Positions 1 to 64,000 of a stretch of DNA of 64,000 nucleotides are shown here, piece by piece. Positions within the stretch are counted from its first letter, which is position 1, and each line of letters opens with the position of its first letter. This stretch comes from Spirochaetota bacterium (GTDB taxonomy: Bacteria > Spirochaetota > Brachyspiria > Brachyspirales > JACRPF01). The DNA lies in the NCBI GenBank assembly GCA_016214035.1, contig JACRPF010000005.1, positions 1 through 64,000 on the forward strand, read 5' to 3'. Under the pieces are notes generated by a model. That model saw only the letters and a list, made by a program, of their open reading frames with translations. It was not told the DNA's origin and searched no databases. A program made the translations under genes and the position numbers.

Positions 1-402
1 CCTTCGACTGTGAACGCAGCGCCTTCGACTGTGAATGCCGAGTCTTCGACCGGGAATGCAGGGCCTTCGGCCGTGAACGCAGCGCCTTCGGCAGTGAACG
101 CAGCGCCTTCGACTGTGAACGCAGCGCCTTCGACTGTGAACGCAGCGCCTTCGGCCGTGAACGCAGCGCCTTCGACTGTGAACGCAGCGCCTTCGACTGT
201 GAATGCCGAGTCTTCGACCGGGAATGCAGGGCCTTCGGCCGTGAACGCAGCGCCTTCGGCCGTGAACGCAGCGCCTTCGACTGTGAATGCCGAGTCTTCG
301 ACCGGGAATGCAGGGCCTTCGGCCGTGAACGCAGTGCCTTCGGCAGTGAACGCTGAGTATTCGACTGTGAACGCTGAGTATTCGCCCGACTGTGAATGTC
401 GG
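1..402. repeat. 21-bp tandem repeat array (18 units plus a degenerate one)
   Basis: Eighteen contiguous 21-bp units fill positions 1-378, followed by one degenerate 24-bp unit. Units start CCTTCG or TCTTCG/TATTCG, vary mainly at positions 7-10 (ACTG, GCCG, GCAG, CCGG), and end in GAACGCAGCG, GAATGCCGAG or GAATGCAGGG. Higher-order order is visible: the trio ACTG..GCCGAG, then CCGG..GCAGGG, then GCCG recurs three times, so blocks of units were duplicated. The plus strand encodes the heptapeptide P-S-[TA]-V-N-A-[AE] without stops, and one minus frame reads A-A-F-T-V-E-G. The array runs off the left edge, so it may be the 3' end of a repeat protein. The plus frame then continues across the terminator of the next gene, which argues that the tail is not genuine coding sequence. 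There are no spacers, so it is not CRISPR. Confidence 0.9.
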
Positions 403-454
403 ACGGATGAATTGGACTGTGATAGATTACTCGTTGTGAGTTTGAACCATGATA

Positions 455-489
455 TAAAAAAGCCCGGGCGGGAGAACCCCGTCCGGGCC
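455..489 (-). terminator. Rho-independent terminator of the 509-889 gene
   Basis: Read on the minus strand, an 11-bp GC stem (GCCCGGACGGG pairing with CCCGCCCGGGC, one G-T pair) with a 5-nt loop is followed directly by six T residues. It lies about 20 nt past the stop of the 126-residue gene. Its sequence resembles the terminator at 40574-40611, which follows a remnant of the same gene family. Confidence 0.88.
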
Positions 490-508
490 TTAACGTTTGA
501 TGCTCACG

Positions 509-889
509 TTATGCGGTCCGCTTTTCAGCTTTTGCCGCTTCAGTCACCGCCGCGCTTTTCACACGCGACATCGACGTGCGCAGCATCCTGAGCTCGCGGC
601 TCAGTGCATCGTTTCTGCCGATGGTGCCGACGATGAGGTTCAAAACCCCCGAAGCGGCATCATAGGCCGTCGCGGCCGATTTCCGCGAACGCGCCGTAGT
701 GTTCCGCAGGTCAGCGGTCATCCGGATCTGTGTGTTCTCGGCGTCAAAGGCTTCGGTCACCATGCCTTTGAGCACCTCGATTCTTCCGGACACATCCACT
801 CCCGCTGCCTTCAGCGTATCCGCATTGGTCGTGAGTACGTTGAGAATCCGCTGTGCGAATTCCCGGTTCATCGTTTCTGTGAGTGCCAT
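509..889 (-). CDS. Small hypothetical protein, alpha-helical, 126 aa
   Basis: I do not recognise the family. The start is well supported: AGGAGGT lies 5 nt before the ATG, and a strong terminator follows the stop. The product has no signal peptide or membrane segment, is rich in Ala, Thr, Arg and Lys, and looks mainly helical; the C-terminal 20 residues are Lys/Ala-rich. Residues about 85-126 (LIVGTIG...SRELRMLR) match the translated remnant at 40.42-40.56 kb, so this is a family with at least two copies in the genome. It stands alone between the 21-bp repeat and the MITE-like element. A structural or DNA-associated role would be a guess from composition only. Confidence 0.82.
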   Translation of the reverse strand: MALTETMNREFAQRILNVLTTNADTLKAAGVDVSGRIEVLKGMVTEAFDAENTQIRMTADLRNTTARSRKSAATAYDAASGVLNLIVGTIGRNDALSRELRMLRTSMSRVKSAAVTEAAKAEKRTA

Positions 890-1019
890 AAGTCACCTCC
901 TATTTTTTATTTTGTAAGTTTTTCATAAAAAATCATCACGCGCGCTTGACTTTTTTTCATGTCCTTACGATATTATATACGTATTAGTGTTGCAGTTACG
1001 GATCTTTTTCGATCTAGTT

Positions 1020-1213
1020 CTCTGAATATATACAGTTTCAACCAACCGCCATTCCTGTCATTGCGAGCCCGGAGGGCGAAGTAATCTATCTCTATCTTTT
1101 GCGGATTGCTTCGTCACCATACCGGCATCGCTGCACTCGCCGCTATGGTTCCTCGCAATGACTTTCTTGACGGCGCTTACCATGTACGGTAAAAAAAACT
1201 TATATATTCAGAG
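1020..1213. mobile_element. MITE-like element with 18-19 bp terminal inverted repeats
   Basis: The left end CTCTGAATATATACAGTTT (1020-1038) is the inverse of AAACTTATATATTCAGAG (1196-1213) apart from one inserted base. Inside lies a second dyad: TCATTGCGAG...GAAGTAATC near 1058-1086 and GATTGCTTC...CTCGCAATGA near 1104-1162. This GTCATTGCGAG/GCAATC type of palindrome is a common dispersed repeat in environmental bacterial genomes. At about 194 bp with no ORF, the unit fits a non-autonomous miniature element. No clear target-site duplication is visible. The flanking 890-1019 and 1214-1286 hold no gene. Confidence 0.7.
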
Positions 1214-1286
1214 TTGGCAAATAATCTTGGACACCCCTTGCCCCAAGTATTGGGGAAGGGGCGGGGGCGGGGGATAGGGGCTTTTT

Positions 1287-2240
1287 ATGAATACAACATC
1301 ATCCATTGATGACACCACCATCATCAACGGCATCCTTCACAACAACATGAAATGCTATCGCCTTTTCCAGAGCCGCTACTTCACCTATATCAAACATCTT
1401 TTCTCCCGCTGGATCAACGACGCATCCGACGCCGAAGAACTTTCCTGCGACGTAATGATGAAAGTCATCAATACCATCGACCGTTTCGATGCAGCTAAAG
1501 GCAATATGCGTCTTTGGATCTATGTCATCGCCATCAATACCAGGAACGATTATCTCCGCAAACTTGCCGCCCGTGAAAAGGAAGCGAAAGTAGTATCGTT
1601 GGATGAACCCGTAACCACCGGCAGTGACATGCTCCGCATCGATTTTCTGGTGGACACAAGCTCCGACGGTTCGGAATTGTCATCATCTTCAGCATATACG
1701 TCCGATCCGGGTCTTCAGGCAGCGCAGGAAATCATCAAAGGACTCTCCGCAGATACCCGCTATATACTTCAGATGCATGCCGACGGCTATACCTCGTCTG
1801 AAATAGCCGAAACCGTTCACAAACCGGAAGGCACCATCCGGAGCATCTGCTCACGCATCAAGAAGGCAATTCGTGCAGCGTATGAGAAGGTCATGAACAG
1901 CAAAGAGCACGAGGCATCGGTCACTGAGCGGCTTGCGCTGAGCCGTTGCACCGAGCATGCCGAGGTGGCTGTCGAAGCGAGTCGAAGTGCGGCCCAGTGT
2001 GTATGTAACGATGTTCCGGCAGCAGATAATGCTGTGATTACCACGAATGCCGAACCGGCAGATGAATGTGACGTGAACGCTGCATCGTGGAGAACAAGGG
2101 CTCATGAGCCCTTGCTCTATGAAGTATGGGCCTACTATGCAACCGTACTCATCCGAAAATTGCTATCCTATTTCGGCGCGCTGTTCAAGCGACCGCATGG
2201 TCACTTCAACCCAAGCCGTGCCTTAGCCTCGGCACTGTAA
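1287..2240 (+). CDS. ECF-type RNA polymerase sigma factor with a long C-terminal tail
   Basis: This sigma70-family factor would direct RNA polymerase to a specific promoter set. Region 2 spans about residues 22-93 (YRLFQSRYFTYIKHLF... RLWIYVIAINTRNDYLRK) and region 4, a helix-turn-helix, about 147-205 (LSADTRYILQM...SSEIAETVHKPEGTIRS). ECF factors are usually near 180-200 residues; this one has about 110 more. The extra part is low-complexity (Ala, Val, Asn, Cys) and ends with a hydrophobic stretch around residues 275-297 followed by basic residues, which could be a membrane-associating or regulatory segment. No anti-sigma gene adjoins it. A purine-rich GGGGGATAGGGG precedes the ATG. The 3' end overlaps the convergent SBP gene by about 40 nt, so the last codons are less certain. 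Confidence 0.8.
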   Translation: MNTTSSIDDTTIINGILHNNMKCYRLFQSRYFTYIKHLFSRWINDASDAEELSCDVMMKVINTIDRFDAAKGNMRLWIYVIAINTRNDYLRKLAAREKEAKVVSLDEPVTTGSDMLRIDFLVDTSSDGSELSSSSAYTSDPGLQAAQEIIKGLSADTRYILQMHADGYTSSEIAETVHKPEGTIRSICSRIKKAIRAAYEKVMNSKEHEASVTERLALSRCTEHAEVAVEASRSAAQCVCNDVPAADNAVITTNAEPADECDVNAASWRTRAHEPLLYEVWAYYATVLIRKLLSYFGALFKRPHGHFNPSRALASAL

Positions 2241-4156
2241 TTGAATGCCGGCTGTATCTGTCCGCCGCCCGTTGCCACGCGCGAGAGGAGCGAGCGTTCA
2301 TAACTCACATCCACCTCGCGGGTGAAGCGCAGCATCACATAGCGGTACTTCGCCGCGTATTCGGCGCGCTTCGCCTCGTTGGTGGCCGAGAACATCTTGA
2401 CGCGCATCATCGTCTGGAGCTTTTCGTCGTTGATGATGCTCCGCCGCCAGTTCTTGTTCACGATCATGTAATCGTTGTAGCCGCGGTCGAGGTAGTAGGG
2501 GACGAAGTCCTTGCACATATCGTCATAGGACATCTGTCCCACCTGATACATCGCATAGACCTGCTGCCATTTTATGGTGGATTCGCCGCCGAGGCTGATG
2601 TTCCATCCGCCCACAACGCCGTCAACATGCGGCTGAAAATATTTAAGCACGCCGGTGGCCGTTGCGCCGCGTATCGACGGTATCCAGCCGATTATCTCGT
2701 TGAGCTTGTTGTTGTTCTCTTTCGACGCCATGAACAGAAGAAAATCGATGGCGTAGCGTTTGCGCTCGGGTGCGCTCTCCGGTGTGGGGCAGCCGAACGG
2801 GAACCCCATGCCCGGGTCTTCGAACGACGGTCCGAGAAAGTCTTTGTAGAGTTCAGGGCTGTTTTTGTCCGGGTAGGGGAAATCCATAACGCCCACCGTG
2901 AAGCCGTTGTCCTTGGCCTGTTCGGCGAGCGTCTGTGCGTCCCAGGTGCCGGTGACGATGAACACCGACCGTCCCTGCACGAACATGAGCACCGCATCGT
3001 CGCGTTTGAGCCCGGTGAAGCCCTGCATGGAGTTGCTCGCAAGCTGCGCCACCATGGCGAACCGTGAGCGGTAGGGCGGATAGTTCATGTCCACAAGGCC
3101 GGTCTTGAAACCGATATACTGTTCCGCGGCGCTCACGCTGCAGTCGTGGTTGAAATCTATCCTGTCGCGGGCCTTCGACGTCATGACGTTGAAGAACGCA
3201 CCTTCGAGCCAATTCATGTGATAGCTCGAGTTGGCGATGGGTACATAGGGCGTCACGGTGAGTTCGTAATCGGCGAGTTTCTTTTTCGCCTCGGCGAGCG
3301 CCGCATCTCCGCGCGCATTGGAAACCGCTTTCCGCAGCTGTGCGAGGTCGTCACCCGTCTTTTTATTTATGTAGCGCTCTTTTTTTATCATTTCGCAGAC
3401 GGCAAGAAAGTCACTCCATGATGCGGGTGCGTTCGTACGTCCCGTGAGCTTCAGCAGGAGGTCTTTATTATAGTAGATACGCACCATATGCATCGAAAGG
3501 CCTACGGTCATGTATTCCTGCACATCGGCATTATAGCAGTTTTTGAAACCGTCCTTTGCCGTATCGCGAAGTGCCACGCCCTTGAACTCGTTGTTCTCGT
3601 TGTACGGATTGGGGCTCATCATATAGTCGGTGAGCGGCGTGAAATAGCGCATGTAGTAGCCGACGAGCAGATTGTAGGGCACGCCGAGCGCGCATTCGAT
3701 GAGGTCGGGCGCGGTGCCGCCGAGCATCTGCGTGATGAACCACTGACCGTAGGTGGATTCCGGAACGGTGTTCTGAATTATCTTCACGTTCGGGTGAAGC
3801 TTCTGATACTCTTTTATCATGTAATTGATGCCGTCGCGGCAGCCGGGTTCAAGCTGCCAGTGCGCGATGCGTATGGTAACCGTATTCGCCCGGGCGCTTC
3901 TCGGGAGTTTGATGCTCATGCCCGGCTTGAGTGTATCACCCTGCTGAACATCGGGGTAGTTTTCGCCGCAGAGTACATCAACCGACGTGTTGTACGACTT
4001 CGCGATTGACGCGAGCGTTTCGCCCGCTTTGACCACATGGAACGCCTCTTCATCAACGCGCTGATTGAGGAAGACTGTTATTGCGGCGGCGACAAAGGCG
4101 ATTACGATGGCGAGTATGCCGAAATTCTTTCGCAGCAAATCCAGGATTTTTTTCAT
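2201..4156 (-). CDS. Membrane-anchored LysM / ABC-type sugar-binding protein fusion
   Basis: Likely an extracytoplasmic solute-binding protein for an ABC sugar importer. Residues 13-30 form one hydrophobic anchor. Residues 39-85 are a LysM peptidoglycan-binding domain (FHVVKAGETLASIAKSYNTS... GDTLKPGMSIKLP). From about residue 93 a family-1 binding-protein fold follows (TIRIAHWQLEPG, KLHPNVKIIQNTV, QMLGGTAPDLIE, FIVTGTWDAQ). At 651 residues it is much longer than the usual 400-450, from the LysM module and insertions. It has no lipobox cysteine, so anchoring would be by the N-terminal helix plus LysM. A strong GAAGGAG site precedes the ATG. No permease or ATPase gene is nearby. The XylR-type regulator next door probably controls it. 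Confidence 0.88.
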   Translation of the reverse strand: MKKILDLLRKNFGILAIVIAFVAAAITVFLNQRVDEEAFHVVKAGETLASIAKSYNTSVDVLCGENYPDVQQGDTLKPGMSIKLPRSARANTVTIRIAHWQLEPGCRDGINYMIKEYQKLHPNVKIIQNTVPESTYGQWFITQMLGGTAPDLIECALGVPYNLLVGYYMRYFTPLTDYMMSPNPYNENNEFKGVALRDTAKDGFKNCYNADVQEYMTVGLSMHMVRIYYNKDLLLKLTGRTNAPASWSDFLAVCEMIKKERYINKKTGDDLAQLRKAVSNARGDAALAEAKKKLADYELTVTPYVPIANSSYHMNWLEGAFFNVMTSKARDRIDFNHDCSVSAAEQYIGFKTGLVDMNYPPYRSRFAMVAQLASNSMQGFTGLKRDDAVLMFVQGRSVFIVTGTWDAQTLAEQAKDNGFTVGVMDFPYPDKNSPELYKDFLGPSFEDPGMGFPFGCPTPESAPERKRYAIDFLLFMASKENNNKLNEIIGWIPSIRGATATGVLKYFQPHVDGVVGGWNISLGGESTIKWQQVYAMYQVGQMSYDDMCKDFVPYYLDRGYNDYMIVNKNWRRSIINDEKLQTMMRVKMFSATNEAKRAEYAAKYRYVMLRFTREVDVSYERSLLSRVATGGGQIQPAFNYSAEAKARLGLK

Positions 4157-4202
4157 GTGTGTCTCCTTCGTTCAGTTCCATTGTCGACTGCAGTCAATGT
4201 TC

Positions 4203-4269
4203 AGTATAGGCTACAATCGGCGTTAATGCTACAGAATTTCCGACACGGCAAAGTGAAGGTTTTCCGACA
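4203..4269 (-). promoter_or_regulatory. Predicted activator-dependent promoter of the LysM-SBP gene
   Basis: On the minus strand a good -10 TATACT (plus 4203-4208) has no recognisable -35 at 17 nt. Just upstream are two direct repeats, TGTCGGAAA on the minus strand (plus TTTCCGACA at 4237-4245 and 4261-4269), 24 bp apart, the proximal one abutting the -35 region. This is the classic layout for AraC-family activation, and the neighbouring regulator is of that family. A perfect 10-bp palindrome GACTGCAGTC (4186-4195) lies at the expected transcription start. Confidence 0.55.
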
Positions 4270-4272
4270 TGG

Positions 4273-5508
4273 TCATTCCCCGCGTCGTTTGCGATAGGCG
4301 CCGGGGCTGAGGCTGAATTTATTTCTGAAGAGCGCATTGAAGTGCTGGTAATTGTGAAAGCCCGATTCATAGACGATGTCGGTGACCGGACGTTTTGTAT
4401 CGGTGAGGAGCGATGCCGCCTTCGCGAGACGGTATTCGTTCAGAATATGCAGATACGGTACGCCGAGCACCCGCCTGCATTTGCGTCCGAATGAGTCGCG
4501 GTGCATGCCGAAGAAGAGCGCCACGTTCTTCGCGTTGTCATCGTGATAGTTTTTTTCCACATAGGAACGAACGGCGTCCTTGAATTGGCTGTCATTGCGG
4601 ACAACGCCGGCTGTTCGGCGCGATGAATTGCGTACGACCAGCGCCGGTTTGACCGACACCGTTTTCGGTGTGCTCAGCCGTCCGCGTACGCGCGATGCGA
4701 TAAGGCGCACACTTTCGCTCCCGATGCGACTGAAGTTCTGCCGCACCGTGGTTATCGAATGAGCGGCGGTCTGCCGCGGTTCGTCGTCGAAGGCGGTTAT
4801 CGCGATGTCGTCGGGTACGCGGATGCCTTCGCTGTCAAGATGCTGGCGGACATAGACGGCGTCGAGGACGCTGTCGAGCATTATCGCCGACGGCCGCGTC
4901 CTCATCGTCACGAGCCAGTTGCCGATGCGCCGTGCGACGGTGTTTCTGAACTGTTCCATGCCGTCGACGGTGAGCGCCGCGGGTGTGGTGAGAAATTTCA
5001 GGTAGGCCGTATCCGCCCGGTATATCCATTTTGTGCTGACGGGAATATTATGGCGGCGTATCGCGGCGAGATAACCCTCATACCGCCGCATCGCATACGG
5101 TTCGCCGCATGAGAGCGCGTAGCCGATGGAGCGGTGACCTTCGCGGTACAGATGGTCGACGATAATGCCCGTGCCGTATTCCTCGTCGGAACCGGCGTAC
5201 ACGGTGTCGGCGCGTCCGGTCTCGAACAGTATGTTCACGCACGGCTTTTCACGTTCAATCGCCTGCCACGCCGTCTGCCATTTTTTCACCGCGACGATGG
5301 CGCCGATGATGCCGTCGTAGTTTTTATGCAGTCCCTTGCGGTAAAAAGAATCTACGGGGTTGTCGATGTCGAACCGATCGATAAAGACACCGTATCGGGC
5401 GGCCGCGGTGTGCATGCCGGAAAACAGATCCATCACCAATAATGAATTGACTTCGGTGCGGAAGTCATATCCGCTGAATATGAATGCTATCTTCAGTTCC
5501 CGCCGCAT
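4273..5508 (-). CDS. XylR-type transcriptional regulator (LacI-like sensor plus AraC HTH)
   Basis: Residues about 1-285 form a periplasmic-binding-protein-like sugar sensor without the N-terminal LacI helix-turn-helix (GSDEEYGTGIIVDHLYREGHRSIGY, IRVPDDIAITAFDDEP). Residues about 310-411 are an AraC-type DNA-binding domain (LLTDTKRPVTDIVYESGFHNYQHFNALFRNKF.LSPGAYRKR). Xylose regulator XylR has this architecture, and such hybrids usually activate sugar-uptake or catabolic genes on ligand binding. It lies directly upstream of, and on the same strand as, the sugar-binding protein gene, whose promoter carries paired direct repeats. The ligand cannot be told from sequence. The FucA-type aldolase gene ends only 14 nt upstream, so the two may be cotranscribed. 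Confidence 0.9.
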   Translation of the reverse strand: MRRELKIAFIFSGYDFRTEVNSLLVMDLFSGMHTAAARYGVFIDRFDIDNPVDSFYRKGLHKNYDGIIGAIVAVKKWQTAWQAIEREKPCVNILFETGRADTVYAGSDEEYGTGIIVDHLYREGHRSIGYALSCGEPYAMRRYEGYLAAIRRHNIPVSTKWIYRADTAYLKFLTTPAALTVDGMEQFRNTVARRIGNWLVTMRTRPSAIMLDSVLDAVYVRQHLDSEGIRVPDDIAITAFDDEPRQTAAHSITTVRQNFSRIGSESVRLIASRVRGRLSTPKTVSVKPALVVRNSSRRTAGVVRNDSQFKDAVRSYVEKNYHDDNAKNVALFFGMHRDSFGRKCRRVLGVPYLHILNEYRLAKAASLLTDTKRPVTDIVYESGFHNYQHFNALFRNKFSLSPGAYRKRRGE

Positions 5509-5522
5509 GTTCCCTCGTTAGT

Positions 5523-6152
5523 CTATCGTCCCATAAGCCCGTCGATCTCATCGAGCTGTTTTTCATCGAGCTCAACGGTGTTGCCGATCTGCGCGGCGAT
5601 CACCGAAAGCCGCGCGGCGGCCTCGAGCACTTCAAGCCGGTCGAACGCCTCGATGAGCGATTTTCCCAGCGCAATGACGCCGTGATTGGCCATAAGTATG
5701 CAATTATGCGAACGGGCAGTCTCCGCCACCGACGAGGCGAGCGCGGGCGTTCCCATAAGCGCATACGGCGCGTATCCCGGCGTACCAACGATGGCATACG
5801 ATTCCGCGATGAGCCTGGTATTGAGCGGTGTTTTGCTCGCGGTGAACGCGCTCGCGGTGACCGGATGCGCATGTACGACGGCTCTGATATCCGGACGGCA
5901 TTTATATATCGCCAGATGCATTCCCGCCTCGATGCTGGGCGAAAGTTCCGGCGTGAGATTCTCTCCCGTCATTTTCAGTATACCCACCTGTCCGGCGTTC
6001 AATTCGCCCTTGTCGAATTTCGATGCCGTAAGCAGCACATGTTCATCCGTGACACGCAGCGATATATTTCCGCCCGATGTCGTGGTAAGTCCCTGCCGGT
6101 AGAGCCGGCGCATGCAGTCAGCAACAGCCGTGCGTTCGTTTTTATACTTCAT
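5523..6152 (-). CDS. Class II aldolase/adducin family, L-fuculose-phosphate aldolase-like
   Basis: Probably a zinc-dependent aldolase cleaving a ketose 1-phosphate (for example fuculose or rhamnulose 1-phosphate) to DHAP and lactaldehyde. Family signatures are present: TTSGGNISLR near the N-terminus, the phosphate loop region with TASKFDKGEL, the metal ligands HAHP in VVHAHPVTA, and the third His in MANHGVIALG. Of two possible starts I chose the ATG at 6152, because it gives the usual family N-terminus and because a consensus promoter ends 7 nt before it; the longer version would begin inside the promoter. The mRNA may therefore be leaderless. Substrate is not determined. No matching kinase lies in the window, and the isomerase at 23.5-24.9 kb is in a different operon. 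Confidence 0.88.
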   Translation of the reverse strand: MKYKNERTAVADCMRRLYRQGLTTTSGGNISLRVTDEHVLLTASKFDKGELNAGQVGILKMTGENLTPELSPSIEAGMHLAIYKCRPDIRAVVHAHPVTASAFTASKTPLNTRLIAESYAIVGTPGYAPYALMGTPALASSVAETARSHNCILMANHGVIALGKSLIEAFDRLEVLEAAARLSVIAAQIGNTVELDEKQLDEIDGLMGR

Positions 6153-6159
6153 GCGCGTA

Positions 6160-6188
6160 AGTATACTTCGTCGCAAATGTGTCGTCAA
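6160..6188 (-). promoter_or_regulatory. Sigma70-type promoter of the FucA-like gene, apparently leaderless
   Basis: Minus-strand TTGACG (plus 6183-6188), a 17-nt spacer and TATACT (plus 6160-6165) stand 7 nt before the ATG at 6152. The expected +1 therefore falls on or next to the A of the start codon, with no room for a Shine-Dalgarno site. Confidence 0.7.
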
Positions 6189-6245
6189 GCGAACGATGTG
6201 CCGTGAATGCGCAGTGCATCGTCCGTATGGCGCGAGCAGATTGTA

Positions 6246-6274
6246 TTGTGAAAAATGTTCCGCGGTGATATAGT
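6246..6274 (+). promoter_or_regulatory. Sigma70-type promoter of the M24 peptidase gene
   Basis: TTGTGA (6246-6251), 17 nt, TATAGT (6269-6274), about 30 nt ahead of the ATG. It is divergent from the FucA-like promoter in a 150-bp intergenic region. Confidence 0.55.
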
Positions 6275-6303
6275 CAGCAGACCTTCAACAACGGAAAAGC
6301 ATC

Positions 6304-7506
6304 ATGAGTAAAAAAACATTCCTTCCCGCAGATGAGTCGTCACGGCGGCTGAGCGGACTGAAAGCCCGGATATCTTCGGCGGGCCTTGATGCCGTCATGC
6401 TCTTTAACGGCATGGACCAGTTCTATTATACGGGTACCATACAGAACGGATTTCTTTTCGTCCCCGCTGCGGGTGATCCGCTCTATTTCGTACGCAGGAA
6501 CATCGAGCGGGCGCGTACGGAATCCCCGTTCACGGCGATACACCCGTACTCATCGTTCAGGGACGCAAAGGCGGTGATGGACGTGAACCGTGCTGCTGCA
6601 GCAAAAGTAGGCATCGATGAAGGCGATATTTCTGTGTCGCTCATGAAGATGCTCACGAAGTATTTTCCGCAGACTGTGTTCGCCGACGCGGCGGCCGTAT
6701 TTAAAAAGCAGCGCGCCGTAAAATCGGCGTATGAGATAGCGAAGATGCGTTCAGCGGGCAGGGTGGGGCATGACGTGATGGCCGCCGTACCGTCGATGCT
6801 CCGCGAGGGCATGACGGAATGGGAGCTCGGGCTTATGCTGTTCCATAAAGTGGCCGAGCTCGGACAATCGCCGTCGCTCAGGTTTTCCGGCGGTATAGCG
6901 GAATTCTTTCTCGGCAATGTCTGTTTCGGCGATTCTTCGCTCGCACCCACGTCGTTCGACGGACCGGGCGGACTTGCCGGACTTTCACCGGCGCATCCCT
7001 ATACCGGAAGCAATCGCAAACTGAAACGCGGCGATCTCGTCTACATCGACATCGGTTTTCCGTTCGAAGAGTATTATGTGGACAAGACGCGTGTTTTCAG
7101 TTTCGGCGCAAAGCCCGCACCGGACGTGCTCAAGGCGCATGAGCTCTGCCTCCGTGTGCAGGAAGCGATACGCGCGCGCCTGAAACCCGGTGAAATACCG
7201 TCGCAGATCTATGACGACATCTACGCGACGATACTCGCGGACCCGATTGACGCCGAGAATTTCATGGGCTACGGTCAGAACAGGGTGAAATTCTTCGGAC
7301 ACGGCCTCGGGCTTGTGGTGAACGAATATCCCGTCATCGCCCCGAAGTTCGACGAGCCGCTTGAGGAGAACATGACGCTCGCACTTGAACCGAAGAAAGG
7401 GCTTACCGGTATCGGCATGGTGGGTATTGAGAATACATATCGTGTCACGAGTGCGGGCGGCGAGAACCTGACGGAAGACGACGATTCGATACTGGTCGTT
7501 GAGTGA
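6304..7506 (+). CDS. M24-family metallopeptidase (Xaa-Pro aminopeptidase-like)
   Basis: A cytoplasmic dinuclear-metal peptidase of the pita-bread fold, probably removing an N-terminal residue before proline. All five metal ligands are visible in order: Asp249 (VYIDIG), Asp260 (YVDKTR), His333 (GHGLGL), Glu362 (LALEPK) and Glu376 (GIENTY). Residues about 10-140 form the creatinase-like N-terminal domain. The 400-residue length is normal for the family. Several M24 homologues are creatinases or lyases, so Xaa-Pro specificity is inferred. It has its own promoter and stands alone between divergent and convergent neighbours. Confidence 0.9.
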   Translation: MSKKTFLPADESSRRLSGLKARISSAGLDAVMLFNGMDQFYYTGTIQNGFLFVPAAGDPLYFVRRNIERARTESPFTAIHPYSSFRDAKAVMDVNRAAAAKVGIDEGDISVSLMKMLTKYFPQTVFADAAAVFKKQRAVKSAYEIAKMRSAGRVGHDVMAAVPSMLREGMTEWELGLMLFHKVAELGQSPSLRFSGGIAEFFLGNVCFGDSSLAPTSFDGPGGLAGLSPAHPYTGSNRKLKRGDLVYIDIGFPFEEYYVDKTRVFSFGAKPAPDVLKAHELCLRVQEAIRARLKPGEIPSQIYDDIYATILADPIDAENFMGYGQNRVKFFGHGLGLVVNEYPVIAPKFDEPLEENMTLALEPKKGLTGIGMVGIENTYRVTSAGGENLTEDDDSILVVE

Positions 7507-7540
7507 GCATCGGTTTCAGCTTTCAGCGTGCGTCGTTCCG

Positions 7541-8815
7541 TCAGAGCAGGTCTACGCCGCGTATGAATTCCTGATAATCCTGATTCACCTGGACTTCCGC
7601 CTGTATGCGGAGCTCGTCGAGTTCCGGCGCATTCTGCCGGGCGATTGCCGTGATGTCAGTGTCGATGACGCCGTCACCGGCAAGTGCAGAGAGAATGCCC
7701 ATCGCCTCCGCAACGGACATGCCCGGACGGTACGGCCGGTTCTCCGTGAGTGCCGTGAAAATATCAGCGACGGAGAGTACGCGGTCTCCCGTTGAGAGCT
7801 CATTACCCCGCAGATGGAACGGATATCCTTTGCCGTCAAGCCGTTCATGATGCCGTGACGCCCATTGCCCGATGTGCTCCAGTCCCTTCATGCCGGAAAG
7901 AAGGTGATAGGTATGAAAGGGGTGGCTTTTCATGATATTCCATTCGTCAGGCGAGAGCGCAGCGGGTTTCTCGAGAATCTCGGTGGACACGGCGAGTTTA
8001 CCCACATCGTGCAGCAGTCCCGCAATTTTCATATGCGAACATTCCGCCGGCTGCATGCCCGCGTGACGCGCGAGCGCTTCCGCCACGAGTGATACGCGAT
8101 GCGAATGTATCGCGGTGAAGGGGCTTCTGAAGTCAATCACCCGCCCGAAGAGCCGGGCGAAGTTCAGGAGCGTATCATCGTCGAAGTATATGTTCTCCTC
8201 ACCCATGTGCGCGGCAAGGTGACGTTCCGTGGCTCGATTGTTGATGGCAAGCCAGAACGCCTCGCGGGAGGCTAGTCTCACGAACGCGTCGACAAGGCGC
8301 GCCTGAAAGAGGGTGCCGTTGCCCGATGATATCGTCTCGATGATCCACGGCACCTGATTGAGTATCTCACCCGCGCGGTTCATCAGAATGGAGATCCGGT
8401 CCGCCAGATAGATGATGTTCGCCGCCCTGAGCGACGGATCGCCCGTGAGTGCGTCGGCGCCCATGTCACGGTAATGACGATGGTGATTACGGATGATGGG
8501 GCTGATACGCGCGAAGGGCTCGAATGAACGGATATGCCGGTATCCGAGTTCAGCGTGACGCTCAACGTTTTCAACCTCAAACCGCAGCAGGTTGAGCCGC
8601 TCCTTAAGCGACAGTGCGCCGATGTCATGCAGCGCTCCCGCGATGATGATGTCGGTGATCTCCTGTTTCGAAAGCCCGTCCTCGATGGCGATAGAGCTGG
8701 CGATGTAGGCCACCTGGCGGTTGTGGTTTGACAGCGACGGGCTTACGAGATCGATGGAGCCCGAAAGGCACATAAGCATGTCGAACAGCGGGATATGAAG
8801 TGAGGTCTGATTCAT
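7541..8815 (-). CDS. Tandem HD-domain / HD-GYP signalling protein
   Basis: Likely a cyclic di-GMP phosphodiesterase. The C-terminal half is a complete HD-GYP domain: HDVGK at about 269-273 and HHERLDGKGYP at 322-332, with DIFTALTENRPYRP following. The N-terminal half (about 25-150) is a second, degenerate HD domain with HNRQVAYIAS, HDIGAL and NHHRHYRDMG in place of the GYP motif; it has probably lost catalysis and may be regulatory or a dimer interface. There is no membrane segment and no receiver domain, so input is unclear. It is divergent from the secreted phosphatase-superfamily gene, convergent with the M24 gene, and probably monocistronic. Confidence 0.9.
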   Translation of the reverse strand: MNQTSLHIPLFDMLMCLSGSIDLVSPSLSNHNRQVAYIASSIAIEDGLSKQEITDIIIAGALHDIGALSLKERLNLLRFEVENVERHAELGYRHIRSFEPFARISPIIRNHHRHYRDMGADALTGDPSLRAANIIYLADRISILMNRAGEILNQVPWIIETISSGNGTLFQARLVDAFVRLASREAFWLAINNRATERHLAAHMGEENIYFDDDTLLNFARLFGRVIDFRSPFTAIHSHRVSLVAEALARHAGMQPAECSHMKIAGLLHDVGKLAVSTEILEKPAALSPDEWNIMKSHPFHTYHLLSGMKGLEHIGQWASRHHERLDGKGYPFHLRGNELSTGDRVLSVADIFTALTENRPYRPGMSVAEAMGILSALAGDGVIDTDITAIARQNAPELDELRIQAEVQVNQDYQEFIRGVDLL

Positions 8816-9019
8816 CGTGGTTCATCCGGCGGTATATTTTTAGTACAAAAGCGCACATATGAATTGAACTGCGGGCTGAGCGTGCAGGATAATATCGTAT
8901 TGCTGTGCCGTGTCAAGCAGAAACCGGCGCGATGCGGCGATGATTTTGGGAAACCTCCGGACGGCGGCGGTACTATATTTATCCATAAAAAGCACTATAC
9001 TGCGGCACAAGGAAAACAT

Positions 9020-9946
9020 ATGAACATCAAAATGCTCATCCTGGCCGCACTGATAATCGCCTCACAACTGTCCGGGGCGTTCAAAACGAAGCACGTCATC
9101 ATCCTCGTGATGGACGGTGCACGCTGGACTGAGACATGGGGCGAATCGAATAAAGCGTATATGCCGCGGATAACGTCGGACATCGCCCCCGAAGGCGCCG
9201 TGCTCACCGAATTCAGGAACGCCGGCTACACCGAGACCACCGCCGGTCATACCGCGCTGTGCACCGGAACACATCAGATCATCAATAACAGCGGAAAAGA
9301 ACTTCCCGCGAATCCGTCGATATTTCACTACCTGCGTAAACAGTACGAACTGCCGAAAACGGATGTATGGGTGATCACGAGCAAGGACAAACTGCATGTG
9401 CTGTCGGAGACGACAACGCCGGGATGGGAAACGTATAATCCGTCGATCGACTGCGGCAAGAACGGCACCGGCAGCGGCGGATATCGAGACGATGCCCGGA
9501 CATTTTCCAACACCTGCTCCGTGCTCACCAATAATTACCCCGCTGCGATGATCGTCAATTTCAAAGACCCGGATTCCTACGGACATGGAAAGAAGTGGGA
9601 TGGATATCTGGGTGCCATTGCCGCGTACGACCGTTATGCGGCTGCACTATGGGATGTCATACGGAATGACGAAAAACTCCGGGATTCGACAACGGTTTTC
9701 ATCGTCAACGATCACGGCAGACATATCGACGGGGTGAAGGACGGTTATTTCAGTCACGGCTGCACCTGCGACGGCTGCCGTCACATACTCTGCATCGCCA
9801 TCGGACCCGATATACGCCGCGGGGTGACAAGCGATGTGCCGCGCAACCAGACCGATGTCACCGCCACCGCCGCGTATCTGCTTTCCGTCGCCATGCCCAC
9901 CGGCACCGGCACGGTCATGAAAGAAATACTTGCGGAGGAGCCGTAG
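9020..9946 (+). CDS. Secreted alkaline-phosphatase-superfamily protein
   Basis: A type I phosphodiesterase, sulfatase or phosphatase-like enzyme acting outside the cytoplasm. From the ATG at 9020, preceded by AAGGA, the first 20 residues are a signal peptide (MNIKMLILAALIIASQLSGA). Metal-site motifs of the superfamily follow: VMDGARWTETWG (first Asp), TAGHTALCTGTH (His/Thr region, nucleophile zone), VNFKDPDSYGHG and IVNDHGRH (the Asp-His ligand pair). A longer reading frame begins at 8864 but lacks a site and hides the signal peptide. The substrate is unknown. The 204 bp before it carry no other gene. Confidence 0.83.
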   Translation: MNIKMLILAALIIASQLSGAFKTKHVIILVMDGARWTETWGESNKAYMPRITSDIAPEGAVLTEFRNAGYTETTAGHTALCTGTHQIINNSGKELPANPSIFHYLRKQYELPKTDVWVITSKDKLHVLSETTTPGWETYNPSIDCGKNGTGSGGYRDDARTFSNTCSVLTNNYPAAMIVNFKDPDSYGHGKKWDGYLGAIAAYDRYAAALWDVIRNDEKLRDSTTVFIVNDHGRHIDGVKDGYFSHGCTCDGCRHILCIAIGPDIRRGVTSDVPRNQTDVTATAAYLLSVAMPTGTGTVMKEILAEEP

Positions 9947-9947
9947 T

Positions 9948-10745
9948 TTAATCGACGGCGACACCCGAGGAGAGCCGCATAATATCGCGGGCTATCACGG
10001 GGAAACCGCTGTCGCCCTCGCGTGAAATACATTCCCGTGCATGTCCGTAACGGACCAGCAGCACGGAGAGTGCTTCACCGTCAATGAATAAATGCGCCCG
10101 CACTGCCGCGCCGTCTGCATCCAGCGAACAGGGCGAAAGCAATATCGCTGAAGCGTTCCGGATGCGTGTGTTCATGAAACGTATCGCCGAATCGCCGCGT
10201 TTGCGGCTTATGATAATCCCTGCAGGGCGGTATCTGACGCCGCTGTTCATGATGCCGTCGTTAGTCGCGGCGGTTTCTCCTCTGAGCGGAATGGATATTT
10301 TTTCTCGTATCTCATATTGCAGGAGTATCGGCTCTCCGTCCATCGTCCGTAACGCCGCGAGTTCAGCGGCGGTGAATGTCCCGGTGCCGTCATGGATGCG
10401 CACCGTATGAACGCCTGCCGCACGCGCTTTCGCCGAAAGCGATGCGTCGGCGGAATACAGTGTCTTTATCTTTCTGTTCCGGCAGAATGCGCCGATATCG
10501 CTGACGGAGGAGATGACGTTCTGATCGGTCAGGCCCAGCGCAGTATGAATGCTGGAATCGGGTGGTGCGATGGTTTGTGAGAAAAAAAATACGGATGTTC
10601 CGTCAAAACGATACTCATTGATTATCTGACGGGTATAAGCATATACATCATTGCTGCCGATAAGCCCGGCATCAAGATGAAATGCGGCCTGGCACATCGC
10701 CTCGAGCGTAGCGCAGAGGAAGAGGAGGATTACATGCAGCCTCAC
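9948..10745 (-). CDS. Secreted protein of unknown function, 265 aa
   Basis: I do not recognise the family. A signal peptide covers about residues 1-20 (MRLHVILLFLCATLEAMCQA). The mature part has alternating beta/alpha character and few cysteines. The passages IKTLYSADASLSAKARAAGVHTVRI and GIMNSGVRYRPAGIIIS loosely recall phospholipase D-like layouts, but the HxK catalytic motif is missing, so I do not assign it. The C-terminal DGEALSVLLVRYGHARE resembles the end of thermonuclease-like folds, also too weakly to call. It follows the STAS gene by 38 nt on the same strand and may be the last gene of that operon. Its stop nearly touches the convergent phosphatase gene. Confidence 0.7.
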   Translation of the reverse strand: MRLHVILLFLCATLEAMCQAAFHLDAGLIGSNDVYAYTRQIINEYRFDGTSVFFFSQTIAPPDSSIHTALGLTDQNVISSVSDIGAFCRNRKIKTLYSADASLSAKARAAGVHTVRIHDGTGTFTAAELAALRTMDGEPILLQYEIREKISIPLRGETAATNDGIMNSGVRYRPAGIIISRKRGDSAIRFMNTRIRNASAILLSPCSLDADGAAVRAHLFIDGEALSVLLVRYGHARECISREGDSGFPVIARDIMRLSSGVAVD

Positions 10746-10783
10746 GCGCGGGCGCGATGCGTAGTGCCTCGTGAAAACGGACG

Positions 10784-11128
10784 TCAGTCTTTGAAATTGC
10801 CGACGGCTTCGTCTTCGTTGTTATAGATCTCGAAGAAGCTCGTCAGTTTGGTCAGTTCGAAGACCTTTTTTACCGAGTCATAGACGTGGATTATCTTAAG
10901 CCCGCCGCCCACTTTTTTCAGATTCGAGAGGCTTGATATAAGCGCGCCGATTCCCGAGCTGTCGATGTAGCTTACGCCCTTGAGATTGATGATGACCTTT
11001 TTTTTGCCGGCATCGATCTGCGTCTTGATCGTGTCCTTGATGTCCGGAGCATTGTAGAGATCAATCTCGCCTTTGATGTCGAGAATGATCACGGCCTGCC
11101 CTTCGATCTCCCTGATATGAATTTCCAT
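10784..11128 (-). CDS. STAS-domain anti-sigma factor antagonist
   Basis: A SpoIIAA/RsbV-type switch protein of 114 residues that is one STAS domain. The phosphorylatable serine lies in the family motif YIDSSGIGALIS (about residues 55-66). In partner-switching systems the unphosphorylated form sequesters an anti-sigma kinase, and a PP2C phosphatase restores it. Such a phosphatase gene lies 35 nt upstream in the same orientation, so the pair is very probably an operon and functional unit. An AGGAGG-like site (GAGGAGGAGAAA) precedes the ATG. No RsbW-type kinase gene is in the window. Confidence 0.93.
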   Translation of the reverse strand: MEIHIREIEGQAVIILDIKGEIDLYNAPDIKDTIKTQIDAGKKKVIINLKGVSYIDSSGIGALISSLSNLKKVGGGLKIIHVYDSVKKVFELTKLTSFFEIYNNEDEAVGNFKD

Positions 11129-11163
11129 TTTCTCCTCCTCAATTTCCGTGCTGTTATTAGTGC

Positions 11164-13116
11164 TTACACAATCTTCATTATCATCAGCGTCTGGTCGTCG
11201 TGCTGCGGAGCTCCGGCGACGAACGTTGTCACATCAGCGTAGATTTTATCCGTCATTTCCTTTGCTGTCAAGTCGCTGTATTTGACAACATCATCCTTGA
11301 GCTTTTCAAGCGTATACTGCTGACGTTCGTTGTTCATCGCCTCGGTGATGCCGTCCGTATAGAGTACCGCGATATCGCCGGGCTCAACCGAAGTCTCCCG
11401 GTCCTCATATTCCGTGTCAGCCGATATGCCGACCGGTATTCCCGCCGAGTCGAGGTCTTCGAATGTGCCCGCTTTTTTCCGGTAGAGGACAAGCGGCCCA
11501 TGCGCCGCGTTGGAGTAATGCAGTACCTTCTTCTTTGTGTCGTAAATGAAATTGTACATGGTCGCGTATTTTTCTTCGGTGAGGTCGCCCGCGATACCGG
11601 CGTTGAGTGTTGATATGGTTTTTCCCGGTGTCGGGAGCGACGGGGCGATGGTGCGCCAGATAGACCTGAGCATGACCATGACGAGTGCGGCAGGAACGCC
11701 TTTCCCCGCAACGTCGACCATGATGGCGCCGAAGCGTCCGTTGCCGAGATCGAGATAATCGTAATAGTCGCCGCCTACGCCGCGTGCGGCATAGGAGAAC
11801 GATGATATGTCGAATCCGCCGAGTTCGGGCGCTTTTTCGGGGAGCAGCCGCTTCTGAATGTCGCCGGCGATTGAAATGTCGCGCTCGCTTTTTTCCTTCT
11901 CGATGATTGTTTCATACAGTTTGATATTGTTGATGGCCACGGCGGCCTGGTCGGAAAATGTTTTCATGAGCGAGAAGTCATTGTTGTTGAACGGTTTTTT
12001 GTCCTGCCGATTGAGGATGGCGAGCACGCCGAGGAGGTCCGTCTGCACCATGAGCGGGACGGCGATAAGCGTCTTTATGTCCATGATGCCCGGCACCGTC
12101 TGCGGTACGCGCTCGTCCGCGGCAACGTCGGTGATGAAGATCGGTTCTTTCGTCTCAGCCACGATGCCGAGATAGCTGTGTCCGATCTTGACGCGGTCGC
12201 TGATGACCTTGTTCTTGATGCGGTCTTCACGCTGGCGGATATAATCATTGACGGGATTTACCGGCGGGAACAGACCGAATACGACCTGCGCTTCAAGCTC
12301 GCGTTCCTTATCATTATAGAAGAAAAGCGCGGCGGAGCGGGCGTTCGTCGCTTTGGCAGCCGATTCGGTGATGAGATTGAAGATCTCGCTCTTTTCGCGG
12401 TTACTGGCTACAGCATTACCGATCTGATAGAGCAGCTCAAGGGTGACATCCCGCTCTTTTTCGCGCATGAATACGTTCGATTCGAGTTTGGCGTACATGA
12501 AATTGCGGAGCTTCACGCTGAACGGAAGCATGAGCGACGCCATGATGAGCGTGGAAAGATGATACGTGTTCTTTTCCGGTACGACGATGAAAAGCATGGC
12601 AACGAGACCCACCGCGATATGTATCTGCTCGCGTGCGAGGAAGATGTCGCGTTCGGTGATGTCCTCTTCGTTGATGCGAAGCGCGCGCATGGCGAGGAAT
12701 ATCATGATCACATAGTGTCCGCCGATGATGAGGCGCATGAGAAAATGCGGCATGTTGACCTTGGCGCCGGCGCCCTGGTACACGATCTGCACGATGATGG
12801 CCGCGGCAATCATGCCGGCAAGGATGATCCCGTTGGCGGCGAGATAGATGCGCGATGCGGTGCGTGACAGACGCCATTTCACGATCGCGGCGAAGACGAT
12901 GAAGCCCACGACGTCGATGACGAGATAATGGTTAATGGTTGCGAAGAACGTCGGTATATAGAGCAGCCAGGACAGCTCGTTGAGAATGAGCGCGAATGCG
13001 ATCCATACCGTGTAGAGAAGTTGCTCGTCGCGGAATCGCCGATAATCAAAAATGAGAGTAATGCCGACGATGAGCAGGGCGACCTTGATAAGCGATAAAA
13101 TAGCCAAATACATCAT
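11164..13116 (-). CDS. Membrane GAF-PP2C (SpoIIE/RsbU-type) serine phosphatase
   Basis: A signal-controlled phosphatase expected to dephosphorylate the STAS protein encoded just downstream. Residues about 1-205 hold six or seven hydrophobic segments forming an integral membrane sensor. A GAF domain covers about 225-400 (SAALFFYNDKERELEAQVV, IAVPLMVQTDLLGVLAILN). A short helical linker with AGDIQKRLLPE (the RsbU-type switch helix) leads to the PP2C domain at about 435-650. Metal-binding acidic residues are in VGGDYYD (Asp450), MVDVAGKG (Asp468), LYTDGITEA and HDDQTL. The 650-residue length fits sensor-RsbU fusions. The signal is unknown. Confidence 0.93.
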   Translation of the reverse strand: MMYLAILSLIKVALLIVGITLIFDYRRFRDEQLLYTVWIAFALILNELSWLLYIPTFFATINHYLVIDVVGFIVFAAIVKWRLSRTASRIYLAANGIILAGMIAAAIIVQIVYQGAGAKVNMPHFLMRLIIGGHYVIMIFLAMRALRINEEDITERDIFLAREQIHIAVGLVAMLFIVVPEKNTYHLSTLIMASLMLPFSVKLRNFMYAKLESNVFMREKERDVTLELLYQIGNAVASNREKSEIFNLITESAAKATNARSAALFFYNDKERELEAQVVFGLFPPVNPVNDYIRQREDRIKNKVISDRVKIGHSYLGIVAETKEPIFITDVAADERVPQTVPGIMDIKTLIAVPLMVQTDLLGVLAILNRQDKKPFNNNDFSLMKTFSDQAAVAINNIKLYETIIEKEKSERDISIAGDIQKRLLPEKAPELGGFDISSFSYAARGVGGDYYDYLDLGNGRFGAIMVDVAGKGVPAALVMVMLRSIWRTIAPSLPTPGKTISTLNAGIAGDLTEEKYATMYNFIYDTKKKVLHYSNAAHGPLVLYRKKAGTFEDLDSAGIPVGISADTEYEDRETSVEPGDIAVLYTDGITEAMNNERQQYTLEKLKDDVVKYSDLTAKEMTDKIYADVTTFVAGAPQHDDQTLMIMKIV

Positions 13117-13218
13117 GCGTACATTCCTTTATCGGTCGATTGCGATGTGCTTCACTGGCTTGCGTTCGTGCGTAAGTTTACAACACCTTCGTTTTTTTGT
13201 CAATCTGCGGCAGCGTTT

Positions 13219-13247
13219 TTGCTTTTTTAATTTACCTATGATATAGT
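13219..13247 (+). promoter_or_regulatory. Sigma70-type promoter of murA
   Basis: TTGCTT (13219-13224), 17 nt, TATAGT (13242-13247), ending 10 nt before the murA ATG. The predicted leader is only about 4 nt, with no Shine-Dalgarno site. Confidence 0.6.
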
Positions 13248-13257
13248 TCGTTCCGTT

Positions 13258-14529
13258 ATGGACAAATATGTCATCCACGGAGGCGAAAGCCTCAAAGGCA
13301 GCGTACGCATCTCCGGTTCGAAGAATGCGGCGCTTCCGCTCATGGTCGCATCGCTCCTCACCGACGGCGACGTGATCCTCCACAATGTCCCCCACCTCAT
13401 CGACGTTGAAGTGCTCATCAAGCTTCTGTCGCGTCTGGGGAAAAGCATCACCTTCAAGGGGCATACGGTGCACATCCGCGAGATCGGCGTGAAGAAAATA
13501 GAAGCGCCGTACGAACTCGTGAAGAAAATGCGCGCGTCCGTCATCGTGCTCGGTCCGCTCCTCGCGCGGCACAAGCACTGCCGTGTATCGCTCCCCGGCG
13601 GCTGCGCGTTCGGTCCGCGTCCCATCGACCTGCACATCAAAGGTCTTTCCAAACTCGGCGCGAAGATAAAGATCGATCACGGCTACATCGACGCGCGTGT
13701 CTCGCAGCTTCGCGGCGCATCGATGATACTCGCCGGCAAATACGGCTCGTCGGTGCTCGCCACGGACAATGTGCTCATGGCGGCGGCGCTTGCGAAAGGG
13801 ACTACGGTCATCGAGACCGCGGCGCTCGAACCCGAGTGCGTGGAACTCATGCGCATGCTCGTGAAGATGGGCGCGTCCATCGACGGCATCGGCACGTCGG
13901 TGGTGCGCATCAAGGGTGTCAAAAAACTCACCGGTGTTGAATATACCATCATCCCCGACCGCATCGAAGCGGGCACCTTTCTCGCGGCGGCACTCGCGAC
14001 GCGCGGCAATGTGACCATCACCGACTGCGAGCCCGAGCACCTTATGAGCGTGCTTGAGATAATCGCCGGCATGGGCGCGGTCGTCAAGATCGGCAGAACG
14101 GAAATAGAGATCAAACAGCATAAGGCATTAAAAGCCTTCAGCGCGAAAGCCATGCCGTATCCGTTGTTTCCCACCGACCTACAGGCCCCGTTCACCTCGC
14201 TCGCCTGCACGGTCAGCGGTGTCAGCACCATCGCCGAGGGAATATATCCGGACCGGTTTACGCATGTCGCCGAACTCGGGCGCATGGGCGCCACCATCGA
14301 CGTCGAAGGCAATACCGCGCTCGTGCACGGCGGCAAAAAGCTCGTGGGCTGCGACGTTCAGGCGTCAGACCTGCGTAACGGTGCTGCACTGGTGGTCGCC
14401 GGGCTCTGCGCATCCAACACGACATCGGTGCACCGCATCTATCACATCGACCGCGGCTACGATAAATTCGAGGAAAAGCTCACCGCACTGGGCGCATCGA
14501 TCGAACGCGAGAAAGATTCTATCCTCTGA
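13258..14529 (+). CDS. murA: UDP-N-acetylglucosamine 1-carboxyvinyltransferase
   Basis: Catalyses the first committed step of peptidoglycan synthesis, adding enolpyruvate from PEP to UDP-GlcNAc in the cytoplasm. The 423-residue length is typical. The N-terminal signature ISGSKNAALPLM with Lys22-Asn23 is present, and the catalytic loop has Cys116 (PGGCAFGPRP), so fosfomycin sensitivity of the Cys type is expected. DLRNGAALVVAGL near the C-terminus is also characteristic. A promoter lies immediately upstream, leaving almost no leader. Its TGA overlaps the ATG of the next gene (TGATG), suggesting translational coupling to the PocR-AraC regulator. Confidence 0.97.
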   Translation: MDKYVIHGGESLKGSVRISGSKNAALPLMVASLLTDGDVILHNVPHLIDVEVLIKLLSRLGKSITFKGHTVHIREIGVKKIEAPYELVKKMRASVIVLGPLLARHKHCRVSLPGGCAFGPRPIDLHIKGLSKLGAKIKIDHGYIDARVSQLRGASMILAGKYGSSVLATDNVLMAAALAKGTTVIETAALEPECVELMRMLVKMGASIDGIGTSVVRIKGVKKLTGVEYTIIPDRIEAGTFLAAALATRGNVTITDCEPEHLMSVLEIIAGMGAVVKIGRTEIEIKQHKALKAFSAKAMPYPLFPTDLQAPFTSLACTVSGVSTIAEGIYPDRFTHVAELGRMGATIDVEGNTALVHGGKKLVGCDVQASDLRNGAALVVAGLCASNTTSVHRIYHIDRGYDKFEEKLTALGASIEREKDSIL

Positions 14530-15383
14530 TGCTCGCATCCGCCAACGGGACACGCCCTATGGAAATGAAAAACCTGCTGCCGCTGATGGACGCCATACGG
14601 GCGATGAGCGGAGTGCAACTGGTTTTCAAACCGGGCGATCTGAAGTATGACCGCACGGTTCCGGAAGAATATTACAATCACTGCAACGCATTCTGTACCG
14701 CGGTGAAGCGGGGCGGTACATCCCGCAAATGCACGCATGATGACGTCGACGCGGTGGTATTGAAAGCGGAAAAGACACGGACGGCGTTCATGAAACGGTG
14801 TCACGCCGGTGTTCTTGAACTGGTGGTCCCGGTGTTCAGTGCACGCGGGTATGAGGGTGCATTTTATTTCGGTCCGATGCGTCCGGAGAACGGGACCGTG
14901 CAGAAAAGACTTTCAGCCCGCTTCCGCGAACTGCCGCTGCCCGATACGCGGATACAGCATGCTGCAAAAACGCTTCTGTCGCTGCTCGCCGCATATATCG
15001 TCCGGGAGAACGAAACGCTGGCGCTTACCGCCAAGGCTGCAACGGTGGTCAACCCGAAGATCCGGATAATGCTCGACTATATTGAAACGCATATCGCCGG
15101 GACGGTACGAGTCCGCGATGCGGCACGTGAAGCGTCGCTCAGCGCATCGCGGTGCATCCATCTGTTCAAGGAAGAGACGGGTGTCACCTTCAGCGACTAT
15201 GTGCTCGGCAGGAAGATTGACCGCGCAAAACGACTGCTTGCGAATACGACGCTTTCCGTCACCGACATCGCCTTTGAGGCGGGGTATACGAATCAGAGTT
15301 ATTTTTCTTCGGCATTCAAACGGGCTTCGGGACTGACGCCGCGCGCATATCGTGATGCAAATCGCAGGGTGATAAAAGCGTAG
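14529..15383 (+). CDS. PocR-domain AraC-family transcriptional regulator
   Basis: A one-component regulator. Residues about 15-165 are a PocR-type sensory domain with clustered Cys and His (His51, Cys52, Cys56, Cys68, His70, Cys91, His92), which may bind a metal or small molecule. Residues about 185-280 are an AraC helix-turn-helix pair (VRDAAREASLSASRC, LSVTDIAFEAGYTNQSYFSSAFKRASGLTPRAYR). The annotated start overlaps the murA stop by one base; starts at residues 11 or 13 are also possible. PocR itself controls propanediol use, but here no such genes adjoin, and the target is unknown. Confidence 0.88.
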   Translation: MLASANGTRPMEMKNLLPLMDAIRAMSGVQLVFKPGDLKYDRTVPEEYYNHCNAFCTAVKRGGTSRKCTHDDVDAVVLKAEKTRTAFMKRCHAGVLELVVPVFSARGYEGAFYFGPMRPENGTVQKRLSARFRELPLPDTRIQHAAKTLLSLLAAYIVRENETLALTAKAATVVNPKIRIMLDYIETHIAGTVRVRDAAREASLSASRCIHLFKEETGVTFSDYVLGRKIDRAKRLLANTTLSVTDIAFEAGYTNQSYFSSAFKRASGLTPRAYRDANRRVIKA

Positions 15384-15388
15384 CGATT

Positions 15389-15790
15389 CTATTCGAGCGG
15401 AAAACGCACCGCTATTTCAAGCCGCACATATGGATCGTGATATGCTTTCCGGTTTATTCTTGTGAGCCGGCACTGAACGTCGTTCTTTTTTTCAAGATGC
15501 GGCGCGATGAGCGGTGAGAGCACTTTCGGCAGATAACCGAGCTGGACATAATCCGCGGTGTACACGGCGATGGCGTTGTCATCATAGGGATTATAGAATT
15601 CGCGTATCAGAAGCATCTTTTCCTTTTCTTTCAGAAGGTCGATGATGCTTTCGCCGTCGTGATAATGATAGCCGGCTACGAAACAGCGGACATGGACATG
15701 CCGTTTGGTGAAGTCCTGGCGTATGATGATGCGCTTGAAGCTCTCGCGCGCGCGTACAACGGTTGTTTTGACGTCCGATTTTTTTTTCAC
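15389..15790 (-). CDS. Stand-alone HIRAN-domain protein
   Basis: The C-terminal 80 residues match the HIRAN fold (LIREFYNPYDDNAIAVYT, VQLGYLPKVLSPLIAPHLE), a DNA-end-binding module found fused to Rad5/HLTF helicases in eukaryotes and alone or with nucleases in bacteria. I chose the GTG at 15790, with GAGGGA about 10 nt upstream, because the longer frame from 15877 adds an unlikely basic leader that reaches towards the tRNA promoter. The N-terminal portion is Lys/Arg-rich and fits nucleic-acid binding. It is convergent with the AraC gene. Its function in bacteria is not established. Confidence 0.78.
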   Translation of the reverse strand: MKKKSDVKTTVVRARESFKRIIIRQDFTKRHVHVRCFVAGYHYHDGESIIDLLKEKEKMLLIREFYNPYDDNAIAVYTADYVQLGYLPKVLSPLIAPHLEKKNDVQCRLTRINRKAYHDPYVRLEIAVRFPLE

Positions 15791-15884
15791 GCAGCTCGTT
15801 CCCTCAGGATTATGCGAATGTACCGCATACCGCGGAAATGTCAATGCATGGCGCCGACGGGGTAAAAAAATGTGCAAAACGGGC

Positions 15885-15912
15885 TTGACAAAATTCCGTT
15901 TTGCGATATTAT
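15885..15912 (+). promoter_or_regulatory. Promoter of the tRNA-Lys/tRNA-Glu unit
   Basis: Perfect -35 TTGACA (15885-15890), 16-nt spacer and TATTAT (15907-15912), with the tRNA 5' end at 15924. Confidence 0.75.
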
Positions 15913-15923
15913 GCCTGCCTTAC

Positions 15924-15996
15924 GAGCCGCTAGCTCAGCTGGTAGAGCAACGCTCTTTTAAGGCGTGGGTCGAAAGTTCGAATCTTTCGCGGCTCA
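15924..15996 (+). tRNA. tRNA-Lys (anticodon TTT)
   Basis: A complete 73-nt cloverleaf: acceptor GAGCCGC paired with GCGGCTC, D-arm GCTCAGCTGGTAGAGC, anticodon loop CTTTTAA giving TTT, T-arm with GTTCGAATC, and discriminator A. The CCA end is not encoded (the next bases are TGG). Confidence 0.96.
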
Positions 15997-16026
15997 TGGT
16001 ATAGTTCTTTACATTCTTATTAGTGT

Positions 16027-16101
16027 GCCGGCATGGTGAAGAGGCTTAACACAACGGATTTTCATTCCGTCATTTCGCGGGTTCGAATCCCGTTGCCGGT
16101 T
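16027..16101 (+). tRNA. tRNA-Glu (anticodon TTC)
   Basis: Acceptor GCCGGCA pairs with TGCCGGT (the first pair is G-T). The anticodon arm is ACGGA-TTTTCAT-TCCGT with TTC at 34-36, and the T-arm is CGGG-TTCGAAT-CCCG. No CCA is encoded. It lies 30 nt after tRNA-Lys, probably in one transcript ending at the hairpin just downstream. Confidence 0.9.
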
Positions 16102-16108
16102 CAGAGAC

Positions 16109-16142
16109 AAACGCCGTTCAGATATTCTGGCGGCGTTTTTTT
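16109..16142 (+). terminator. Terminator of the tRNA-Lys/Glu transcript
   Basis: AACGCCG and CGGCGTT form a 7-8 bp stem around a 14-nt loop, followed by seven T residues, directly downstream of tRNA-Glu. Confidence 0.8.
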
Positions 16143-16295
16143 ATGATGCGGGCTTTGTTCTGCTGTTCCCGAAGCAACAATAGCAGTTATTCCGCACAGG
16201 ATGTGCGACAATAATGCAAAAAGAATTCTGCCCGCATCAGCTAGCGCCAGCAGCGCCGGATGCGCTGCGAGAGCGACGATATTCCGGAGCATTAT

Positions 16296-16910
16296 ATGCG
16301 CCTCATCGACGGCCTTACACAGCTCAATATTCCCGCCGACGAAAAAACGGTATCGCTCCTTGAGCGTTATCGTGACGCGGTTCTCGCGAAGAACGAAGAG
16401 CTCAATCTCACCGCGCCCATCGACGCGGATACATTCAATGTGCGGCACATCCTCGACTCGCTCGCGGCGGCATCGTTTTTCAGCAACAGCAGAAACATCA
16501 TTGATGTGGGCAGCGGCGGGGGAATGCCGGGAATACCGCTCGCTATCATTTTTCCGCAGCTGAGAATAACGCTGTGTGAATCGAAGATAAAGAAGGCGCA
16601 GGCGCTTACGGATTTTGTGTCGCTGCTGGGGCTCGCCAATGTCCGGGTTGAAAACCGCAACGTATTTGAAGTGAAAGAGCGCTATGACACGGTTACCGCC
16701 CGCGCGTTCGCCGAACTCGACAAAATAGCCGATGTGCTTAAAAAAACGGGAGCACCCGGAGCGCAGGCGGTGTGCTATAAAGGCAGGCATGCGACGGCGT
16801 CCGATGAAATGGCAAAAATTAACAAAAAGGTATATACTGTATCGCTCACGCCGGTTACGGTGCCGTTTCTGAACGAGGAACGGTGCATCGTGCTGATACA
16901 ACGAAATTGA
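16296..16910 (+). CDS. rsmG: 16S rRNA (guanine-N7) methyltransferase RsmG
   Basis: Methylates N7 of a guanine in the 16S rRNA decoding region (G527 in E. coli numbering) using S-adenosylmethionine. Motifs are NLTAPID near the N-terminus, the SAM-binding loop DVGSGGGMPGIPLAI, and ESKIKKAQAL. The start at 16296 is chosen because CCGGAG lies 7 nt before it; the frame from 16260 is longer by 12 residues without a site. The parA gene starts 15 nt after the stop. The order rsmG-parA-parB is a conserved bacterial arrangement often found near the replication origin, though I see no dnaA or DnaA-box cluster here. Confidence 0.95.
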   Translation: MRLIDGLTQLNIPADEKTVSLLERYRDAVLAKNEELNLTAPIDADTFNVRHILDSLAAASFFSNSRNIIDVGSGGGMPGIPLAIIFPQLRITLCESKIKKAQALTDFVSLLGLANVRVENRNVFEVKERYDTVTARAFAELDKIADVLKKTGAPGAQAVCYKGRHATASDEMAKINKKVYTVSLTPVTVPFLNEERCIVLIQRN

Positions 16911-16925
16911 TCCGGAAGCAAAAAT

Positions 16926-17690
16926 ATGGGACGAATTATAGCGATCGCGAATCAGAAGGGCGGGGTGGGTAAGACCACCACCGCGGTTAACCTGGCGAGC
17001 ATTCTCGCGTACAGCGGCAAACGCATACTCCTCATCGACAGCGACCCGCAGGGCAACGTGGCGACGAGTCTCGGCATCGAGAAAAAAACGCTCGAGTCGG
17101 GCGTGTATGATCTTCTCATGCAGGAAGCCGCCGTCGAAAAGACGATAATGAAAACGCGCGTGGCCGGGATGGATTTCATCCCCGCAACCGTTGATCTTGT
17201 GGGCGCGCAGGTGGAGCTTGTAGGCGAAATGGGGCGCGAGTATCGTCTCATGAACGGGCTTAAACCAATCGTCGATTCGTACGATATCATCTTCATCGAC
17301 TGTCCGCCGGAACTGGGACTGCTTACGTTAAACGCCCTCGCCGCCGCGGACGCGGTGCTCATCCCGATTCAGTGCGAATATCTCGCTCTCGACGGGCTCA
17401 CGCAGCTCCTTGAGACGGTGAAACTCGTGAAGAAAAACCTCAATCCGAAACTCGCCATCGAGGGTGTGCTCCTCACCATGTACGATGTACGGACGAATCT
17501 GTCGAATCAGGTGGTTGAGGAAGTGACAGCGTATTTTAAAGAGAAGACATACAAGACCATCATCCCGCGCAATGTTCGCCTGAGCGAGGCGCCGAGCCAC
17601 GGGAAGCCGGTCATCGACTACGATAAAGACAGCATCGGCGCGAAAAGTTACCGCGACCTTGCGGAAGAATTCCTGAGACGGATGGAGTGA
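16926..17690 (+). CDS. parA: Chromosome-partitioning ATPase ParA (Soj)
   Basis: A deviant Walker-type ATPase that moves chromosome origins together with ParB and parS. The Walker A motif KGGVGKTTTAVNLA is at about residues 10-23, Walker A' IDSDPQGN follows, and Walker B is DIIFIDCPPELG. Length 254 is typical for the chromosomal short ParA/Soj class without an N-terminal DNA-binding domain. It sits between rsmG and parB, 3 nt ahead of parB, in one operon. It could be confused with MinD, but the context settles it. Confidence 0.97.
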   Translation: MGRIIAIANQKGGVGKTTTAVNLASILAYSGKRILLIDSDPQGNVATSLGIEKKTLESGVYDLLMQEAAVEKTIMKTRVAGMDFIPATVDLVGAQVELVGEMGREYRLMNGLKPIVDSYDIIFIDCPPELGLLTLNALAAADAVLIPIQCEYLALDGLTQLLETVKLVKKNLNPKLAIEGVLLTMYDVRTNLSNQVVEEVTAYFKEKTYKTIIPRNVRLSEAPSHGKPVIDYDKDSIGAKSYRDLAEEFLRRME

Positions 17691-17693
17691 GTT

Positions 17694-18557
17694 ATGGCGA
17701 CAAAACGTGCGCTCGGACGCGGCATCAGTGCGTTGATACGCGATCAGGGTTTCAAAGAAGAGGATATCTCGGAAGAAGGACTCACGGAGATATCGCTCAC
17801 CAAGATCGACCCGAACACCTGGCAGCCGCGCAAGCATTTCGATGAAGCCGAAATAGAGAACCTCGCGCACAGTATACGCGAGAACGGGCTCATGACGCCT
17901 ATCCTCGTGCGCAAGCGCGGCATGGAGCGCTACGAGATCGTCGCCGGCGAACGCCGTTTCCGGGCGTTCAAGTTCCTCAAGAAACTGAAGATACCCGCCA
18001 TCGTCGTGACGGTAGCCGATAACAAGATGCTTGAACTTGCGCTCATCGAGAACATACAGCGCGAGGAGCTTTCTCCCATTGAAGTGGCGGAAAGCTATAA
18101 ACGGCTCATCACCGATCTCGGTCTCAAGCACGACGAGCTGGCGACGCGGCTCGGAAAAAGCCGCCCGGTGATAACCAACGCGATGCGCCTGCTCGATCTG
18201 CCCGCATCGGTGCAGAAATATCTCGTCGAAGGCAAGATATCCGAAGGTCACGCGCGCATCATACTGTCGCTGCCCGACGAAACGGCGCGCATCTCGTTTG
18301 CGGAAACAATTGTCGCCGACGGATTGTCGGTGAAGAAGGCCGAGGACGCACTCAAGAGCAAGCGCGATAAGAAGAAAGGCAAGTCCGGCGCGGAAGAAGC
18401 CCGCAAAGACCCGAACGTGAAAAAAGTGGAGAGCGACCTGACAAAACTCTTCGGCACCAAGGTCTCGGTTCATGATGAAAAGGGCAAAGGGCGCATCGTC
18501 ATCGAGTACTACGACAGCGAGGATTTCTCGCGCATCATGGATATTCTGGAGAAGTAA
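17694..18557 (+). CDS. parB: Chromosome-partitioning protein ParB (Spo0J)
   Basis: A CTP-dependent DNA clamp that loads at parS and recruits ParA and SMC. The N-terminal ParA-stimulating stretch RALGRGISALI is present, then the CTPase region (WQPRKHFDE, GERRFRAFK, LIENIQREELSPIEVA), then the HTH DNA-binding part (THDELATRLGKSRPVITNAMRLL-like), a charged Lys-rich linker and the C-terminal dimerisation segment. Length 287 is normal. GGAGTGA overlaps the end of parA as a ribosome site. I could not find a convincing parS palindrome in the window by eye. Confidence 0.97.
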   Translation: MATKRALGRGISALIRDQGFKEEDISEEGLTEISLTKIDPNTWQPRKHFDEAEIENLAHSIRENGLMTPILVRKRGMERYEIVAGERRFRAFKFLKKLKIPAIVVTVADNKMLELALIENIQREELSPIEVAESYKRLITDLGLKHDELATRLGKSRPVITNAMRLLDLPASVQKYLVEGKISEGHARIILSLPDETARISFAETIVADGLSVKKAEDALKSKRDKKKGKSGAEEARKDPNVKKVESDLTKLFGTKVSVHDEKGKGRIVIEYYDSEDFSRIMDILEK

Positions 18558-18588
18558 TATCTGCTCGAAGTACGATGCTGTTTTTGAG

Positions 18589-18617
18589 TTGAATTGCCTT
18601 CCAATCGATGATATACT
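18589..18617 (+). promoter_or_regulatory. Sigma70-type promoter after parB
   Basis: TTGAAT (18589-18594), 17 nt, TATACT (18612-18617). It would drive the receiver-like gene and probably the EF-hand esterase gene 9 nt beyond it. Confidence 0.6.
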
Positions 18618-18689
18618 TACAGCATATGCAAGCCGCGGTGTTGCGGACACGTGAGCGGATATGCGGCTGCAATGTACTTCGGGGGCGAT

Positions 18690-19145
18690 ATGCCGTCAGA
18701 AAACGCAACGGTCATTGTCATCATCGACGATAATGCCGCGCACATAGAATATTTCACCAAGGCGTTCACCGCCGTCGGTATCGGCGGATCGTTCAAACTC
18801 GTCCGGCGCAAGGACGATCTGAAAATTTTCGCCGACCGCAAGGTAATGCGCGAGTTCATCATGCAGGCCGAGGTCATTCTCGCGAACCCCGCATTTCTCG
18901 GACCCGCGGGAAAGCTGCTTCTTGAACTCTTCAAGCAGGACGCGCTTGTGCGTGACATACCGCTCTTCACATATTCAGCCGACGATTCACCGGCGGCGCT
19001 CATGGACATTTCACGCTACACGGTGGTGAGCCATTTCAGCGCGCCGGAGTCTGAAAAGGACGCCGTCGACATCGCACAATCAATCAAGGTATTCATCGAT
19101 AAACGCCGCGAAGATATGGACCGCATCGTCGTGGGACGTGAATAG
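18690..19145 (+). CDS. Degenerate response-regulator receiver protein
   Basis: The fold looks CheY-like: VIVIIDDNAAHIEYFTKAF supplies the acidic pair at the start, and hydrophobic strands alternate with helices. The phosphoacceptor position reads VILANPAF instead of an Asp motif, and the conserved Lys strand reads VVSHFSAPES without the Lys-Pro. It is therefore probably not phosphorylated in the usual way and may act by binding. I prefer the ATG at 18690 (GGGGGCG just upstream); an in-frame start at 18651 would add 13 residues. There is no output domain. The secreted esterase gene follows after 9 nt, probably cotranscribed without an obvious functional link. Confidence 0.75.
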   Translation: MPSENATVIVIIDDNAAHIEYFTKAFTAVGIGGSFKLVRRKDDLKIFADRKVMREFIMQAEVILANPAFLGPAGKLLLELFKQDALVRDIPLFTYSADDSPAALMDISRYTVVSHFSAPESEKDAVDIAQSIKVFIDKRREDMDRIVVGRE

Positions 19146-19154
19146 GAGCATACT

Positions 19155-20243
19155 ATGCATCGAATTGTATTGTTCATCATCACTGCAGCGGCACTGGTGT
19201 CTGCGCAATCTGCGAAATTGCTTGCCGACCGTGTCCGTATGGACGACGCGAACAAGGACGGCACGGTGACAAAAGCCGAGTTCAAAGGCCCTCCGCAGAT
19301 GTTCCAGAAGTTCGATAAAAACAGCGATGGTGTTCTCGACGCGGGAGAGATTGCTGCACTGGCATCGACTCCCTTCGGCGGTACCGGTACCAACAAAAAT
19401 AGACCGGCACCCGATATATCACTTAAGCTTCCGGACAGCATCACGCAGGTAAGCGGCGTTGTCTACGGCAAGGGCGGAACATCTGATCTCCTGCTCGATT
19501 ATATCCAGCCGAAAAAAAAAGAAGGCAGACTGCCGGTGGTCGTATTCGTCCATGGCGGCGGCTGGCAGAGCGGAAGCCGCATGCAGTCCCTGCGTCAGCT
19601 GGTGCCGCTGGTCGAGGACGGCTACTTCGGCGTGAGCATCGATTACCGGCTTTCCGGCGAGGCGATATTTCCCGCGCAGATTGAGGATTGCAAATGCGCC
19701 ATACGGTATCTGCGCGCGAACGCGGAAACACTCGGCATCGATACGAACCGCATCGGCGTGTGGGGCTCGTCGGCCGGCGGACATCTTGTCGCGCTCCTCG
19801 GTACCGCGGGCGATAAAAAAGAATTTGAAGGCAGCGGTGGATGGCAGGGACATTCAAGCCGTGTTGCCGCCGTCTGCGACTGGTTCGGTCCGAGCGATCT
19901 TTTCACCATGGGTGATTTTCCCTCCAAGCTGAAACACAATGCTCCGGATTCACCCGAGTCGATGCTCATCGGCGGCGCCTTAAAAGAAAACAAAGACAAA
20001 GCGCAGAACGCGAGCCCGCTGACCTACGTGTCGGCCGACGATCCGCCGTTTCTTATCATGCACGGCGACAAGGATGAGATCGTTCCCTATAATCAAAGCG
20101 AAATACTTTTCGCCGCGCTGAAAAAAGCGGGTGTCGATGTGACATTCATACCGGTGCCGGGTGAAGGCCACGGGTTCAGGTCTCAGGAGCCGGCAGCAAC
20201 GGCAAAAAAGTTCTTTGACCGGGTACTCAAAGGAAAAAAGTAG
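19155..20243 (+). CDS. Secreted EF-hand plus alpha/beta-hydrolase esterase
   Basis: A signal peptide (about residues 1-17) is followed by two EF-hand loops, DANKDGTVTKAEF (about 31-43) and DKNSDGVLDAGEI (54-66), then an alpha/beta hydrolase of the HSL/carbohydrate-esterase type. It has the oxyanion motif HGGGW (133-137), nucleophile Ser206 in GSSAGG, an acid in HGDKDEIVP and a final His in GEGHGF. Calcium may stabilise the secreted enzyme or tether it. This pairing is common in Planctomycetes and Lentisphaerae and often goes with polysaccharide deacylation; acetyl or feruloyl esterase activity is plausible but unproven. AGGAG precedes the ATG. Confidence 0.88.
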   Translation: MHRIVLFIITAAALVSAQSAKLLADRVRMDDANKDGTVTKAEFKGPPQMFQKFDKNSDGVLDAGEIAALASTPFGGTGTNKNRPAPDISLKLPDSITQVSGVVYGKGGTSDLLLDYIQPKKKEGRLPVVVFVHGGGWQSGSRMQSLRQLVPLVEDGYFGVSIDYRLSGEAIFPAQIEDCKCAIRYLRANAETLGIDTNRIGVWGSSAGGHLVALLGTAGDKKEFEGSGGWQGHSSRVAAVCDWFGPSDLFTMGDFPSKLKHNAPDSPESMLIGGALKENKDKAQNASPLTYVSADDPPFLIMHGDKDEIVPYNQSEILFAALKKAGVDVTFIPVPGEGHGFRSQEPAATAKKFFDRVLKGKK

Positions 20244-20284
20244 ACGTTACGCACCATTATGCGCATGCTGTGATGGACTTGGCA

Positions 20285-22438
20285 TTATGCTGCTTTAAAA
20301 TTCAATTTCCAGGGGATGTCTCCGGCGCCGGATGTGATTGTGACAATGGTAACACCATCTTCACTGCGAAAGTCCGATGCTTCGCTGCACTCGATGCCGG
20401 TCAGTGTAAACTGCTCCGGGACATGTAGCGTGATGCGATAGGTCTCGCCGGACACACATTTCGAATTCCCCGAAAGCGTATTTGCTGATGCATCCCAGCG
20501 GAGTTCGTTGAGATCATAACCGCCCTGCGTGATGTGCCGAGACGTCGATATGACCTGCGGGTATGAGGCGAGCGGTGTTATGCGGAGTACCGCGCTGTCC
20601 ATCGGGGCTATCGTCAGCTGCATGGTGTCACCTACGATGCCCATGAACTTCTGATTCCAAAAATCATATACGGCGTAACGCTTTCCATTACGCGTATCGA
20701 TATGAAAGTCGGATGATAAGCTCAGATTCAATGCAAGCGGTTCATCTTTCGTGTTCATGATGCTGACGACATTCCAGTTTCCGAATTCCCTGCACACGGA
20801 AAGATTGACCGTCACGTACGATGCCGCACGCTTTTTCTGCATCAGGTCCATCGGATGGATATCGGCGACAGGGATTATTCTTTTGAGCATGTCGATGCGT
20901 GTATCATCGAGTGCGGTAAATTCATCGCCCATGGTTACCGGAAGACCGGCGAGCCCGTAGAAGGAGACGCGCGAACGCGCCTGCGCCGGCGTATTGAACT
21001 CGTCACGCAGCACGATGTTGTCGCCGTCGGCATAACAGGCGACATTATGTACGGGGTAAAAATGGAATACGCGATCGATCGAATGCGAGAGGAAATCGCC
21101 CCAGCCGAATATGTCGCCGCCGATGCGTGCAGCGCTGAACTGGTCCATGGCGAAGGTAACATCGCGTTCGGTCTCGCCCGAGCAGGAGAGCATATACACA
21201 TCAGGGCCTATCGTCTTTCGTGCCGAGATGACGATGTTGCGCATCGCCGTATCGGTTGAAAGTGCGGGGTTATGGAATTTCGAATGCAGTGCGTCGCCCA
21301 CGTTCAGTGATGCCGGAAGGCAATCCCATTTTATCGCCTTGTATCCCCAATTCAGTATCTGTCGGAATACGGCCGGAATATATTTATCCACGACATCCGG
21401 ATGGCTGGGGTCTATCCACCATTGTCCGCACCATTCGGGTTTCTGTCCCAATATCCATGCGGGATTTTTTCTGAGAAGCTCATTCTGCTGGCCATCGTTC
21501 GTCGCGCCAATCCAGAGTGCCGGAACAAGTCCGAGCTTTTCTATTTCTTCGGCCACATGAGCAAGTCCGTTCGGATATGCCGCTTTTCTCGGTGTGAACG
21601 TGTCTACGCCTTCTTCACCGAGTCCGGTAAATCCGTTATGATTCCATTCCCAGTCCACCCAGAGGCAGAGCTTTTCTGAATAACTCCCGAAGATCGATGC
21701 GAGCGCATGAGCATTCTTCAGCACCAGATCTTCACTCGCTTTGAACTGTACGGCGTACCATGTCATCCAGCCCACGGGCGGCGTTGCAAATCCGTGGCGT
21801 TTGTCTATCGGCGCGTAGGGGATGGTAAATTTATTTTTGCAATAATCTTCATGTATCCTGAACGAGAACGAGCGGCCGAAATCGAGTCCGCTTTCAAAGG
21901 TGAAACGATAGCGCGACGATGCCCAGTCAAAGGAAACGTGGAATAACTCGGTCGCGTTGAACTCCAACGCACGGTCGGATGATCGGTCGAAGAGCGCGTT
22001 GTCATGCATCGAAAATGCGGGGCCGCATGCGGCACGCAGGTCGTGGCTTTCGGCATTCAGGCGCACGCCGAACGTCGACGTTTCAGGATGTTCGCCCCAG
22101 AGTATTGCGCCTTCGATGCGGACGATAGCGCGGGTGAATGTGCGTATCTGGAGCGTTGCTGCGTCGAGAGTAAAATGCAGTTCAAAGCGGGGTACAGCGG
22201 CGGGGCCTTCCGAATACATCACGCTGAGCGTTCTTCCGTTCAAGTCAGCTTTCGATCTGCACTCGATTTTTTTATAATCGGCGGTGGAGAACAATTCGCC
22301 CTGATAACTCAGGATGGATGCTTTCGCTTCCTTGATAAAGAGCAGTTCTTCCGTCATCCCGTGCGGCGTGAAAGCGCAGGAGAACGAATGTGCTTTTTCA
22401 TCGTAGCTCACGGTATATTTTTTGAAATTGAGGTACAT
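20285..22438 (-). CDS. GH36-like alpha-galactosidase (clan GH-D)
   Basis: A retaining glycosidase likely to release alpha-linked galactose. Residues about 1-230 form a beta-sandwich; the central TIM barrel carries the nucleophile Asp372 in GYKAIKWDCLP and the probable acid/base Asp442 in ARIGGDIFGWGD; the C-terminal 130 residues form another beta domain. There is no signal peptide, so it acts in the cytoplasm on imported oligosaccharides. Length 717 is typical. It is the last gene of the isomerase-aldolase-GH36 operon, 70 nt after the aldolase, and would share the LacI-controlled promoter. Related GH36 members are raffinose synthases or N-acetylgalactosaminidases, so specificity is a family-level inference. 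Confidence 0.87.
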   Translation of the reverse strand: MYLNFKKYTVSYDEKAHSFSCAFTPHGMTEELLFIKEAKASILSYQGELFSTADYKKIECRSKADLNGRTLSVMYSEGPAAVPRFELHFTLDAATLQIRTFTRAIVRIEGAILWGEHPETSTFGVRLNAESHDLRAACGPAFSMHDNALFDRSSDRALEFNATELFHVSFDWASSRYRFTFESGLDFGRSFSFRIHEDYCKNKFTIPYAPIDKRHGFATPPVGWMTWYAVQFKASEDLVLKNAHALASIFGSYSEKLCLWVDWEWNHNGFTGLGEEGVDTFTPRKAAYPNGLAHVAEEIEKLGLVPALWIGATNDGQQNELLRKNPAWILGQKPEWCGQWWIDPSHPDVVDKYIPAVFRQILNWGYKAIKWDCLPASLNVGDALHSKFHNPALSTDTAMRNIVISARKTIGPDVYMLSCSGETERDVTFAMDQFSAARIGGDIFGWGDFLSHSIDRVFHFYPVHNVACYADGDNIVLRDEFNTPAQARSRVSFYGLAGLPVTMGDEFTALDDTRIDMLKRIIPVADIHPMDLMQKKRAASYVTVNLSVCREFGNWNVVSIMNTKDEPLALNLSLSSDFHIDTRNGKRYAVYDFWNQKFMGIVGDTMQLTIAPMDSAVLRITPLASYPQVISTSRHITQGGYDLNELRWDASANTLSGNSKCVSGETYRITLHVPEQFTLTGIECSEASDFRSEDGVTIVTITSGAGDIPWKLNFKAA

Positions 22439-22508
22439 CTGCTGCTCCCGTTATCGTTCTGATAACATCTTATATCGTGTTCGGTTTGTCTTCAAGCTCA
22501 TGTTTCTG

Positions 22509-23486
22509 TTATGCCCGGGCGAAGTTGGCGTAATTGAGTATCTCGAGTATTTCAAGCATCATATCCGACGCTTTTTCGATGGAATCCATCAGATATCTGT
22601 TCGATTCAACGGACTCGAAGTCGTTTGAAAACAGTGCTTCCGCGCGTTTGAAAAGATTGCCGGCCGCGTATCTGCCGGCTTCGCGGGCAATTTTTGTCCA
22701 CATGTTCACGCGCACCACGCCGTCGCCCGAAAGGCTCTGCATCTGATCGTTGTTCAGTGACGATGTTCCATGGAGCACAAGCATCTTTTTTCCCAGCGCA
22801 GCGGTGAGTCCCTGTGCCCGTTCGTTCATATAGTGAACGCCGCCGCTACTCGATGCCTGCTGTTCGGTGCCGAGGTCGGCGACAAGAAAATCAATCCCCG
22901 TGGCTTTGACATACGCGGCTGCCCGCTCGGGATACGAATCCGTAGACGCGTTATGGCTGCTCTCATGTTTGTCCGCTACGGCAAGTTCCTCCAATATGCC
23001 CTCGACCATGATATCCTTCCCGTGATTCTGAACATACTCGCGTGTGAGCGCGATATTCTGTCCCGAAGTATAGCGCTGTGCGTCGAACATGACCGATGAA
23101 AGATATTTCGTCCCTTCCGTGAGCGCCCACGCGTCCCGTTCAGGGTCTGCATGGTCAAGATGCGGAAGTACGGCGATGTTCCGGTAGGGTGAATCGGCAT
23201 GGTCGCAGAGCAGATGAATGTGGTCCATGATACTTTGAAATCCGAGCTTAGGATTTCTGCTGTACATGACACGCTGCGCCTGCGGCATGTAGGGATAGTT
23301 GAATGTCATTGCTATCGCGATGGGAACGCTTTCTATCTGATATTTATCGCAGAGCTTTTTTGCCGCGAGAAGTATCGCCTCGGTGTTCCAATGGCTCGCG
23401 GTGCAGAATATCGCCATGGACACATTTTTCTCGATGACCCTTTCGATAACTTTCGTGGACGATGATCTTCCGGTTACTGTTGGCAT
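22509..23486 (-). CDS. Class II ketose-bisphosphate aldolase-family protein
   Basis: A zinc-dependent aldolase of the fructose/tagatose-bisphosphate family by pattern: LPHLDHADPERD (His109 and His112 region), SVMFDAQRY, ADLGTEQQ in place of the usual GT-HG segment, and LVLHGTSSL containing a metal-ligand His. Several glycines of the canonical phosphate site are altered (SSSGGVHY), so the substrate may be unusual or unphosphorylated. It begins inside the last 13 nt of the isomerase gene, which implies translational coupling. Tagatose or fructose bisphosphate would fit the downstream alpha-galactosidase, but no kinase is encoded in the operon. Confidence 0.83.
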   Translation of the reverse strand: MPTVTGRSSSTKVIERVIEKNVSMAIFCTASHWNTEAILLAAKKLCDKYQIESVPIAIAMTFNYPYMPQAQRVMYSRNPKLGFQSIMDHIHLLCDHADSPYRNIAVLPHLDHADPERDAWALTEGTKYLSSVMFDAQRYTSGQNIALTREYVQNHGKDIMVEGILEELAVADKHESSHNASTDSYPERAAAYVKATGIDFLVADLGTEQQASSSGGVHYMNERAQGLTAALGKKMLVLHGTSSLNNDQMQSLSGDGVVRVNMWTKIAREAGRYAAGNLFKRAEALFSNDFESVESNRYLMDSIEKASDMMLEILEILNYANFARA

Positions 23487-24922
23487 AGCGGTACTTCTCT
23501 GCCTTCACGCAGGGCTTTCTTTATCTCATATAGAGCAGGGTGTACGGGGTCGAAATCGAGATTTTCGATGTGACGCGCGGCCTCGTACAATGCCGCCGAA
23601 TAACTGCCGTAGCTGCACGAAACGTGATGGATGTAGGGGCCGTAGATCAGCTTTTCTTCCCAGAGCGGCCAGTCGTTCACTTCGAGATAGGTATACGTTC
23701 CCTGATTGAACGGACCGGGTACGGTTCTGCCTTCGCCGCAGAAGAGCGAATAGTTGCCGCCGGCACCGTCGAAGCGACTTACCGTGACGCGACCGCTTTT
23801 GAGTTTCCAATTGCAGACGCCCTCCGCATGGCTCGGCAGCACAAAATGGCTGTTGATCGTACGTGTGCCTTCAGCGAGCGACGCGGGGAAGGGGCCGCAA
23901 TGCCAGAGGAGTTCGGCATTGTCATTTTCAGGATGTCGAATCGTCAGGTCGGCGAAAAATGTGGGACTTTCGAAATGGTCGCACGCCTGCAGGAGCAGCG
24001 AACTCATCGCGCCGTGGATGTCGGTTTCGCAGGCAACCGGCAGTCCGTCATCGGTGAGTTCCGCGTGCGCGAAGCAGGAGCATATCTGAAGTTCCTCCTG
24101 AAGCGCATCCCAGCACTGGAATGCGACGGCTCCGAGACCCTCGGCATCGCTCCATTTTTGTATGGCCATCTTGAGCGCTGCTAGCTTTAGCGGCAGTTCT
24201 TTGTCCATCCTGGAGAAATCGGCTGTTGTGCGCATGGCTTCGGCGACAGCATCAAGTTCTGTCGGCTTCGATGCTATCATCGACTTTACCTCGGCGATTA
24301 TTTTGCCGAGATCCACCGGCACTATCTGTACGCCGAATTTTTCCATAAGTTCGCCCTCGTTCACGATAACGGAATAAAAATCGCGCGGCCGTGTGGACAC
24401 CTGGCCGATACGCGCTCCGGTGAAGTGTTTGACCGCGTTCGCCGCCCGGAGAAAGTTCAAGAAGCCGTTTTCGAAAACCTTCGTGTCGACGCGTGAATTG
24501 ACGATGTACGTGAACCGCACCCCGAACCGCTGCATGACCTTTGAGGTGGCGAAGAGACCGCACTGCGAATCGCGGAGACGTTCGCCGGCAGTGTTCGGCG
24601 CTTCATCGCGCGGCCCCCAGAGCAGTACCGGTTTGCCCACCTTCTTTGCCGCAAGCGTTACGGCATCTTCCGTCCCGAAATTGCAATGCGGGCAGAATAT
24701 GGCGTCCACGCCCTTTTCGATGAAATGTCTGGCTACTTTCGATGACTCATCGACATCGCGGATCAGCCCTTCGTCGTTCAGCCAATCGATGTCGACGATC
24801 TCGATCTTCGGAGCAAGCTCCCGAATACGCTTGAGGATAAGCGCTTTGTATTTCAGCGCATCGTCTTTGGAAAAGAACCGTCTGCGTGTGGGCATAAAGC
24901 CGAGGCGTAATGGAGATTTCAT
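23474..24922 (-). CDS. L-fucose/L-arabinose isomerase-family protein
   Basis: A cytoplasmic aldose-ketose isomerase-like enzyme of about 482 residues with the family's alpha/beta N-terminal domain (GVDAIFCPHCNFGTEDAV, KPVLLWGPRDE) and C-terminal catalytic domain (FQCWDALQEELQICSCFAHAELTDDGLPVACETDIHGA, then GVCNWKLKSGRVTVSRFDGAGG). The Glu and Asp in the CETDIHGA stretch are plausible metal ligands. I chose the ATG at 24922, with AAGGCGG upstream; the 30-residue extension from 25012 would translate the promoter and operators. It is the first gene of the operon and overlaps the aldolase. Sugar specificity cannot be read from sequence. Confidence 0.87.
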   Translation of the reverse strand: MKSPLRLGFMPTRRRFFSKDDALKYKALILKRIRELAPKIEIVDIDWLNDEGLIRDVDESSKVARHFIEKGVDAIFCPHCNFGTEDAVTLAAKKVGKPVLLWGPRDEAPNTAGERLRDSQCGLFATSKVMQRFGVRFTYIVNSRVDTKVFENGFLNFLRAANAVKHFTGARIGQVSTRPRDFYSVIVNEGELMEKFGVQIVPVDLGKIIAEVKSMIASKPTELDAVAEAMRTTADFSRMDKELPLKLAALKMAIQKWSDAEGLGAVAFQCWDALQEELQICSCFAHAELTDDGLPVACETDIHGAMSSLLLQACDHFESPTFFADLTIRHPENDNAELLWHCGPFPASLAEGTRTINSHFVLPSHAEGVCNWKLKSGRVTVSRFDGAGGNYSLFCGEGRTVPGPFNQGTYTYLEVNDWPLWEEKLIYGPYIHHVSCSYGSYSAALYEAARHIENLDFDPVHPALYEIKKALREGREVPLCQQ

Positions 24923-24940
24923 AAAACCGCCTTGTAATAA

Positions 24941-24984
24941 TTGACTCGTGTCAATAATATACTCATATAATTGACTCGTGTCAA
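24941..24984 (-). promoter_or_regulatory. LacI-type twin operator overlapping a consensus promoter
   Basis: Two identical 14-bp near-palindromes TTGACTCGTGTCAA lie at 24941-24954 and 24971-24984, exactly 30 bp apart (about three helical turns), each with the central CG typical of LacI-family sites. On the minus strand they frame a promoter: TTGACA (plus 24979-24984), 17 nt, TATATT (plus 24956-24961). The upstream operator covers the -35 and the downstream one covers the expected start of transcription. The LacI-family gene just upstream is the obvious regulator. Confidence 0.85.
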
Positions 24985-25029
24985 CTAAAATAACGTCATT
25001 TTTTAGAATCATCAGATAAAGAAGTTATT

Positions 25030-26031
25030 TCAGGCGGATTCTCTTATGACAAGTTCGGATATCAGAATATGCTGTTTTTTACGTGGAATACGGCCTTTTA
25101 TCAGGCTGTCGGCTATGTCGACACAGGCTTTGCAAAGGTGTTCTTTCGGCTGTTTCATGGTGGTAATTGAAGGTGATACGAATTCGCTGAAACGCAGGTT
25201 ATCATGGCCGGCAACGAATATATCCTTCCCGGGAACGAGTCCCGCCTCGCGTATCGCCTTGAGAACGCCCAATGCCACCGCGTCGGTTACACAGAAAACC
25301 GCTTTTGTATCGCCGCGTTTTTTGAGATAGCTTTTCATGTTCTCATAGCCGAATCGCTCGTTATCCTGCCGCTCGGTGCTGGCGTCACAGGGGATGAAGA
25401 CCGGATTCAGGCCGTTCTTTTTCATGGTCTTCATATAGCCGTTCCTGCGCCCGGCTGCTGTCGGATTTGCATCGCCGTAAAAACTGCCCAGATAGGTGAT
25501 ATCCTTTGAACGTTTTATGAGATGCCCGGTCATGGCGGCAGCGCTTGCTTCATTGTCGTTGAGTACGCTGTATCCGCCGGCGCGAATTGTCCGGTCGAGA
25601 TATATTACCGGAACATGTTTTGCGGCGAGTGTATGGATGCGCATGTCGGGATGTTCAACCACCGGGACGATGATGAGCGCACAAACCTTCAATGCAAGAA
25701 AACTCTGTATGATTTCAGCTTCTTTCGCTGCATCGTTATATGACGATTTATAGATAAGACGATATCCTTTGCCTTCGATGAGCCGTTCGGTCAGCTCGAT
25801 CATCTCGTTATAGAAGTCATCGGTGATATACGGCACTATCATCGCGATAATGTTCGTCTTTCCTTTGACGAGACCTACGGCATTGTTGTCCGGCATATAA
25901 CCGTGCCGTTCGCAGATGGCCATCACCACCTTGCGGCTTGCTTCCTTGACGCTCGTATCGCCATTGAGTATCTTGGAAACGGTGTAACGGGAAAGCCCCG
26001 CTTCTTTTGCTATTTCACTCATCGTGATCAT
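25030..26031 (-). CDS. LacI-family transcriptional regulator
   Basis: Expected to repress the isomerase-aldolase-GH36 operon until a sugar binds. The N-terminal HTH (MSEIAKEAGLSRYTVSKILNG) is complete, with the hinge helix near residues 45-60 (NNAVGLVKG). The periplasmic-binding-protein-like effector domain follows (IIAMIVPYITDDFYNEMIE, LIIVPVVEHP, AVFCVTDAVALGVLKAIREAG, DIFVAGHDNLRFSEFVSPSITTMKQP). The reading frame could begin at 26049, but MITMSEIAK at 26031 or the Met three residues later matches family N-termini. It lies directly upstream of the twin operator, same strand, about 107 nt from the isomerase ATG. I see no copy of the operator in front of its own gene. Confidence 0.93.
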   Translation of the reverse strand: MITMSEIAKEAGLSRYTVSKILNGDTSVKEASRKVVMAICERHGYMPDNNAVGLVKGKTNIIAMIVPYITDDFYNEMIELTERLIEGKGYRLIYKSSYNDAAKEAEIIQSFLALKVCALIIVPVVEHPDMRIHTLAAKHVPVIYLDRTIRAGGYSVLNDNEASAAAMTGHLIKRSKDITYLGSFYGDANPTAAGRRNGYMKTMKKNGLNPVFIPCDASTERQDNERFGYENMKSYLKKRGDTKAVFCVTDAVALGVLKAIREAGLVPGKDIFVAGHDNLRFSEFVSPSITTMKQPKEHLCKACVDIADSLIKGRIPRKKQHILISELVIRESA

Positions 26032-26098
26032 GATAATCTCAGCGTACACTGATTTTATTTTTTTTACAATTCGTCAGCATACAATGTGCGCCGTTTGA

Positions 26099-26126
26099 TT
26101 GACAAAACCTTTGATTCTGATAATAT
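26099..26126 (+). promoter_or_regulatory. Promoter of tRNA-Val
   Basis: Perfect -35 TTGACA (26099-26104), 16-nt spacer, TAATAT (26121-26126), 21 nt before the tRNA. Confidence 0.7.
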
Positions 26127-26147
26127 ATCGCACGTTTAGATGTTCAC

Positions 26148-26219
26148 GGGCGATTAGCTCAATGGGAGAGCGCTTGCTTCACACGCAAGAGGTCATTGGT
26201 TCAATCCCAGTATCGCCCA
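26148..26219 (+). tRNA. tRNA-Val (anticodon CAC)
   Basis: Acceptor GGGCGAT pairs with ATCGCCC. The D-arm is GCTCAATGGGAGAGC, the anticodon stem CTTGC/GCAAG encloses TTCACAC with CAC at 34-36, and the T-arm contains GGTTCAATCCC. Discriminator A; CCA is not encoded. It lies 59 nt ahead of floA on the same strand. Confidence 0.95.
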
Positions 26220-26278
26220 CAGTCGTTTCCCCGGTTCTGCCGGGAATACCGGTTGTATAACAACGCAAGGAGTCTATT

Positions 26279-27286
26279 GTGGAATCAATCTTCGGTCTTT
26301 TTAACGGCATGGGTGTTGGACTTATCGTCGTATTGCTTATCATATTCATCGTTTTTCTCGCCATATTTTTCACCTTCTTCCCCATCGGTCTGTGGCTGAA
26401 CGCCATTTTCAGCGGCGTGCACATACGTATTCTCACCCTTGTCACCATGCGGCTTCGCCGCGTACCGCCGGCACTCATCGTCGAGAACCGGGTGAAACTT
26501 TCCAAGGCGGGTCTCACGACCATAGACACCGATAAACTTGAGGCGCACTTTCTCGCGGGCGGGAATGTCAACGCGGTTGCCAACGGACTTATCGCCGCGG
26601 ACAAGGCCGGACTCGGCCTTACGTTCGACAAAGCCGCGGCCATCGACCTCGCGGGGCGCGATCTTGTTGAGGCAATCAAAACGTCGGTGACGCCGAAAGT
26701 AATTGCGACACCGCTCATCGCCGCCGTTGCGAAAAACGGTATTCAGGTAAAGGCGACCGCGCGCGTGACCGTGCGCACCAATATCAACCGTCTTGTCGGC
26801 GGTGCGGGCGAAGAGACCATCATCGCGCGCGTGGGCGAAGGCATCGTGACTACCATCGGCAGCGCCGAGACGCACAAAGAAGTGCTTGAAAATCCGGACC
26901 GCATTTCGCGCACCGTGCTCTCGAAAGGCCTCGATTCGGGAACGGCATTCGAGATTCTTTCCATCGATATTGCGGACGTCGACATCGGCGTGAACATCGG
27001 CGCCATACTCCAGGCCGATCAGGCTGAAGCCGACAAGAAAATAGCGCAGGCGAAAGCCGAAGAGCGCCGGGTGATGGCCATTGCCACCGAGCAGGAGATG
27101 AAGGCGCGTGTCGAGGAGATGCGCGCGAAAGTGGTGGAGGCGGAATCGCAGATACCGCTTGCGATGGCTGAGGCGTTCCGCAAGGGCTCGCTCGGCATCA
27201 TGGATTATTATCAGATGAAGAATGTCATGGCCGATACCGAGATGCGTTCAAGCATAGCGCGCGGCGCCGAACCGGAAAAGAAATAA
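26279..27286 (+). CDS. floA: Flotillin-like protein FloA
   Basis: A membrane scaffold of bacterial functional microdomains (UPF0365 family). Residues about 10-45 form a hydrophobic hairpin-like membrane anchor ([20 protein letters not shown]). An SPFH-like core follows ([50 protein letters not shown]), then an alanine/glutamate-rich coiled coil (about 235-290) and a short tail. The start is a GTG with AAGGAG 7 nt upstream. Length 335 is typical. It is convergent with the permease gene, so it is probably monocistronic. Confidence 0.95.
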
Positions 27287-27297
27287 TCAGCTTCAGA

Positions 27298-28563
27298 TTA
27301 CTCGTGTACCGACGTTATCGCGGGCAGGTTTTTCCTGTTCGTATACAGCAGTGACGGAATGACGCTTGTCAGCGGCAGCAGCACTATCGCGATACCTGCC
27401 GTCACGAGCACCGTCAGTGTCAGCGGCGGATAGACTGTCATCATAAGTTCAGCGGGGATGCCCGGAACAGCACGCAGATTGATGCCCCATATTCCCGTAT
27501 AAATAAACGACAGCAGCGCAGCAAAGAGTCCGATAATCCCGCCTGCGGCACCGGAGAAGAAAACGGGAGCGGCCGACAGGATGAGCGCTCCTTCCGGCGA
27601 CGCATACAGTTTCGATGCGTTTATTATCCGCCGTGATGCGTTTGTGATGACGAGCGAACACGCGGCCATAACGCAAACCGCACAGAGCGCGAATAATCCG
27701 GAAAGGCCCAGCAGTGTTCCTGCTGCTGAACCGACAGCGCGGCTGTGCTCAGGTTTTCTGTCAGAACGGGTGATCGAAAGACTCCGCTCGACGAGGGAGG
27801 TGTCCCGTTTCATCCGGTTGTAACCATGATATTTTGAAAAAGCGTTTCGCGCATAACAGGCAATCACGTCGGGGGCTCGCTGGTTCCCGTGCATGGCGGA
27901 AACGCCTTCGAACGTCGTGTAGAAAAATGCATCGCGTACCGTGTCGTTATAATACACAATACCGATGACCGTACATCGCATGCCGCTGAACGATCCGTCA
28001 GGGTTGCGTACGATTACCGATACCATATCGCCGGGTATTGTCTTTAGCGCTCGTGCAGCCGAGGCGCCGAGTACTATCTCATCTCGGGCGGCGGAGAAAT
28101 AGCGTCCCGCCGTCAGCGCGCGTTCCAGTCTCAGTGTTTTACGCTCCGCCGCGGGGTCGATGCCGAAACCTGATGCGGTGAATACCGTTTCGCGTGAACG
28201 CAGCACCCCGGTAAGCGTGTAGCGTGCGGATGCCGAAACAACATCACGATACTGCGCAAGATATGCGGCAACCGCCGTATGATCTGCAATGCCGGCATAC
28301 TGAGCGGATCTGACAACGATGTGTCCTTCGGCGCAGGCGCGCGACTGTATGCGTTTTTTGATCCCGTCTGTGAGTGCGAGTGAAAGCGTGAGTGATGCGA
28401 TGGCGAGCGCCATGACGCCGGCGGTGAGTATGTATTCGATGCGGCAGCGTTTCGCTGTGCGGAATGCGAACCGTGCTGCAAATATGAACAGTGCCGCATA
28501 CGGGCGCAGTTTTTCACGGACATCCTTTACGAAGACACGAACTTTGTCTGAAAACGATGTCAT
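27298..28563 (-). CDS. FtsX/LolC-type ABC transporter permease
   Basis: An inner-membrane permease of the MacB/FtsX/LolCE group. One transmembrane helix follows a cytoplasmic basic stretch (about 45-65, YILTAGVMALAIASLTLSLAL), a large extracytoplasmic domain spans about 70-270 (with VLGASAARALKTIPGDMVSVIV), and three helices lie at about 280-310, 330-360 and 375-400. Such proteins work with an ATPase partner in lipoprotein release, efflux or septal hydrolase control. No ATPase gene adjoins. Its ATG overlaps the tsaC stop by 4 nt (ATGA), so it is the last gene of the lactonase-tatC-tsaC cluster. Substrate unknown. Confidence 0.82.
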   Translation of the reverse strand: MTSFSDKVRVFVKDVREKLRPYAALFIFAARFAFRTAKRCRIEYILTAGVMALAIASLTLSLALTDGIKKRIQSRACAEGHIVVRSAQYAGIADHTAVAAYLAQYRDVVSASARYTLTGVLRSRETVFTASGFGIDPAAERKTLRLERALTAGRYFSAARDEIVLGASAARALKTIPGDMVSVIVRNPDGSFSGMRCTVIGIVYYNDTVRDAFFYTTFEGVSAMHGNQRAPDVIACYARNAFSKYHGYNRMKRDTSLVERSLSITRSDRKPEHSRAVGSAAGTLLGLSGLFALCAVCVMAACSLVITNASRRIINASKLYASPEGALILSAAPVFFSGAAGGIIGLFAALLSFIYTGIWGINLRAVPGIPAELMMTVYPPLTLTVLVTAGIAIVLLPLTSVIPSLLYTNRKNLPAITSVHE

Positions 28564-29132
28564 AACTTCACCGCGCCTTCACGGACCACCGCTCCCGTCA
28601 TACAGTCAAATATTGTTGACGGCGTTTCATCGGCAGTATCGCCTGCATCCACGATGATGTCCACGGTATGTTCATACAGCGCTATGAGTTTTGCGATCTC
28701 GCGTATGACACCGTTGCCGGCGGGGTTTGCCGACGGGGCGACGAGCGGTCCGGTGAGCGCGAGCAGCTGTTCAAGAAACGGATGCTTCGGTATGCGCATG
28801 GCGAGCGTCCGTTCCGCAAAGGAAAGTTCAATTGCCGGCTTCAGCGGCATGATAAACGTGAGCGCGCCGGGAATATGTGCGCGTATCCGTTCCGGTATCT
28901 GCATCGATGAAAATGTCCGCACGGCATCGGTTCCGGGAAGGAGCACGAGGAACGGTTTATTGCGCTCGCGTCCCTTGACGGCGTAAATATGCTCAATTGC
29001 TTTCTCGTTCAGGGCGGACGCGAGAAAACCATACACCGTGTCCGTGGGCGCAACCGCCACACCGCCGCTGTTGATGATATCGGCAGTGACGCGGGCGGTT
29101 TTCGCGACATCGCTTCCGAGCGGGAGTATCAT
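28560..29132 (-). CDS. tsaC: Threonylcarbamoyl-AMP synthase (Sua5/YciO/YrdC family)
   Basis: Makes threonylcarbamoyl-AMP from threonine, bicarbonate and ATP for the t6A modification of ANN-decoding tRNAs. The signatures are VAPTDTVYGFLA, VKGRERNKPFLVL, PGALTFIMP, LAMRIPKHPFLEQLL and PLVAPSANPAGNG. At 190 residues it is the short TsaC/YrdC form without the Sua5 C-terminal domain. It starts one base after the tatC stop, and its own stop overlaps the permease start, so the four genes are tightly packed. Some family members (YciO) have lost this role, but the KxR and SxN motifs look intact. Confidence 0.9.
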   Translation of the reverse strand: MILPLGSDVAKTARVTADIINSGGVAVAPTDTVYGFLASALNEKAIEHIYAVKGRERNKPFLVLLPGTDAVRTFSSMQIPERIRAHIPGALTFIMPLKPAIELSFAERTLAMRIPKHPFLEQLLALTGPLVAPSANPAGNGVIREIAKLIALYEHTVDIIVDAGDTADETPSTIFDCMTGAVVREGAVKL

Positions 29133-29133
29133 A

Positions 29134-29880
29134 TCATTTTTTCTTTTTTTCGCGCATGAATATGCGGGCGAACAGTACCGTGAACTCGAAGAGCAGATAC
29201 AGCACCAGCGCGACGATGCCCTGCGTATAGAGGTCCACGGTAGGGGTCACAACCGCGGCGACGATAAGTATGCCGATGATGATATGTCTTCGGAATTTTA
29301 CCAGCGTCTCAAGCTTTACAATCTTGAGTTTGATGAGCGTCATGATGACCCAGGGCGTCTGGAACAGGAGCCCCATCATGAATATGATGAGAATGAGCAT
29401 GTTGAAATATTCGTTCACGCTCCAGAGCGCCTTGACGCCGTCGTCCTTTGCGAAGTTGGTGAAGAAGTTGAAAACCGTCGGCGTGAGAAAGAAATACGAG
29501 AACGCCGAACCGGCGAAGAAGAACAGTATGATGAATATGACTACTGATATGAAGAACGGCCGTTCCTTTTTGTGCATCGCCGGAAAGATGAACGACCCCG
29601 CCTGAATGACGGCAAGCGGAACGGTGGCGAAGAGCCCGCTGAAGAACGCGATTTTGATATACGTGACGAACTTCTCCTGCGGACGGACATAGATGAGCTC
29701 AACGGGGATGTGCATCACCGGTATTTTGAGGAAGTATATCACCTTGTCAATAAAGACGAACGATGCGACCATGGCGACGAGGAGCATGACGATGATGCTG
29801 ATGATCTTCCAGCGGAATACCTCAAGATGACCGAAAAAATCGAGGTTATTATGATCGATATGTTTTTTTTTCTTGGGCAT
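29134..29880 (-). CDS. tatC: Sec-independent translocase subunit TatC
   Basis: The receptor of the twin-arginine pathway for folded proteins. The N-terminal signature HLEVFRWKI matches the conserved HLxELRxR segment, and six hydrophobic segments follow, with conserved elements such as FFLTPTVFNFF, FNMLILIIFMMGLLFQTPWVI and AAVVTPTVDLYTQ. Length 248 is typical. No tatA or tatB gene is adjacent, so that component must lie elsewhere. A Tat substrate is encoded at 62.6 kb in this window. The gene follows the lactonase by 15 nt and precedes tsaC by one base. Confidence 0.96.
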   Translation of the reverse strand: MPKKKKHIDHNNLDFFGHLEVFRWKIISIIVMLLVAMVASFVFIDKVIYFLKIPVMHIPVELIYVRPQEKFVTYIKIAFFSGLFATVPLAVIQAGSFIFPAMHKKERPFFISVVIFIILFFFAGSAFSYFFLTPTVFNFFTNFAKDDGVKALWSVNEYFNMLILIIFMMGLLFQTPWVIMTLIKLKIVKLETLVKFRRHIIIGILIVAAVVTPTVDLYTQGIVALVLYLLFEFTVLFARIFMREKKKK

Positions 29881-29895
29881 GTCTGAACCGGCGCG

Positions 29896-31017
29896 TCAGC
29901 GTGAGCCGTTCATGACAAGGCATGTGGGCATCGAGACGTCGGCGAGTTTGCCGATATGCGTGAGTATGCCGGTGGCGCTATCGATGCGGAAACCCTCGAT
30001 GGTGTCGCTCTGCATGTTGGCGACGAGGAGAAAAGCGCCGTCGGGTGTGAGCATGAAATTACGGGGGTGTTTGCCGCGCACCGGCTCGTGCCCGAGCACA
30101 CGGAGTCTGCCGTCATCGCCGATGGCGAAGATGGTTATCGAATCGTGATTGCGGTTTGATGTGTACAGGTATTTTCCCGACGCGTGGACGTGTATATCGG
30201 CGCCCGAGGCATCGCCGGTGAAGCTTGCCGGCAGTGCTGAGATCTCATCGAGCTTGGCGAACGAACCCGGAGCGTCGATGCGGTAGGTTATGACCGTGCC
30301 GCCCATCTCGGTTTTGAGATACATGTATTTTCCGTTCGGATGAAACGCGATATGACGCGGTCCCGCTCCCGGTGTCACCGGTATGAACGGTGTATCAAGC
30401 GGAGTAATCGTCCCCTTCGCAGAATCGATGCGGTAGAGCATGAGGCGGTCGGTGCCGAGATCGGCGGCCACGGCAATGGTGCCGGTGTTGTCTACCGTTA
30501 CCGAATGCGCATGCGGCGCTGTCTGACGTTTCGGGTTCGGACCCTTGCCCTCGAATTTGATGAATGTACCGTCGCCGAGACTCCCGTCGCCACCCGCCGG
30601 GAACGAGCCGATGATGCCGGCGCTGTAGTTCGCCGAGAAGACCAGGCGTCCGTCCGGTGTTACGCTAACATGGCAGGGGCCGGACGCGCCGAACGTTTTC
30701 CGGTTGATGAGCGTAAGTGCGCCGTCATCGCCTATCGTATATGCCGACACCATGCCGCCGCTTTTGCCCGCCTCGCTCGTTGCGTAGAGTACGCGGTCGC
30801 GTACGGCAAGGAATGACGGATTATCGACGACAGCGGGTTCGGCTGCTGGTGTAAGATTTCCCGACGACAGGTCGATGGTGAATGCATAGATGCCTTTGCT
30901 GGTCGCCTTGGTGTATGTGCCGACGTAGAGAATGTCCGATGCTGCCATAAGTGTATCCAGTGAAAAAAATAGGACGAGAACGATCACGGTGAAAACAAAT
31001 CGTCTTCTGTTTTGCAT
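29896..31017 (-). CDS. Exported lactonase-type seven-bladed beta-propeller protein
   Basis: Resembles 6-phosphogluconolactonase of the YbhE/Pgl type: YVGTYTKATSKGIYAFTID at the first blade, VSVTPDGRLVFSANYSAG, APHAHSVTVDNTG, GPRHIAFHPNGKYMYL, and IHVHASGKYLYTSNRNHDSITIF. It begins with a signal peptide (MQNRRRFVFTVIVLVLFF...MAA), so unlike the pentose-phosphate enzyme it should act outside the cytoplasm; a sugar-lactone or another substrate is possible. I chose the ATG at 31017, because the longer frame to 31086 runs into the upstream intergenic region. It is the first gene of a leftward cluster with tatC, tsaC and the permease. Confidence 0.85.
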   Translation of the reverse strand: MQNRRRFVFTVIVLVLFFSLDTLMAASDILYVGTYTKATSKGIYAFTIDLSSGNLTPAAEPAVVDNPSFLAVRDRVLYATSEAGKSGGMVSAYTIGDDGALTLINRKTFGASGPCHVSVTPDGRLVFSANYSAGIIGSFPAGGDGSLGDGTFIKFEGKGPNPKRQTAPHAHSVTVDNTGTIAVAADLGTDRLMLYRIDSAKGTITPLDTPFIPVTPGAGPRHIAFHPNGKYMYLKTEMGGTVITYRIDAPGSFAKLDEISALPASFTGDASGADIHVHASGKYLYTSNRNHDSITIFAIGDDGRLRVLGHEPVRGKHPRNFMLTPDGAFLLVANMQSDTIEGFRIDSATGILTHIGKLADVSMPTCLVMNGSR

Positions 31018-31110
31018 TTTCCGATTATAAGACAATCTGCAGGTGCCGTCAAGTGGAGCGTGTCTGTACAAGCGTTCGATTATCACAACGCATGCGGCAG
31101 TGCAAACAGC

Positions 31111-31138
31111 TTGCGCAATAACACGCCTCTGATATAAT
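31111..31138 (+). promoter_or_regulatory. Promoter of the GH13/histidine-kinase unit
   Basis: TTGCGC (31111-31116), 16-nt spacer, perfect TATAAT (31133-31138), 37 nt before the ATG, which has CAGGAG as ribosome site. Confidence 0.65.
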
Positions 31139-31174
31139 TATGTATACTTTGAACTTGTACACACAGGAGCGCCC

Positions 31175-32482
31175 ATGGCCTCTTCGCTGCGTATCTACAA
31201 CCTGTTCCCGCGTCTTTTCGGTCACATCAGCGGCTGGCACGCGCATATCGACCGCATCAAAGCGATGGGTTTTACGACGATATACCTCAATCCGCTGTCA
31301 TATCCCGGTTTTTCCGGGAGTCTTTACGCGATAAAGGATTATTACGCATACAATCCGCAGTTTTTCACCTCGATGGACCGCGCTGTTGCTGAGAAGGAAT
31401 TGCGCACGTTCATCGCCGCATGCGGTAAAGCGGGCATCAGCGTCATGATGGACCTTGTCATCAATCACACGTCGTCGGATTCGATGCTGGCGAAGGAGCA
31501 TCCGGACTGGTACAAGCACGATGAAAAGACCGGCGGTCTCGTCTCGCCCGGAGCGTGGGACAACGGGAACTGGGTGTCGTGGGGCGACCTCATCGAGATT
31601 GACAATGAAAAAAGTACGGACCGCAAAGCATTGTGGGCGTATTGGAAATCGCTCGTCGATTACAACCTGAAACTCGGTTTTACGGGATTCCGCTGCGACG
31701 CGGCATATCAGGTGCCGTCAGAATTATGGGAGCATCTTATCAGTGCGGCGAAGAAGAAGGAATCATCCACGGTGTTCTTCGCGGAAACGCTCGGCTGTCC
31801 CGTGGAGGATATCGTCAAACTCGCCGCCGCGGGGTTCGACGCGGTAACGAGTTCCGCGCGCTGGTGGAATTTCAGGGATGATTGGTGCCTTTCGCAGTAC
31901 GACGCCGTCCGGGAGCACACCGAGGCGGTATCGTTCCCGGAAAATCACGATACCCTGCGCGTGATCACCGAGTACGGCGGTAATTTCAACCGTGTGCGCC
32001 TCTACGCTCTCTTTACCGCGCTCCTGACTGAAGGCTGGATGATAACATCGGGTTATGAATGGGGTTTTCGCAACCGCTGCGATGTGGTGCATGGTATGCC
32101 CGAAGACCGCGAACCGATACACTATGACATATCCGATCTGATCAGGCGCATCAATAAATTAAAAGATGATCACGCAGTGTTCAATACCGCGGGCGATATT
32201 GAAGTGCTCGTATCGCCTGATGCGGAAGGTTCGAATGACGACGACAGCGCCGAATCGTCCGAGGATGCTGGCGGCGCCGGAACGGTATTCGCGTTCACCA
32301 AACACGCACCCGACGGCAGCGGCGCGCTCGTGCTCATGAACACAAGCGACAGCGATGCCGCTGTGGTTACCGCGGCGGAATTGCCGAAACGCAAAAAAGA
32401 ACTGTCACTCAGCGGCAGCGTACGGGATGACGACGGTTCGATAACCGTCCCGCCCGGAGACGCACGCATCTTCCTCATCTAG
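31175..32482 (+). CDS. GH13 alpha-amylase-family enzyme
   Basis: A cytoplasmic (no signal peptide) alpha-glucan-active TIM-barrel enzyme. Conserved GH13 regions are MDLVINHTSSDS (I), GFTGFRCDAAYQVP with the Asp nucleophile (II), VFFAETLG with the Glu acid/base (III) and VSFPENHDTLR with the third Asp (IV). The barrel is compact and the C-terminal beta domain is preceded by an acidic, low-complexity linker (SNDDDSAESSEDAGGAG) near residue 355. It could hydrolyse or transfer alpha-glucans; subfamily is not clear to me. Its stop is 6 nt from the next ATG, so it is cotranscribed with the GAF histidine kinase, an unusual pairing. Confidence 0.88.
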   Translation: MASSLRIYNLFPRLFGHISGWHAHIDRIKAMGFTTIYLNPLSYPGFSGSLYAIKDYYAYNPQFFTSMDRAVAEKELRTFIAACGKAGISVMMDLVINHTSSDSMLAKEHPDWYKHDEKTGGLVSPGAWDNGNWVSWGDLIEIDNEKSTDRKALWAYWKSLVDYNLKLGFTGFRCDAAYQVPSELWEHLISAAKKKESSTVFFAETLGCPVEDIVKLAAAGFDAVTSSARWWNFRDDWCLSQYDAVREHTEAVSFPENHDTLRVITEYGGNFNRVRLYALFTALLTEGWMITSGYEWGFRNRCDVVHGMPEDREPIHYDISDLIRRINKLKDDHAVFNTAGDIEVLVSPDAEGSNDDDSAESSEDAGGAGTVFAFTKHAPDGSGALVLMNTSDSDAAVVTAAELPKRKKELSLSGSVRDDDGSITVPPGDARIFLI

Positions 32483-32488
32483 GACCGC

Positions 32489-34882
32489 ATGGCAGCACAG
32501 CCCTTATTCACCGAGTTCAAGAACAACCTCCTTGAGGTGATGAAGAACGCAAGCTACACCAAGGAGATCGACAACGTCATCGACAGCTTTCTGTACCGCT
32601 TCAATGATTTCTACCGGTTCGACTGCTGCGAGGTCTACCTTATCTCCGGGGAGAAGATCATTCTTCGCGGTGTCGCCGGTCTTGACCGCTACTATGTGTG
32701 CAAGGTGGAACACCCCGCCTCCGACGAACTCTTCAAACGGGTGCTTGAACAGTCTGAGATAGTCATCGGCGAGAACAGCAATAGTACGGAATTCTCCGAC
32801 TACGATGTGTTCACGGGCATGGTGTGCATTCCCATCGGCATATTCTCGGAGAACTTCGGCGTATTCATCATACGGTTCCGTAATGAGAGCTTCTCGCTGT
32901 TCGAGGAGAATCGCGACGATATTATCAGTCTGCTCGGTCATTTTGCGGTGCATGTCAACGATATGTATCAGACGTTCCATTCGAAGTACCGCAACATCCA
33001 GATAACGCTCCTCAAAGAGCTCGGGCTGCATCTGCTTACCAACGAAAAAATGAACGACATCATCCGGGACTTCACCTCCGAGATTGCGCGTATTTTTCAG
33101 GCGAAAGCGAGCGCGCTCTATATGCTCGACGGCACCGAGACGTTCAGGCTGCGTTCGTCGTGGGGGCTTTCGGCCGATATGCTGCCGCATGAGATGCCCA
33201 CCACCGGCACGGTCATCCGCGAGGTCATCAAGAGCGGCGGTTTTTTCAGCACGAACGCGATACACCGTGAGCCGGCGTTCAGGGAATTCACCCGCGCCGA
33301 ACACTCCGCCGTAGTCATGCTGCTTCGTGTCTCCGGCATGATGCTCGGCGTGCTCACCGTCATCGACCGCGTGGCGTCGGCGATAAATCCCATCGGCGAT
33401 TTCACCGAGGACGACAGTAATCTGGTGCGTAATATCGGTTCGCAGCTTGCCGGACGCATGTACCGCGAGAACATGCAGTCGATACTCGCCAGTTTCGTGG
33501 AGCGCAATGAACGCAATAATCGCAAGCTGTACATCCTCTATGAGATCACAAGCTCACTGCTCGGTCATTCAAAACTCGAGGACATCCTTTTTATACTGCT
33601 CGTGTCGTCCACCATCGGCAATACCTCGGGGTTCAACCGTGCGCTGCTCTTTTTGTACGACCGGGAAAAGAATCTGTTCCAGGGAAAAATGGGTGTGGCA
33701 CCGCTCGGTGAGACCGAGGGACTCAAGATGTGGAGCGCCATAACGGAGAACAAAGGTGACTCCACGCTCATCGAGAAGATATTCATGAGCCTGTCGGAAA
33801 AAGAGATGCATGACAACATCGACCTTACGATGAAGATTGCCCGCGTCGCGATCCCCGCGGATGAACGGTGCCCGCTCCTTGCGGACATCGTGAACAACCA
33901 TAAAGGGGTGAGCATCACCAACCCGGCCGTCAGCAGCAACACGATAGGCGCTTTCACGAAACTCATCGGCATGGTGCCGTTCGCGGTGATACCGGTGGCC
34001 ACCCATCACGAGCTCTACGGCATTCTCATCGTCGACAATCCGATATCGCAGAAGCCCATCGTCGACGAGGATCTCGGCTATCTGCAGATGTTCGCGAACC
34101 AGACGGGCATCGCCATCGAATACGCGATGCTCAGGAATACGCTCGAGGAACGCGAGGCGGAATTGAAATCGACGCAGATGAAGCTCGATGAGGCCCAGCG
34201 GCTCGCCATCATCGGCGAGATGTCGGCAAGCATCGCGCATGATCTGCGCAATTCGATCGTGTCCATCGGCGGATTCGCTTCACGGCTCAACCGCATGCGC
34301 CTCACGGAGCCGAAGGCGAACCAGTACGTGACCATTATTCATGACGAGGTGACCAAGCTTGAGGGGTATCTGAGGAAGAACCTGACGTTCGCCAAGAAGG
34401 TCATGCTGTCCGTGGAGTCCGTCTCGATTTCGCACATCACCGGCACGCTCACCACGCTCGTGAACGAACATATCAAGCGCAGCGGGAAACAGCTCTCGTT
34501 CACCGTGCACGACGACGGGACGCTTGCGTCCATCGACTGCGACTATGCGCAGCTCCACGATGTGTTCATGAATATCATCATCAACGCCATCGACGCGGTC
34601 CCCGCGCAGGGTGCCGCGATAACATTCTCGATAGCCCAGGGCGAGAAGCAGGATGCCGTGTTCGAGATTATGAACACGAACTCACATATCGCTGATTCCG
34701 CGATAGAACGTATTTTCGATCCGTTTTATACGACGAAGAACACCGGGGTGGGGCTGGGGCTGGCAATCGCGAAACGCATCATCGACGCCCACCGCGGAAC
34801 GATACGCGTGGCGAGCGGCAATGCGGACGGCGCACCGTACGTGATATTCACCATCACCATACCGCTGCATATGCGGGCATAA
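32489..34882 (+). CDS. Three-GAF cytoplasmic sensor histidine kinase
   Basis: Residues about 15-165, 175-325 and 355-545 form three GAF-like modules (for example FTGMVCIPIGIFSENFGVFIIRF, and FAVIPVATHHELYGILIVDNP). A coiled coil at about 545-575 leads to the dimerisation helix with phosphoacceptor His584 (MSASIAHDLRNSI), then the catalytic domain with N box FMNIIINAIDAV and G boxes FDPFYTT and GVGLGLAIAK. There are no transmembrane segments, so the input is intracellular. No response-regulator gene adjoins, so the partner is encoded elsewhere. The ATG follows the GH13 stop by 6 nt with TAGGA overlapping the stop, indicating a two-gene operon. Confidence 0.93.
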   Translation: MAAQPLFTEFKNNLLEVMKNASYTKEIDNVIDSFLYRFNDFYRFDCCEVYLISGEKIILRGVAGLDRYYVCKVEHPASDELFKRVLEQSEIVIGENSNSTEFSDYDVFTGMVCIPIGIFSENFGVFIIRFRNESFSLFEENRDDIISLLGHFAVHVNDMYQTFHSKYRNIQITLLKELGLHLLTNEKMNDIIRDFTSEIARIFQAKASALYMLDGTETFRLRSSWGLSADMLPHEMPTTGTVIREVIKSGGFFSTNAIHREPAFREFTRAEHSAVVMLLRVSGMMLGVLTVIDRVASAINPIGDFTEDDSNLVRNIGSQLAGRMYRENMQSILASFVERNERNNRKLYILYEITSSLLGHSKLEDILFILLVSSTIGNTSGFNRALLFLYDREKNLFQGKMGVAPLGETEGLKMWSAITENKGDSTLIEKIFMSLSEKEMHDNIDLTMKIARVAIPADERCPLLADIVNNHKGVSITNPAVSSNTIGAFTKLIGMVPFAVIPVATHHELYGILIVDNPISQKPIVDEDLGYLQMFANQTGIAIEYAMLRNTLEEREAELKSTQMKLDEAQRLAIIGEMSASIAHDLRNSIVSIGGFASRLNRMRLTEPKANQYVTIIHDEVTKLEGYLRKNLTFAKKVMLSVESVSISHITGTLTTLVNEHIKRSGKQLSFTVHDDGTLASIDCDYAQLHDVFMNIIINAIDAVPAQGAAITFSIAQGEKQDAVFEIMNTNSHIADSAIERIFDPFYTTKNTGVGLGLAIAKRIIDAHRGTIRVASGNADGAPYVIFTITIPLHMRA

Positions 34883-34921
34883 TATTCCGTCACGTTGTTG
34901 ACGCGCCGCATCGTGCGCGTT

Positions 34922-36457
34922 CTATTTTACAAAATTATTCATCAGCGCGAGAAAAAGGGCGATATCGTTGAGCGAGCGCTCTATCTTATCGATAAGTTTT
35001 GATGCCGAGGTTCCCCCGGCGATCTTCGACGGATTATAGATCTCTTTTTTGGTGTTGCCGCGGACGTCGCGGACCACGGCGCCGGCGATATCGTTCATGG
35101 TCAGTATGTTCTTGATGGCTTTTTTGATCACGTCGAGCACCTGCGCATCAACCTTGTTCACAAGAGTATTGATCATTTCCTGGTTCGACCGCGATTTTTT
35201 CATGCCGAGCATGAGCATCTTGAGCCGCTTGCCTTCCTCACCGTTCTCTGAAAGCATATTGTCGATGGATAATATCGCCTCACGCGTTCCGTTGAGCGCA
35301 TAGAACGCGTCTGACAGGAGCGACTGGCGGTCTTTGCGTACGAATTCCGCTTCGAGCAGGATTTGGTTGAAGATGTCCTTCATATACTGTTCATAACGCT
35401 CAAGCACGAATGTTTTCAGATAGGTGAGCGGTTCGACATTGCGGAACGTAAGACACTGATACGAGGTGAGCATGCTGTTGCGCTCATCGTTGTAGTTCGC
35501 AAGCCGCGCAAGTTCGATGCCCTGAAACGCCTTCGCCCGCACCTTCTTGATGCGGTCGCTCTTGAGGCTCACGACAATCTTGTCCACCGTCGCCTTGATC
35601 TCTTTCGCGAGATTGTTTACATAGCCCGTGACCACATTATCGTTCGAGCCCGTCACCGCCGGGGCGTAGTTGAGATCATGCAGGAGCAGGGTAATCATGT
35701 CGGTGAGTATGCGCGATTCCTTCAGGTAGGCGACGGTATTGAGGAACACCTTCAGACTTTTATCGCCGAGCGGCGTGATGCCGCGGAACAGTTCGAAATC
35801 CTTGATGTGCTGACTGAGCTCTTTGGTGACAGCGATAGAATTGACCGCGCTGTCGAGTTTCATCAGGTCGTCAACCAGATAGCGGTTGTCCTTGCTCGTA
35901 AACACCGGCTTGTAATCGTAGGCGCCTTCCGGCAATGTGGTGTCGAATGTTTTGAGAAAGATATAGAAATCGAACTTGCTCATCTCCGCAAGTACTTTCA
36001 GCTGATTATAGGCGCCGTTGACCTGCTCATTGGCGCCCGTCATGTGCTGCTGGAACTGCTTGAAGCGTTCCTTCACGCCTTCAAATGTCGCGTTGACGTT
36101 TGAGGTGCGGATTATCTCGTTCATAATTGCATCGTGCGAGAACGAGGCGAGGAGTTTCTGCTGCTGATCGCTGAAGCTCGATTCGATGAGGTGGCGCGCA
36201 TAATTGTCGCCGCCCTTTTCGATGAAGTCGCTGCGCAGCGCCTTCATGAGCTGATCGATGATGCGGTATAACTGAAAGATATACATCGCGAACTTGTCGC
36301 TGATGGTATTATCCTTGAAATCGACGAAGCCCTGACCGCTTTTGCGCAGACGTTCGCGCACCTCTTTATACCGTATGCGCTCTTCGAGTTCTTTGTCGCG
36401 CACGTTCATGATATGGTACTTGAACGTGTCGATCAGGTCATTTATTAGGCCGAACAT
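34922..36457 (-). CDS. Large conserved protein of unknown function (spirochaete type)
   Basis: A 511-residue soluble, largely helical protein with no signal peptide or membrane segment and frequent Lys/Glu/Asp/Leu patterning suggesting coiled coils (residues about 15-45, 90-160 and 340-420). It reminds me of the uncharacterised DUF5312-type proteins of spirochaetes; that match is from memory and is the main taxonomic clue in the window. It lies 49 nt after fabD on the same strand and is probably last in the icd-glyA-fabD cluster. No function can be assigned. Confidence 0.82.
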   Translation of the reverse strand: MFGLINDLIDTFKYHIMNVRDKELEERIRYKEVRERLRKSGQGFVDFKDNTISDKFAMYIFQLYRIIDQLMKALRSDFIEKGGDNYARHLIESSFSDQQQKLLASFSHDAIMNEIIRTSNVNATFEGVKERFKQFQQHMTGANEQVNGAYNQLKVLAEMSKFDFYIFLKTFDTTLPEGAYDYKPVFTSKDNRYLVDDLMKLDSAVNSIAVTKELSQHIKDFELFRGITPLGDKSLKVFLNTVAYLKESRILTDMITLLLHDLNYAPAVTGSNDNVVTGYVNNLAKEIKATVDKIVVSLKSDRIKKVRAKAFQGIELARLANYNDERNSMLTSYQCLTFRNVEPLTYLKTFVLERYEQYMKDIFNQILLEAEFVRKDRQSLLSDAFYALNGTREAILSIDNMLSENGEEGKRLKMLMLGMKKSRSNQEMINTLVNKVDAQVLDVIKKAIKNILTMNDIAGAVVRDVRGNTKKEIYNPSKIAGGTSASKLIDKIERSLNDIALFLALMNNFVK

Positions 36458-36506
36458 GTACCCTCACGGCTGCACCGTATGCTTCGATGAAGCCATTCTA
36501 TCATAC

Positions 36507-37424
36507 TTACCCTATCGCCGCAACATCGGCCGCGGTGCCGGCGTTCTTCACCTCGCGTGTCGGAACTATCTTTTTCATAAGCCCGGCGAGCACTTTGTTG
36601 GGGCCCACTTCACAGCAGACACTGTCGTTCATGCCGGTGAGCTTCTGCATTGAGGCTACCCAGCGTACCGATGAATGCATCTGCTCGACGAGTTTTGTTT
36701 TCAGCTCGGGGAATACATGCGCGGCTGCGGTTACATTGGATATCACCGGAACGGCGCTTTCCGTGAAGGTGAATTTGGCGAGCACGCCGGCGAATTCCTT
36801 GGCGGCATCATTCATAAGCGGTGAGTGGAACGCCCCGCTTACGGGCAGCGGCACCACGCGTTTGGCGCCCTTTGCCGTAGCCGCGGCTGATGCTTTCGCG
36901 ACCGCGTCTTTATCGCCGGATATGACGGATTGTTCCAGTGAATTGTAATTGGCGACGACCACAATGCCGCCGTTGTCGCCGGCGCATATTTCTTCAATTA
37001 CTTTCGCGTCAAGACTGAGCACGGCAGCCATCCCGCCGCGGCCTTCCTTGTCGGCACCGGCCATGATAAGCCCGCGCTCGCGGACAACGCGCACGCAGTC
37101 CTTGAACGGAATATATCCCGCCGCGGTGAGCGCCGAGAACTCTCCGAGGCTGTGACCGGCTGCGACGGCGATGGTGACGCCTTTTTCACGCAGGGCGGCC
37201 CAGAACGCGATGCTCGTGGTAAGGATGCACGGCTGCGTGTTTTCGGTTTTTTTCAGGTCTTCCTCGCTGCCCTCGAAGCAGAGCGCTTTGATATCCATGC
37301 CGAGTTCCCTGTTCGCGGTATCGAATATTTCCTTCGCCGCGGGCGATGATTCGTAGATGTCCTTTCCCATGCCGGACTTCTGCGATCCCTGTCCGGGGAA
37401 AAGCGCATTGATTGTTAATGACAT
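36507..37424 (-). CDS. fabD: Malonyl-CoA:ACP transacylase FabD
   Basis: Transfers malonyl from CoA to acyl carrier protein for fatty-acid elongation. Motifs are FPGQGSQKSGMG at the N-terminus, the catalytic serine in AGHSLGEFSAL (about residues 88-98), the arginine in VRERGLIM, the catalytic His in SGAFHSPLM and the C-terminal EVGPNKVLAGLMKK. Length 305 is normal. It is not next to fabH, fabG or acpP, but sits between glyA (19 nt upstream) and the DUF gene, which is unusual for a fab gene. Confidence 0.96.
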   Translation of the reverse strand: MSLTINALFPGQGSQKSGMGKDIYESSPAAKEIFDTANRELGMDIKALCFEGSEEDLKKTENTQPCILTTSIAFWAALREKGVTIAVAAGHSLGEFSALTAAGYIPFKDCVRVVRERGLIMAGADKEGRGGMAAVLSLDAKVIEEICAGDNGGIVVVANYNSLEQSVISGDKDAVAKASAAATAKGAKRVVPLPVSGAFHSPLMNDAAKEFAGVLAKFTFTESAVPVISNVTAAAHVFPELKTKLVEQMHSSVRWVASMQKLTGMNDSVCCEVGPNKVLAGLMKKIVPTREVKNAGTAADVAAIG

Positions 37425-37443
37425 AATTCCTTCCTTGCTGATG

Positions 37444-38706
37444 TTATTTCAGATATTCGTAGATGGGGAACCGCTTGCAGAGCGCCTTCACCTCGTTCTC
37501 CACGGCCACCATCGTTTTCTCGTCGGCCACGTTCGAGAGTACGCGATCGATAAGTTCCACGACGCTTTTCATCTCGCCTTCGCCCATGCCGCGTGTGGTG
37601 AGTATCGGCGTGCCGAGGCGTATGCCGCTCGTGACCTTCGGCGGTTTCGGGTCGAACGGGATACCGTTTTTGTTGGCGGTAATATACGCGCGGTCGAGCG
37701 CTTTTGCGCAGATGTCGCCGGTAAGTCCCTTCGATGTGTTCGTGTCCACAAGCATGAGATGCGTATCGGTTCCATCACTGACGATCTTGTAACCGCGTTT
37801 CATGAGCTCGCTTGCCATGGTTTTCGCGTTGGCTACGACGTTTTTCTGGTACGCCGTGAATGACGGATCGAGCGCCTCGCGGAAGCATACCGCTTTCGCC
37901 GCGATAACGTGAATGAGCGGCCCGCCCTGAATGCCGGGGAAGATGTGCTTGTCTACTTTTTTCGCAAGCTCCTCTTTCGTGGCGATGATGTAGCCGCCGC
38001 GCGGTCCGCGTAATGTCTTATGCGTGGTGCCGGTGACGAAATCCGCGTACGGCACAGGGGAGGGATAGATGCCTGCGGCCACGAGTCCGCCGAAATGCGC
38101 CATGTCCACCACCAGATACGCGCCTATTTCGTCGGCGATGCTTCTGAATTCCTTGAAATCGATGATGCGGTTGTATGCGCTTCCGCCGGCCACGATGAGG
38201 CGCGGTTTTTCTTTTCTCGCGATGGCGCGGATGGAATCATAATTGAGGCAATAGGTCGCCGGGTCCACATCGTACGACAGCGCGCGGAACAGTTTGCCGC
38301 TGAAGTTGACCTTCGCGCCGTGGGTGAGGTGTCCGCCGGAGGAGAGGCTCAGTCCCAGTATGGCGTCGCCGGGTTCAAGGACGGCGAAATATACGGCCAT
38401 GTTCGCCTGACTGCCCGAATGCGGCTGCACGTTGATATGCGGTGCCTTGAAGAGCTTTTTACCGCGCTCGATGGCAAGCGCCTCCGCCTCGTCGGCGTAC
38501 TCGCAGCCTTCGTAGTAACGCGCGTTGGGATATCCTTCCGCATATTTGTTGGTGAGCACCGAGCCCTGCGCCTCGAGCACCGCGCGTGAAGCGATGTTCT
38601 CGCTCGCGATAAGCTCGAGCCGGTTGAATTCGCGGTTTATCTCGCGTTCAATGGCGCCGAAAATTTCCGGATCCACTTCTTTGAGCGGTCTGTTCATCGG
38701 ATGCAT
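37444..38706 (-). CDS. glyA: Serine hydroxymethyltransferase
   Basis: A PLP enzyme interconverting serine and glycine while charging tetrahydrofolate. Conserved elements are [38 protein letters not shown], the PLP lysine in [14 protein letters not shown], and [15 protein letters not shown]. The ATG at 38706 has GGAG 8 nt upstream; a GTG three codons earlier would place the start inside that site, so it is rejected. Length is about 420, as expected. It lies 53 nt after icd and 19 nt before fabD in the same direction. Confidence 0.97.
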
Positions 38707-38759
38707 TTGTATCACTCCACAATTTTGCGTAGTATGTCTGCGTTTCGAGTCCCGCGGTA

Positions 38760-39992
38760 TTACATATTGTCCACGATAGCTTTCGCAAACGCACTCGTCG
38801 CAATCTCTTTCGCGCCGTCCATCTGACGCGCGAGGTCATAGGTCACCGTTTTCTGAATGATAGTTTTTTCAATGGCGTTTTCGATGAGCGTGCCGGCCGC
38901 CTGCCAGCCGAGATGGTCGAGCATCATCTTCGCCGAAAGGATGAGCGAGCACGGATTCGCTTTGTCCAAATTGGCGTACTTCGGCGCCGAGCCGTGTGTC
39001 GCTTCAAAAACGGCGGCGTTGTCGCCGATGTTCGCGCCGGGCGCCATACCGAGACCGCCCACCTGAGCCGCGCATGCGTCGGAGATATAATCGCCGTTGA
39101 GGTTCGGTGTTGCGATGACGTCGTATTCGTCCGGGCGCAGCAGCACCTGCTGGAACATGCTGTCGGCGATGCGGTCGTTGACGAGTACTTTATCCTTCGG
39201 ACGCGGATTGGAGCCGAGATCGGCTTCGGTAATCGTCTGTGCGGCGAAGTTCTCCTTCGTCTCAACGTAGCCGTAATCCTTGAACGCGCCCTCGGTGTAT
39301 TTCATGATATTGCCTTTGTGCATGAACGTTACCGAGCGGCGTTTGTTCTCGATGGCGAACTTGAGCGCCATGCGTATGAGTCTGCGCGAACCGAATTCGC
39401 TGATGGGCTTCACGCCGATACCCGAATCCGGCCGTATATTCGTATTGAAATCGCGCTTCATTATCTCGATGAATTTCTTCGCTTCCGGAGAATCCTTTTT
39501 CCATTCGATGCCCGCATACAGGTCTTCGGTGTTCTCGCGGTAGATGACCACGTTGAGCTTCTGCGGCTCCTTAACCGGCGACGGAACGCCTTTGTACCAG
39601 CGTACCGGCCGCACGCATGCGTAAAGATCGAGAAGCTGCCGGAGCGACACGTTGACGCTGCGGAAACCGCCGCCCACCGGTGTGGTGAGCGGTCCTTTGA
39701 TCGCCACTTTCAGATTGCGTATCGCCTCAACCGAATCGTCGGTGAGGTATGATCCGAACATCTTGAACGCCTTTTCACCGGCGAAAATCTCATACCAGTC
39801 TATCTTCTTTTTGCCGCCGAATGTCTTTGCAACCGCGGCTTCGACAACCGTTTTCGTGGCCTTCCAGAGGTCCGGACCGATGCCGTCTCCCTCGATATAG
39901 GCAATGGTGGGACGATCGGGAACGACTATCGTTCCATCCTTATAACTGATGATCTGGGCGTCGGACGGCACATCTTGATTGTTGAAACGCAT
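38760..39992 (-). CDS. icd: NADP-dependent isocitrate dehydrogenase
   Basis: Oxidatively decarboxylates isocitrate to 2-oxoglutarate. The substrate loop with the regulatory serine is [31 protein letters not shown] and the metal-binding [20 protein letters not shown] segment are present. HGSAPKYA carries the Lys-Tyr pair that in the E. coli enzyme selects NADP over NAD. Length 410 is typical. A consensus promoter and a GAGGATG ribosome site precede it, and it is the first gene of the icd-glyA-fabD-DUF cluster. No other TCA-cycle gene is nearby. Confidence 0.96.
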
Positions 39993-40021
39993 GGTACATC
40001 CTCGTGTAAAAAAGTGAATGT

Positions 40022-40050
40022 ATGATATAGAGAAAGACCTGTTTTGTCAA
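40022..40050 (-). promoter_or_regulatory. Sigma70-type promoter of the icd cluster
   Basis: On the minus strand TTGACA (plus 40045-40050), 17 nt, TATCAT (plus 40022-40027), giving a leader of about 20 nt with a GAGG ribosome site. Confidence 0.78.
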
Positions 40051-40291
40051 ATAAAAAACGGGGAATGAGGAGTTTTATGCATTATAAACGCCCTACCGCT
40101 GCGCTCACTCAGTGGGAGCATGACCGCGCCGGCGCGGGCAAAGCGGAGGTATTCCTTCCACGCGTCAGCATAACTTCATTCTATCTATTTCACGGTATTG
40201 ACCTTCGGCACAGCGTACATATTCTTCGTCAGGTGAAATCCCTTTTCGCACAATGCAGACGCGTTCCAGGAACACCTCCGTTTCGCCCGGC

Positions 40292-40340
40292 CTCTGGGTA
40301 TGCGTTTTCTATCGTTCGCTCCGCTATACCCACCCTAGAG
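40292..40340. repeat. Small inverted-repeat element in the remnant region
   Basis: CTCTGGGTATGCG (40292-40304) is mirrored by CGCTATACCCACCCTAGAG (40322-40340), allowing for a short insertion, around an 18-nt centre. It could be a small dispersed hairpin element inserted in the decayed gene whose 3' end lies just downstream. No coding function is suggested. The stretch 40060-40290 before it has a good GAGGAG-ATG site at 40077, but the frame behind it looks random. Confidence 0.45.
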
Positions 40341-40419
40341 AAAAGAGCCCCCTTATTTTGCGTGCCCGTGATGCGGATAATGCAGTGGTGGTGATATGCG
40401 CTGACATCACGCGGTGCGA

Positions 40420-40555
40420 AACCCTCATCGTCGGCAGCATCGGAAGCGGTGAGCAGATCTCCCGTGAACTGCGCTCGCTCCGGAAAGCGATGACGCGCGG
40501 AACGGTGAACGAAAAAGCCGCTCCGGCTGCGATTGCCGAACCGGCGAAAGCGTAA
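40420..40555 (+). pseudogene. 3' remnant of a paralogue of the 509-889 gene
   Basis: The frame reads LIVGSIGSGEQISRELRSLR... to a stop at 40555, against LIVGTIGRNDALSRELRMLR... in the intact 126-residue protein; DNA identity is plain in the CTCATCGTCGGCA.CATCGG part. Both end in a Lys/Ala-rich tail of about the same length and are followed by closely similar terminators. The 5' two thirds are not recognisable here. This is best read as a truncated copy, although translation from an upstream ATG at 40253 cannot be excluded. Confidence 0.7.
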
Positions 40556-40573
40556 CGTGAACACCGGCTGAAA

Positions 40574-40611
40574 GGCCCGGACAGGAAGACGTTCCTGTCC
40601 GGGCCTTTTTT
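40574..40611 (+). terminator. Strong Rho-independent terminator
   Basis: A perfect 14-bp stem, GGCCCGGACAGGAA pairing with TTCCTGTCCGGGCC around a GACG loop, is followed by six T residues. It ends the remnant above and resembles the terminator at 455-489. Confidence 0.93.
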
Positions 40612-41035
40612 CATTTGTTGGATCGCTGGTACACTAGCACCGTCAATGACTGCATTCTCGACAATCTGTTTTTCAAGATATACCGGCGTATAAGGTTTCT
40701 AAAATATGATATAAGTGTATGCGGCGGAATTCCCGCACTGTAATCAGGCATATGGGCATTACCGGTCAGAACACGAAAGACAAAGACAAGTACACGTGCT
40801 GTACGGTCAGGCGTATAACGTATCGAAGACGGTGTAGTAGCAAAAACATATCGCGTACATGCGCTATGCGCGTGATCACATTCTGCGTGAACCGGCGTAC
40901 GGGCAGCGTGAGCTGGTGTACGTTAAGCGTATGCTGGAATATTTTTGTTGTTTTTGGGCTCATTCTGATAAATAAAGATATGTAGCGTGCAGCAATTGCA
41001 CGTCACTGGAAATGAAAATGACAAATGAAAAATAA
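40612..41035. other. Gene-free stretch with a possible decayed reading frame
   Basis: No intact gene is visible. On the plus strand around 40800-40980 a frame reads YGQAYNVSKTV, two stop codons, then HIAYMRYARDHILREPAYGQ and RELVYVKRMLEYF before further stops. The residue mix looks protein-like, unlike the other frames, so it may be a decayed gene. I cannot name a family. A competing open frame (40719-40985) is Cys/Arg-rich and looks like chance. Confidence 0.35.
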
Positions 41036-41038
41036 CAG

Positions 41039-41068
41039 CTTGACGCGGTGGTTATGTTGCATTAAACT
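41039..41068 (+). promoter_or_regulatory. Promoter of the GntR/LacI-type regulator gene (copy A of a shared module)
   Basis: TTGACG (41040-41045), 17 nt, TAAACT (41063-41068), about 70 nt before the ATG. The 26 bases from 41039 match those from 60539 at 24 positions, so the same promoter module occurs twice in the island. Confidence 0.55.
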
Positions 41069-41140
41069 ATACGTTATGATAAAAGGCTCGAAAGCAAAGT
41101 CTTATCCATCCGTCACGGACTTGTGTAATGGATCGCGCGC

Positions 41141-42166
41141 ATGAGACCAGACAAGCTTACCCAGCAATTTATCGAGGGCGTGACGCGTTTTATCCGCGAT
41201 AACGGACTAAAAGGGCATGATCGCATCGAGGGGCAGGATGCCCTCGGTAAGAAATTCAAGGTGTCGTACACCGTCGTCCGTAAGGGATTGAAAAAACTCA
41301 TCGAGCAGAAAGTGATCTACCGCGTCAAGGGGAAAGGGACATTCGTCGCGCCGCGCGAGCACACCGCCATTAGGAACTACATCGTGATCATTCCCAATGT
41401 GCATACGCCCGGCATCATTCCGGACCGCTGGTTCGAACTGATCCAGATAGTGAAGGGGTATCTGTTGGCGCGCGGATATCTGACCATGGTGTTCGCAAGC
41501 ACTGGCGATCTGGCCGCCGTTCGGAAAATGTGCTACGAAGATCAGGTCCGCGGCGTTCTCTTTTTCGGCATAGACCGTACGCGGCCGCTCGTGCGCGATG
41601 CGGAAGTCTTTCTGAAAAAACGCTCCGTGCCAATCGTCTATCTTGAGGAACGCGTCGGGGAAGCGAACCGAAATACGGTGAGTTTCGACCACGAAGCCGC
41701 CGGCGTACTTGCAGCTGAGCATCTCATTGCATCCGGACGGAAACGCATCGCCATCGTCGCCGACAAGGATACGGGCGCTTTCGGACTCCGCATTCGTGGC
41801 TTTCTGCGTGCGGCAAAGGCGCATGGGATAGTCGCGGAAACGATCCTTTTTGTTTCACCTCAAATCCTGAAGAAGGATGACTGCGTCACGCGTGACGGCA
41901 TCGCGTTTCTGAATGAAGGCGTCACCTACCACAATTTATTTCTCATGAAGACCTATGGTATTCGGATACCAGAAGATATCGCTGTCATCGTAATCGACGG
42001 TTCGCATCTTTGTGACAATACCACGCCGCCGCTGTCCGCCGTCATCATGCCGCTTGAACGCACTGCGGAGACCATCATCGGCCGCATAATCGCAGCTATC
42101 GAAGGGGCTCCTCCGTTTCCACTTGAATATATTCCGCCATTACTGACAAAACGAAAAAGTTCATAA
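41141..42166 (+). CDS. GntR-type winged-helix regulator with LacI-like sugar-sensing domain
   Basis: Residues about 5-75 are a GntR winged helix (QDALGKKFKVSYTVVRKGLKKLIEQKVIYRVKGKGTFV). Residues about 85-335 are a periplasmic-binding-protein-like effector domain (VRGVLFFGID, HEAAGVLAAEHLIASGRKRIAIVADKD, GIRIPEDIAVIVIDGS, MPLERTAETIIGRI). AraR-type regulators have this architecture and usually repress sugar catabolic genes until a ligand binds. It stands at the left end of the glycosidase island, 170 bp ahead of the GH140-like gene, and is the best candidate regulator for it. Confidence 0.9.
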   Translation: MRPDKLTQQFIEGVTRFIRDNGLKGHDRIEGQDALGKKFKVSYTVVRKGLKKLIEQKVIYRVKGKGTFVAPREHTAIRNYIVIIPNVHTPGIIPDRWFELIQIVKGYLLARGYLTMVFASTGDLAAVRKMCYEDQVRGVLFFGIDRTRPLVRDAEVFLKKRSVPIVYLEERVGEANRNTVSFDHEAAGVLAAEHLIASGRKRIAIVADKDTGAFGLRIRGFLRAAKAHGIVAETILFVSPQILKKDDCVTRDGIAFLNEGVTYHNLFLMKTYGIRIPEDIAVIVIDGSHLCDNTTPPLSAVIMPLERTAETIIGRIIAAIEGAPPFPLEYIPPLLTKRKSS

Positions 42167-42172
42167 TTTTTC

Positions 42173-42240
42173 TTGACTTATCCGCGGTTCCTGAGTATAT
42201 TAAATAAAGTATTACGTGCTATTCATAAAGCACTAAGTTT
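42173..42240 (+). promoter_or_regulatory. Promoter and dyad upstream of the GH140-like gene
   Basis: TTGACT (42173-42178), 17 nt, TATATT (42196-42201) lie just after the regulator stop. About 20 nt downstream, GTGCT and AGCAC form a dyad (about 42217-42235) within a roughly 130-nt leader that ends in a strong GAGGAGGG ribosome site. The dyad is a candidate operator for the adjacent GntR-type protein. Confidence 0.55.
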
Positions 42241-42335
42241 GACTAAAATTAATGCGCGATGGAAGAATCTCATACCTTGAGCGGCATCGTTCGAATATCT
42301 ACAATCATGCGTCATGAAAGACGAGGAGGGCCATT

Positions 42336-45300
42336 ATGAGCGGAAATTGTAGGACAGACAATTCATGGGCCGGTGGTCTTAACGTACCGGTGAGAATAGT
42401 TGTGTTGGCAGGGGCTATTCTATTTGGAGGTATATCAGTGAGCGCAGCGTGGGATGGTCCATCGGTTGATTTCAGTCACGGGCAGATACAGGTGTCTGGG
42501 AATGGGCATTTCCTACAGCATACCGATGGAACGCCATTTGTATGGATAGGCGACACCGGTTGGCGCGCGATAACCCGCCTGAATAGGCAAGATATGGAAA
42601 CGTACTTGGAGAACAGGAGACAAAAGGGCTTCACTATTATTCAGGTGATGATATACGATTTTGAATTTCCTCATGATCCGAATACGTATGGTGATTATGC
42701 ATTCAGCGGATCAGATGCAACACAGCCGGTAACGACAATAGGTAATAATCCCAATGATCCTGCAGAGTATGATTTCTGGGACCATGTGGACTATTTTATT
42801 GATTTGGCGTATCAAAAAGGCCTCTACGTTGGAATATTCCCGGTGTGGGGGAATACAACATCCCCCCGGTATGGAGGATATCTGGATACAACAGCCGAGG
42901 CAACAGATTATGGCACATGGATTGCCAATCGGTATAAAAATAAGCATAATATCATCTGGATTCTTGGGGGCGATATTGCCGGTTCGGAAAATAACAGCCA
43001 GGCTCATGCACTTGGGAATGCAATTAATTCGACCGATCCAAATCATATTATCACCTTCCACTGCAATATCAAGCATTCTTCATCAGAGTGGTTTCACAGT
43101 ACATCCTGGCTCGATATGAATATGTTTCAATCGGGACATTTGAACACACCGGAAGAGATGTATTCAACAAATGTATGGCAGCAATCCGTTGCGAGATTTC
43201 CGATCACTCAACCGGGGGTTGACTGGGCAAGATCTCCGGCAAAACCAGTGGTGGACGGCGAACCACGTTATGAAGATCATCCGATCAACTGGAATGCTGC
43301 CAACGGATATTACACGGACCGTGATTTCAGGGAGGCTGCCTATTGGTCGATATTTGCAGGGGGATGCGGCGTAACATATGGAAATCATGCGGTATGGCAA
43401 ATGATTACGAATCTTGATCAGGGCTGGCATGATCCGCTGTATACTTGGCAGGTGGGTCTTGATAGGCCGGGGGCATCGAATGTCGTCCATATCCGTAAAC
43501 TACTTTTGTCGCGACCGTATTTTGCTCGCGTTCCTGATCAGAATATCATTGCCTCGACCATCGGATGGTCTCACAACCATATACAGGCAACACGGGCATC
43601 CGACGGAAGTTATGCGTTTATCTATATCCCCGTAGTGAGCAAAAATGTTTCAATAAAGTTGAACCAGCTTACAGGAACTGCCGTACAGTCATGGTGGTAT
43701 AATCCCCGGGATGGATCGTGTATTAATTCGGGGCAAATTACCAATAGCGGGCAAAATCAGGATTTCACATCGCCGTCTATATCCGGACCGGATTGGGTAC
43801 TTGTATTGGATGATGCGTCAAAGGGATTTCCTCCTCCGGGAACGATCACGACCCCGCCCGTCGCAAGCATAACCTCGCCGACAAACGGTGCATTTTTCTC
43901 CGCTGCTACGAACATTACCATTGACGCAAGTGCATCCGACAGCGACGGTACGGTTGCAAAAGTTGAGTTCTATCAGGGTACGAACAAACTCGGCGAGGAT
44001 ACGACTGCACCGTATTCATATACTTGGAATTCAGTTGCGGCGGGAAATTACAGCCTGACGGTGAAAGCGTATGATAACGGAGGGGCGTCAACAATCTCAT
44101 CCGCGGTGGTCATCACCGTATCGACAAGCGGCATGCAAAATATCGCACTGGGCAAAGCGACAACGGTTTCATCCGTTGAGAACACCAGCAGGATAGGTTC
44201 TAACGCGGTCGATGGCAACGGGACAACACGATGGGCGAGTGAGCATTCAGATCCCCAGTGGATATCAATAGATTTGGGTCAGGTATACACCATTTCGCAG
44301 GTGATACTGAAATGGGAAACCGCATATGGCAAATCCTACCAGATACAGGTTTCAGGCGATGCTTCATCGTGGACAAATATCTATTCGACGACAAACGGGA
44401 ATGGGGGCACCAATATTCTGAGCGTATCCGGCACGGGAAGATATATTCGGATGTATGGCACGCAGCGGGCGGCCAGCTATTATGGGTATTCTCTCTGGGA
44501 ATTCGAAGTATTTGGCAGTGGAGCAGTCAACAATCCGCCGAGTGCGAGTATCACTTCACCGTCAAACGGTGCGTTTTTTTCTGCAGGAACGAATATTAAT
44601 ATAAGCGCAAGTGCATCCGACAGCGACGGTACGGTTGTAAAAGTTGAGTTCTATCAGGGTACGAACAAACTCGGCGAGGATACGATTTCGCCGTATTCAT
44701 ATACTTGGAATTCGGTTGCGGCGGGGAATTACAGCCTGACGGCGAAAGCGTATGATAGCGGTGGGGCGTCAACAATCTCATCCGCGGTGGTCATCACCGT
44801 ATCGACAAGCGGCATGCAAAATATCGCACAGGGCAAAGCGACAACGGTTTCATCCGTTGAGAATACCAGCAGGATAGGTTCTAACGCGGTCGATGGCAAC
44901 GGGACAACACGATGGGCGAGCGAGCATTCAGATCCCCAGTGGATATCAATAGATTTGGGTCAGGTCTACACCATTTCGCAGGTGATACTGAAATGGGAAA
45001 CCGCATACGGCAAATCCTACCAGGTGCAGGTTTCAGGCGATGCTTCGTCGTGGACAAATATCTATTCGACGACAAACGGGAATGGGGGCACCAATATTCT
45101 GAGCGTATCCGGCACGGGAAGATATATTCGGATGTATGGCACGCAGCGGGCGGCCAGCTATTATGGGTATTCTCTCTGGGAATTCGAGGTATTTGGCAGT
45201 GGAGCAGTCAACAATCCGCCGAGTGCGAGTATCACTTCACCGTCAAACGGTGCATTTTTCTCCGCTACAACTAACATAACCATTGCTGCAAGTGCATCCG

Positions 45301-46553
45301 ACAGCGATGGTACGGTTGCAAAAGTTGAGTTTTATCAGGGTACGAACAAACTCGGCGAGGATACGACTGCACCGTATTCATATATCTGGAATTCGGTTGC
45401 GGCGGGGAATTACAGCCTGACGGCGAAGGTATTTGACAATGGTGGTGCAGTGAATACCTCGGCGGCAGTTACAATTTCGGTTGGCTCCCCGCCAGTCACA
45501 CTTCAGGCCGAATCTTACAGCAGTATGAGCGGCGTTATAAACAACGGAACGTCTATTAGCGGATGCGATACCGGCAACTGGGTTTGTTTTAATAACGTTG
45601 ATTTCGGAGGCGGTTGTAACACCTTCATCGCGGCGATTGGTGTTCCTGCAAGTTATGCGGGCAAACAAGTAGAAATCCGGCTTGGAAGTGCAACCGGGAC
45701 ACTTCTCGGCACCCTTACGGTGGCAAGTACCGGGGCCTGGGAGACATATGTGGAACAGAGTATTCCCATTACAACCATCTCCGGTGTACAGACAGTGTAT
45801 TTTGTCTTTAATGGGGGATATGGGGTTGGTAACTTTGATTACTTTCGATTTCCAATAGAAAGCGCTGGTACGGCGGCACAATATGCCGTTCAGAGCGGTA
45901 ACATATCGATTGATCCGCTTACGAAAAAAATTAATATTGCTTACGCTGTAGGAGTTACACCATCAGTCGTCGCGTCCGGAAATGGGGTTACATCAAATGG
46001 CACTGTAAATTTATCCATTTTCCGCGTTCCGTCTGATAATTCGATACAGTTTGCATACGCGCCGACAGGCACTGGTAACTGGACTTCAATCGAGAAATTT
46101 GCGCTGGAAGGATCCACGAGTACGCCTGATTCCGGCATTCGTCGTATCACATGGAATTTGCCGCTCACGATCGATTTCTCGCGACACTACGACGTCCTTA
46201 TCAGCGGCACGTGGAACGGCGCCCCCCTTGTTCCATATATTGTCGCCGATATTGATCTTGCTCCCTCGATGCGTGCCCGTACCTCTCTGGACGGTTTTTG
46301 CGCGTTCGGTAGCCCGTATCGTGGAAACGGTATGATCACCTTCGCGAATCTCACCACGGATGCCGCAGTGACGATTTTCTCAGTATCCGGGAAAAAGGTT
46401 GCGCATCTGGCGGTATCGCAGCGAAACGAAAGCGGGATGCTTCAGTGGAATGTGATGACGGAAAACGGCAAGAAGATAGCACCTGGGGCATATTTCTGCC
46501 GCGCATCGTCGGCAACGGGAGTAAAAATTATTCGGGTGCTGGTGCTGCGATGA
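42336..46553 (+). CDS. Secreted modular GH140-like glycosidase with Ig, F5/8 C and CBM6 modules
   Basis: A 1405-residue exported enzyme. A signal peptide ends near residue 37 (VLAGAILFGGISVSAA). The catalytic part (about 40-500) is a DUF4038-type TIM barrel (HGQIQVSGNGHFLQHTDGTPFVWIGDTGWRA); the likely catalytic pair is Asp213 (WILGGDIAG) and Glu309 (VVDGEPRYE), about the spacing I recall for GH140 apiosidase. Then follow an Ig-like module, an F5/8 type C (CBM32-like) module, a second near-identical Ig plus F5/8 C pair, a third Ig, a CBM6-like domain (LQAESYSSMSGV) and a C-terminal FlgD-like or sorting-type beta domain. It fits degradation of apiose-bearing pectin, but specificity is unproven. 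Confidence 0.87.
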   Translation: MSGNCRTDNSWAGGLNVPVRIVVLAGAILFGGISVSAAWDGPSVDFSHGQIQVSGNGHFLQHTDGTPFVWIGDTGWRAITRLNRQDMETYLENRRQKGFTIIQVMIYDFEFPHDPNTYGDYAFSGSDATQPVTTIGNNPNDPAEYDFWDHVDYFIDLAYQKGLYVGIFPVWGNTTSPRYGGYLDTTAEATDYGTWIANRYKNKHNIIWILGGDIAGSENNSQAHALGNAINSTDPNHIITFHCNIKHSSSEWFHSTSWLDMNMFQSGHLNTPEEMYSTNVWQQSVARFPITQPGVDWARSPAKPVVDGEPRYEDHPINWNAANGYYTDRDFREAAYWSIFAGGCGVTYGNHAVWQMITNLDQGWHDPLYTWQVGLDRPGASNVVHIRKLLLSRPYFARVPDQNIIASTIGWSHNHIQATRASDGSYAFIYIPVVSKNVSIKLNQLTGTAVQSWWYNPRDGSCINSGQITNSGQNQDFTSPSISGPDWVLVLDDASKGFPPPGTITTPPVASITSPTNGAFFSAATNITIDASASDSDGTVAKVEFYQGTNKLGEDTTAPYSYTWNSVAAGNYSLTVKAYDNGGASTISSAVVITVSTSGMQNIALGKATTVSSVENTSRIGSNAVDGNGTTRWASEHSDPQWISIDLGQVYTISQVILKWETAYGKSYQIQVSGDASSWTNIYSTTNGNGGTNILSVSGTGRYIRMYGTQRAASYYGYSLWEFEVFGSGAVNNPPSASITSPSNGAFFSAGTNINISASASDSDGTVVKVEFYQGTNKLGEDTISPYSYTWNSVAAGNYSLTAKAYDSGGASTISSAVVITVSTSGMQNIAQGKATTVSSVENTSRIGSNAVDGNGTTRWASEHSDPQWISIDLGQVYTISQVILKWETAYGKSYQVQVSGDASSWTNIYSTTNGNGGTNILSVSGTGRYIRMYGTQRAASYYGYSLWEFEVFGSGAVNNPPSASITSPSNGAFFSATTNITIAASASDSDGTVAKVEFYQGTNKLGEDTTAPYSYIWNSVAAGNYSLTAKVFDNGGAVNTSAAVTISVGSPPVTLQAESYSSMSGVINNGTSISGCDTGNWVCFNNVDFGGGCNTFIAAIGVPASYAGKQVEIRLGSATGTLLGTLTVASTGAWETYVEQSIPITTISGVQTVYFVFNGGYGVGNFDYFRFPIESAGTAAQYAVQSGNISIDPLTKKINIAYAVGVTPSVVASGNGVTSNGTVNLSIFRVPSDNSIQFAYAPTGTGNWTSIEKFALEGSTSTPDSGIRRITWNLPLTIDFSRHYDVLISGTWNGAPLVPYIVADIDLAPSMRARTSLDGFCAFGSPYRGNGMITFANLTTDAAVTIFSVSGKKVAHLAVSQRNESGMLQWNVMTENGKKIAPGAYFCRASSATGVKIIRVLVLR
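43858..45480 (+). repeat. 681-bp in-gene direct duplication (two full copies plus a third partial)
   Basis: Each full copy encodes 227 residues (one Ig-like plus one F5/8 type C module). Copy 1 runs from about 43858 and copy 2 from about 44539; the third copy, from about 45220, has only the Ig part before the CBM6-like domain. Anchors such as GCATGCAAAATATCGCA at 44131 and 44812 give the 681-bp offset. Only scattered substitutions separate the copies, so the duplication is recent or kept uniform by gene conversion. Confidence 0.93.
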
Positions 46554-46697
46554 CGCGCTTTAGTGCAGTTATTTTTGAAAGAACATACGATATGTGATAA
46601 AAGGGATAATGGTGATTCTTAGTGACCGTCCTGCATGCATAGTATTATCATTGTACATCAGATCGAAAATATACATATGTCTGGGGGGTAGCTACGA

Positions 46698-49600
46698 ATG
46701 ATACAACATATCACGTGTGCGGCACTGATCGTTTTTTTACCTCTTGCCGCGGAGAATCTCATTGAGAACGGTGATTTCGAGGATACGGCAAATGATGTCC
46801 CGAAGGGATGGATATTCGCGTCATACAGCGCTTCCAACAACGGTATTGCCGCCGCACCCGACGGGGGATTCGTCCGCGGAAAGATATCTTTGCTGCTCAA
46901 GCATACGGATGTCGAGAAAAAGGCGGGGACGAAATCGATTGCCATCATCACCGAGAAATCCGTAAAAAGCATCGTCGGTGGAGCCGAGTACACGCTTACG
47001 TTTTACGCGCGCTCGCAGATCGCCGGCCAACCCGTGACTGCATTGTTCTACACCGGTGCTGCAAAAAAGCCGCATTTTTTCAAGTCAAAATCCATCGTCG
47101 TTACCGAAACGTGGACAAAATATTCATTTACTCAAAAGTTAATGACTGAAAGCGATTGGGATAATCGCGATCTCTTCATCCGCTTCGATATTCCATTCGG
47201 GGAGGTGTATATCGACGGGGTATCTCTCGATCAAGCTGTTCGTACAGATGCACCGGTCGCCGCCGCACCGGAAAGGAAAAACCTCGTCGTCAACCCCGGC
47301 TTTGAACTTGGTTGGCTTGGCTGGGGAGTACAGACATATCGCAGATACGGTCTTCCCGATCCAGAAAAGGAGACGCCGACGTCGATCGATCGTGAAAATA
47401 AATACGAAGGGACGGCGTCGATGCGCCTCGAGCCCAACATCTGCATTGGAAGTATGCGGTACGCGGTAAAACCTGGCGTGCAGTATACTTTTTCATGCTA
47501 TGCGAAAGCCGAACCCGCTCCAGGTGACGGCAGGGCGATCAGTTTTCTGGTCATTACGCCCACCTGGAAGGTTATACATCGTTCGTTTTCGGTGGGTAGA
47601 GAAATAGGATCAGAATGGAAACGTTTTTCATTTCCAGTTACAATTGACGAGCAAGGCACCGCGTTCAATAACACGATATACATCCGTATCGATTCTCAGG
47701 ACAATACCCTCTGGGTAGATGCCGTGCAAATTGAACGGGGCGAAATGACGGGATATGATTCGGGGATTCAGTGCGGAATCCTCATGCAGTCGAAAGACGG
47801 GCTTTTCCCATTCGGGAAGCAGCAGCAATGCATGGTGGCGATAGCTGCATCCGGCGGTATAGTCCGTCCGATCGTCGCTTCTATCGCTGCACGCGATGTG
47901 TTGTCGAACCTCATCTGGAAAAAGGACGTTGCGATCACTGCGACAAAAGATGAATTGACAACGATGCCGCTTACGCTCGAAAACACAACGCTTGGCGTTC
48001 ATGAAGTGACGATTACTACGGCATATCCCGGTGGGCCGCCGCTGTCAAAAAACGCCATGCGATACTGCGTCATCGACGGCACTGCGCAAACGACGCGTCT
48101 GAACCCGCTCTTCGGTTCTGAGAACGTCATCGGACGCATGCCGGGCTGGCTGGAGGAATGGAACGAACGGATGGCCGCGGCGGCGGGCGCCGGTTTTTCC
48201 CGTGTGTTCGCGTGGCAGTCTGAGGTGGACGACGGGGCGGATGCTGCAACGGTAACGCTGCTGAAAAATCAGCTTGCACGAAAAAAAGCAAGCGGAAAAT
48301 CAGTCATGCTCTGCATGGGTTTGCCGAAAAAGACCAGCATCGGAGCCATGAAAATCGACGAGGAACCGAACGAAGCGCTCGTTGCAGAAGAAATCGCGCG
48401 ATACAGCGCCTATACGGGAAAGCTCGCGCGGGGGCTTTCAGGCACGGTCGATTACTTTCAGTTGCTTAACGAACCGAACATCTGGTATGCGCGCAGCGGG
48501 GCGAAAAAAGGCCTTCGGCTCATGTCGGCGGAACGGTATATCCGCTTTATCGCCGCAGGTGCGGCCGCCGTACGTGCGGCCGCACCGCAAGCGAAAATCG
48601 CAGCAAACATCAACGGTATTGACATTGAATACACTGAAAAATTATTTGCCGCGGGTGCCGCGAAGTACATCGACGTATTTACGTTTCACCCCTATCGTCA
48701 ATTTCCCGAAAGTTCGCCGGTGTACGAAGATATCAGGCGTTTACGCACCCTCATCGACCGTTACGCGCCTCAAATGCCAATCATCAACGACGAGCAGTAT
48801 TACGGTGTGCGAGATATGATCGCACATTCCGGAGAACCCGACCGCGACTACTACAGCGACACCGAAGAGGAACAGACGGGGCGCATCCTTCAGAATTACC
48901 TGCATCATATCGCCGCCGACCGCGTGCCCTACGCACTGTTTTCCATCGGCCTGACGCTGTATCGGTATGGCATGGGGAATCCCGTCTATTTTTATCATTC
49001 TTTCGGCGGCTATCGTTTCATGAGCCAGACGCTTTATGACATAACCGCATCGTCATCGCTCAATGTCAATCCGTCGGTGCGTGCATTTATTTTTGAGCGC
49101 ACAGACGGCGTGAAGATAGTTTCGCTCAATACACGCATGTTTGGTGTGCGCGGCGGCATGCGAAACTGCGTCGCTGATGCTGCGTTTGATGCGAATGGCA
49201 ATAAAATCCCCACTGCCGATGTTCCCGTCACGTACATTCCTTCGTATCTCACCTTCAAGGCGGGAACCACCGTGGATGCGGTATTCACCGCTCTGAAACG
49301 CGCCGACCTCTACGGCTTTGATGCACCGGTGCGCCTTTCGTTCGATCTCGATGCGGGCATTCTCGGCATGAGCGTCGAAAACTGCATGAACAAGCCCCTC
49401 TCCGCATCGGTGACGTTCACCAAAATGCCCGGGGGTTGGCAGATTCCCGCGCCTGTTGCCGTGAGCGCCCTTGCCGAACGGTCGACCAAACGATTTGCCT
49501 TCCCGGTGAACGAGCACGATCTCTCGTGGAACAAAGAATACGCGATCGAATACACCGCGGCTGCGGGAGACAGCATACTTTCGAAACGCGCAAAACTTCC

Positions 49601-50261
49601 GTCGATCGACATTCCGCGCGCGGCGATTGCCGTCGACGGCGAATTTGCAGACTGGAAGGGCGTGCCGAAATATGCGCTTGCAGAGGACAATCTGTCGGTC
49701 GATTTCTCCGGCGGCAAGATCCCGCGCGCGGGGCCGCTAGACCTGAGCGCATCGCTCGCATTCGCATGGGACGATGCGAACCTGTTCATCGCCGTAAAAG
49801 TGATCGATACGGTATTTTTCACCGGCAACGGTGAAGAAGGCCAATTCTGGAACAAGGATTCAATGCAGATCTATTTCGATATGCAGAATGACGGTGGTAA
49901 GGTATATGACGCGAATGATGCTTCCTATACGATCGGGTTCAACAAGGACTGTGTGCCGGTTGCTTATCTCGACAAAAATCCCACCGGGCGTTATGTCGGT
50001 GCAGCGAACGCGGACCGCGGTCTCGACGAAGCGGTACAGGTTGCGTGGAAAAAGAACAGCGACGGGTATGCGCTCGAAATGGCATTTCCTCGGGCGGTGC
50101 TTCCATACCTAGAACTGCAGGGTGGCAGCGTGTTCGGCATATCACTGCTTGTCAACGATAATGACGGGGACGGTCGCAAGCAGGGAGTGACGCTGGGGCC
50201 GAAGGGAACCGAGCCGTTTAAAAATCCGTCGATATGGAAAACGGTGAGACTTGTACGGTAG
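46698..50261 (+). CDS. Large secreted glycoside hydrolase with CBM modules (clan A-like)
   Basis: An 1187-residue protein with a short export signal (IQHITCAALIVFLPLAA), two CBM4/9-like beta-sandwich modules (NLIENGDFEDTAN at about 18 and NLVVNPGFELGWLGW at about 195), a TIM barrel at about 480-850, and a C-terminal CBM9/DOMON-like module (AIAVDGEFADWKGVP, about 970-1187). The barrel has a probable acid/base Glu592 (FQLLNEPNIW) and nucleophile Glu699 (PIINDEQYYG), the usual two-glutamate plan of retaining clan GH-A enzymes such as GH39 or GH5. GGGGGGTAG precedes the ATG. It follows the GH140-like gene in the same direction, 144 bp apart. Substrate unknown. Confidence 0.85.
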   Translation: MIQHITCAALIVFLPLAAENLIENGDFEDTANDVPKGWIFASYSASNNGIAAAPDGGFVRGKISLLLKHTDVEKKAGTKSIAIITEKSVKSIVGGAEYTLTFYARSQIAGQPVTALFYTGAAKKPHFFKSKSIVVTETWTKYSFTQKLMTESDWDNRDLFIRFDIPFGEVYIDGVSLDQAVRTDAPVAAAPERKNLVVNPGFELGWLGWGVQTYRRYGLPDPEKETPTSIDRENKYEGTASMRLEPNICIGSMRYAVKPGVQYTFSCYAKAEPAPGDGRAISFLVITPTWKVIHRSFSVGREIGSEWKRFSFPVTIDEQGTAFNNTIYIRIDSQDNTLWVDAVQIERGEMTGYDSGIQCGILMQSKDGLFPFGKQQQCMVAIAASGGIVRPIVASIAARDVLSNLIWKKDVAITATKDELTTMPLTLENTTLGVHEVTITTAYPGGPPLSKNAMRYCVIDGTAQTTRLNPLFGSENVIGRMPGWLEEWNERMAAAAGAGFSRVFAWQSEVDDGADAATVTLLKNQLARKKASGKSVMLCMGLPKKTSIGAMKIDEEPNEALVAEEIARYSAYTGKLARGLSGTVDYFQLLNEPNIWYARSGAKKGLRLMSAERYIRFIAAGAAAVRAAAPQAKIAANINGIDIEYTEKLFAAGAAKYIDVFTFHPYRQFPESSPVYEDIRRLRTLIDRYAPQMPIINDEQYYGVRDMIAHSGEPDRDYYSDTEEEQTGRILQNYLHHIAADRVPYALFSIGLTLYRYGMGNPVYFYHSFGGYRFMSQTLYDITASSSLNVNPSVRAFIFERTDGVKIVSLNTRMFGVRGGMRNCVADAAFDANGNKIPTADVPVTYIPSYLTFKAGTTVDAVFTALKRADLYGFDAPVRLSFDLDAGILGMSVENCMNKPLSASVTFTKMPGGWQIPAPVAVSALAERSTKRFAFPVNEHDLSWNKEYAIEYTAAAGDSILSKRAKLPSIDIPRAAIAVDGEFADWKGVPKYALAEDNLSVDFSGGKIPRAGPLDLSASLAFAWDDANLFIAVKVIDTVFFTGNGEEGQFWNKDSMQIYFDMQNDGGKVYDANDASYTIGFNKDCVPVAYLDKNPTGRYVGAANADRGLDEAVQVAWKKNSDGYALEMAFPRAVLPYLELQGGSVFGISLLVNDNDGDGRKQGVTLGPKGTEPFKNPSIWKTVRLVR

Positions 50262-50354
50262 CAATGGCACCGGATAATATCATCCAATAAAAATTAATAT
50301 TGACCATGATTTCGACAGAGTTCTGTACTACACTGACGCCATCGATCCATCACG

Positions 50355-51698
50355 GCGGAGGCGTTGTAATCCTGTACAAGCAGTTACTTGTTTTTCTTTG
50401 CCTATAACGACTCCTACGGTGACAATTACGGATTCTATCGATCTGAAATAGAAATGGAAACGAATATATACCGGCGCTGCGGCATCCCGAAATACGGCCT
50501 TTCCCGCATCCGTTGCACCAACGACAACTGCGGCGAAGAATACATACTGCTGTTCTCCTGCAAAGACCGTGGAATATTTCCTTCCTGTATGCAGAAGCAC
50601 ATGCGCGAAGCGGGCGATTTCATCACCCATACGATAGCCATGGAAGTACCGCACTGGCATATCATTTTCACGATACCGAAACTGATGCGGAAGAATATCT
50701 ACTGGCACCGGACAGCACGCAACGACCTTTTACGTATGGCTTGGAGATGTACTCTTGCTTTTATGCGTGGTACTCTCAAATGTGACGGCCGTCCCGGCGC
50801 GGTGATAGGCATTGAAACATCGGGGGAATATCTCGACTTGAACCCGCACGTCCATATGGTCGTGACCGATGGGTTATATACACCAGGCGGTAATTCTATA
50901 ACATGCCCCGATACGATATTCGGCATTCGACTGCCTGAAATCGCTCTGGGAACATGAAGTCGGGGCGTATGTAATCTATAAGAAATATGTCAATCAGGAA
51001 GCGGTGGCGAAGCTGTTTCATTTCTGGCACACCGGATTTTCGGTATATGCCAACCGCAGGAAAGATATTAAAAAATCGAATGAAGCAAGTGTCAAAGAGT
51101 TTGAACAGCTTGCGAGATATATTGCCAAGCCGCATTTTTCACTTAATGCAATGCATTACGTCCCGGAAACATCAACGGTGCTCTATAAAGGAACGATGCA
51201 TAATGGGAATAAAAGTAATTTCAGGATTTATAAAGCAACGGACTTTCTTGCGGCCATAACGTCTCATATCCCGAAACATCGTCAAAAATATTTGAATTAC
51301 TACGGCGTCTATTCCAACAAATCACGCGGACGTAATACGACGATAAAGCCGCCACCGATGTGCAGCGTACGTGCGCAAAGAATTGGGCGATGATGATACG
51401 AAAGATATGGGAAGTAGACCCATTGGCATGCCCAAAGTGCGGAAAGGAAATGCGTTTTGTGCTGATAGTGCAGGAGGCGTATGTAATACTGTATAAGCAG
51501 CTGCTGCAAAGGATGGACGCGTGGTATGAGGAGCCGGTAAGGGCGCCTCCAAGACTTGATATTCAGAAAACACTCAGTCTGACGTATGAGCCGTTAGCGG
51601 ATGAATGGAAAGCTACAGGGACGGCGGCCGTAGAGTCAGAAGCTGAGGTGGTAACAGATGAATGGGCGGGAACTAACAGCGAATTTGCGGACGCATGA
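50355..51698 (+). pseudogene. Frameshifted IS91-family transposase
   Basis: Pieces of one transposase appear in succession. There is an N-terminal fragment (VVILYKQLL), then FAYNDSYGDNYGFYRSEIE... with the zinc-type CTNDNCGEEYILLFSCKDRG and ETSGEYLDLNPHVHMVVTDG (the HUH-type His pair HVH), then in another frame FHFWHTGFSVYANRRKD...AKPHFSLNAMHY, and in a third frame the C-terminal zinc motif DPLACPKCGKEMRF. At least two, probably three, frameshifts (near 50390, 50945 and 51360) break it. IS91 elements move by rolling-circle replication and can mobilise neighbouring DNA. Its ends were not located. It sits between two glycosidase genes. Confidence 0.9.
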
Positions 51699-51852
51699 AG
51701 GTGAGGTATGTCGATTAAATATTCAATATCAGCGCATGAGTATGAATTGGGATAGAATTCATGCGTGATTATGTGCCGATAAGACATGTGCTGCAGTGAG
51801 ATTGTAAAACTGATATGTCGCATGCGGTAAAAAAAGGAAAGTACTCCTTATG

Positions 51853-53307
51853 TCACCAATCCGTTTCCCGGTAATCTTTAAGGAATTTTCCCCATACATG
51901 ATTTCCTGTGTTAAACCCATGTATGATCGGATCGACTATTCTTGCCGCTCCGTCTACAATATCAAGCGGCGGATGAAAACGATGTTCCTGCACTTTACGC
52001 GCTGCAATATCCACCGGATCTTCATCAGTAACCCATCCCGTGTCAACACTGTTCATATGAATGCCGCTGTGAAAATAATCGGCTGCTGATGTTCTGGTCA
52101 TCATATTCAGTGCCGCTTTCGCCATGTTCGTGTGCGGATGTCTCGTTGTTTTAAATTTCCGGTAGAATTGTCCTTCCATCGCTGACACATTGACGATATG
52201 TTTATCCCTTTCCGGTGTGCGTGTCATAAGCGGTTTTAATCGCGCATTTAAAATAAACGGGGCGACGGCGTTCACGAGATGCACTTCAAGCAGTTCGACG
52301 GCAGGCACTTCATCCATCAGCAGCCGCCATGAGTTTTTTGCGCGCAGATCGATCTGCTGTAAATCCTGATCAAGTCTGCCGATGGGAAATAACTCATCCT
52401 GCTTCGTCAATTCTTTTATGTTATCCGCTTCGCCTTCCGGCAGCATATAATATCCCCGAAGTCCTTCATATCCGCCAAGAAGCTTTCTTGCATCCATCGG
52501 CAAAGCATGTATCGATCCGGTTTCAAGATCCATCATATGCTGATAAAAATCGGGAGGACGACGCACCGTCTGGCAGGCATTATTGATGATGAAATCAAGC
52601 CGGTCATACTTTTTCATAATATGATGACAGAAGGCATCGACACTCGGCGTGTGCCGCAGATCAAGTCCGTAGATTTCAAGACGATCCGACCAGTCGGAAA
52701 AATCCTTTTCAGATGAATACCGCACTGCGGAATCACGGGGAAATCGTGTGCTCACAATGAGCCGGGCACCGGCGCGAAGCAGTTTAATCCCCGCCTGATA
52801 TCCGATTTTAACACGTCCGCCGGTGAGCAGCGCCACACGTCCGTGAAGGCCGGCCGATTCGGTGCGTTTGAAATAGTTTAAATCCGCGCATTCCGGACAG
52901 AGCTGATCGTAGAAATGATGAATGACGGAATATTCTTCTTTGCACACATAACATTTTTTTTTATCGCGCACGTGCATTGCTTCATCACTATCCTCCTGTA
53001 TAAAATTACGTGGAGGTGTGATGTTCGGTGTGATAAACACTTTTTCACTGCGCAGTTTCCGGATGCCGGTTTCCTGCAGTTTCGTCTGGTCTTCCTGCAT
53101 TTTCGCCGCTTTTCTGTCGCGCACCTGTGCTTTCACTAAACTCCGGCGGGCTTTCGTGTCAGGACAGAATATCGTTCCTGCCGCCTGTATTAATCGTGTC
53201 CGTTCTTCCGGTGATAATGCCGCAAGTAGTGTTCTGTCAGCGGCAATCTTTTCAAAAATAGTAATCGCTTCTTTCAGCTGATGTTGTTTTGTTTCGGGGT
53301 TATTCAT
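51853..53307 (-). CDS. SDR-family oxidoreductase with N-terminal zinc-finger region
   Basis: Residues about 1-110 are helical and charged; Cys119, Cys122, Cys137 and Cys140, with His130-131 between them, look like a treble-clef or rubredoxin-like zinc site. Residues about 157-484 are a Rossmann fold ([31 protein letters not shown]). The usual YxxxK catalytic motif reads Thr393-N-M-A-Lys397, with Ser375 (NVSAMEG) present, so the catalytic tyrosine is replaced. The base composition is visibly more AT-rich than the neighbours, suggesting transfer, perhaps with the adjoining IS91 element. A promoter ends 8 nt before the ATG. Substrate unknown. Confidence 0.82.
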
Positions 53308-53315
53308 ATAACGTC

Positions 53316-53343
53316 AGTATATCATGGCATGCAGTAGATACAA
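53316..53343 (-). promoter_or_regulatory. Promoter of the SDR gene, near-leaderless
   Basis: On the minus strand TTGTAT (plus 53338-53343), 16 nt, TATACT (plus 53316-53321), ending 8 nt before the ATG at 53307, which has no Shine-Dalgarno site. Confidence 0.6.
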
Positions 53344-53428
53344 CTCGTTCCCGGTGTGCGACGTTCTTATGCGGGTAGTTTTATTCTGTATAAACAACTG
53401 TTTCTCCATTAAATATCCGTTCCCTCCA

Positions 53429-53457
53429 TTTACAATGCGGGGGGTACGTAATATACT
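53429..53457 (+). promoter_or_regulatory. Promoter of the beta-helix protein gene
   Basis: TTTACA (53429-53434), 17 nt, TATACT (53452-53457), 28 nt before the ATG, which has GAGG as ribosome site. Confidence 0.6.
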
Positions 53458-53485
53458 GTCTGTACGTACGCCTGAGGTTACTGCT

Positions 53486-56400
53486 ATGAAAAATACTATG
53501 CTTGGTTTCCTGTGCGCCCTGGCTGTTTCCGCCGCAGTATGCGGTCAGGAAGAACAGATCTATTTTGCATTCGATGAGGGTGCCGGCACTACGGCAAAGG
53601 ATGCGGCGGGAAACTCGAGTGTACCGGTGAAACGCTGGGACGCAAACGGGAAATCGGGTGCGGCGATGCTTCTTGACGGAACGCTTGATACCGTGGCGGC
53701 GCTGCAGAAAAAGAAAGATATCGGCATGTCCGACGTCACCGTTGCTTTCTGGATGAAACCCGCCGATATAACCTTTGCAGACCTGAAAGATAAACGGCGC
53801 CGGATAATCAATGTCGTGGACAATTATCCGGAAGTGTGGTGTGCCATTGATATACGTGAGGGCGGCGCAATTTCCATAGAGATCGGCCAGAAGAAAAACG
53901 GCGGACCGAATGCCGGCTCAACGCTCATTTCGAAGCCGGCCGCTCTGGTGAATGAATGGGTGCATGCTGCCGTTGTAATCAACCGCGGTTTGAAAAAAAT
54001 GCTGATATATATCAACGGTGTATTCAGTGCTGAAAAAGAAATGAAAAGCGAGTTTGATGCCGCACTTACCGCCGTGAAACCCGCATCTATCGGTGCGGGC
54101 TTTCAGAACTTCAAGGGTTCCATTGATGAGGTGAAGATGTACCTCAAAGCTCTTGACGAAGACGGCGTGAAATCATCGATGACATCATTCTATCAGGGGG
54201 TAACAGCACCGGCTGCTGCGGTGAAGCAGGAAGAGCGTCCAGTGATCGTGAAACCGGCGCAGTTATACTATGTTGCCGTTGACGGGAATGATGCCTGGTC
54301 CGGAACGCTGAGTGCGCCCAATGCGGCGAACACCGACGGACCGCTCGCAACGCTCAACGGCGCGAAAGAGATGCTGCGGTCTTTGAAGTCGCAGGGAAAT
54401 TTCAATGCACCGGTGACCGTATACCTTCGCGGGGGAACATACCGTGTTAAAGAGACTATCACATTCACTCCGGATGATTCGGGGACAAAAGACACGCCCA
54501 TAACCTATGCGGCATATAAAAATGAAACACCGGTTATATCGGGCGGCAGCGCGATAACAACATGGCGGGTAAACGGATCGATACTTGAAACTGATATCCC
54601 GCTTGGTATATATTTTCAGGAACTCTATGTGAACGGAAAAAGGGCAATCCGTTCGCGGCACCCGAATGAAGGATATTTCAGGATCGTAGAACCCGGCGCG
54701 TATGTTGCTCCGCCGGGTACTCATCAGAATCACCGCAAGTATTACGAGGAGATACTGAAACCGGAAGATATACGCCAATGGGAAAATATCTCCGATGTGA
54801 ATCTGTATCTCTTCCACAGCTGGAACGCATCCATTCATTGGCTTGAAAGTGTTGACCTGGGAAAAAACACGGTGAAATTCGCAAACCCGAACAGATCGCA
54901 GGGATTCTGCAGCGAAAAAAACGCGCGCTACTATCTTGAAAACTGCATTGAAGGTTATGACGCGCCGGGTGAATGGTATCTGAACCGGAAAACCGGATTA
55001 TTACAATATATGCTGCGTCCCGGTGAAACAGCAGCACATATAGAGGTAATCGCTCCGCGCATCGGCCGCATCCTCGATTTCAAAGGCGATCCCTCGTCCG
55101 GAGCGTTCATCGAATATCTGTCATTTCAGGGGATCACCTTCAGTCACACGGACTGGGGCTTTGCGCCTCCGCTCGAAGATAATCAGGCGAATTTCGCCGA
55201 CGGCCAGGCGGGCGCGATGCTCCGGTATGCGTCTATCTATGCGAGAGGACTCCGCAATACGACATTCGAGCGATGCGAGATCTCACACGGCGGCGCGCAT
55301 GCGGTGTGGTTTGAGAACGGATGCTCCGACAACACCGTGCGGCAATGCCACATCTTCGATCACGGCGGCGGCGGCGTGTACATCGGCAGCACCAAGGTGC
55401 CTCCCGAAGCGGACATGCGCACCGCGCGTATTACGGTCGATAACTGTTTTATGCACGCGCTCAATTATGTGATCCAGGGTGCGCACGGCGTGTGGATCGG
55501 CAGATCTTCGCAGAACATCATCACGCATAACGAAATAAGCGACATCAATTATTCGCCCATAGGCGTGGGCTGGACATGGGGGTACGGCCAGCCGTCGGGC
55601 GCGTTGAGCAATATCATCGAGTACAACCATCTGCATCATTACGGTCTCGGCGAACTTTCAGACATGGGCGGCATCTACACGCTCGGCATTGCGACGGGGA
55701 CAAAGGTCCGCTTTAATCATATCCATGACGGCAACGCATATTCATACGGCGGATGGGGTCTGTATACCGACGAAGGAACCAGCGATATCGTGATGGAAAA
55801 AAATCTTGTGTACAACACAAAATCAGGCGGGCTGCACCAGCATTACGGAAGCAATAATACCTACCGTAATAATATCTTCGCGTTCGCCGCTGAAGCCAAT
55901 ATCATCAGCAAACGCAGCGACGCGGTGAACAAATCGATGACGTTTGAGAAAAATATTGTCCTCACGACAAACAGATATATGCTGAACACCGGATTCAATG
56001 CAAAGCAATTCGTCCTCGATAATAATATCTATTGGGATCTCAACGAAGCCGGCGAAGACGGTTTGAACTTTTCGGGAAAGACATTCTCCGATTGGAAATC
56101 GAAGATGGGATACGACATGAATTCCATCATAGCCGACCCGCTGTTCATCGACGCAGTGAACTATGACTTCCGCATCAAGGAAGGATCGCCCGCGCTGCAG
56201 AAAGGGTTTGAACCATTCCTGGATGAGATCGCAAAGGCGGGATTATACGGTGATGGTGCGTGGAAAGATCTCCCGAAAAAATTCACGCCCCGCACGGTGA
56301 GCAGATACATGCAGCCTTCGCCGAAGATCCTGTCCATGCATCAGTTCAGCGAGGATATGGAAAATGTCGCGCCTGCCGTGCCGCCGCCGTTCGGAAAAGC

Positions 56401-56911
56401 GGATGCGGGAATACTCACCAGCGGGGAACAGGCGTACAAAAGCAAACACAGCATCAAATTTCAGGATGCGGATAATCTTGCCGCCGAATGGCGCCCGATA
56501 CTCTCATTATATCAGGGTTTCAAACCGGGAATGATGAAGGCGTCATTCGATGTCTATCTTGAGGAAGGCGCGATTGTCTGGCATGAATGGCGTGAAAAAA
56601 CAGCGACAGGATATGCTGCCGGTCCGGCAATAACCATCAATGCATCCGGTGATGTTATCGCCGGCGGGGAAAAGGTGACGTCGGTACCGCGCGACACGTG
56701 GATACATATCGAGATCACCGCAGCAACCGGCGGCAAATCGGGGTCATGGGATCTTGCCGTGACGGTTGACGGCGGGAATCGTACGGAGTTTAATAATCTC
56801 AAAGCGAGTGCGGGACTGAATGCGCTTGACTGGGTGATCTGGTCGAGCATGGCAACGCGCAAGACGGTATTCTACATCGACAACGTAACGTTCGAGGTTC
56901 AGAAAAAATAG
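53486..56911 (+). CDS. Secreted LamG-like / right-handed beta-helix protein
   Basis: From the ATG at 53486 a signal peptide (MKNTMLGFLCALAVSAAVCG) leads to a LamG/concanavalin-like module (about 25-225, YFAFDEGAGTTAKDAAGN). A parallel beta-helix follows (about 255-900; YYVAVDGNDAWSGTLSAPN at its start, then VTVYLRGGTYRVKETITF and repeated stacked rungs such as NTTFERCEISHGGAHAVWFENG). A C-terminal beta-sandwich (about 970-1141) closes it. Pectate lyases, polygalacturonases and some alpha-1,3-galactosidases share the helix fold; catalytic residues could not be assigned. The frame extends upstream to 53324, but that part overlaps the promoter. It fits the pectin or galactan theme of the island. 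Confidence 0.86.
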   Translation: MKNTMLGFLCALAVSAAVCGQEEQIYFAFDEGAGTTAKDAAGNSSVPVKRWDANGKSGAAMLLDGTLDTVAALQKKKDIGMSDVTVAFWMKPADITFADLKDKRRRIINVVDNYPEVWCAIDIREGGAISIEIGQKKNGGPNAGSTLISKPAALVNEWVHAAVVINRGLKKMLIYINGVFSAEKEMKSEFDAALTAVKPASIGAGFQNFKGSIDEVKMYLKALDEDGVKSSMTSFYQGVTAPAAAVKQEERPVIVKPAQLYYVAVDGNDAWSGTLSAPNAANTDGPLATLNGAKEMLRSLKSQGNFNAPVTVYLRGGTYRVKETITFTPDDSGTKDTPITYAAYKNETPVISGGSAITTWRVNGSILETDIPLGIYFQELYVNGKRAIRSRHPNEGYFRIVEPGAYVAPPGTHQNHRKYYEEILKPEDIRQWENISDVNLYLFHSWNASIHWLESVDLGKNTVKFANPNRSQGFCSEKNARYYLENCIEGYDAPGEWYLNRKTGLLQYMLRPGETAAHIEVIAPRIGRILDFKGDPSSGAFIEYLSFQGITFSHTDWGFAPPLEDNQANFADGQAGAMLRYASIYARGLRNTTFERCEISHGGAHAVWFENGCSDNTVRQCHIFDHGGGGVYIGSTKVPPEADMRTARITVDNCFMHALNYVIQGAHGVWIGRSSQNIITHNEISDINYSPIGVGWTWGYGQPSGALSNIIEYNHLHHYGLGELSDMGGIYTLGIATGTKVRFNHIHDGNAYSYGGWGLYTDEGTSDIVMEKNLVYNTKSGGLHQHYGSNNTYRNNIFAFAAEANIISKRSDAVNKSMTFEKNIVLTTNRYMLNTGFNAKQFVLDNNIYWDLNEAGEDGLNFSGKTFSDWKSKMGYDMNSIIADPLFIDAVNYDFRIKEGSPALQKGFEPFLDEIAKAGLYGDGAWKDLPKKFTPRTVSRYMQPSPKILSMHQFSEDMENVAPAVPPPFGKADAGILTSGEQAYKSKHSIKFQDADNLAAEWRPILSLYQGFKPGMMKASFDVYLEEGAIVWHEWREKTATGYAAGPAITINASGDVIAGGEKVTSVPRDTWIHIEITAATGGKSGSWDLAVTVDGGNRTEFNNLKASAGLNALDWVIWSSMATRKTVFYIDNVTFEVQKK

Positions 56912-56999
56912 TACCATGAACTAATGCCGATGTGGTAGTATGATCTGTCGTTCGACTCATGCGATAGTATGCGACGAAATAGGATAGTACTTCTATCCA

Positions 57000-57749
57000 T
57001 CAGTATGCAGCAACCCTTCCTCGAGTTCTGAGCGAACCGGGTGTGACGCCGAACTGCGCTTTGAAACGCCGCGCAAAATGGTATTCGTTGGCGAACCCGC
57101 TCATGCCGGCGATTGTCCGCAACGCAAGCGACGTGTCGGTAACCAGTGAACGTGCCGAGGCAAGCCGGATGGCCCACACATCGTCCATCGGCGTTCGTCC
57201 GCTCAGCGATCTGTATTTGCGTATGAAATGGAATTTATTCATATTTGCTTCGGCGGCCAGCGCATCCACGGCGATATGGCGGCCCATGTTCGAATAGATG
57301 TAAGCGCGCACGGAACGCACGATCTCGTTCTCCCGCGGCACCGTCTTCAGCCGTCCGAATTCTTCAAGTATCACGTTCAGGTACGATGAGCGCAGGCGGT
57401 GTATATCCGGATACGTGAGGAAATTAGCATCCACGAGCCATCGCGCCAGTGCACGGATGCGTCCCCCGCTGTCGCTTACCTGGGAAAAATCACGGGAGAC
57501 GCCGCCGGTGAATGCAATGCATACCGTCTCAACGGGATTGCGCGGATCGGACACCTCATCGTGATCGAGGCCGCGCGGGTAGAGGAGGACATCGCCGGCT
57601 TTTGCGACGATACACGTTGAGCCCATCGTCACCGTTTCGGAACCGCGGTATACGACGATCATTTCATGGTGTGTGTGCCGCTGTCCCGTCATGCGCCAGT
57701 GCGGATTGGGCGGCATGGCGCTTACGCGCCGGAGCTTCGGTGATGACAT
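57000..57749 (-). CDS. AraC-family regulator with cupin sensor
   Basis: Residues about 15-85 are an AraC-type cupin sensor (HTHHEMIVVYRGSETVTM, AGDVLLYPRGLDHDE), and residues about 150-245 are the HTH pair (IAVDALAAEANMNKFHFIRKYRSLSGRTP, LRTIAGMSGFANEYHFARRFKAQFGVTPG). It is divergent from the next glycosidase gene, about 156 bp apart, and is the natural regulator of that gene. Ligand unknown. No strong promoter of its own is obvious. Confidence 0.9.
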   Translation of the reverse strand: MSSPKLRRVSAMPPNPHWRMTGQRHTHHEMIVVYRGSETVTMGSTCIVAKAGDVLLYPRGLDHDEVSDPRNPVETVCIAFTGGVSRDFSQVSDSGGRIRALARWLVDANFLTYPDIHRLRSSYLNVILEEFGRLKTVPRENEIVRSVRAYIYSNMGRHIAVDALAAEANMNKFHFIRKYRSLSGRTPMDDVWAIRLASARSLVTDTSLALRTIAGMSGFANEYHFARRFKAQFGVTPGSLRTRGRVAAY

Positions 57750-57837
57750 GGTGATATCTCCCTATGCCGTCCCCGTGCGGATGATATGCACCCGCATCGA
57801 AGAGCAATTCTGGATAATACGAAATCAATTCCCGATA

Positions 57838-57866
57838 TTGCGCATGGTACCCATTTGTCGTATATT
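57838..57866 (+). promoter_or_regulatory. Promoter of the 853-residue glycosidase gene
   Basis: TTGCGC (57838-57843), 17 nt, TATATT (57861-57866), 39 nt before the ATG, which has GGGAG as ribosome site. Confidence 0.55.
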
Positions 57867-57905
57867 GTCAAGGATTGATCATCTTCGGGCATCCGGGAGC
57901 ATCTC

Positions 57906-60467
57906 ATGCGGAAACATCTGTTCATTCTTTCGGCAATAATACTCGCGGTCCAATCGGCATATGCCCTCCGTATCGCGGTCTGGGACCCGCAGTCCCTTTC
58001 ACGGGAAACGCGGTTCCGTCTCGACCTCAAAGCGCTCGATACGGCCGCCGCATGGCTCAGAGATGCCGGCATCGAAACCGACCGGCTTACCGCGGACCAG
58101 GTGAACGACGCCTCGGTATTCAGCGCAAAGTACTATGATGCGTTCATGCTTATCGGCGAGGCGTTTCCGCGCGCCAACATACCCGCCTATAAGCGTTTTT
58201 CGGACGAGGGAGGCATTCTCGTTTCGCTCGGTGCGAAACTGCCGTTCATCATCGCCATAGAACCTGAAAAGGACGGCGGGTGGGCGCTGTCGCCGAAGGA
58301 GCCGAAGTTCGCATGGCAGACCGGCGATATCCTTGCGCACTTCAATATGAAATATGTCTACAAGCCGGAAATGCACGATAAAGGCGTTGAGCATACCATG
58401 ATGCCGCTGCTGAAGCGGTATCTGCCCGATGCCGCCGATATTAAAGGAACGCTGCGCGGCTGGTGGATAATTCCGTATAGAAATAATGACGGGGAATGCG
58501 CGTATTATCCGCTCATCCGAAGCAGACGCATCGATGGTGCGGATGTAACGCCGCAGATGTTCATTGCGCGCACCGGCAGGAAAACGGCGCTGTTCTCGCT
58601 CAACGAATGGTATGCCGACGGCAGCAACCCGTCGGTCTGGCCGTATGCAAAAGAGACGGTCGTCGCGTTCGCACGCATAGCGGGCGACCTGCGGAGCGGC
58701 ACGCTTACGCTCGATGACAGTATGCGTGTGCCTGTAGAAGAGAAAATTCCGCCGCTGCCGCCGTTCTGTCATCGCTTCGCGCAGAAAAGCGTTGATCCGG
58801 AAGGTGCGCTGCCGCTTATCCGCATCGGCGTGTTTGACGGATCAGGACGGGAGTTCAGTGATATGGTGCCGGCCGGTGCTGTCCGCGACTATGACGGGAC
58901 GTCATTTCCCCGCGGGCTCGAACCGGGCGCGTCTGTTCGCATCACGCTGCCTCCACCGGCAGGGCGATCGTTTCTGCGCGTGCGTGCCGGAGCGAATATG
59001 GGCGGGGCGGGATTGTCGCTTACGGTAGGCGGCGTTACCGTGCTCAGCGAGGAATATACCATTCTCGATCCCGGCGGACCGGGAAATTTCACAACGATAC
59101 TGCCCGACACGATGCTTGAGCTCACCCGGATATCGTTCCTCCCTGATTGGAAAGCGGGTGATATGCTCGTTGTCGCCAATCCGGGACGGGCGCCTGTATA
59201 TTTCGATGCCCTTCAGATAGAACGCCGTACGGGTGAGGCACCGCCCATGATCATCGGGCTCGGGGCCGGATTCTCATCGACATTGCCCGGAACAAAGACC
59301 GCGCTCACGGCTGAGTACGGCAGGCGCCTTACGACGATGCGCTGCACCACACGCGGACAGTTCGCGGGACCGCCGGGTGACGGGAAACGGTGGGATACAC
59401 TTGACGCGCTCATGGACCGGTATTTCGGTATCTGCCCGCGCATCGACATGCTCCTTGAAGGGACACCGCAGTGGGCGGCGATATCGCCCGAACGGTATGA
59501 CGAAGCGAAGAAAGCCGGGCGTCCCCACGCCTGTGCGCCGGATGCGCAGCGGTACCGGGAGATCGTCGAGCATCTCGTGAATAAATACGGCGACCGCATT
59601 GAAGCATATGAGATCTGGAACGAGGCGGACATACAGCAGTTCTATCGCGGCACCCCGGCAGAATATGCGGCGTTCTTCAAGGAGATCGTGCCGGTCATCA
59701 AACGCCTCGATCCCACCGCAAAGATACTGACCTCGGGAATGGCCGGATTTCACGAGAGTTTTGTTTCCGCGCTTGCCTTAAGCGGTGCGCTCGCGCTCGC
59801 CGATCTCATCGCATTCCATCCGTATACCGGAAAGAATGCAGGATGGGACCTTTCCTTCGGCCTCATCGAGGGAGATCTCTACTCACGAGGATATTCCAAG
59901 GAGATCTACTGTAACGAAAGCGGCTTTGTATGGAAGAACGCAGAATGGTTTCAGCCCCCGCCCCAGTTCACCCCCGAGGTGCAGCGGAAGCTCATCAATA
60001 CGGCGGTTGCGCGTCTTCTCTCATGCGGACTCGCGAAACTCAACGTGTTCCATGCCGGCGGTGATGATCATCCCTACGGTCTTGTTGACGATAAGGGCGA
60101 GTCGCGCCCCGCGTACAAAGTAATGGAGGACTATTTCGCACTGGGAGGTCCGACTGCACGGCGTCTCGATGCGGCAATGGCGCCGCTGGACAGCACCCCG
60201 CTTCGCGGAGTATATCGTGCCGCGGCATATTACGACGACGGGCGTATCGTCATTGTGGTCAATCCCGCGGAGATGGATGCGGCGTCTCGTACGGTAGTGC
60301 TCCGCTGTCCGGTGAAAGACGGGGTGACGGCGATGACCGCGGCAGCGCGTGTCGACCAGACCGAACAGCAGATACCGGCGACCGTACATGCCGGAGCGTC
60401 GCCGTGGGTTGAACTGCAGTATGAGATAAAGAACCGTACGGTGTTCACGCTGTCGCCAGTGCAATGA
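57906..60467 (+). CDS. Secreted clan A-like glycoside hydrolase, 853 aa
   Basis: A signal peptide (about 1-20) precedes a flavodoxin-like N-terminal domain resembling ThuA or class I glutamine-amidotransferase folds (about 22-270; YYDAFMLIGEAFPRANIPAYKRFSDEGGILVSLG) without an obvious catalytic Cys. A beta-sandwich spans about 300-440. A TIM barrel follows with probable acid/base Glu573 (YEIWNEADIQ) and nucleophile Glu671 (EIYCNESGF), then a small C-terminal beta domain. It looks like GH39 or a relative; related architecture occurs in the 1187-residue enzyme at 46.7 kb. Exported, so it acts on extracellular glycan. The AraC gene beside it probably controls it. Confidence 0.86.
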   Translation: MRKHLFILSAIILAVQSAYALRIAVWDPQSLSRETRFRLDLKALDTAAAWLRDAGIETDRLTADQVNDASVFSAKYYDAFMLIGEAFPRANIPAYKRFSDEGGILVSLGAKLPFIIAIEPEKDGGWALSPKEPKFAWQTGDILAHFNMKYVYKPEMHDKGVEHTMMPLLKRYLPDAADIKGTLRGWWIIPYRNNDGECAYYPLIRSRRIDGADVTPQMFIARTGRKTALFSLNEWYADGSNPSVWPYAKETVVAFARIAGDLRSGTLTLDDSMRVPVEEKIPPLPPFCHRFAQKSVDPEGALPLIRIGVFDGSGREFSDMVPAGAVRDYDGTSFPRGLEPGASVRITLPPPAGRSFLRVRAGANMGGAGLSLTVGGVTVLSEEYTILDPGGPGNFTTILPDTMLELTRISFLPDWKAGDMLVVANPGRAPVYFDALQIERRTGEAPPMIIGLGAGFSSTLPGTKTALTAEYGRRLTTMRCTTRGQFAGPPGDGKRWDTLDALMDRYFGICPRIDMLLEGTPQWAAISPERYDEAKKAGRPHACAPDAQRYREIVEHLVNKYGDRIEAYEIWNEADIQQFYRGTPAEYAAFFKEIVPVIKRLDPTAKILTSGMAGFHESFVSALALSGALALADLIAFHPYTGKNAGWDLSFGLIEGDLYSRGYSKEIYCNESGFVWKNAEWFQPPPQFTPEVQRKLINTAVARLLSCGLAKLNVFHAGGDDHPYGLVDDKGESRPAYKVMEDYFALGGPTARRLDAAMAPLDSTPLRGVYRAAAYYDDGRIVIVVNPAEMDAASRTVVLRCPVKDGVTAMTAAARVDQTEQQIPATVHAGASPWVELQYEIKNRTVFTLSPVQ

Positions 60468-61616
<1,149 letters not shown>

Positions 61617-61677
61617 TAAAATGCTTTTGGAGCGTTATATGCCCCGAAATGAGTAAATCTGCCGCGAGGTACTAAGA

Positions 61678-62580
61678 ATGTTACTCTTCGAAAACATTGC
61701 GGATCTGCACAAAGCGCAAGGTGTTCCGCCGCCGGATAATCCGCTGTTCGGTTTGAAAATCCTGAAGAAGGCATCGAGAACAACGCCTGCATTCCGGGAC
61801 ATGGAGCTTTCCTGCAATTTTTACTTCATCTGTCTTAAGAAATTGAAGTCCGGCAACCTCTGGTATGGAAAGACCAAGTATGACCATGTACACGGCTTCA
61901 TGTATTTCCTGAGACCGAATCAGCGCTATTCCGTTCATGATGTGAAATTGAAAGAGCAGGGCTTTTCAATAGAAATTCATGAGGACTTTCTTTCCGGCAC
62001 ATCGCTTTTTTCCGATATCAAAAAGTACAGTTACTTCGACTACGAGACCCGGGAAGCCCTCCACCTTACCCCGCGGGAAGAAAAGATAATGTGGTCGCTT
62101 TTCAAAAAGATGAAGACGGAGAGCCGGAACAATCAGGACGAATTCAGTAAATCCATTATCCTGTCGCACCTGGACTCGATGCTGAAATATGCGCAGCGGT
62201 TTTATGCGCGGCAGTTCATCGACCGAAAACCTCTATCGGGGACAACAATAAAAAAGTTTACGGAATGTCTGGAAGCGTATTACGTAAACGGGGAGGCCGC
62301 AAAAATCGGGATCCCCAGTGTCGCGTATATGGCGTCCACGCTTTCATTATCCCCGAAGTATTTGAGCGACCTATTAAAGCAGGAGACCGGCAAAACGGCA
62401 TTGGAACTGATACATCTCCACACCATTGCGGAGGCAAAGAATAAACTTGCTGCAGGCGATGAGAATGTCTCAGCAATAGCATATCAACTCGGATTTGAAA
62501 ATGTACCGTATTTTTCGAAATTATTCAGAAGAGAGGTCGGACTAAGTCCACGGGATTATCGGAATCGAATGCACAATTAA
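61678..62580 (+). CDS. AraC-family transcriptional regulator
   Basis: The N-terminal 180 residues form a sensor-like beta-rich domain of the type seen in AraC regulators that follow aldo/keto reductases (TKYDHVHGFMYFLRPNQRYSV). Residues about 205-300 are the HTH pair (SVAYMASTLSLSPKYLSDLLKQETGKTALELIHL, VSAIAYQLGFENVPYFSKLFRREVGLSPRDYR). It lies between two AKR genes in one direction and probably controls them. The frame uses the ATG at 61678. Confidence 0.9.
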   Translation: MLLFENIADLHKAQGVPPPDNPLFGLKILKKASRTTPAFRDMELSCNFYFICLKKLKSGNLWYGKTKYDHVHGFMYFLRPNQRYSVHDVKLKEQGFSIEIHEDFLSGTSLFSDIKKYSYFDYETREALHLTPREEKIMWSLFKKMKTESRNNQDEFSKSIILSHLDSMLKYAQRFYARQFIDRKPLSGTTIKKFTECLEAYYVNGEAAKIGIPSVAYMASTLSLSPKYLSDLLKQETGKTALELIHLHTIAEAKNKLAAGDENVSAIAYQLGFENVPYFSKLFRREVGLSPRDYRNRMHN

Positions 62581-62597
62581 GGAGAGACATATCATCT

Positions 62598-63814
<1,217 letters not shown>

Positions 63815-63817
63815 TCA

Positions 63818-64000
63818 TTAAAACCGCACGTGCACCCGTTTGCCTTTCCGCGAGCTCTCGATCGCCGCAAAGACCATGGCCACGCTTTTGATATTGTCCG
63901 TGCACACTGTCTCGGGACTCCGGCCTTCATTGAGCGCCGAAAACATCTCGTCGAGACAGCCGTTATGTCCTTCCCGGCCGTTCCATCCGGGCGTCACATC
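63818..64000 (-). CDS. Partial Gfo/Idh/MocA-type dehydrogenase (C-terminal end)
   Basis: The last 60 codons of a minus-strand gene that continues beyond the right edge: DVTPGWNGREGHNGCLDEMF...TVCTDNIKSVAMVFAAIESSRKGKRVHVRF then stop. The pattern of a small C-terminal dimerisation strand with ALNEGRSPETVCTDNIKSVAMV is typical of NAD(P)-dependent sugar dehydrogenases of the Gfo/Idh/MocA family, which fits the neighbouring AKR genes. It is convergent with the Tat-exported AKR gene, 17 bp apart. The N-terminal Rossmann domain is outside the window. Confidence 0.75.
   Translation of the reverse strand, partial: DVTPGWNGREGHNGCLDEMFSALNEGRSPETVCTDNIKSVAMVFAAIESSRKGKRVHVRF

Follow-up and report, generated by a model that had tools for sequence, protein, structure and literature searches.

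Short-chain dehydrogenases/reductases (SDRs) make up one of the largest enzyme superfamilies, in which a tyrosine is regarded as the central catalyst. Of the described systems, the closest to the protein considered here are the classical SDRs, such as gluconate 5-dehydrogenase, FabG and tropinone reductase (PF00106/PF13561), with which it has in common homology, the fold and the position of the cofactor loop. The protein is encoded in the window, by which is meant the whole 64,000-nucleotide stretch of Spirochaetota DNA that was analysed, and it belongs to a family that also has the Asn and Lys of the catalytic tetrad and the NNA motif in common with the classical enzymes. In contrast to these, however, the family has Ala for Ser, Thr for Tyr, Lys for the middle Gly of TGxxxGxG, and NNAC or NNAA for NNAG, and it adds an insert of about 80 residues, an N-terminal helix and a CxxC...CxxC site. 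Pteridine reductases (PTR1/PTR2) likewise have a basic side chain midway along the glycine loop, where it is tied to NADPH, but unlike the window family they keep the catalytic Tyr-Lys pair; they gave weak profile matches to the window protein (E 5e-6 to 1.4e-5), in partial alignments only. An SDR without the catalytic Tyr, as in the window family, is known in SimC7, which reduces a ketone although its YxxxK motif is replaced, and for which substrate-assisted chemistry has been proposed (PMC5039031). SimC7 is a single biosynthetic enzyme that keeps Ser and has Ile and His in place of Tyr and Lys (PMC5039031), whereas the window family has lost both Ser and Tyr and kept Lys.

The gene is intact from its ATG to its stop codon, and its features are collected in Table 1. 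Pfam matches are confined to the SDR domain and fall in two pieces that flank the insert, adh_short at residues 158-249 (E 1.6e-14) and adh_short_C2 at residues 335-429 (E 1.1e-13), both above the Pfam cut-off. NCBIfam returned 121 families at E 0.01, and among the 25 matches listed all are of SDR type and far below the curated cut-offs. The protein is a member of the SDR superfamily, of the classical type, with a Rossmann fold and the SDR order of elements.

Table 1. Features of the SDR-like gene and its product, with positions in the window.
Feature	Positions	Strand	Remarks
SDR-like protein, catalytic Ser and Tyr both replaced	51853..53307	(-)	484 aa
Basic helical segment, residues 51-90, N-terminal of the zinc site	53038..53157	(-)	from charge and a low-confidence model
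Putative zinc knuckle CxxC-x14-CxxC, residues 119-140 (C119, C122, C137, C140)	52888..52953	(-)	
Cofactor loop TGGRVKIG, residues 162-169	52801..52824	(-)	TGxxxGxG with Lys for the middle Gly
Family-specific insert flanked by beta4 and alpha4, about residues 245-335	52303..52575	(-)	from alignments; helix and strand placement by model
Asn346, tetrad Asn kept	52270..52272	(-)	108/108
Ala376 at the catalytic Ser position	52180..52182	(-)	Ala in 108/108; aligned with Ser of SDRs
HPHTNMAK, residues 390-397	52117..52140	(-)	Thr393 at the Tyr position, Lys397 kept

Structure modelling supports the SDR fold, at moderate model confidence. The full-length model was poor (pLDDT 55.5) and was set aside, but a model of residues 112-484 (mean pLDDT 68.4, pTM 0.74) follows the SDR order of elements up to the helices after beta6, with no beta7 assigned. 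Confidence in this domain model is highest over the first Rossmann half, where ten-residue blocks have pLDDT 72-95 (domain residues 41-130, window residues 152-241), and falls below 50 in the loop that leads into alpha5 and over much of the insert. The matches returned by Foldseek and VIA-align are SDRs, and NADP(H)-dependent reductases are numerous among them. Tropinone reductase II was the best fold match in the re-examined Foldseek list (Z 21.1, rmsd 3.8, 221 residues aligned). Superposition by Foldseek is rough, with TM by query at 0.41-0.48 and rmsd at 5.9-11.3 over the 50 matches listed. As solved structures, generic SDRs were found but no close relative, the full-length profile giving no matches at 1e-10.

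The family was assembled from 133 ORF matches in the fetched loci, of which 25 were removed as repeats with identical last 200 residues. The remaining 108 and the window protein make 109 distinct sequences, and all of these except the fragment L111 cover the active site. The 80 GTDB loci in this collection were fetched with six peptide patterns, none of which includes the TNMAK site, and therefore they were not selected for that site. In the cofactor loop, Thr162, Gly163, Arg165, Lys167, Ile168 and Gly169 are each present in all 107 covering rows, with Gly164 in 86 and Val166 in 83; the loop is a variant of the classical TGxxxGxG motif, the middle Gly being Lys in 107/107. Arg188, after beta2, is also invariant (107/107). 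A basic residue at the middle of the glycine loop or after beta2 points to NADP, and these residues suggest a preference for NADP over NAD.

Profile-profile alignment (hhalign) to four ordinary SDRs (probability 98.6, E 7.9e-16) placed Thr393-N-M-A-Lys397 in the YxxxK columns, setting HTNMAK over AYAAAK of one of them (L007) and a ten-residue family segment over KIINLCSMMS. The original prediction had held that the catalytic Tyr is replaced by Thr in T-N-M-A-K, and that homologues with Tyr would expose an alignment error; among the 108 family sequences that cover the site, none has Tyr in this column and all have Thr. His390, Pro391, His392, Asn394, Ala396 and Lys397 are equally invariant (108/108 each), as Met395 nearly is (107/108), and the block is almost identical across Verrucomicrobiota, Actinomycetota and Deinococcota. 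The loss of the catalytic Ser to Ala376, again in 108/108, had escaped that prediction. As a control, the matching columns hold Ser and Tyr in 15/15 ordinary SDR ORFs and Lys in 13, with Arg in two; this set comprises nine ORFs from the window's genome (eight loci from 19 matches) and six from related genomes, includes two that are the same stretch (L003 and L004), and has four members that went into building the profile used. The tetrad Asn column, occupied by Asn346 in the family, is Asn in three of the four reference SDRs and Asp in L007. Because Thr393, Ala376, His390, His392, Lys397 and Asn346 are each fixed in 108/108 among relatives down to about 40% identity, the altered site is maintained and not drifting. 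In the sequences examined it is a property of the family and not an oddity of the window gene.

Two further elements that had been noted at the outset were borne out by the wider set. A CxxC...CxxC site does precede the Rossmann domain: Cys119, Cys122, Cys137 and Cys140 are present in all 107 rows that cover them, of the 109 distinct sequences with the window protein included, span a constant 22 residues in the family alignment, and are kept also in Actinomycetota and Deinococcus. The metal site itself is putative. His130 within the knuckle is nearly invariant (104 His, 3 Asp), and a domain search of 52 members gave weak matches to zinc-finger families, namely DUF2039 in 8 of the 52 (best E 0.042), DZR_2 in two (best 0.27) and zf-C4 in one (0.14). 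The long insert is also real. Between Asn242 and Asn346 the window protein has 104 residues and the family 93-152, versus 25 in L007, and in the domain model the flanking elements are beta4 at 239-243 and alpha4 at 342-361. The insert is family-specific, with conserved residues that include QTVRR and D-L...NSW, and while varying in length it still keeps Asp320, Asn325 and Trp327 in 108/108.

The reading that is preferred here, with a probability of about 0.5, is that the protein is a stand-alone NADP(H)-binding SDR that works as an enzyme with altered chemistry. In this reading, for which we infer cofactor binding, the pocket-lining residues, His as an acid, zinc binding and any activity, Ala and Thr have become fixed where classical SDRs have their catalytic Ser and Tyr, and the family has held on to the cofactor loop and the fold, together with Asn346 and Lys397. 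Lys397 would still hold the nicotinamide ribose, and proton transfer would fall to one of the two invariant His that closely precede Thr393 (His392 or His390) or to the substrate. Binding of the substrate would be the task of the family-specific insert, through QTVRR and D-L...NSW, and the putative zinc knuckle and the basic N-terminal helix would form a structural or docking module. Reduction of a ketone by SimC7, whose YxxxK is replaced, provides a precedent for an enzyme of this sort. The domain model puts residue 393 near the start of the predicted helix alpha5, but it cannot place His390 and His392 relative to the nicotinamide because residues 377-392, with both His, have pLDDT below 50.

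Of the two options raised by the original prediction, another proton donor stands at about even odds, and a non-catalytic regulator is the main rival, possible but less probable. An altered enzyme is preferred over a sensor because strict conservation extends to many positions outside the cofactor site. Apart from the insert residues named above, Gln246, Thr247, Arg250, Tyr255 and Glu262 among the presumed pocket positions are each found in 108/108, as are Glu378, Phe381 and Lys386, and Asp422-T-G-Trp425 is found in 109/109. However, loss of Tyr normally abolishes SDR catalysis, and such strong conservation of the pocket would suit a ligand sensor too; both points count against an altered enzyme.

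If the protein is a non-catalytic sensor or regulator, its NADP(H)-binding SDR domain would sense a metabolite or the state of the cofactor, and the N-terminal part, with its basic segment and putative zinc site, would bind a partner, for example a nucleic acid or ribonucleoprotein. This is consistent with the absence of both acid-base residues from every family site and with the invariance of the zinc-type Cys. It is consistent also with the charge of residues 51-90, which has a median of +10 (range +2 to +14 in 107 sequences) versus -2 for the SDR part; this segment is a long helix in the low-confidence full-length model. Additionally, no conserved pathway genes surround the gene, as described below. 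On the other hand, invariance is as strict at the presumed pocket residues and in parts of the insert as at the cofactor site, and it is not obvious why a protein that only reads its cofactor should have retained Lys397. The Deinococcus homologue is without most of the basic helix, which is therefore not essential to the family, and the domain search of 52 members placed no nucleic-acid-binding family above threshold.

A bolder form of the altered-enzyme idea, which we regard as speculative and rather improbable, is that the family is an ancient bacterial SDR branch over several phyla, in which Ser-Tyr was exchanged for an HPHTNMAK (His-Thr-Lys) centre and which docks through the basic helix and zinc knuckle to nucleic acid or ribonucleoprotein. 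If this were true, a fold thought to need Tyr would be catalysing redox or repair chemistry on a substrate linked to a macromolecule. Slightly more doubtful still is an ordinary reductase of the usual chemistry with its Tyr supplied from elsewhere, such as Tyr255 in the insert or Tyr382 in the extended loop. Tyr255 is invariant, Tyr382 is Tyr in 89/108, and Ala376 and Thr393 are always 17 residues apart, versus 13 in L007, so that the loop is four residues longer. However, residue 382 is variable (8 His, 3 Leu, and also Phe, Met and Gly) and is thus not a universal replacement proton donor; Tyr255 lies in the insert after beta4, where the model gives no usable placement, and the Ser partner is missing as well. 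That the gene is an ordinary SDR which has decayed locally or been misaligned, as a truncated second copy in the genome and a broken IS91-like transposase beside the gene might have indicated, can be dismissed in view of the intact ORF, the Thr found in 108/108, the Tyr aligned there in 15/15 control ORFs and the constraint on codon positions.

With respect to this constraint, third codon positions are 31-40% identical to two relatives and first and second positions 75-86%, with dS saturated, and the far lower conservation of third positions indicates that the gene is under protein-level (purifying) selection.

Tyr and Ser are lost in 108/108 across several phyla while much of the rest of the presumed pocket is frozen, which offers a clean natural test of the SDR fold and poses the question of whether the family performs other chemistry on that fold or is a widespread cofactor sensor. 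The architecture had been thought unfamiliar in bacteria, but it is widespread: of 366 candidate stretches in a scan of contigs from GTDB genomes, 357 were confirmed as loci of the family, and members at 40-50% identity are also present in plasmid records from Deinococcus, Tsukamurella and two Streptomyces. After these plasmid relatives, the next matches come from ordinary SDRs and extend over no more than 30% of the domain. The best 80 of the 357 loci have 65-72% identity (best segment) and are mostly from Verrucomicrobiota, with Elusimicrobiota and Gemmatimonadota. Within the window's own phylum, the family is present in 25 of 392 genomes (E 1e-20), and the one genome sampled from the window's taxonomic family gave only a weak match resembling ordinary SDRs. 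Two plasmid records name the protein merely 'SDR family NAD(P)-dependent oxidoreductase', and the plain 'oxidoreductase' of such labels is supported by nothing found here. No description of the family was found in the open-access literature searched. Overall, this is a widespread bacterial SDR family, apparently stand-alone and apparently unstudied.

A tree of 107 rows (two short rows omitted), built by a quick method and with long branches noted, placed the window protein, together with one from genome G040, inside a Verrucomicrobiota-rich group of 81 rows (support 98), and 22 other proteins of the window's phylum in a separate group (support 99). The tree calls for at least two changes of phylum label on its supported branches, and inside its group the window protein is only loosely placed. 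This placement, apart from the 22 proteins of its own phylum, suggests that the window copy was acquired horizontally. G040, of the same phylum, has two copies, one in each family branch (G040:C133 and G040:C75; L125 and L126). Five copies from MAGs labelled Klebsiella, Akkermansia or Proteobacteria (L034, L013, L020, L027 and L031) are nested among Verrucomicrobiota-labelled copies; of these labels, Klebsiella and Proteobacteria are probably incorrect.

Gene neighbours were compared in 104 loci (80 from GTDB, 4 from plasmids and 20 from further genomes), using ORFs of at least 80 aa and with many flanks ending at contig ends. No conserved neighbours were seen; the two commonest clusters, one of which we take to resemble a response regulator and the other RmuC, occur in nine loci each, and these loci gave no sign of an operon or pathway context. 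The window gene stands alone amid carbohydrate-active genes (a CBM9 protein and a beta-helix/LamG protein). These belong to a carbohydrate-active stretch at window positions 42336-63800, which also encodes an apiosidase-like protein with Ig/F5-8C/CBM6 domains, an AraC regulator and two aldo/keto reductases.

A phage or viral origin was rejected, since no relative of the window protein was found in viral_contigs, nor among phage records at E 1e-10, and looser phage matches cover at most 25% of the query and resemble pieces of ordinary SDRs. A match to PHROG 3142 is strong (E 3.2e-57) but uninformative, because the same model matches 13/14 control genomes and other SDRs of the window's genome more strongly. 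PADLOC anti-phage defence models gave no family at E 0.01 for the window protein.

Just past the 3' end of the gene, the adjoining IS91-like transposase (Zn_Tnp_IS91 and Y2_Tnp) is split over two ORFs at window positions 50388-51393 (+) and is apparently broken. An 81-bp stretch at 51702-51782 is repeated elsewhere in the genome at 83%. The truncated second copy of the gene lies at G000:C2:28248-28490 (locus L118, about 1495-1737) and retains residues 42-122 at 85% amino acid identity, being cut on both sides and ending inside the zinc site; relative to the window gene, dN is 0.06 and dS 0.47 over 71 codons.
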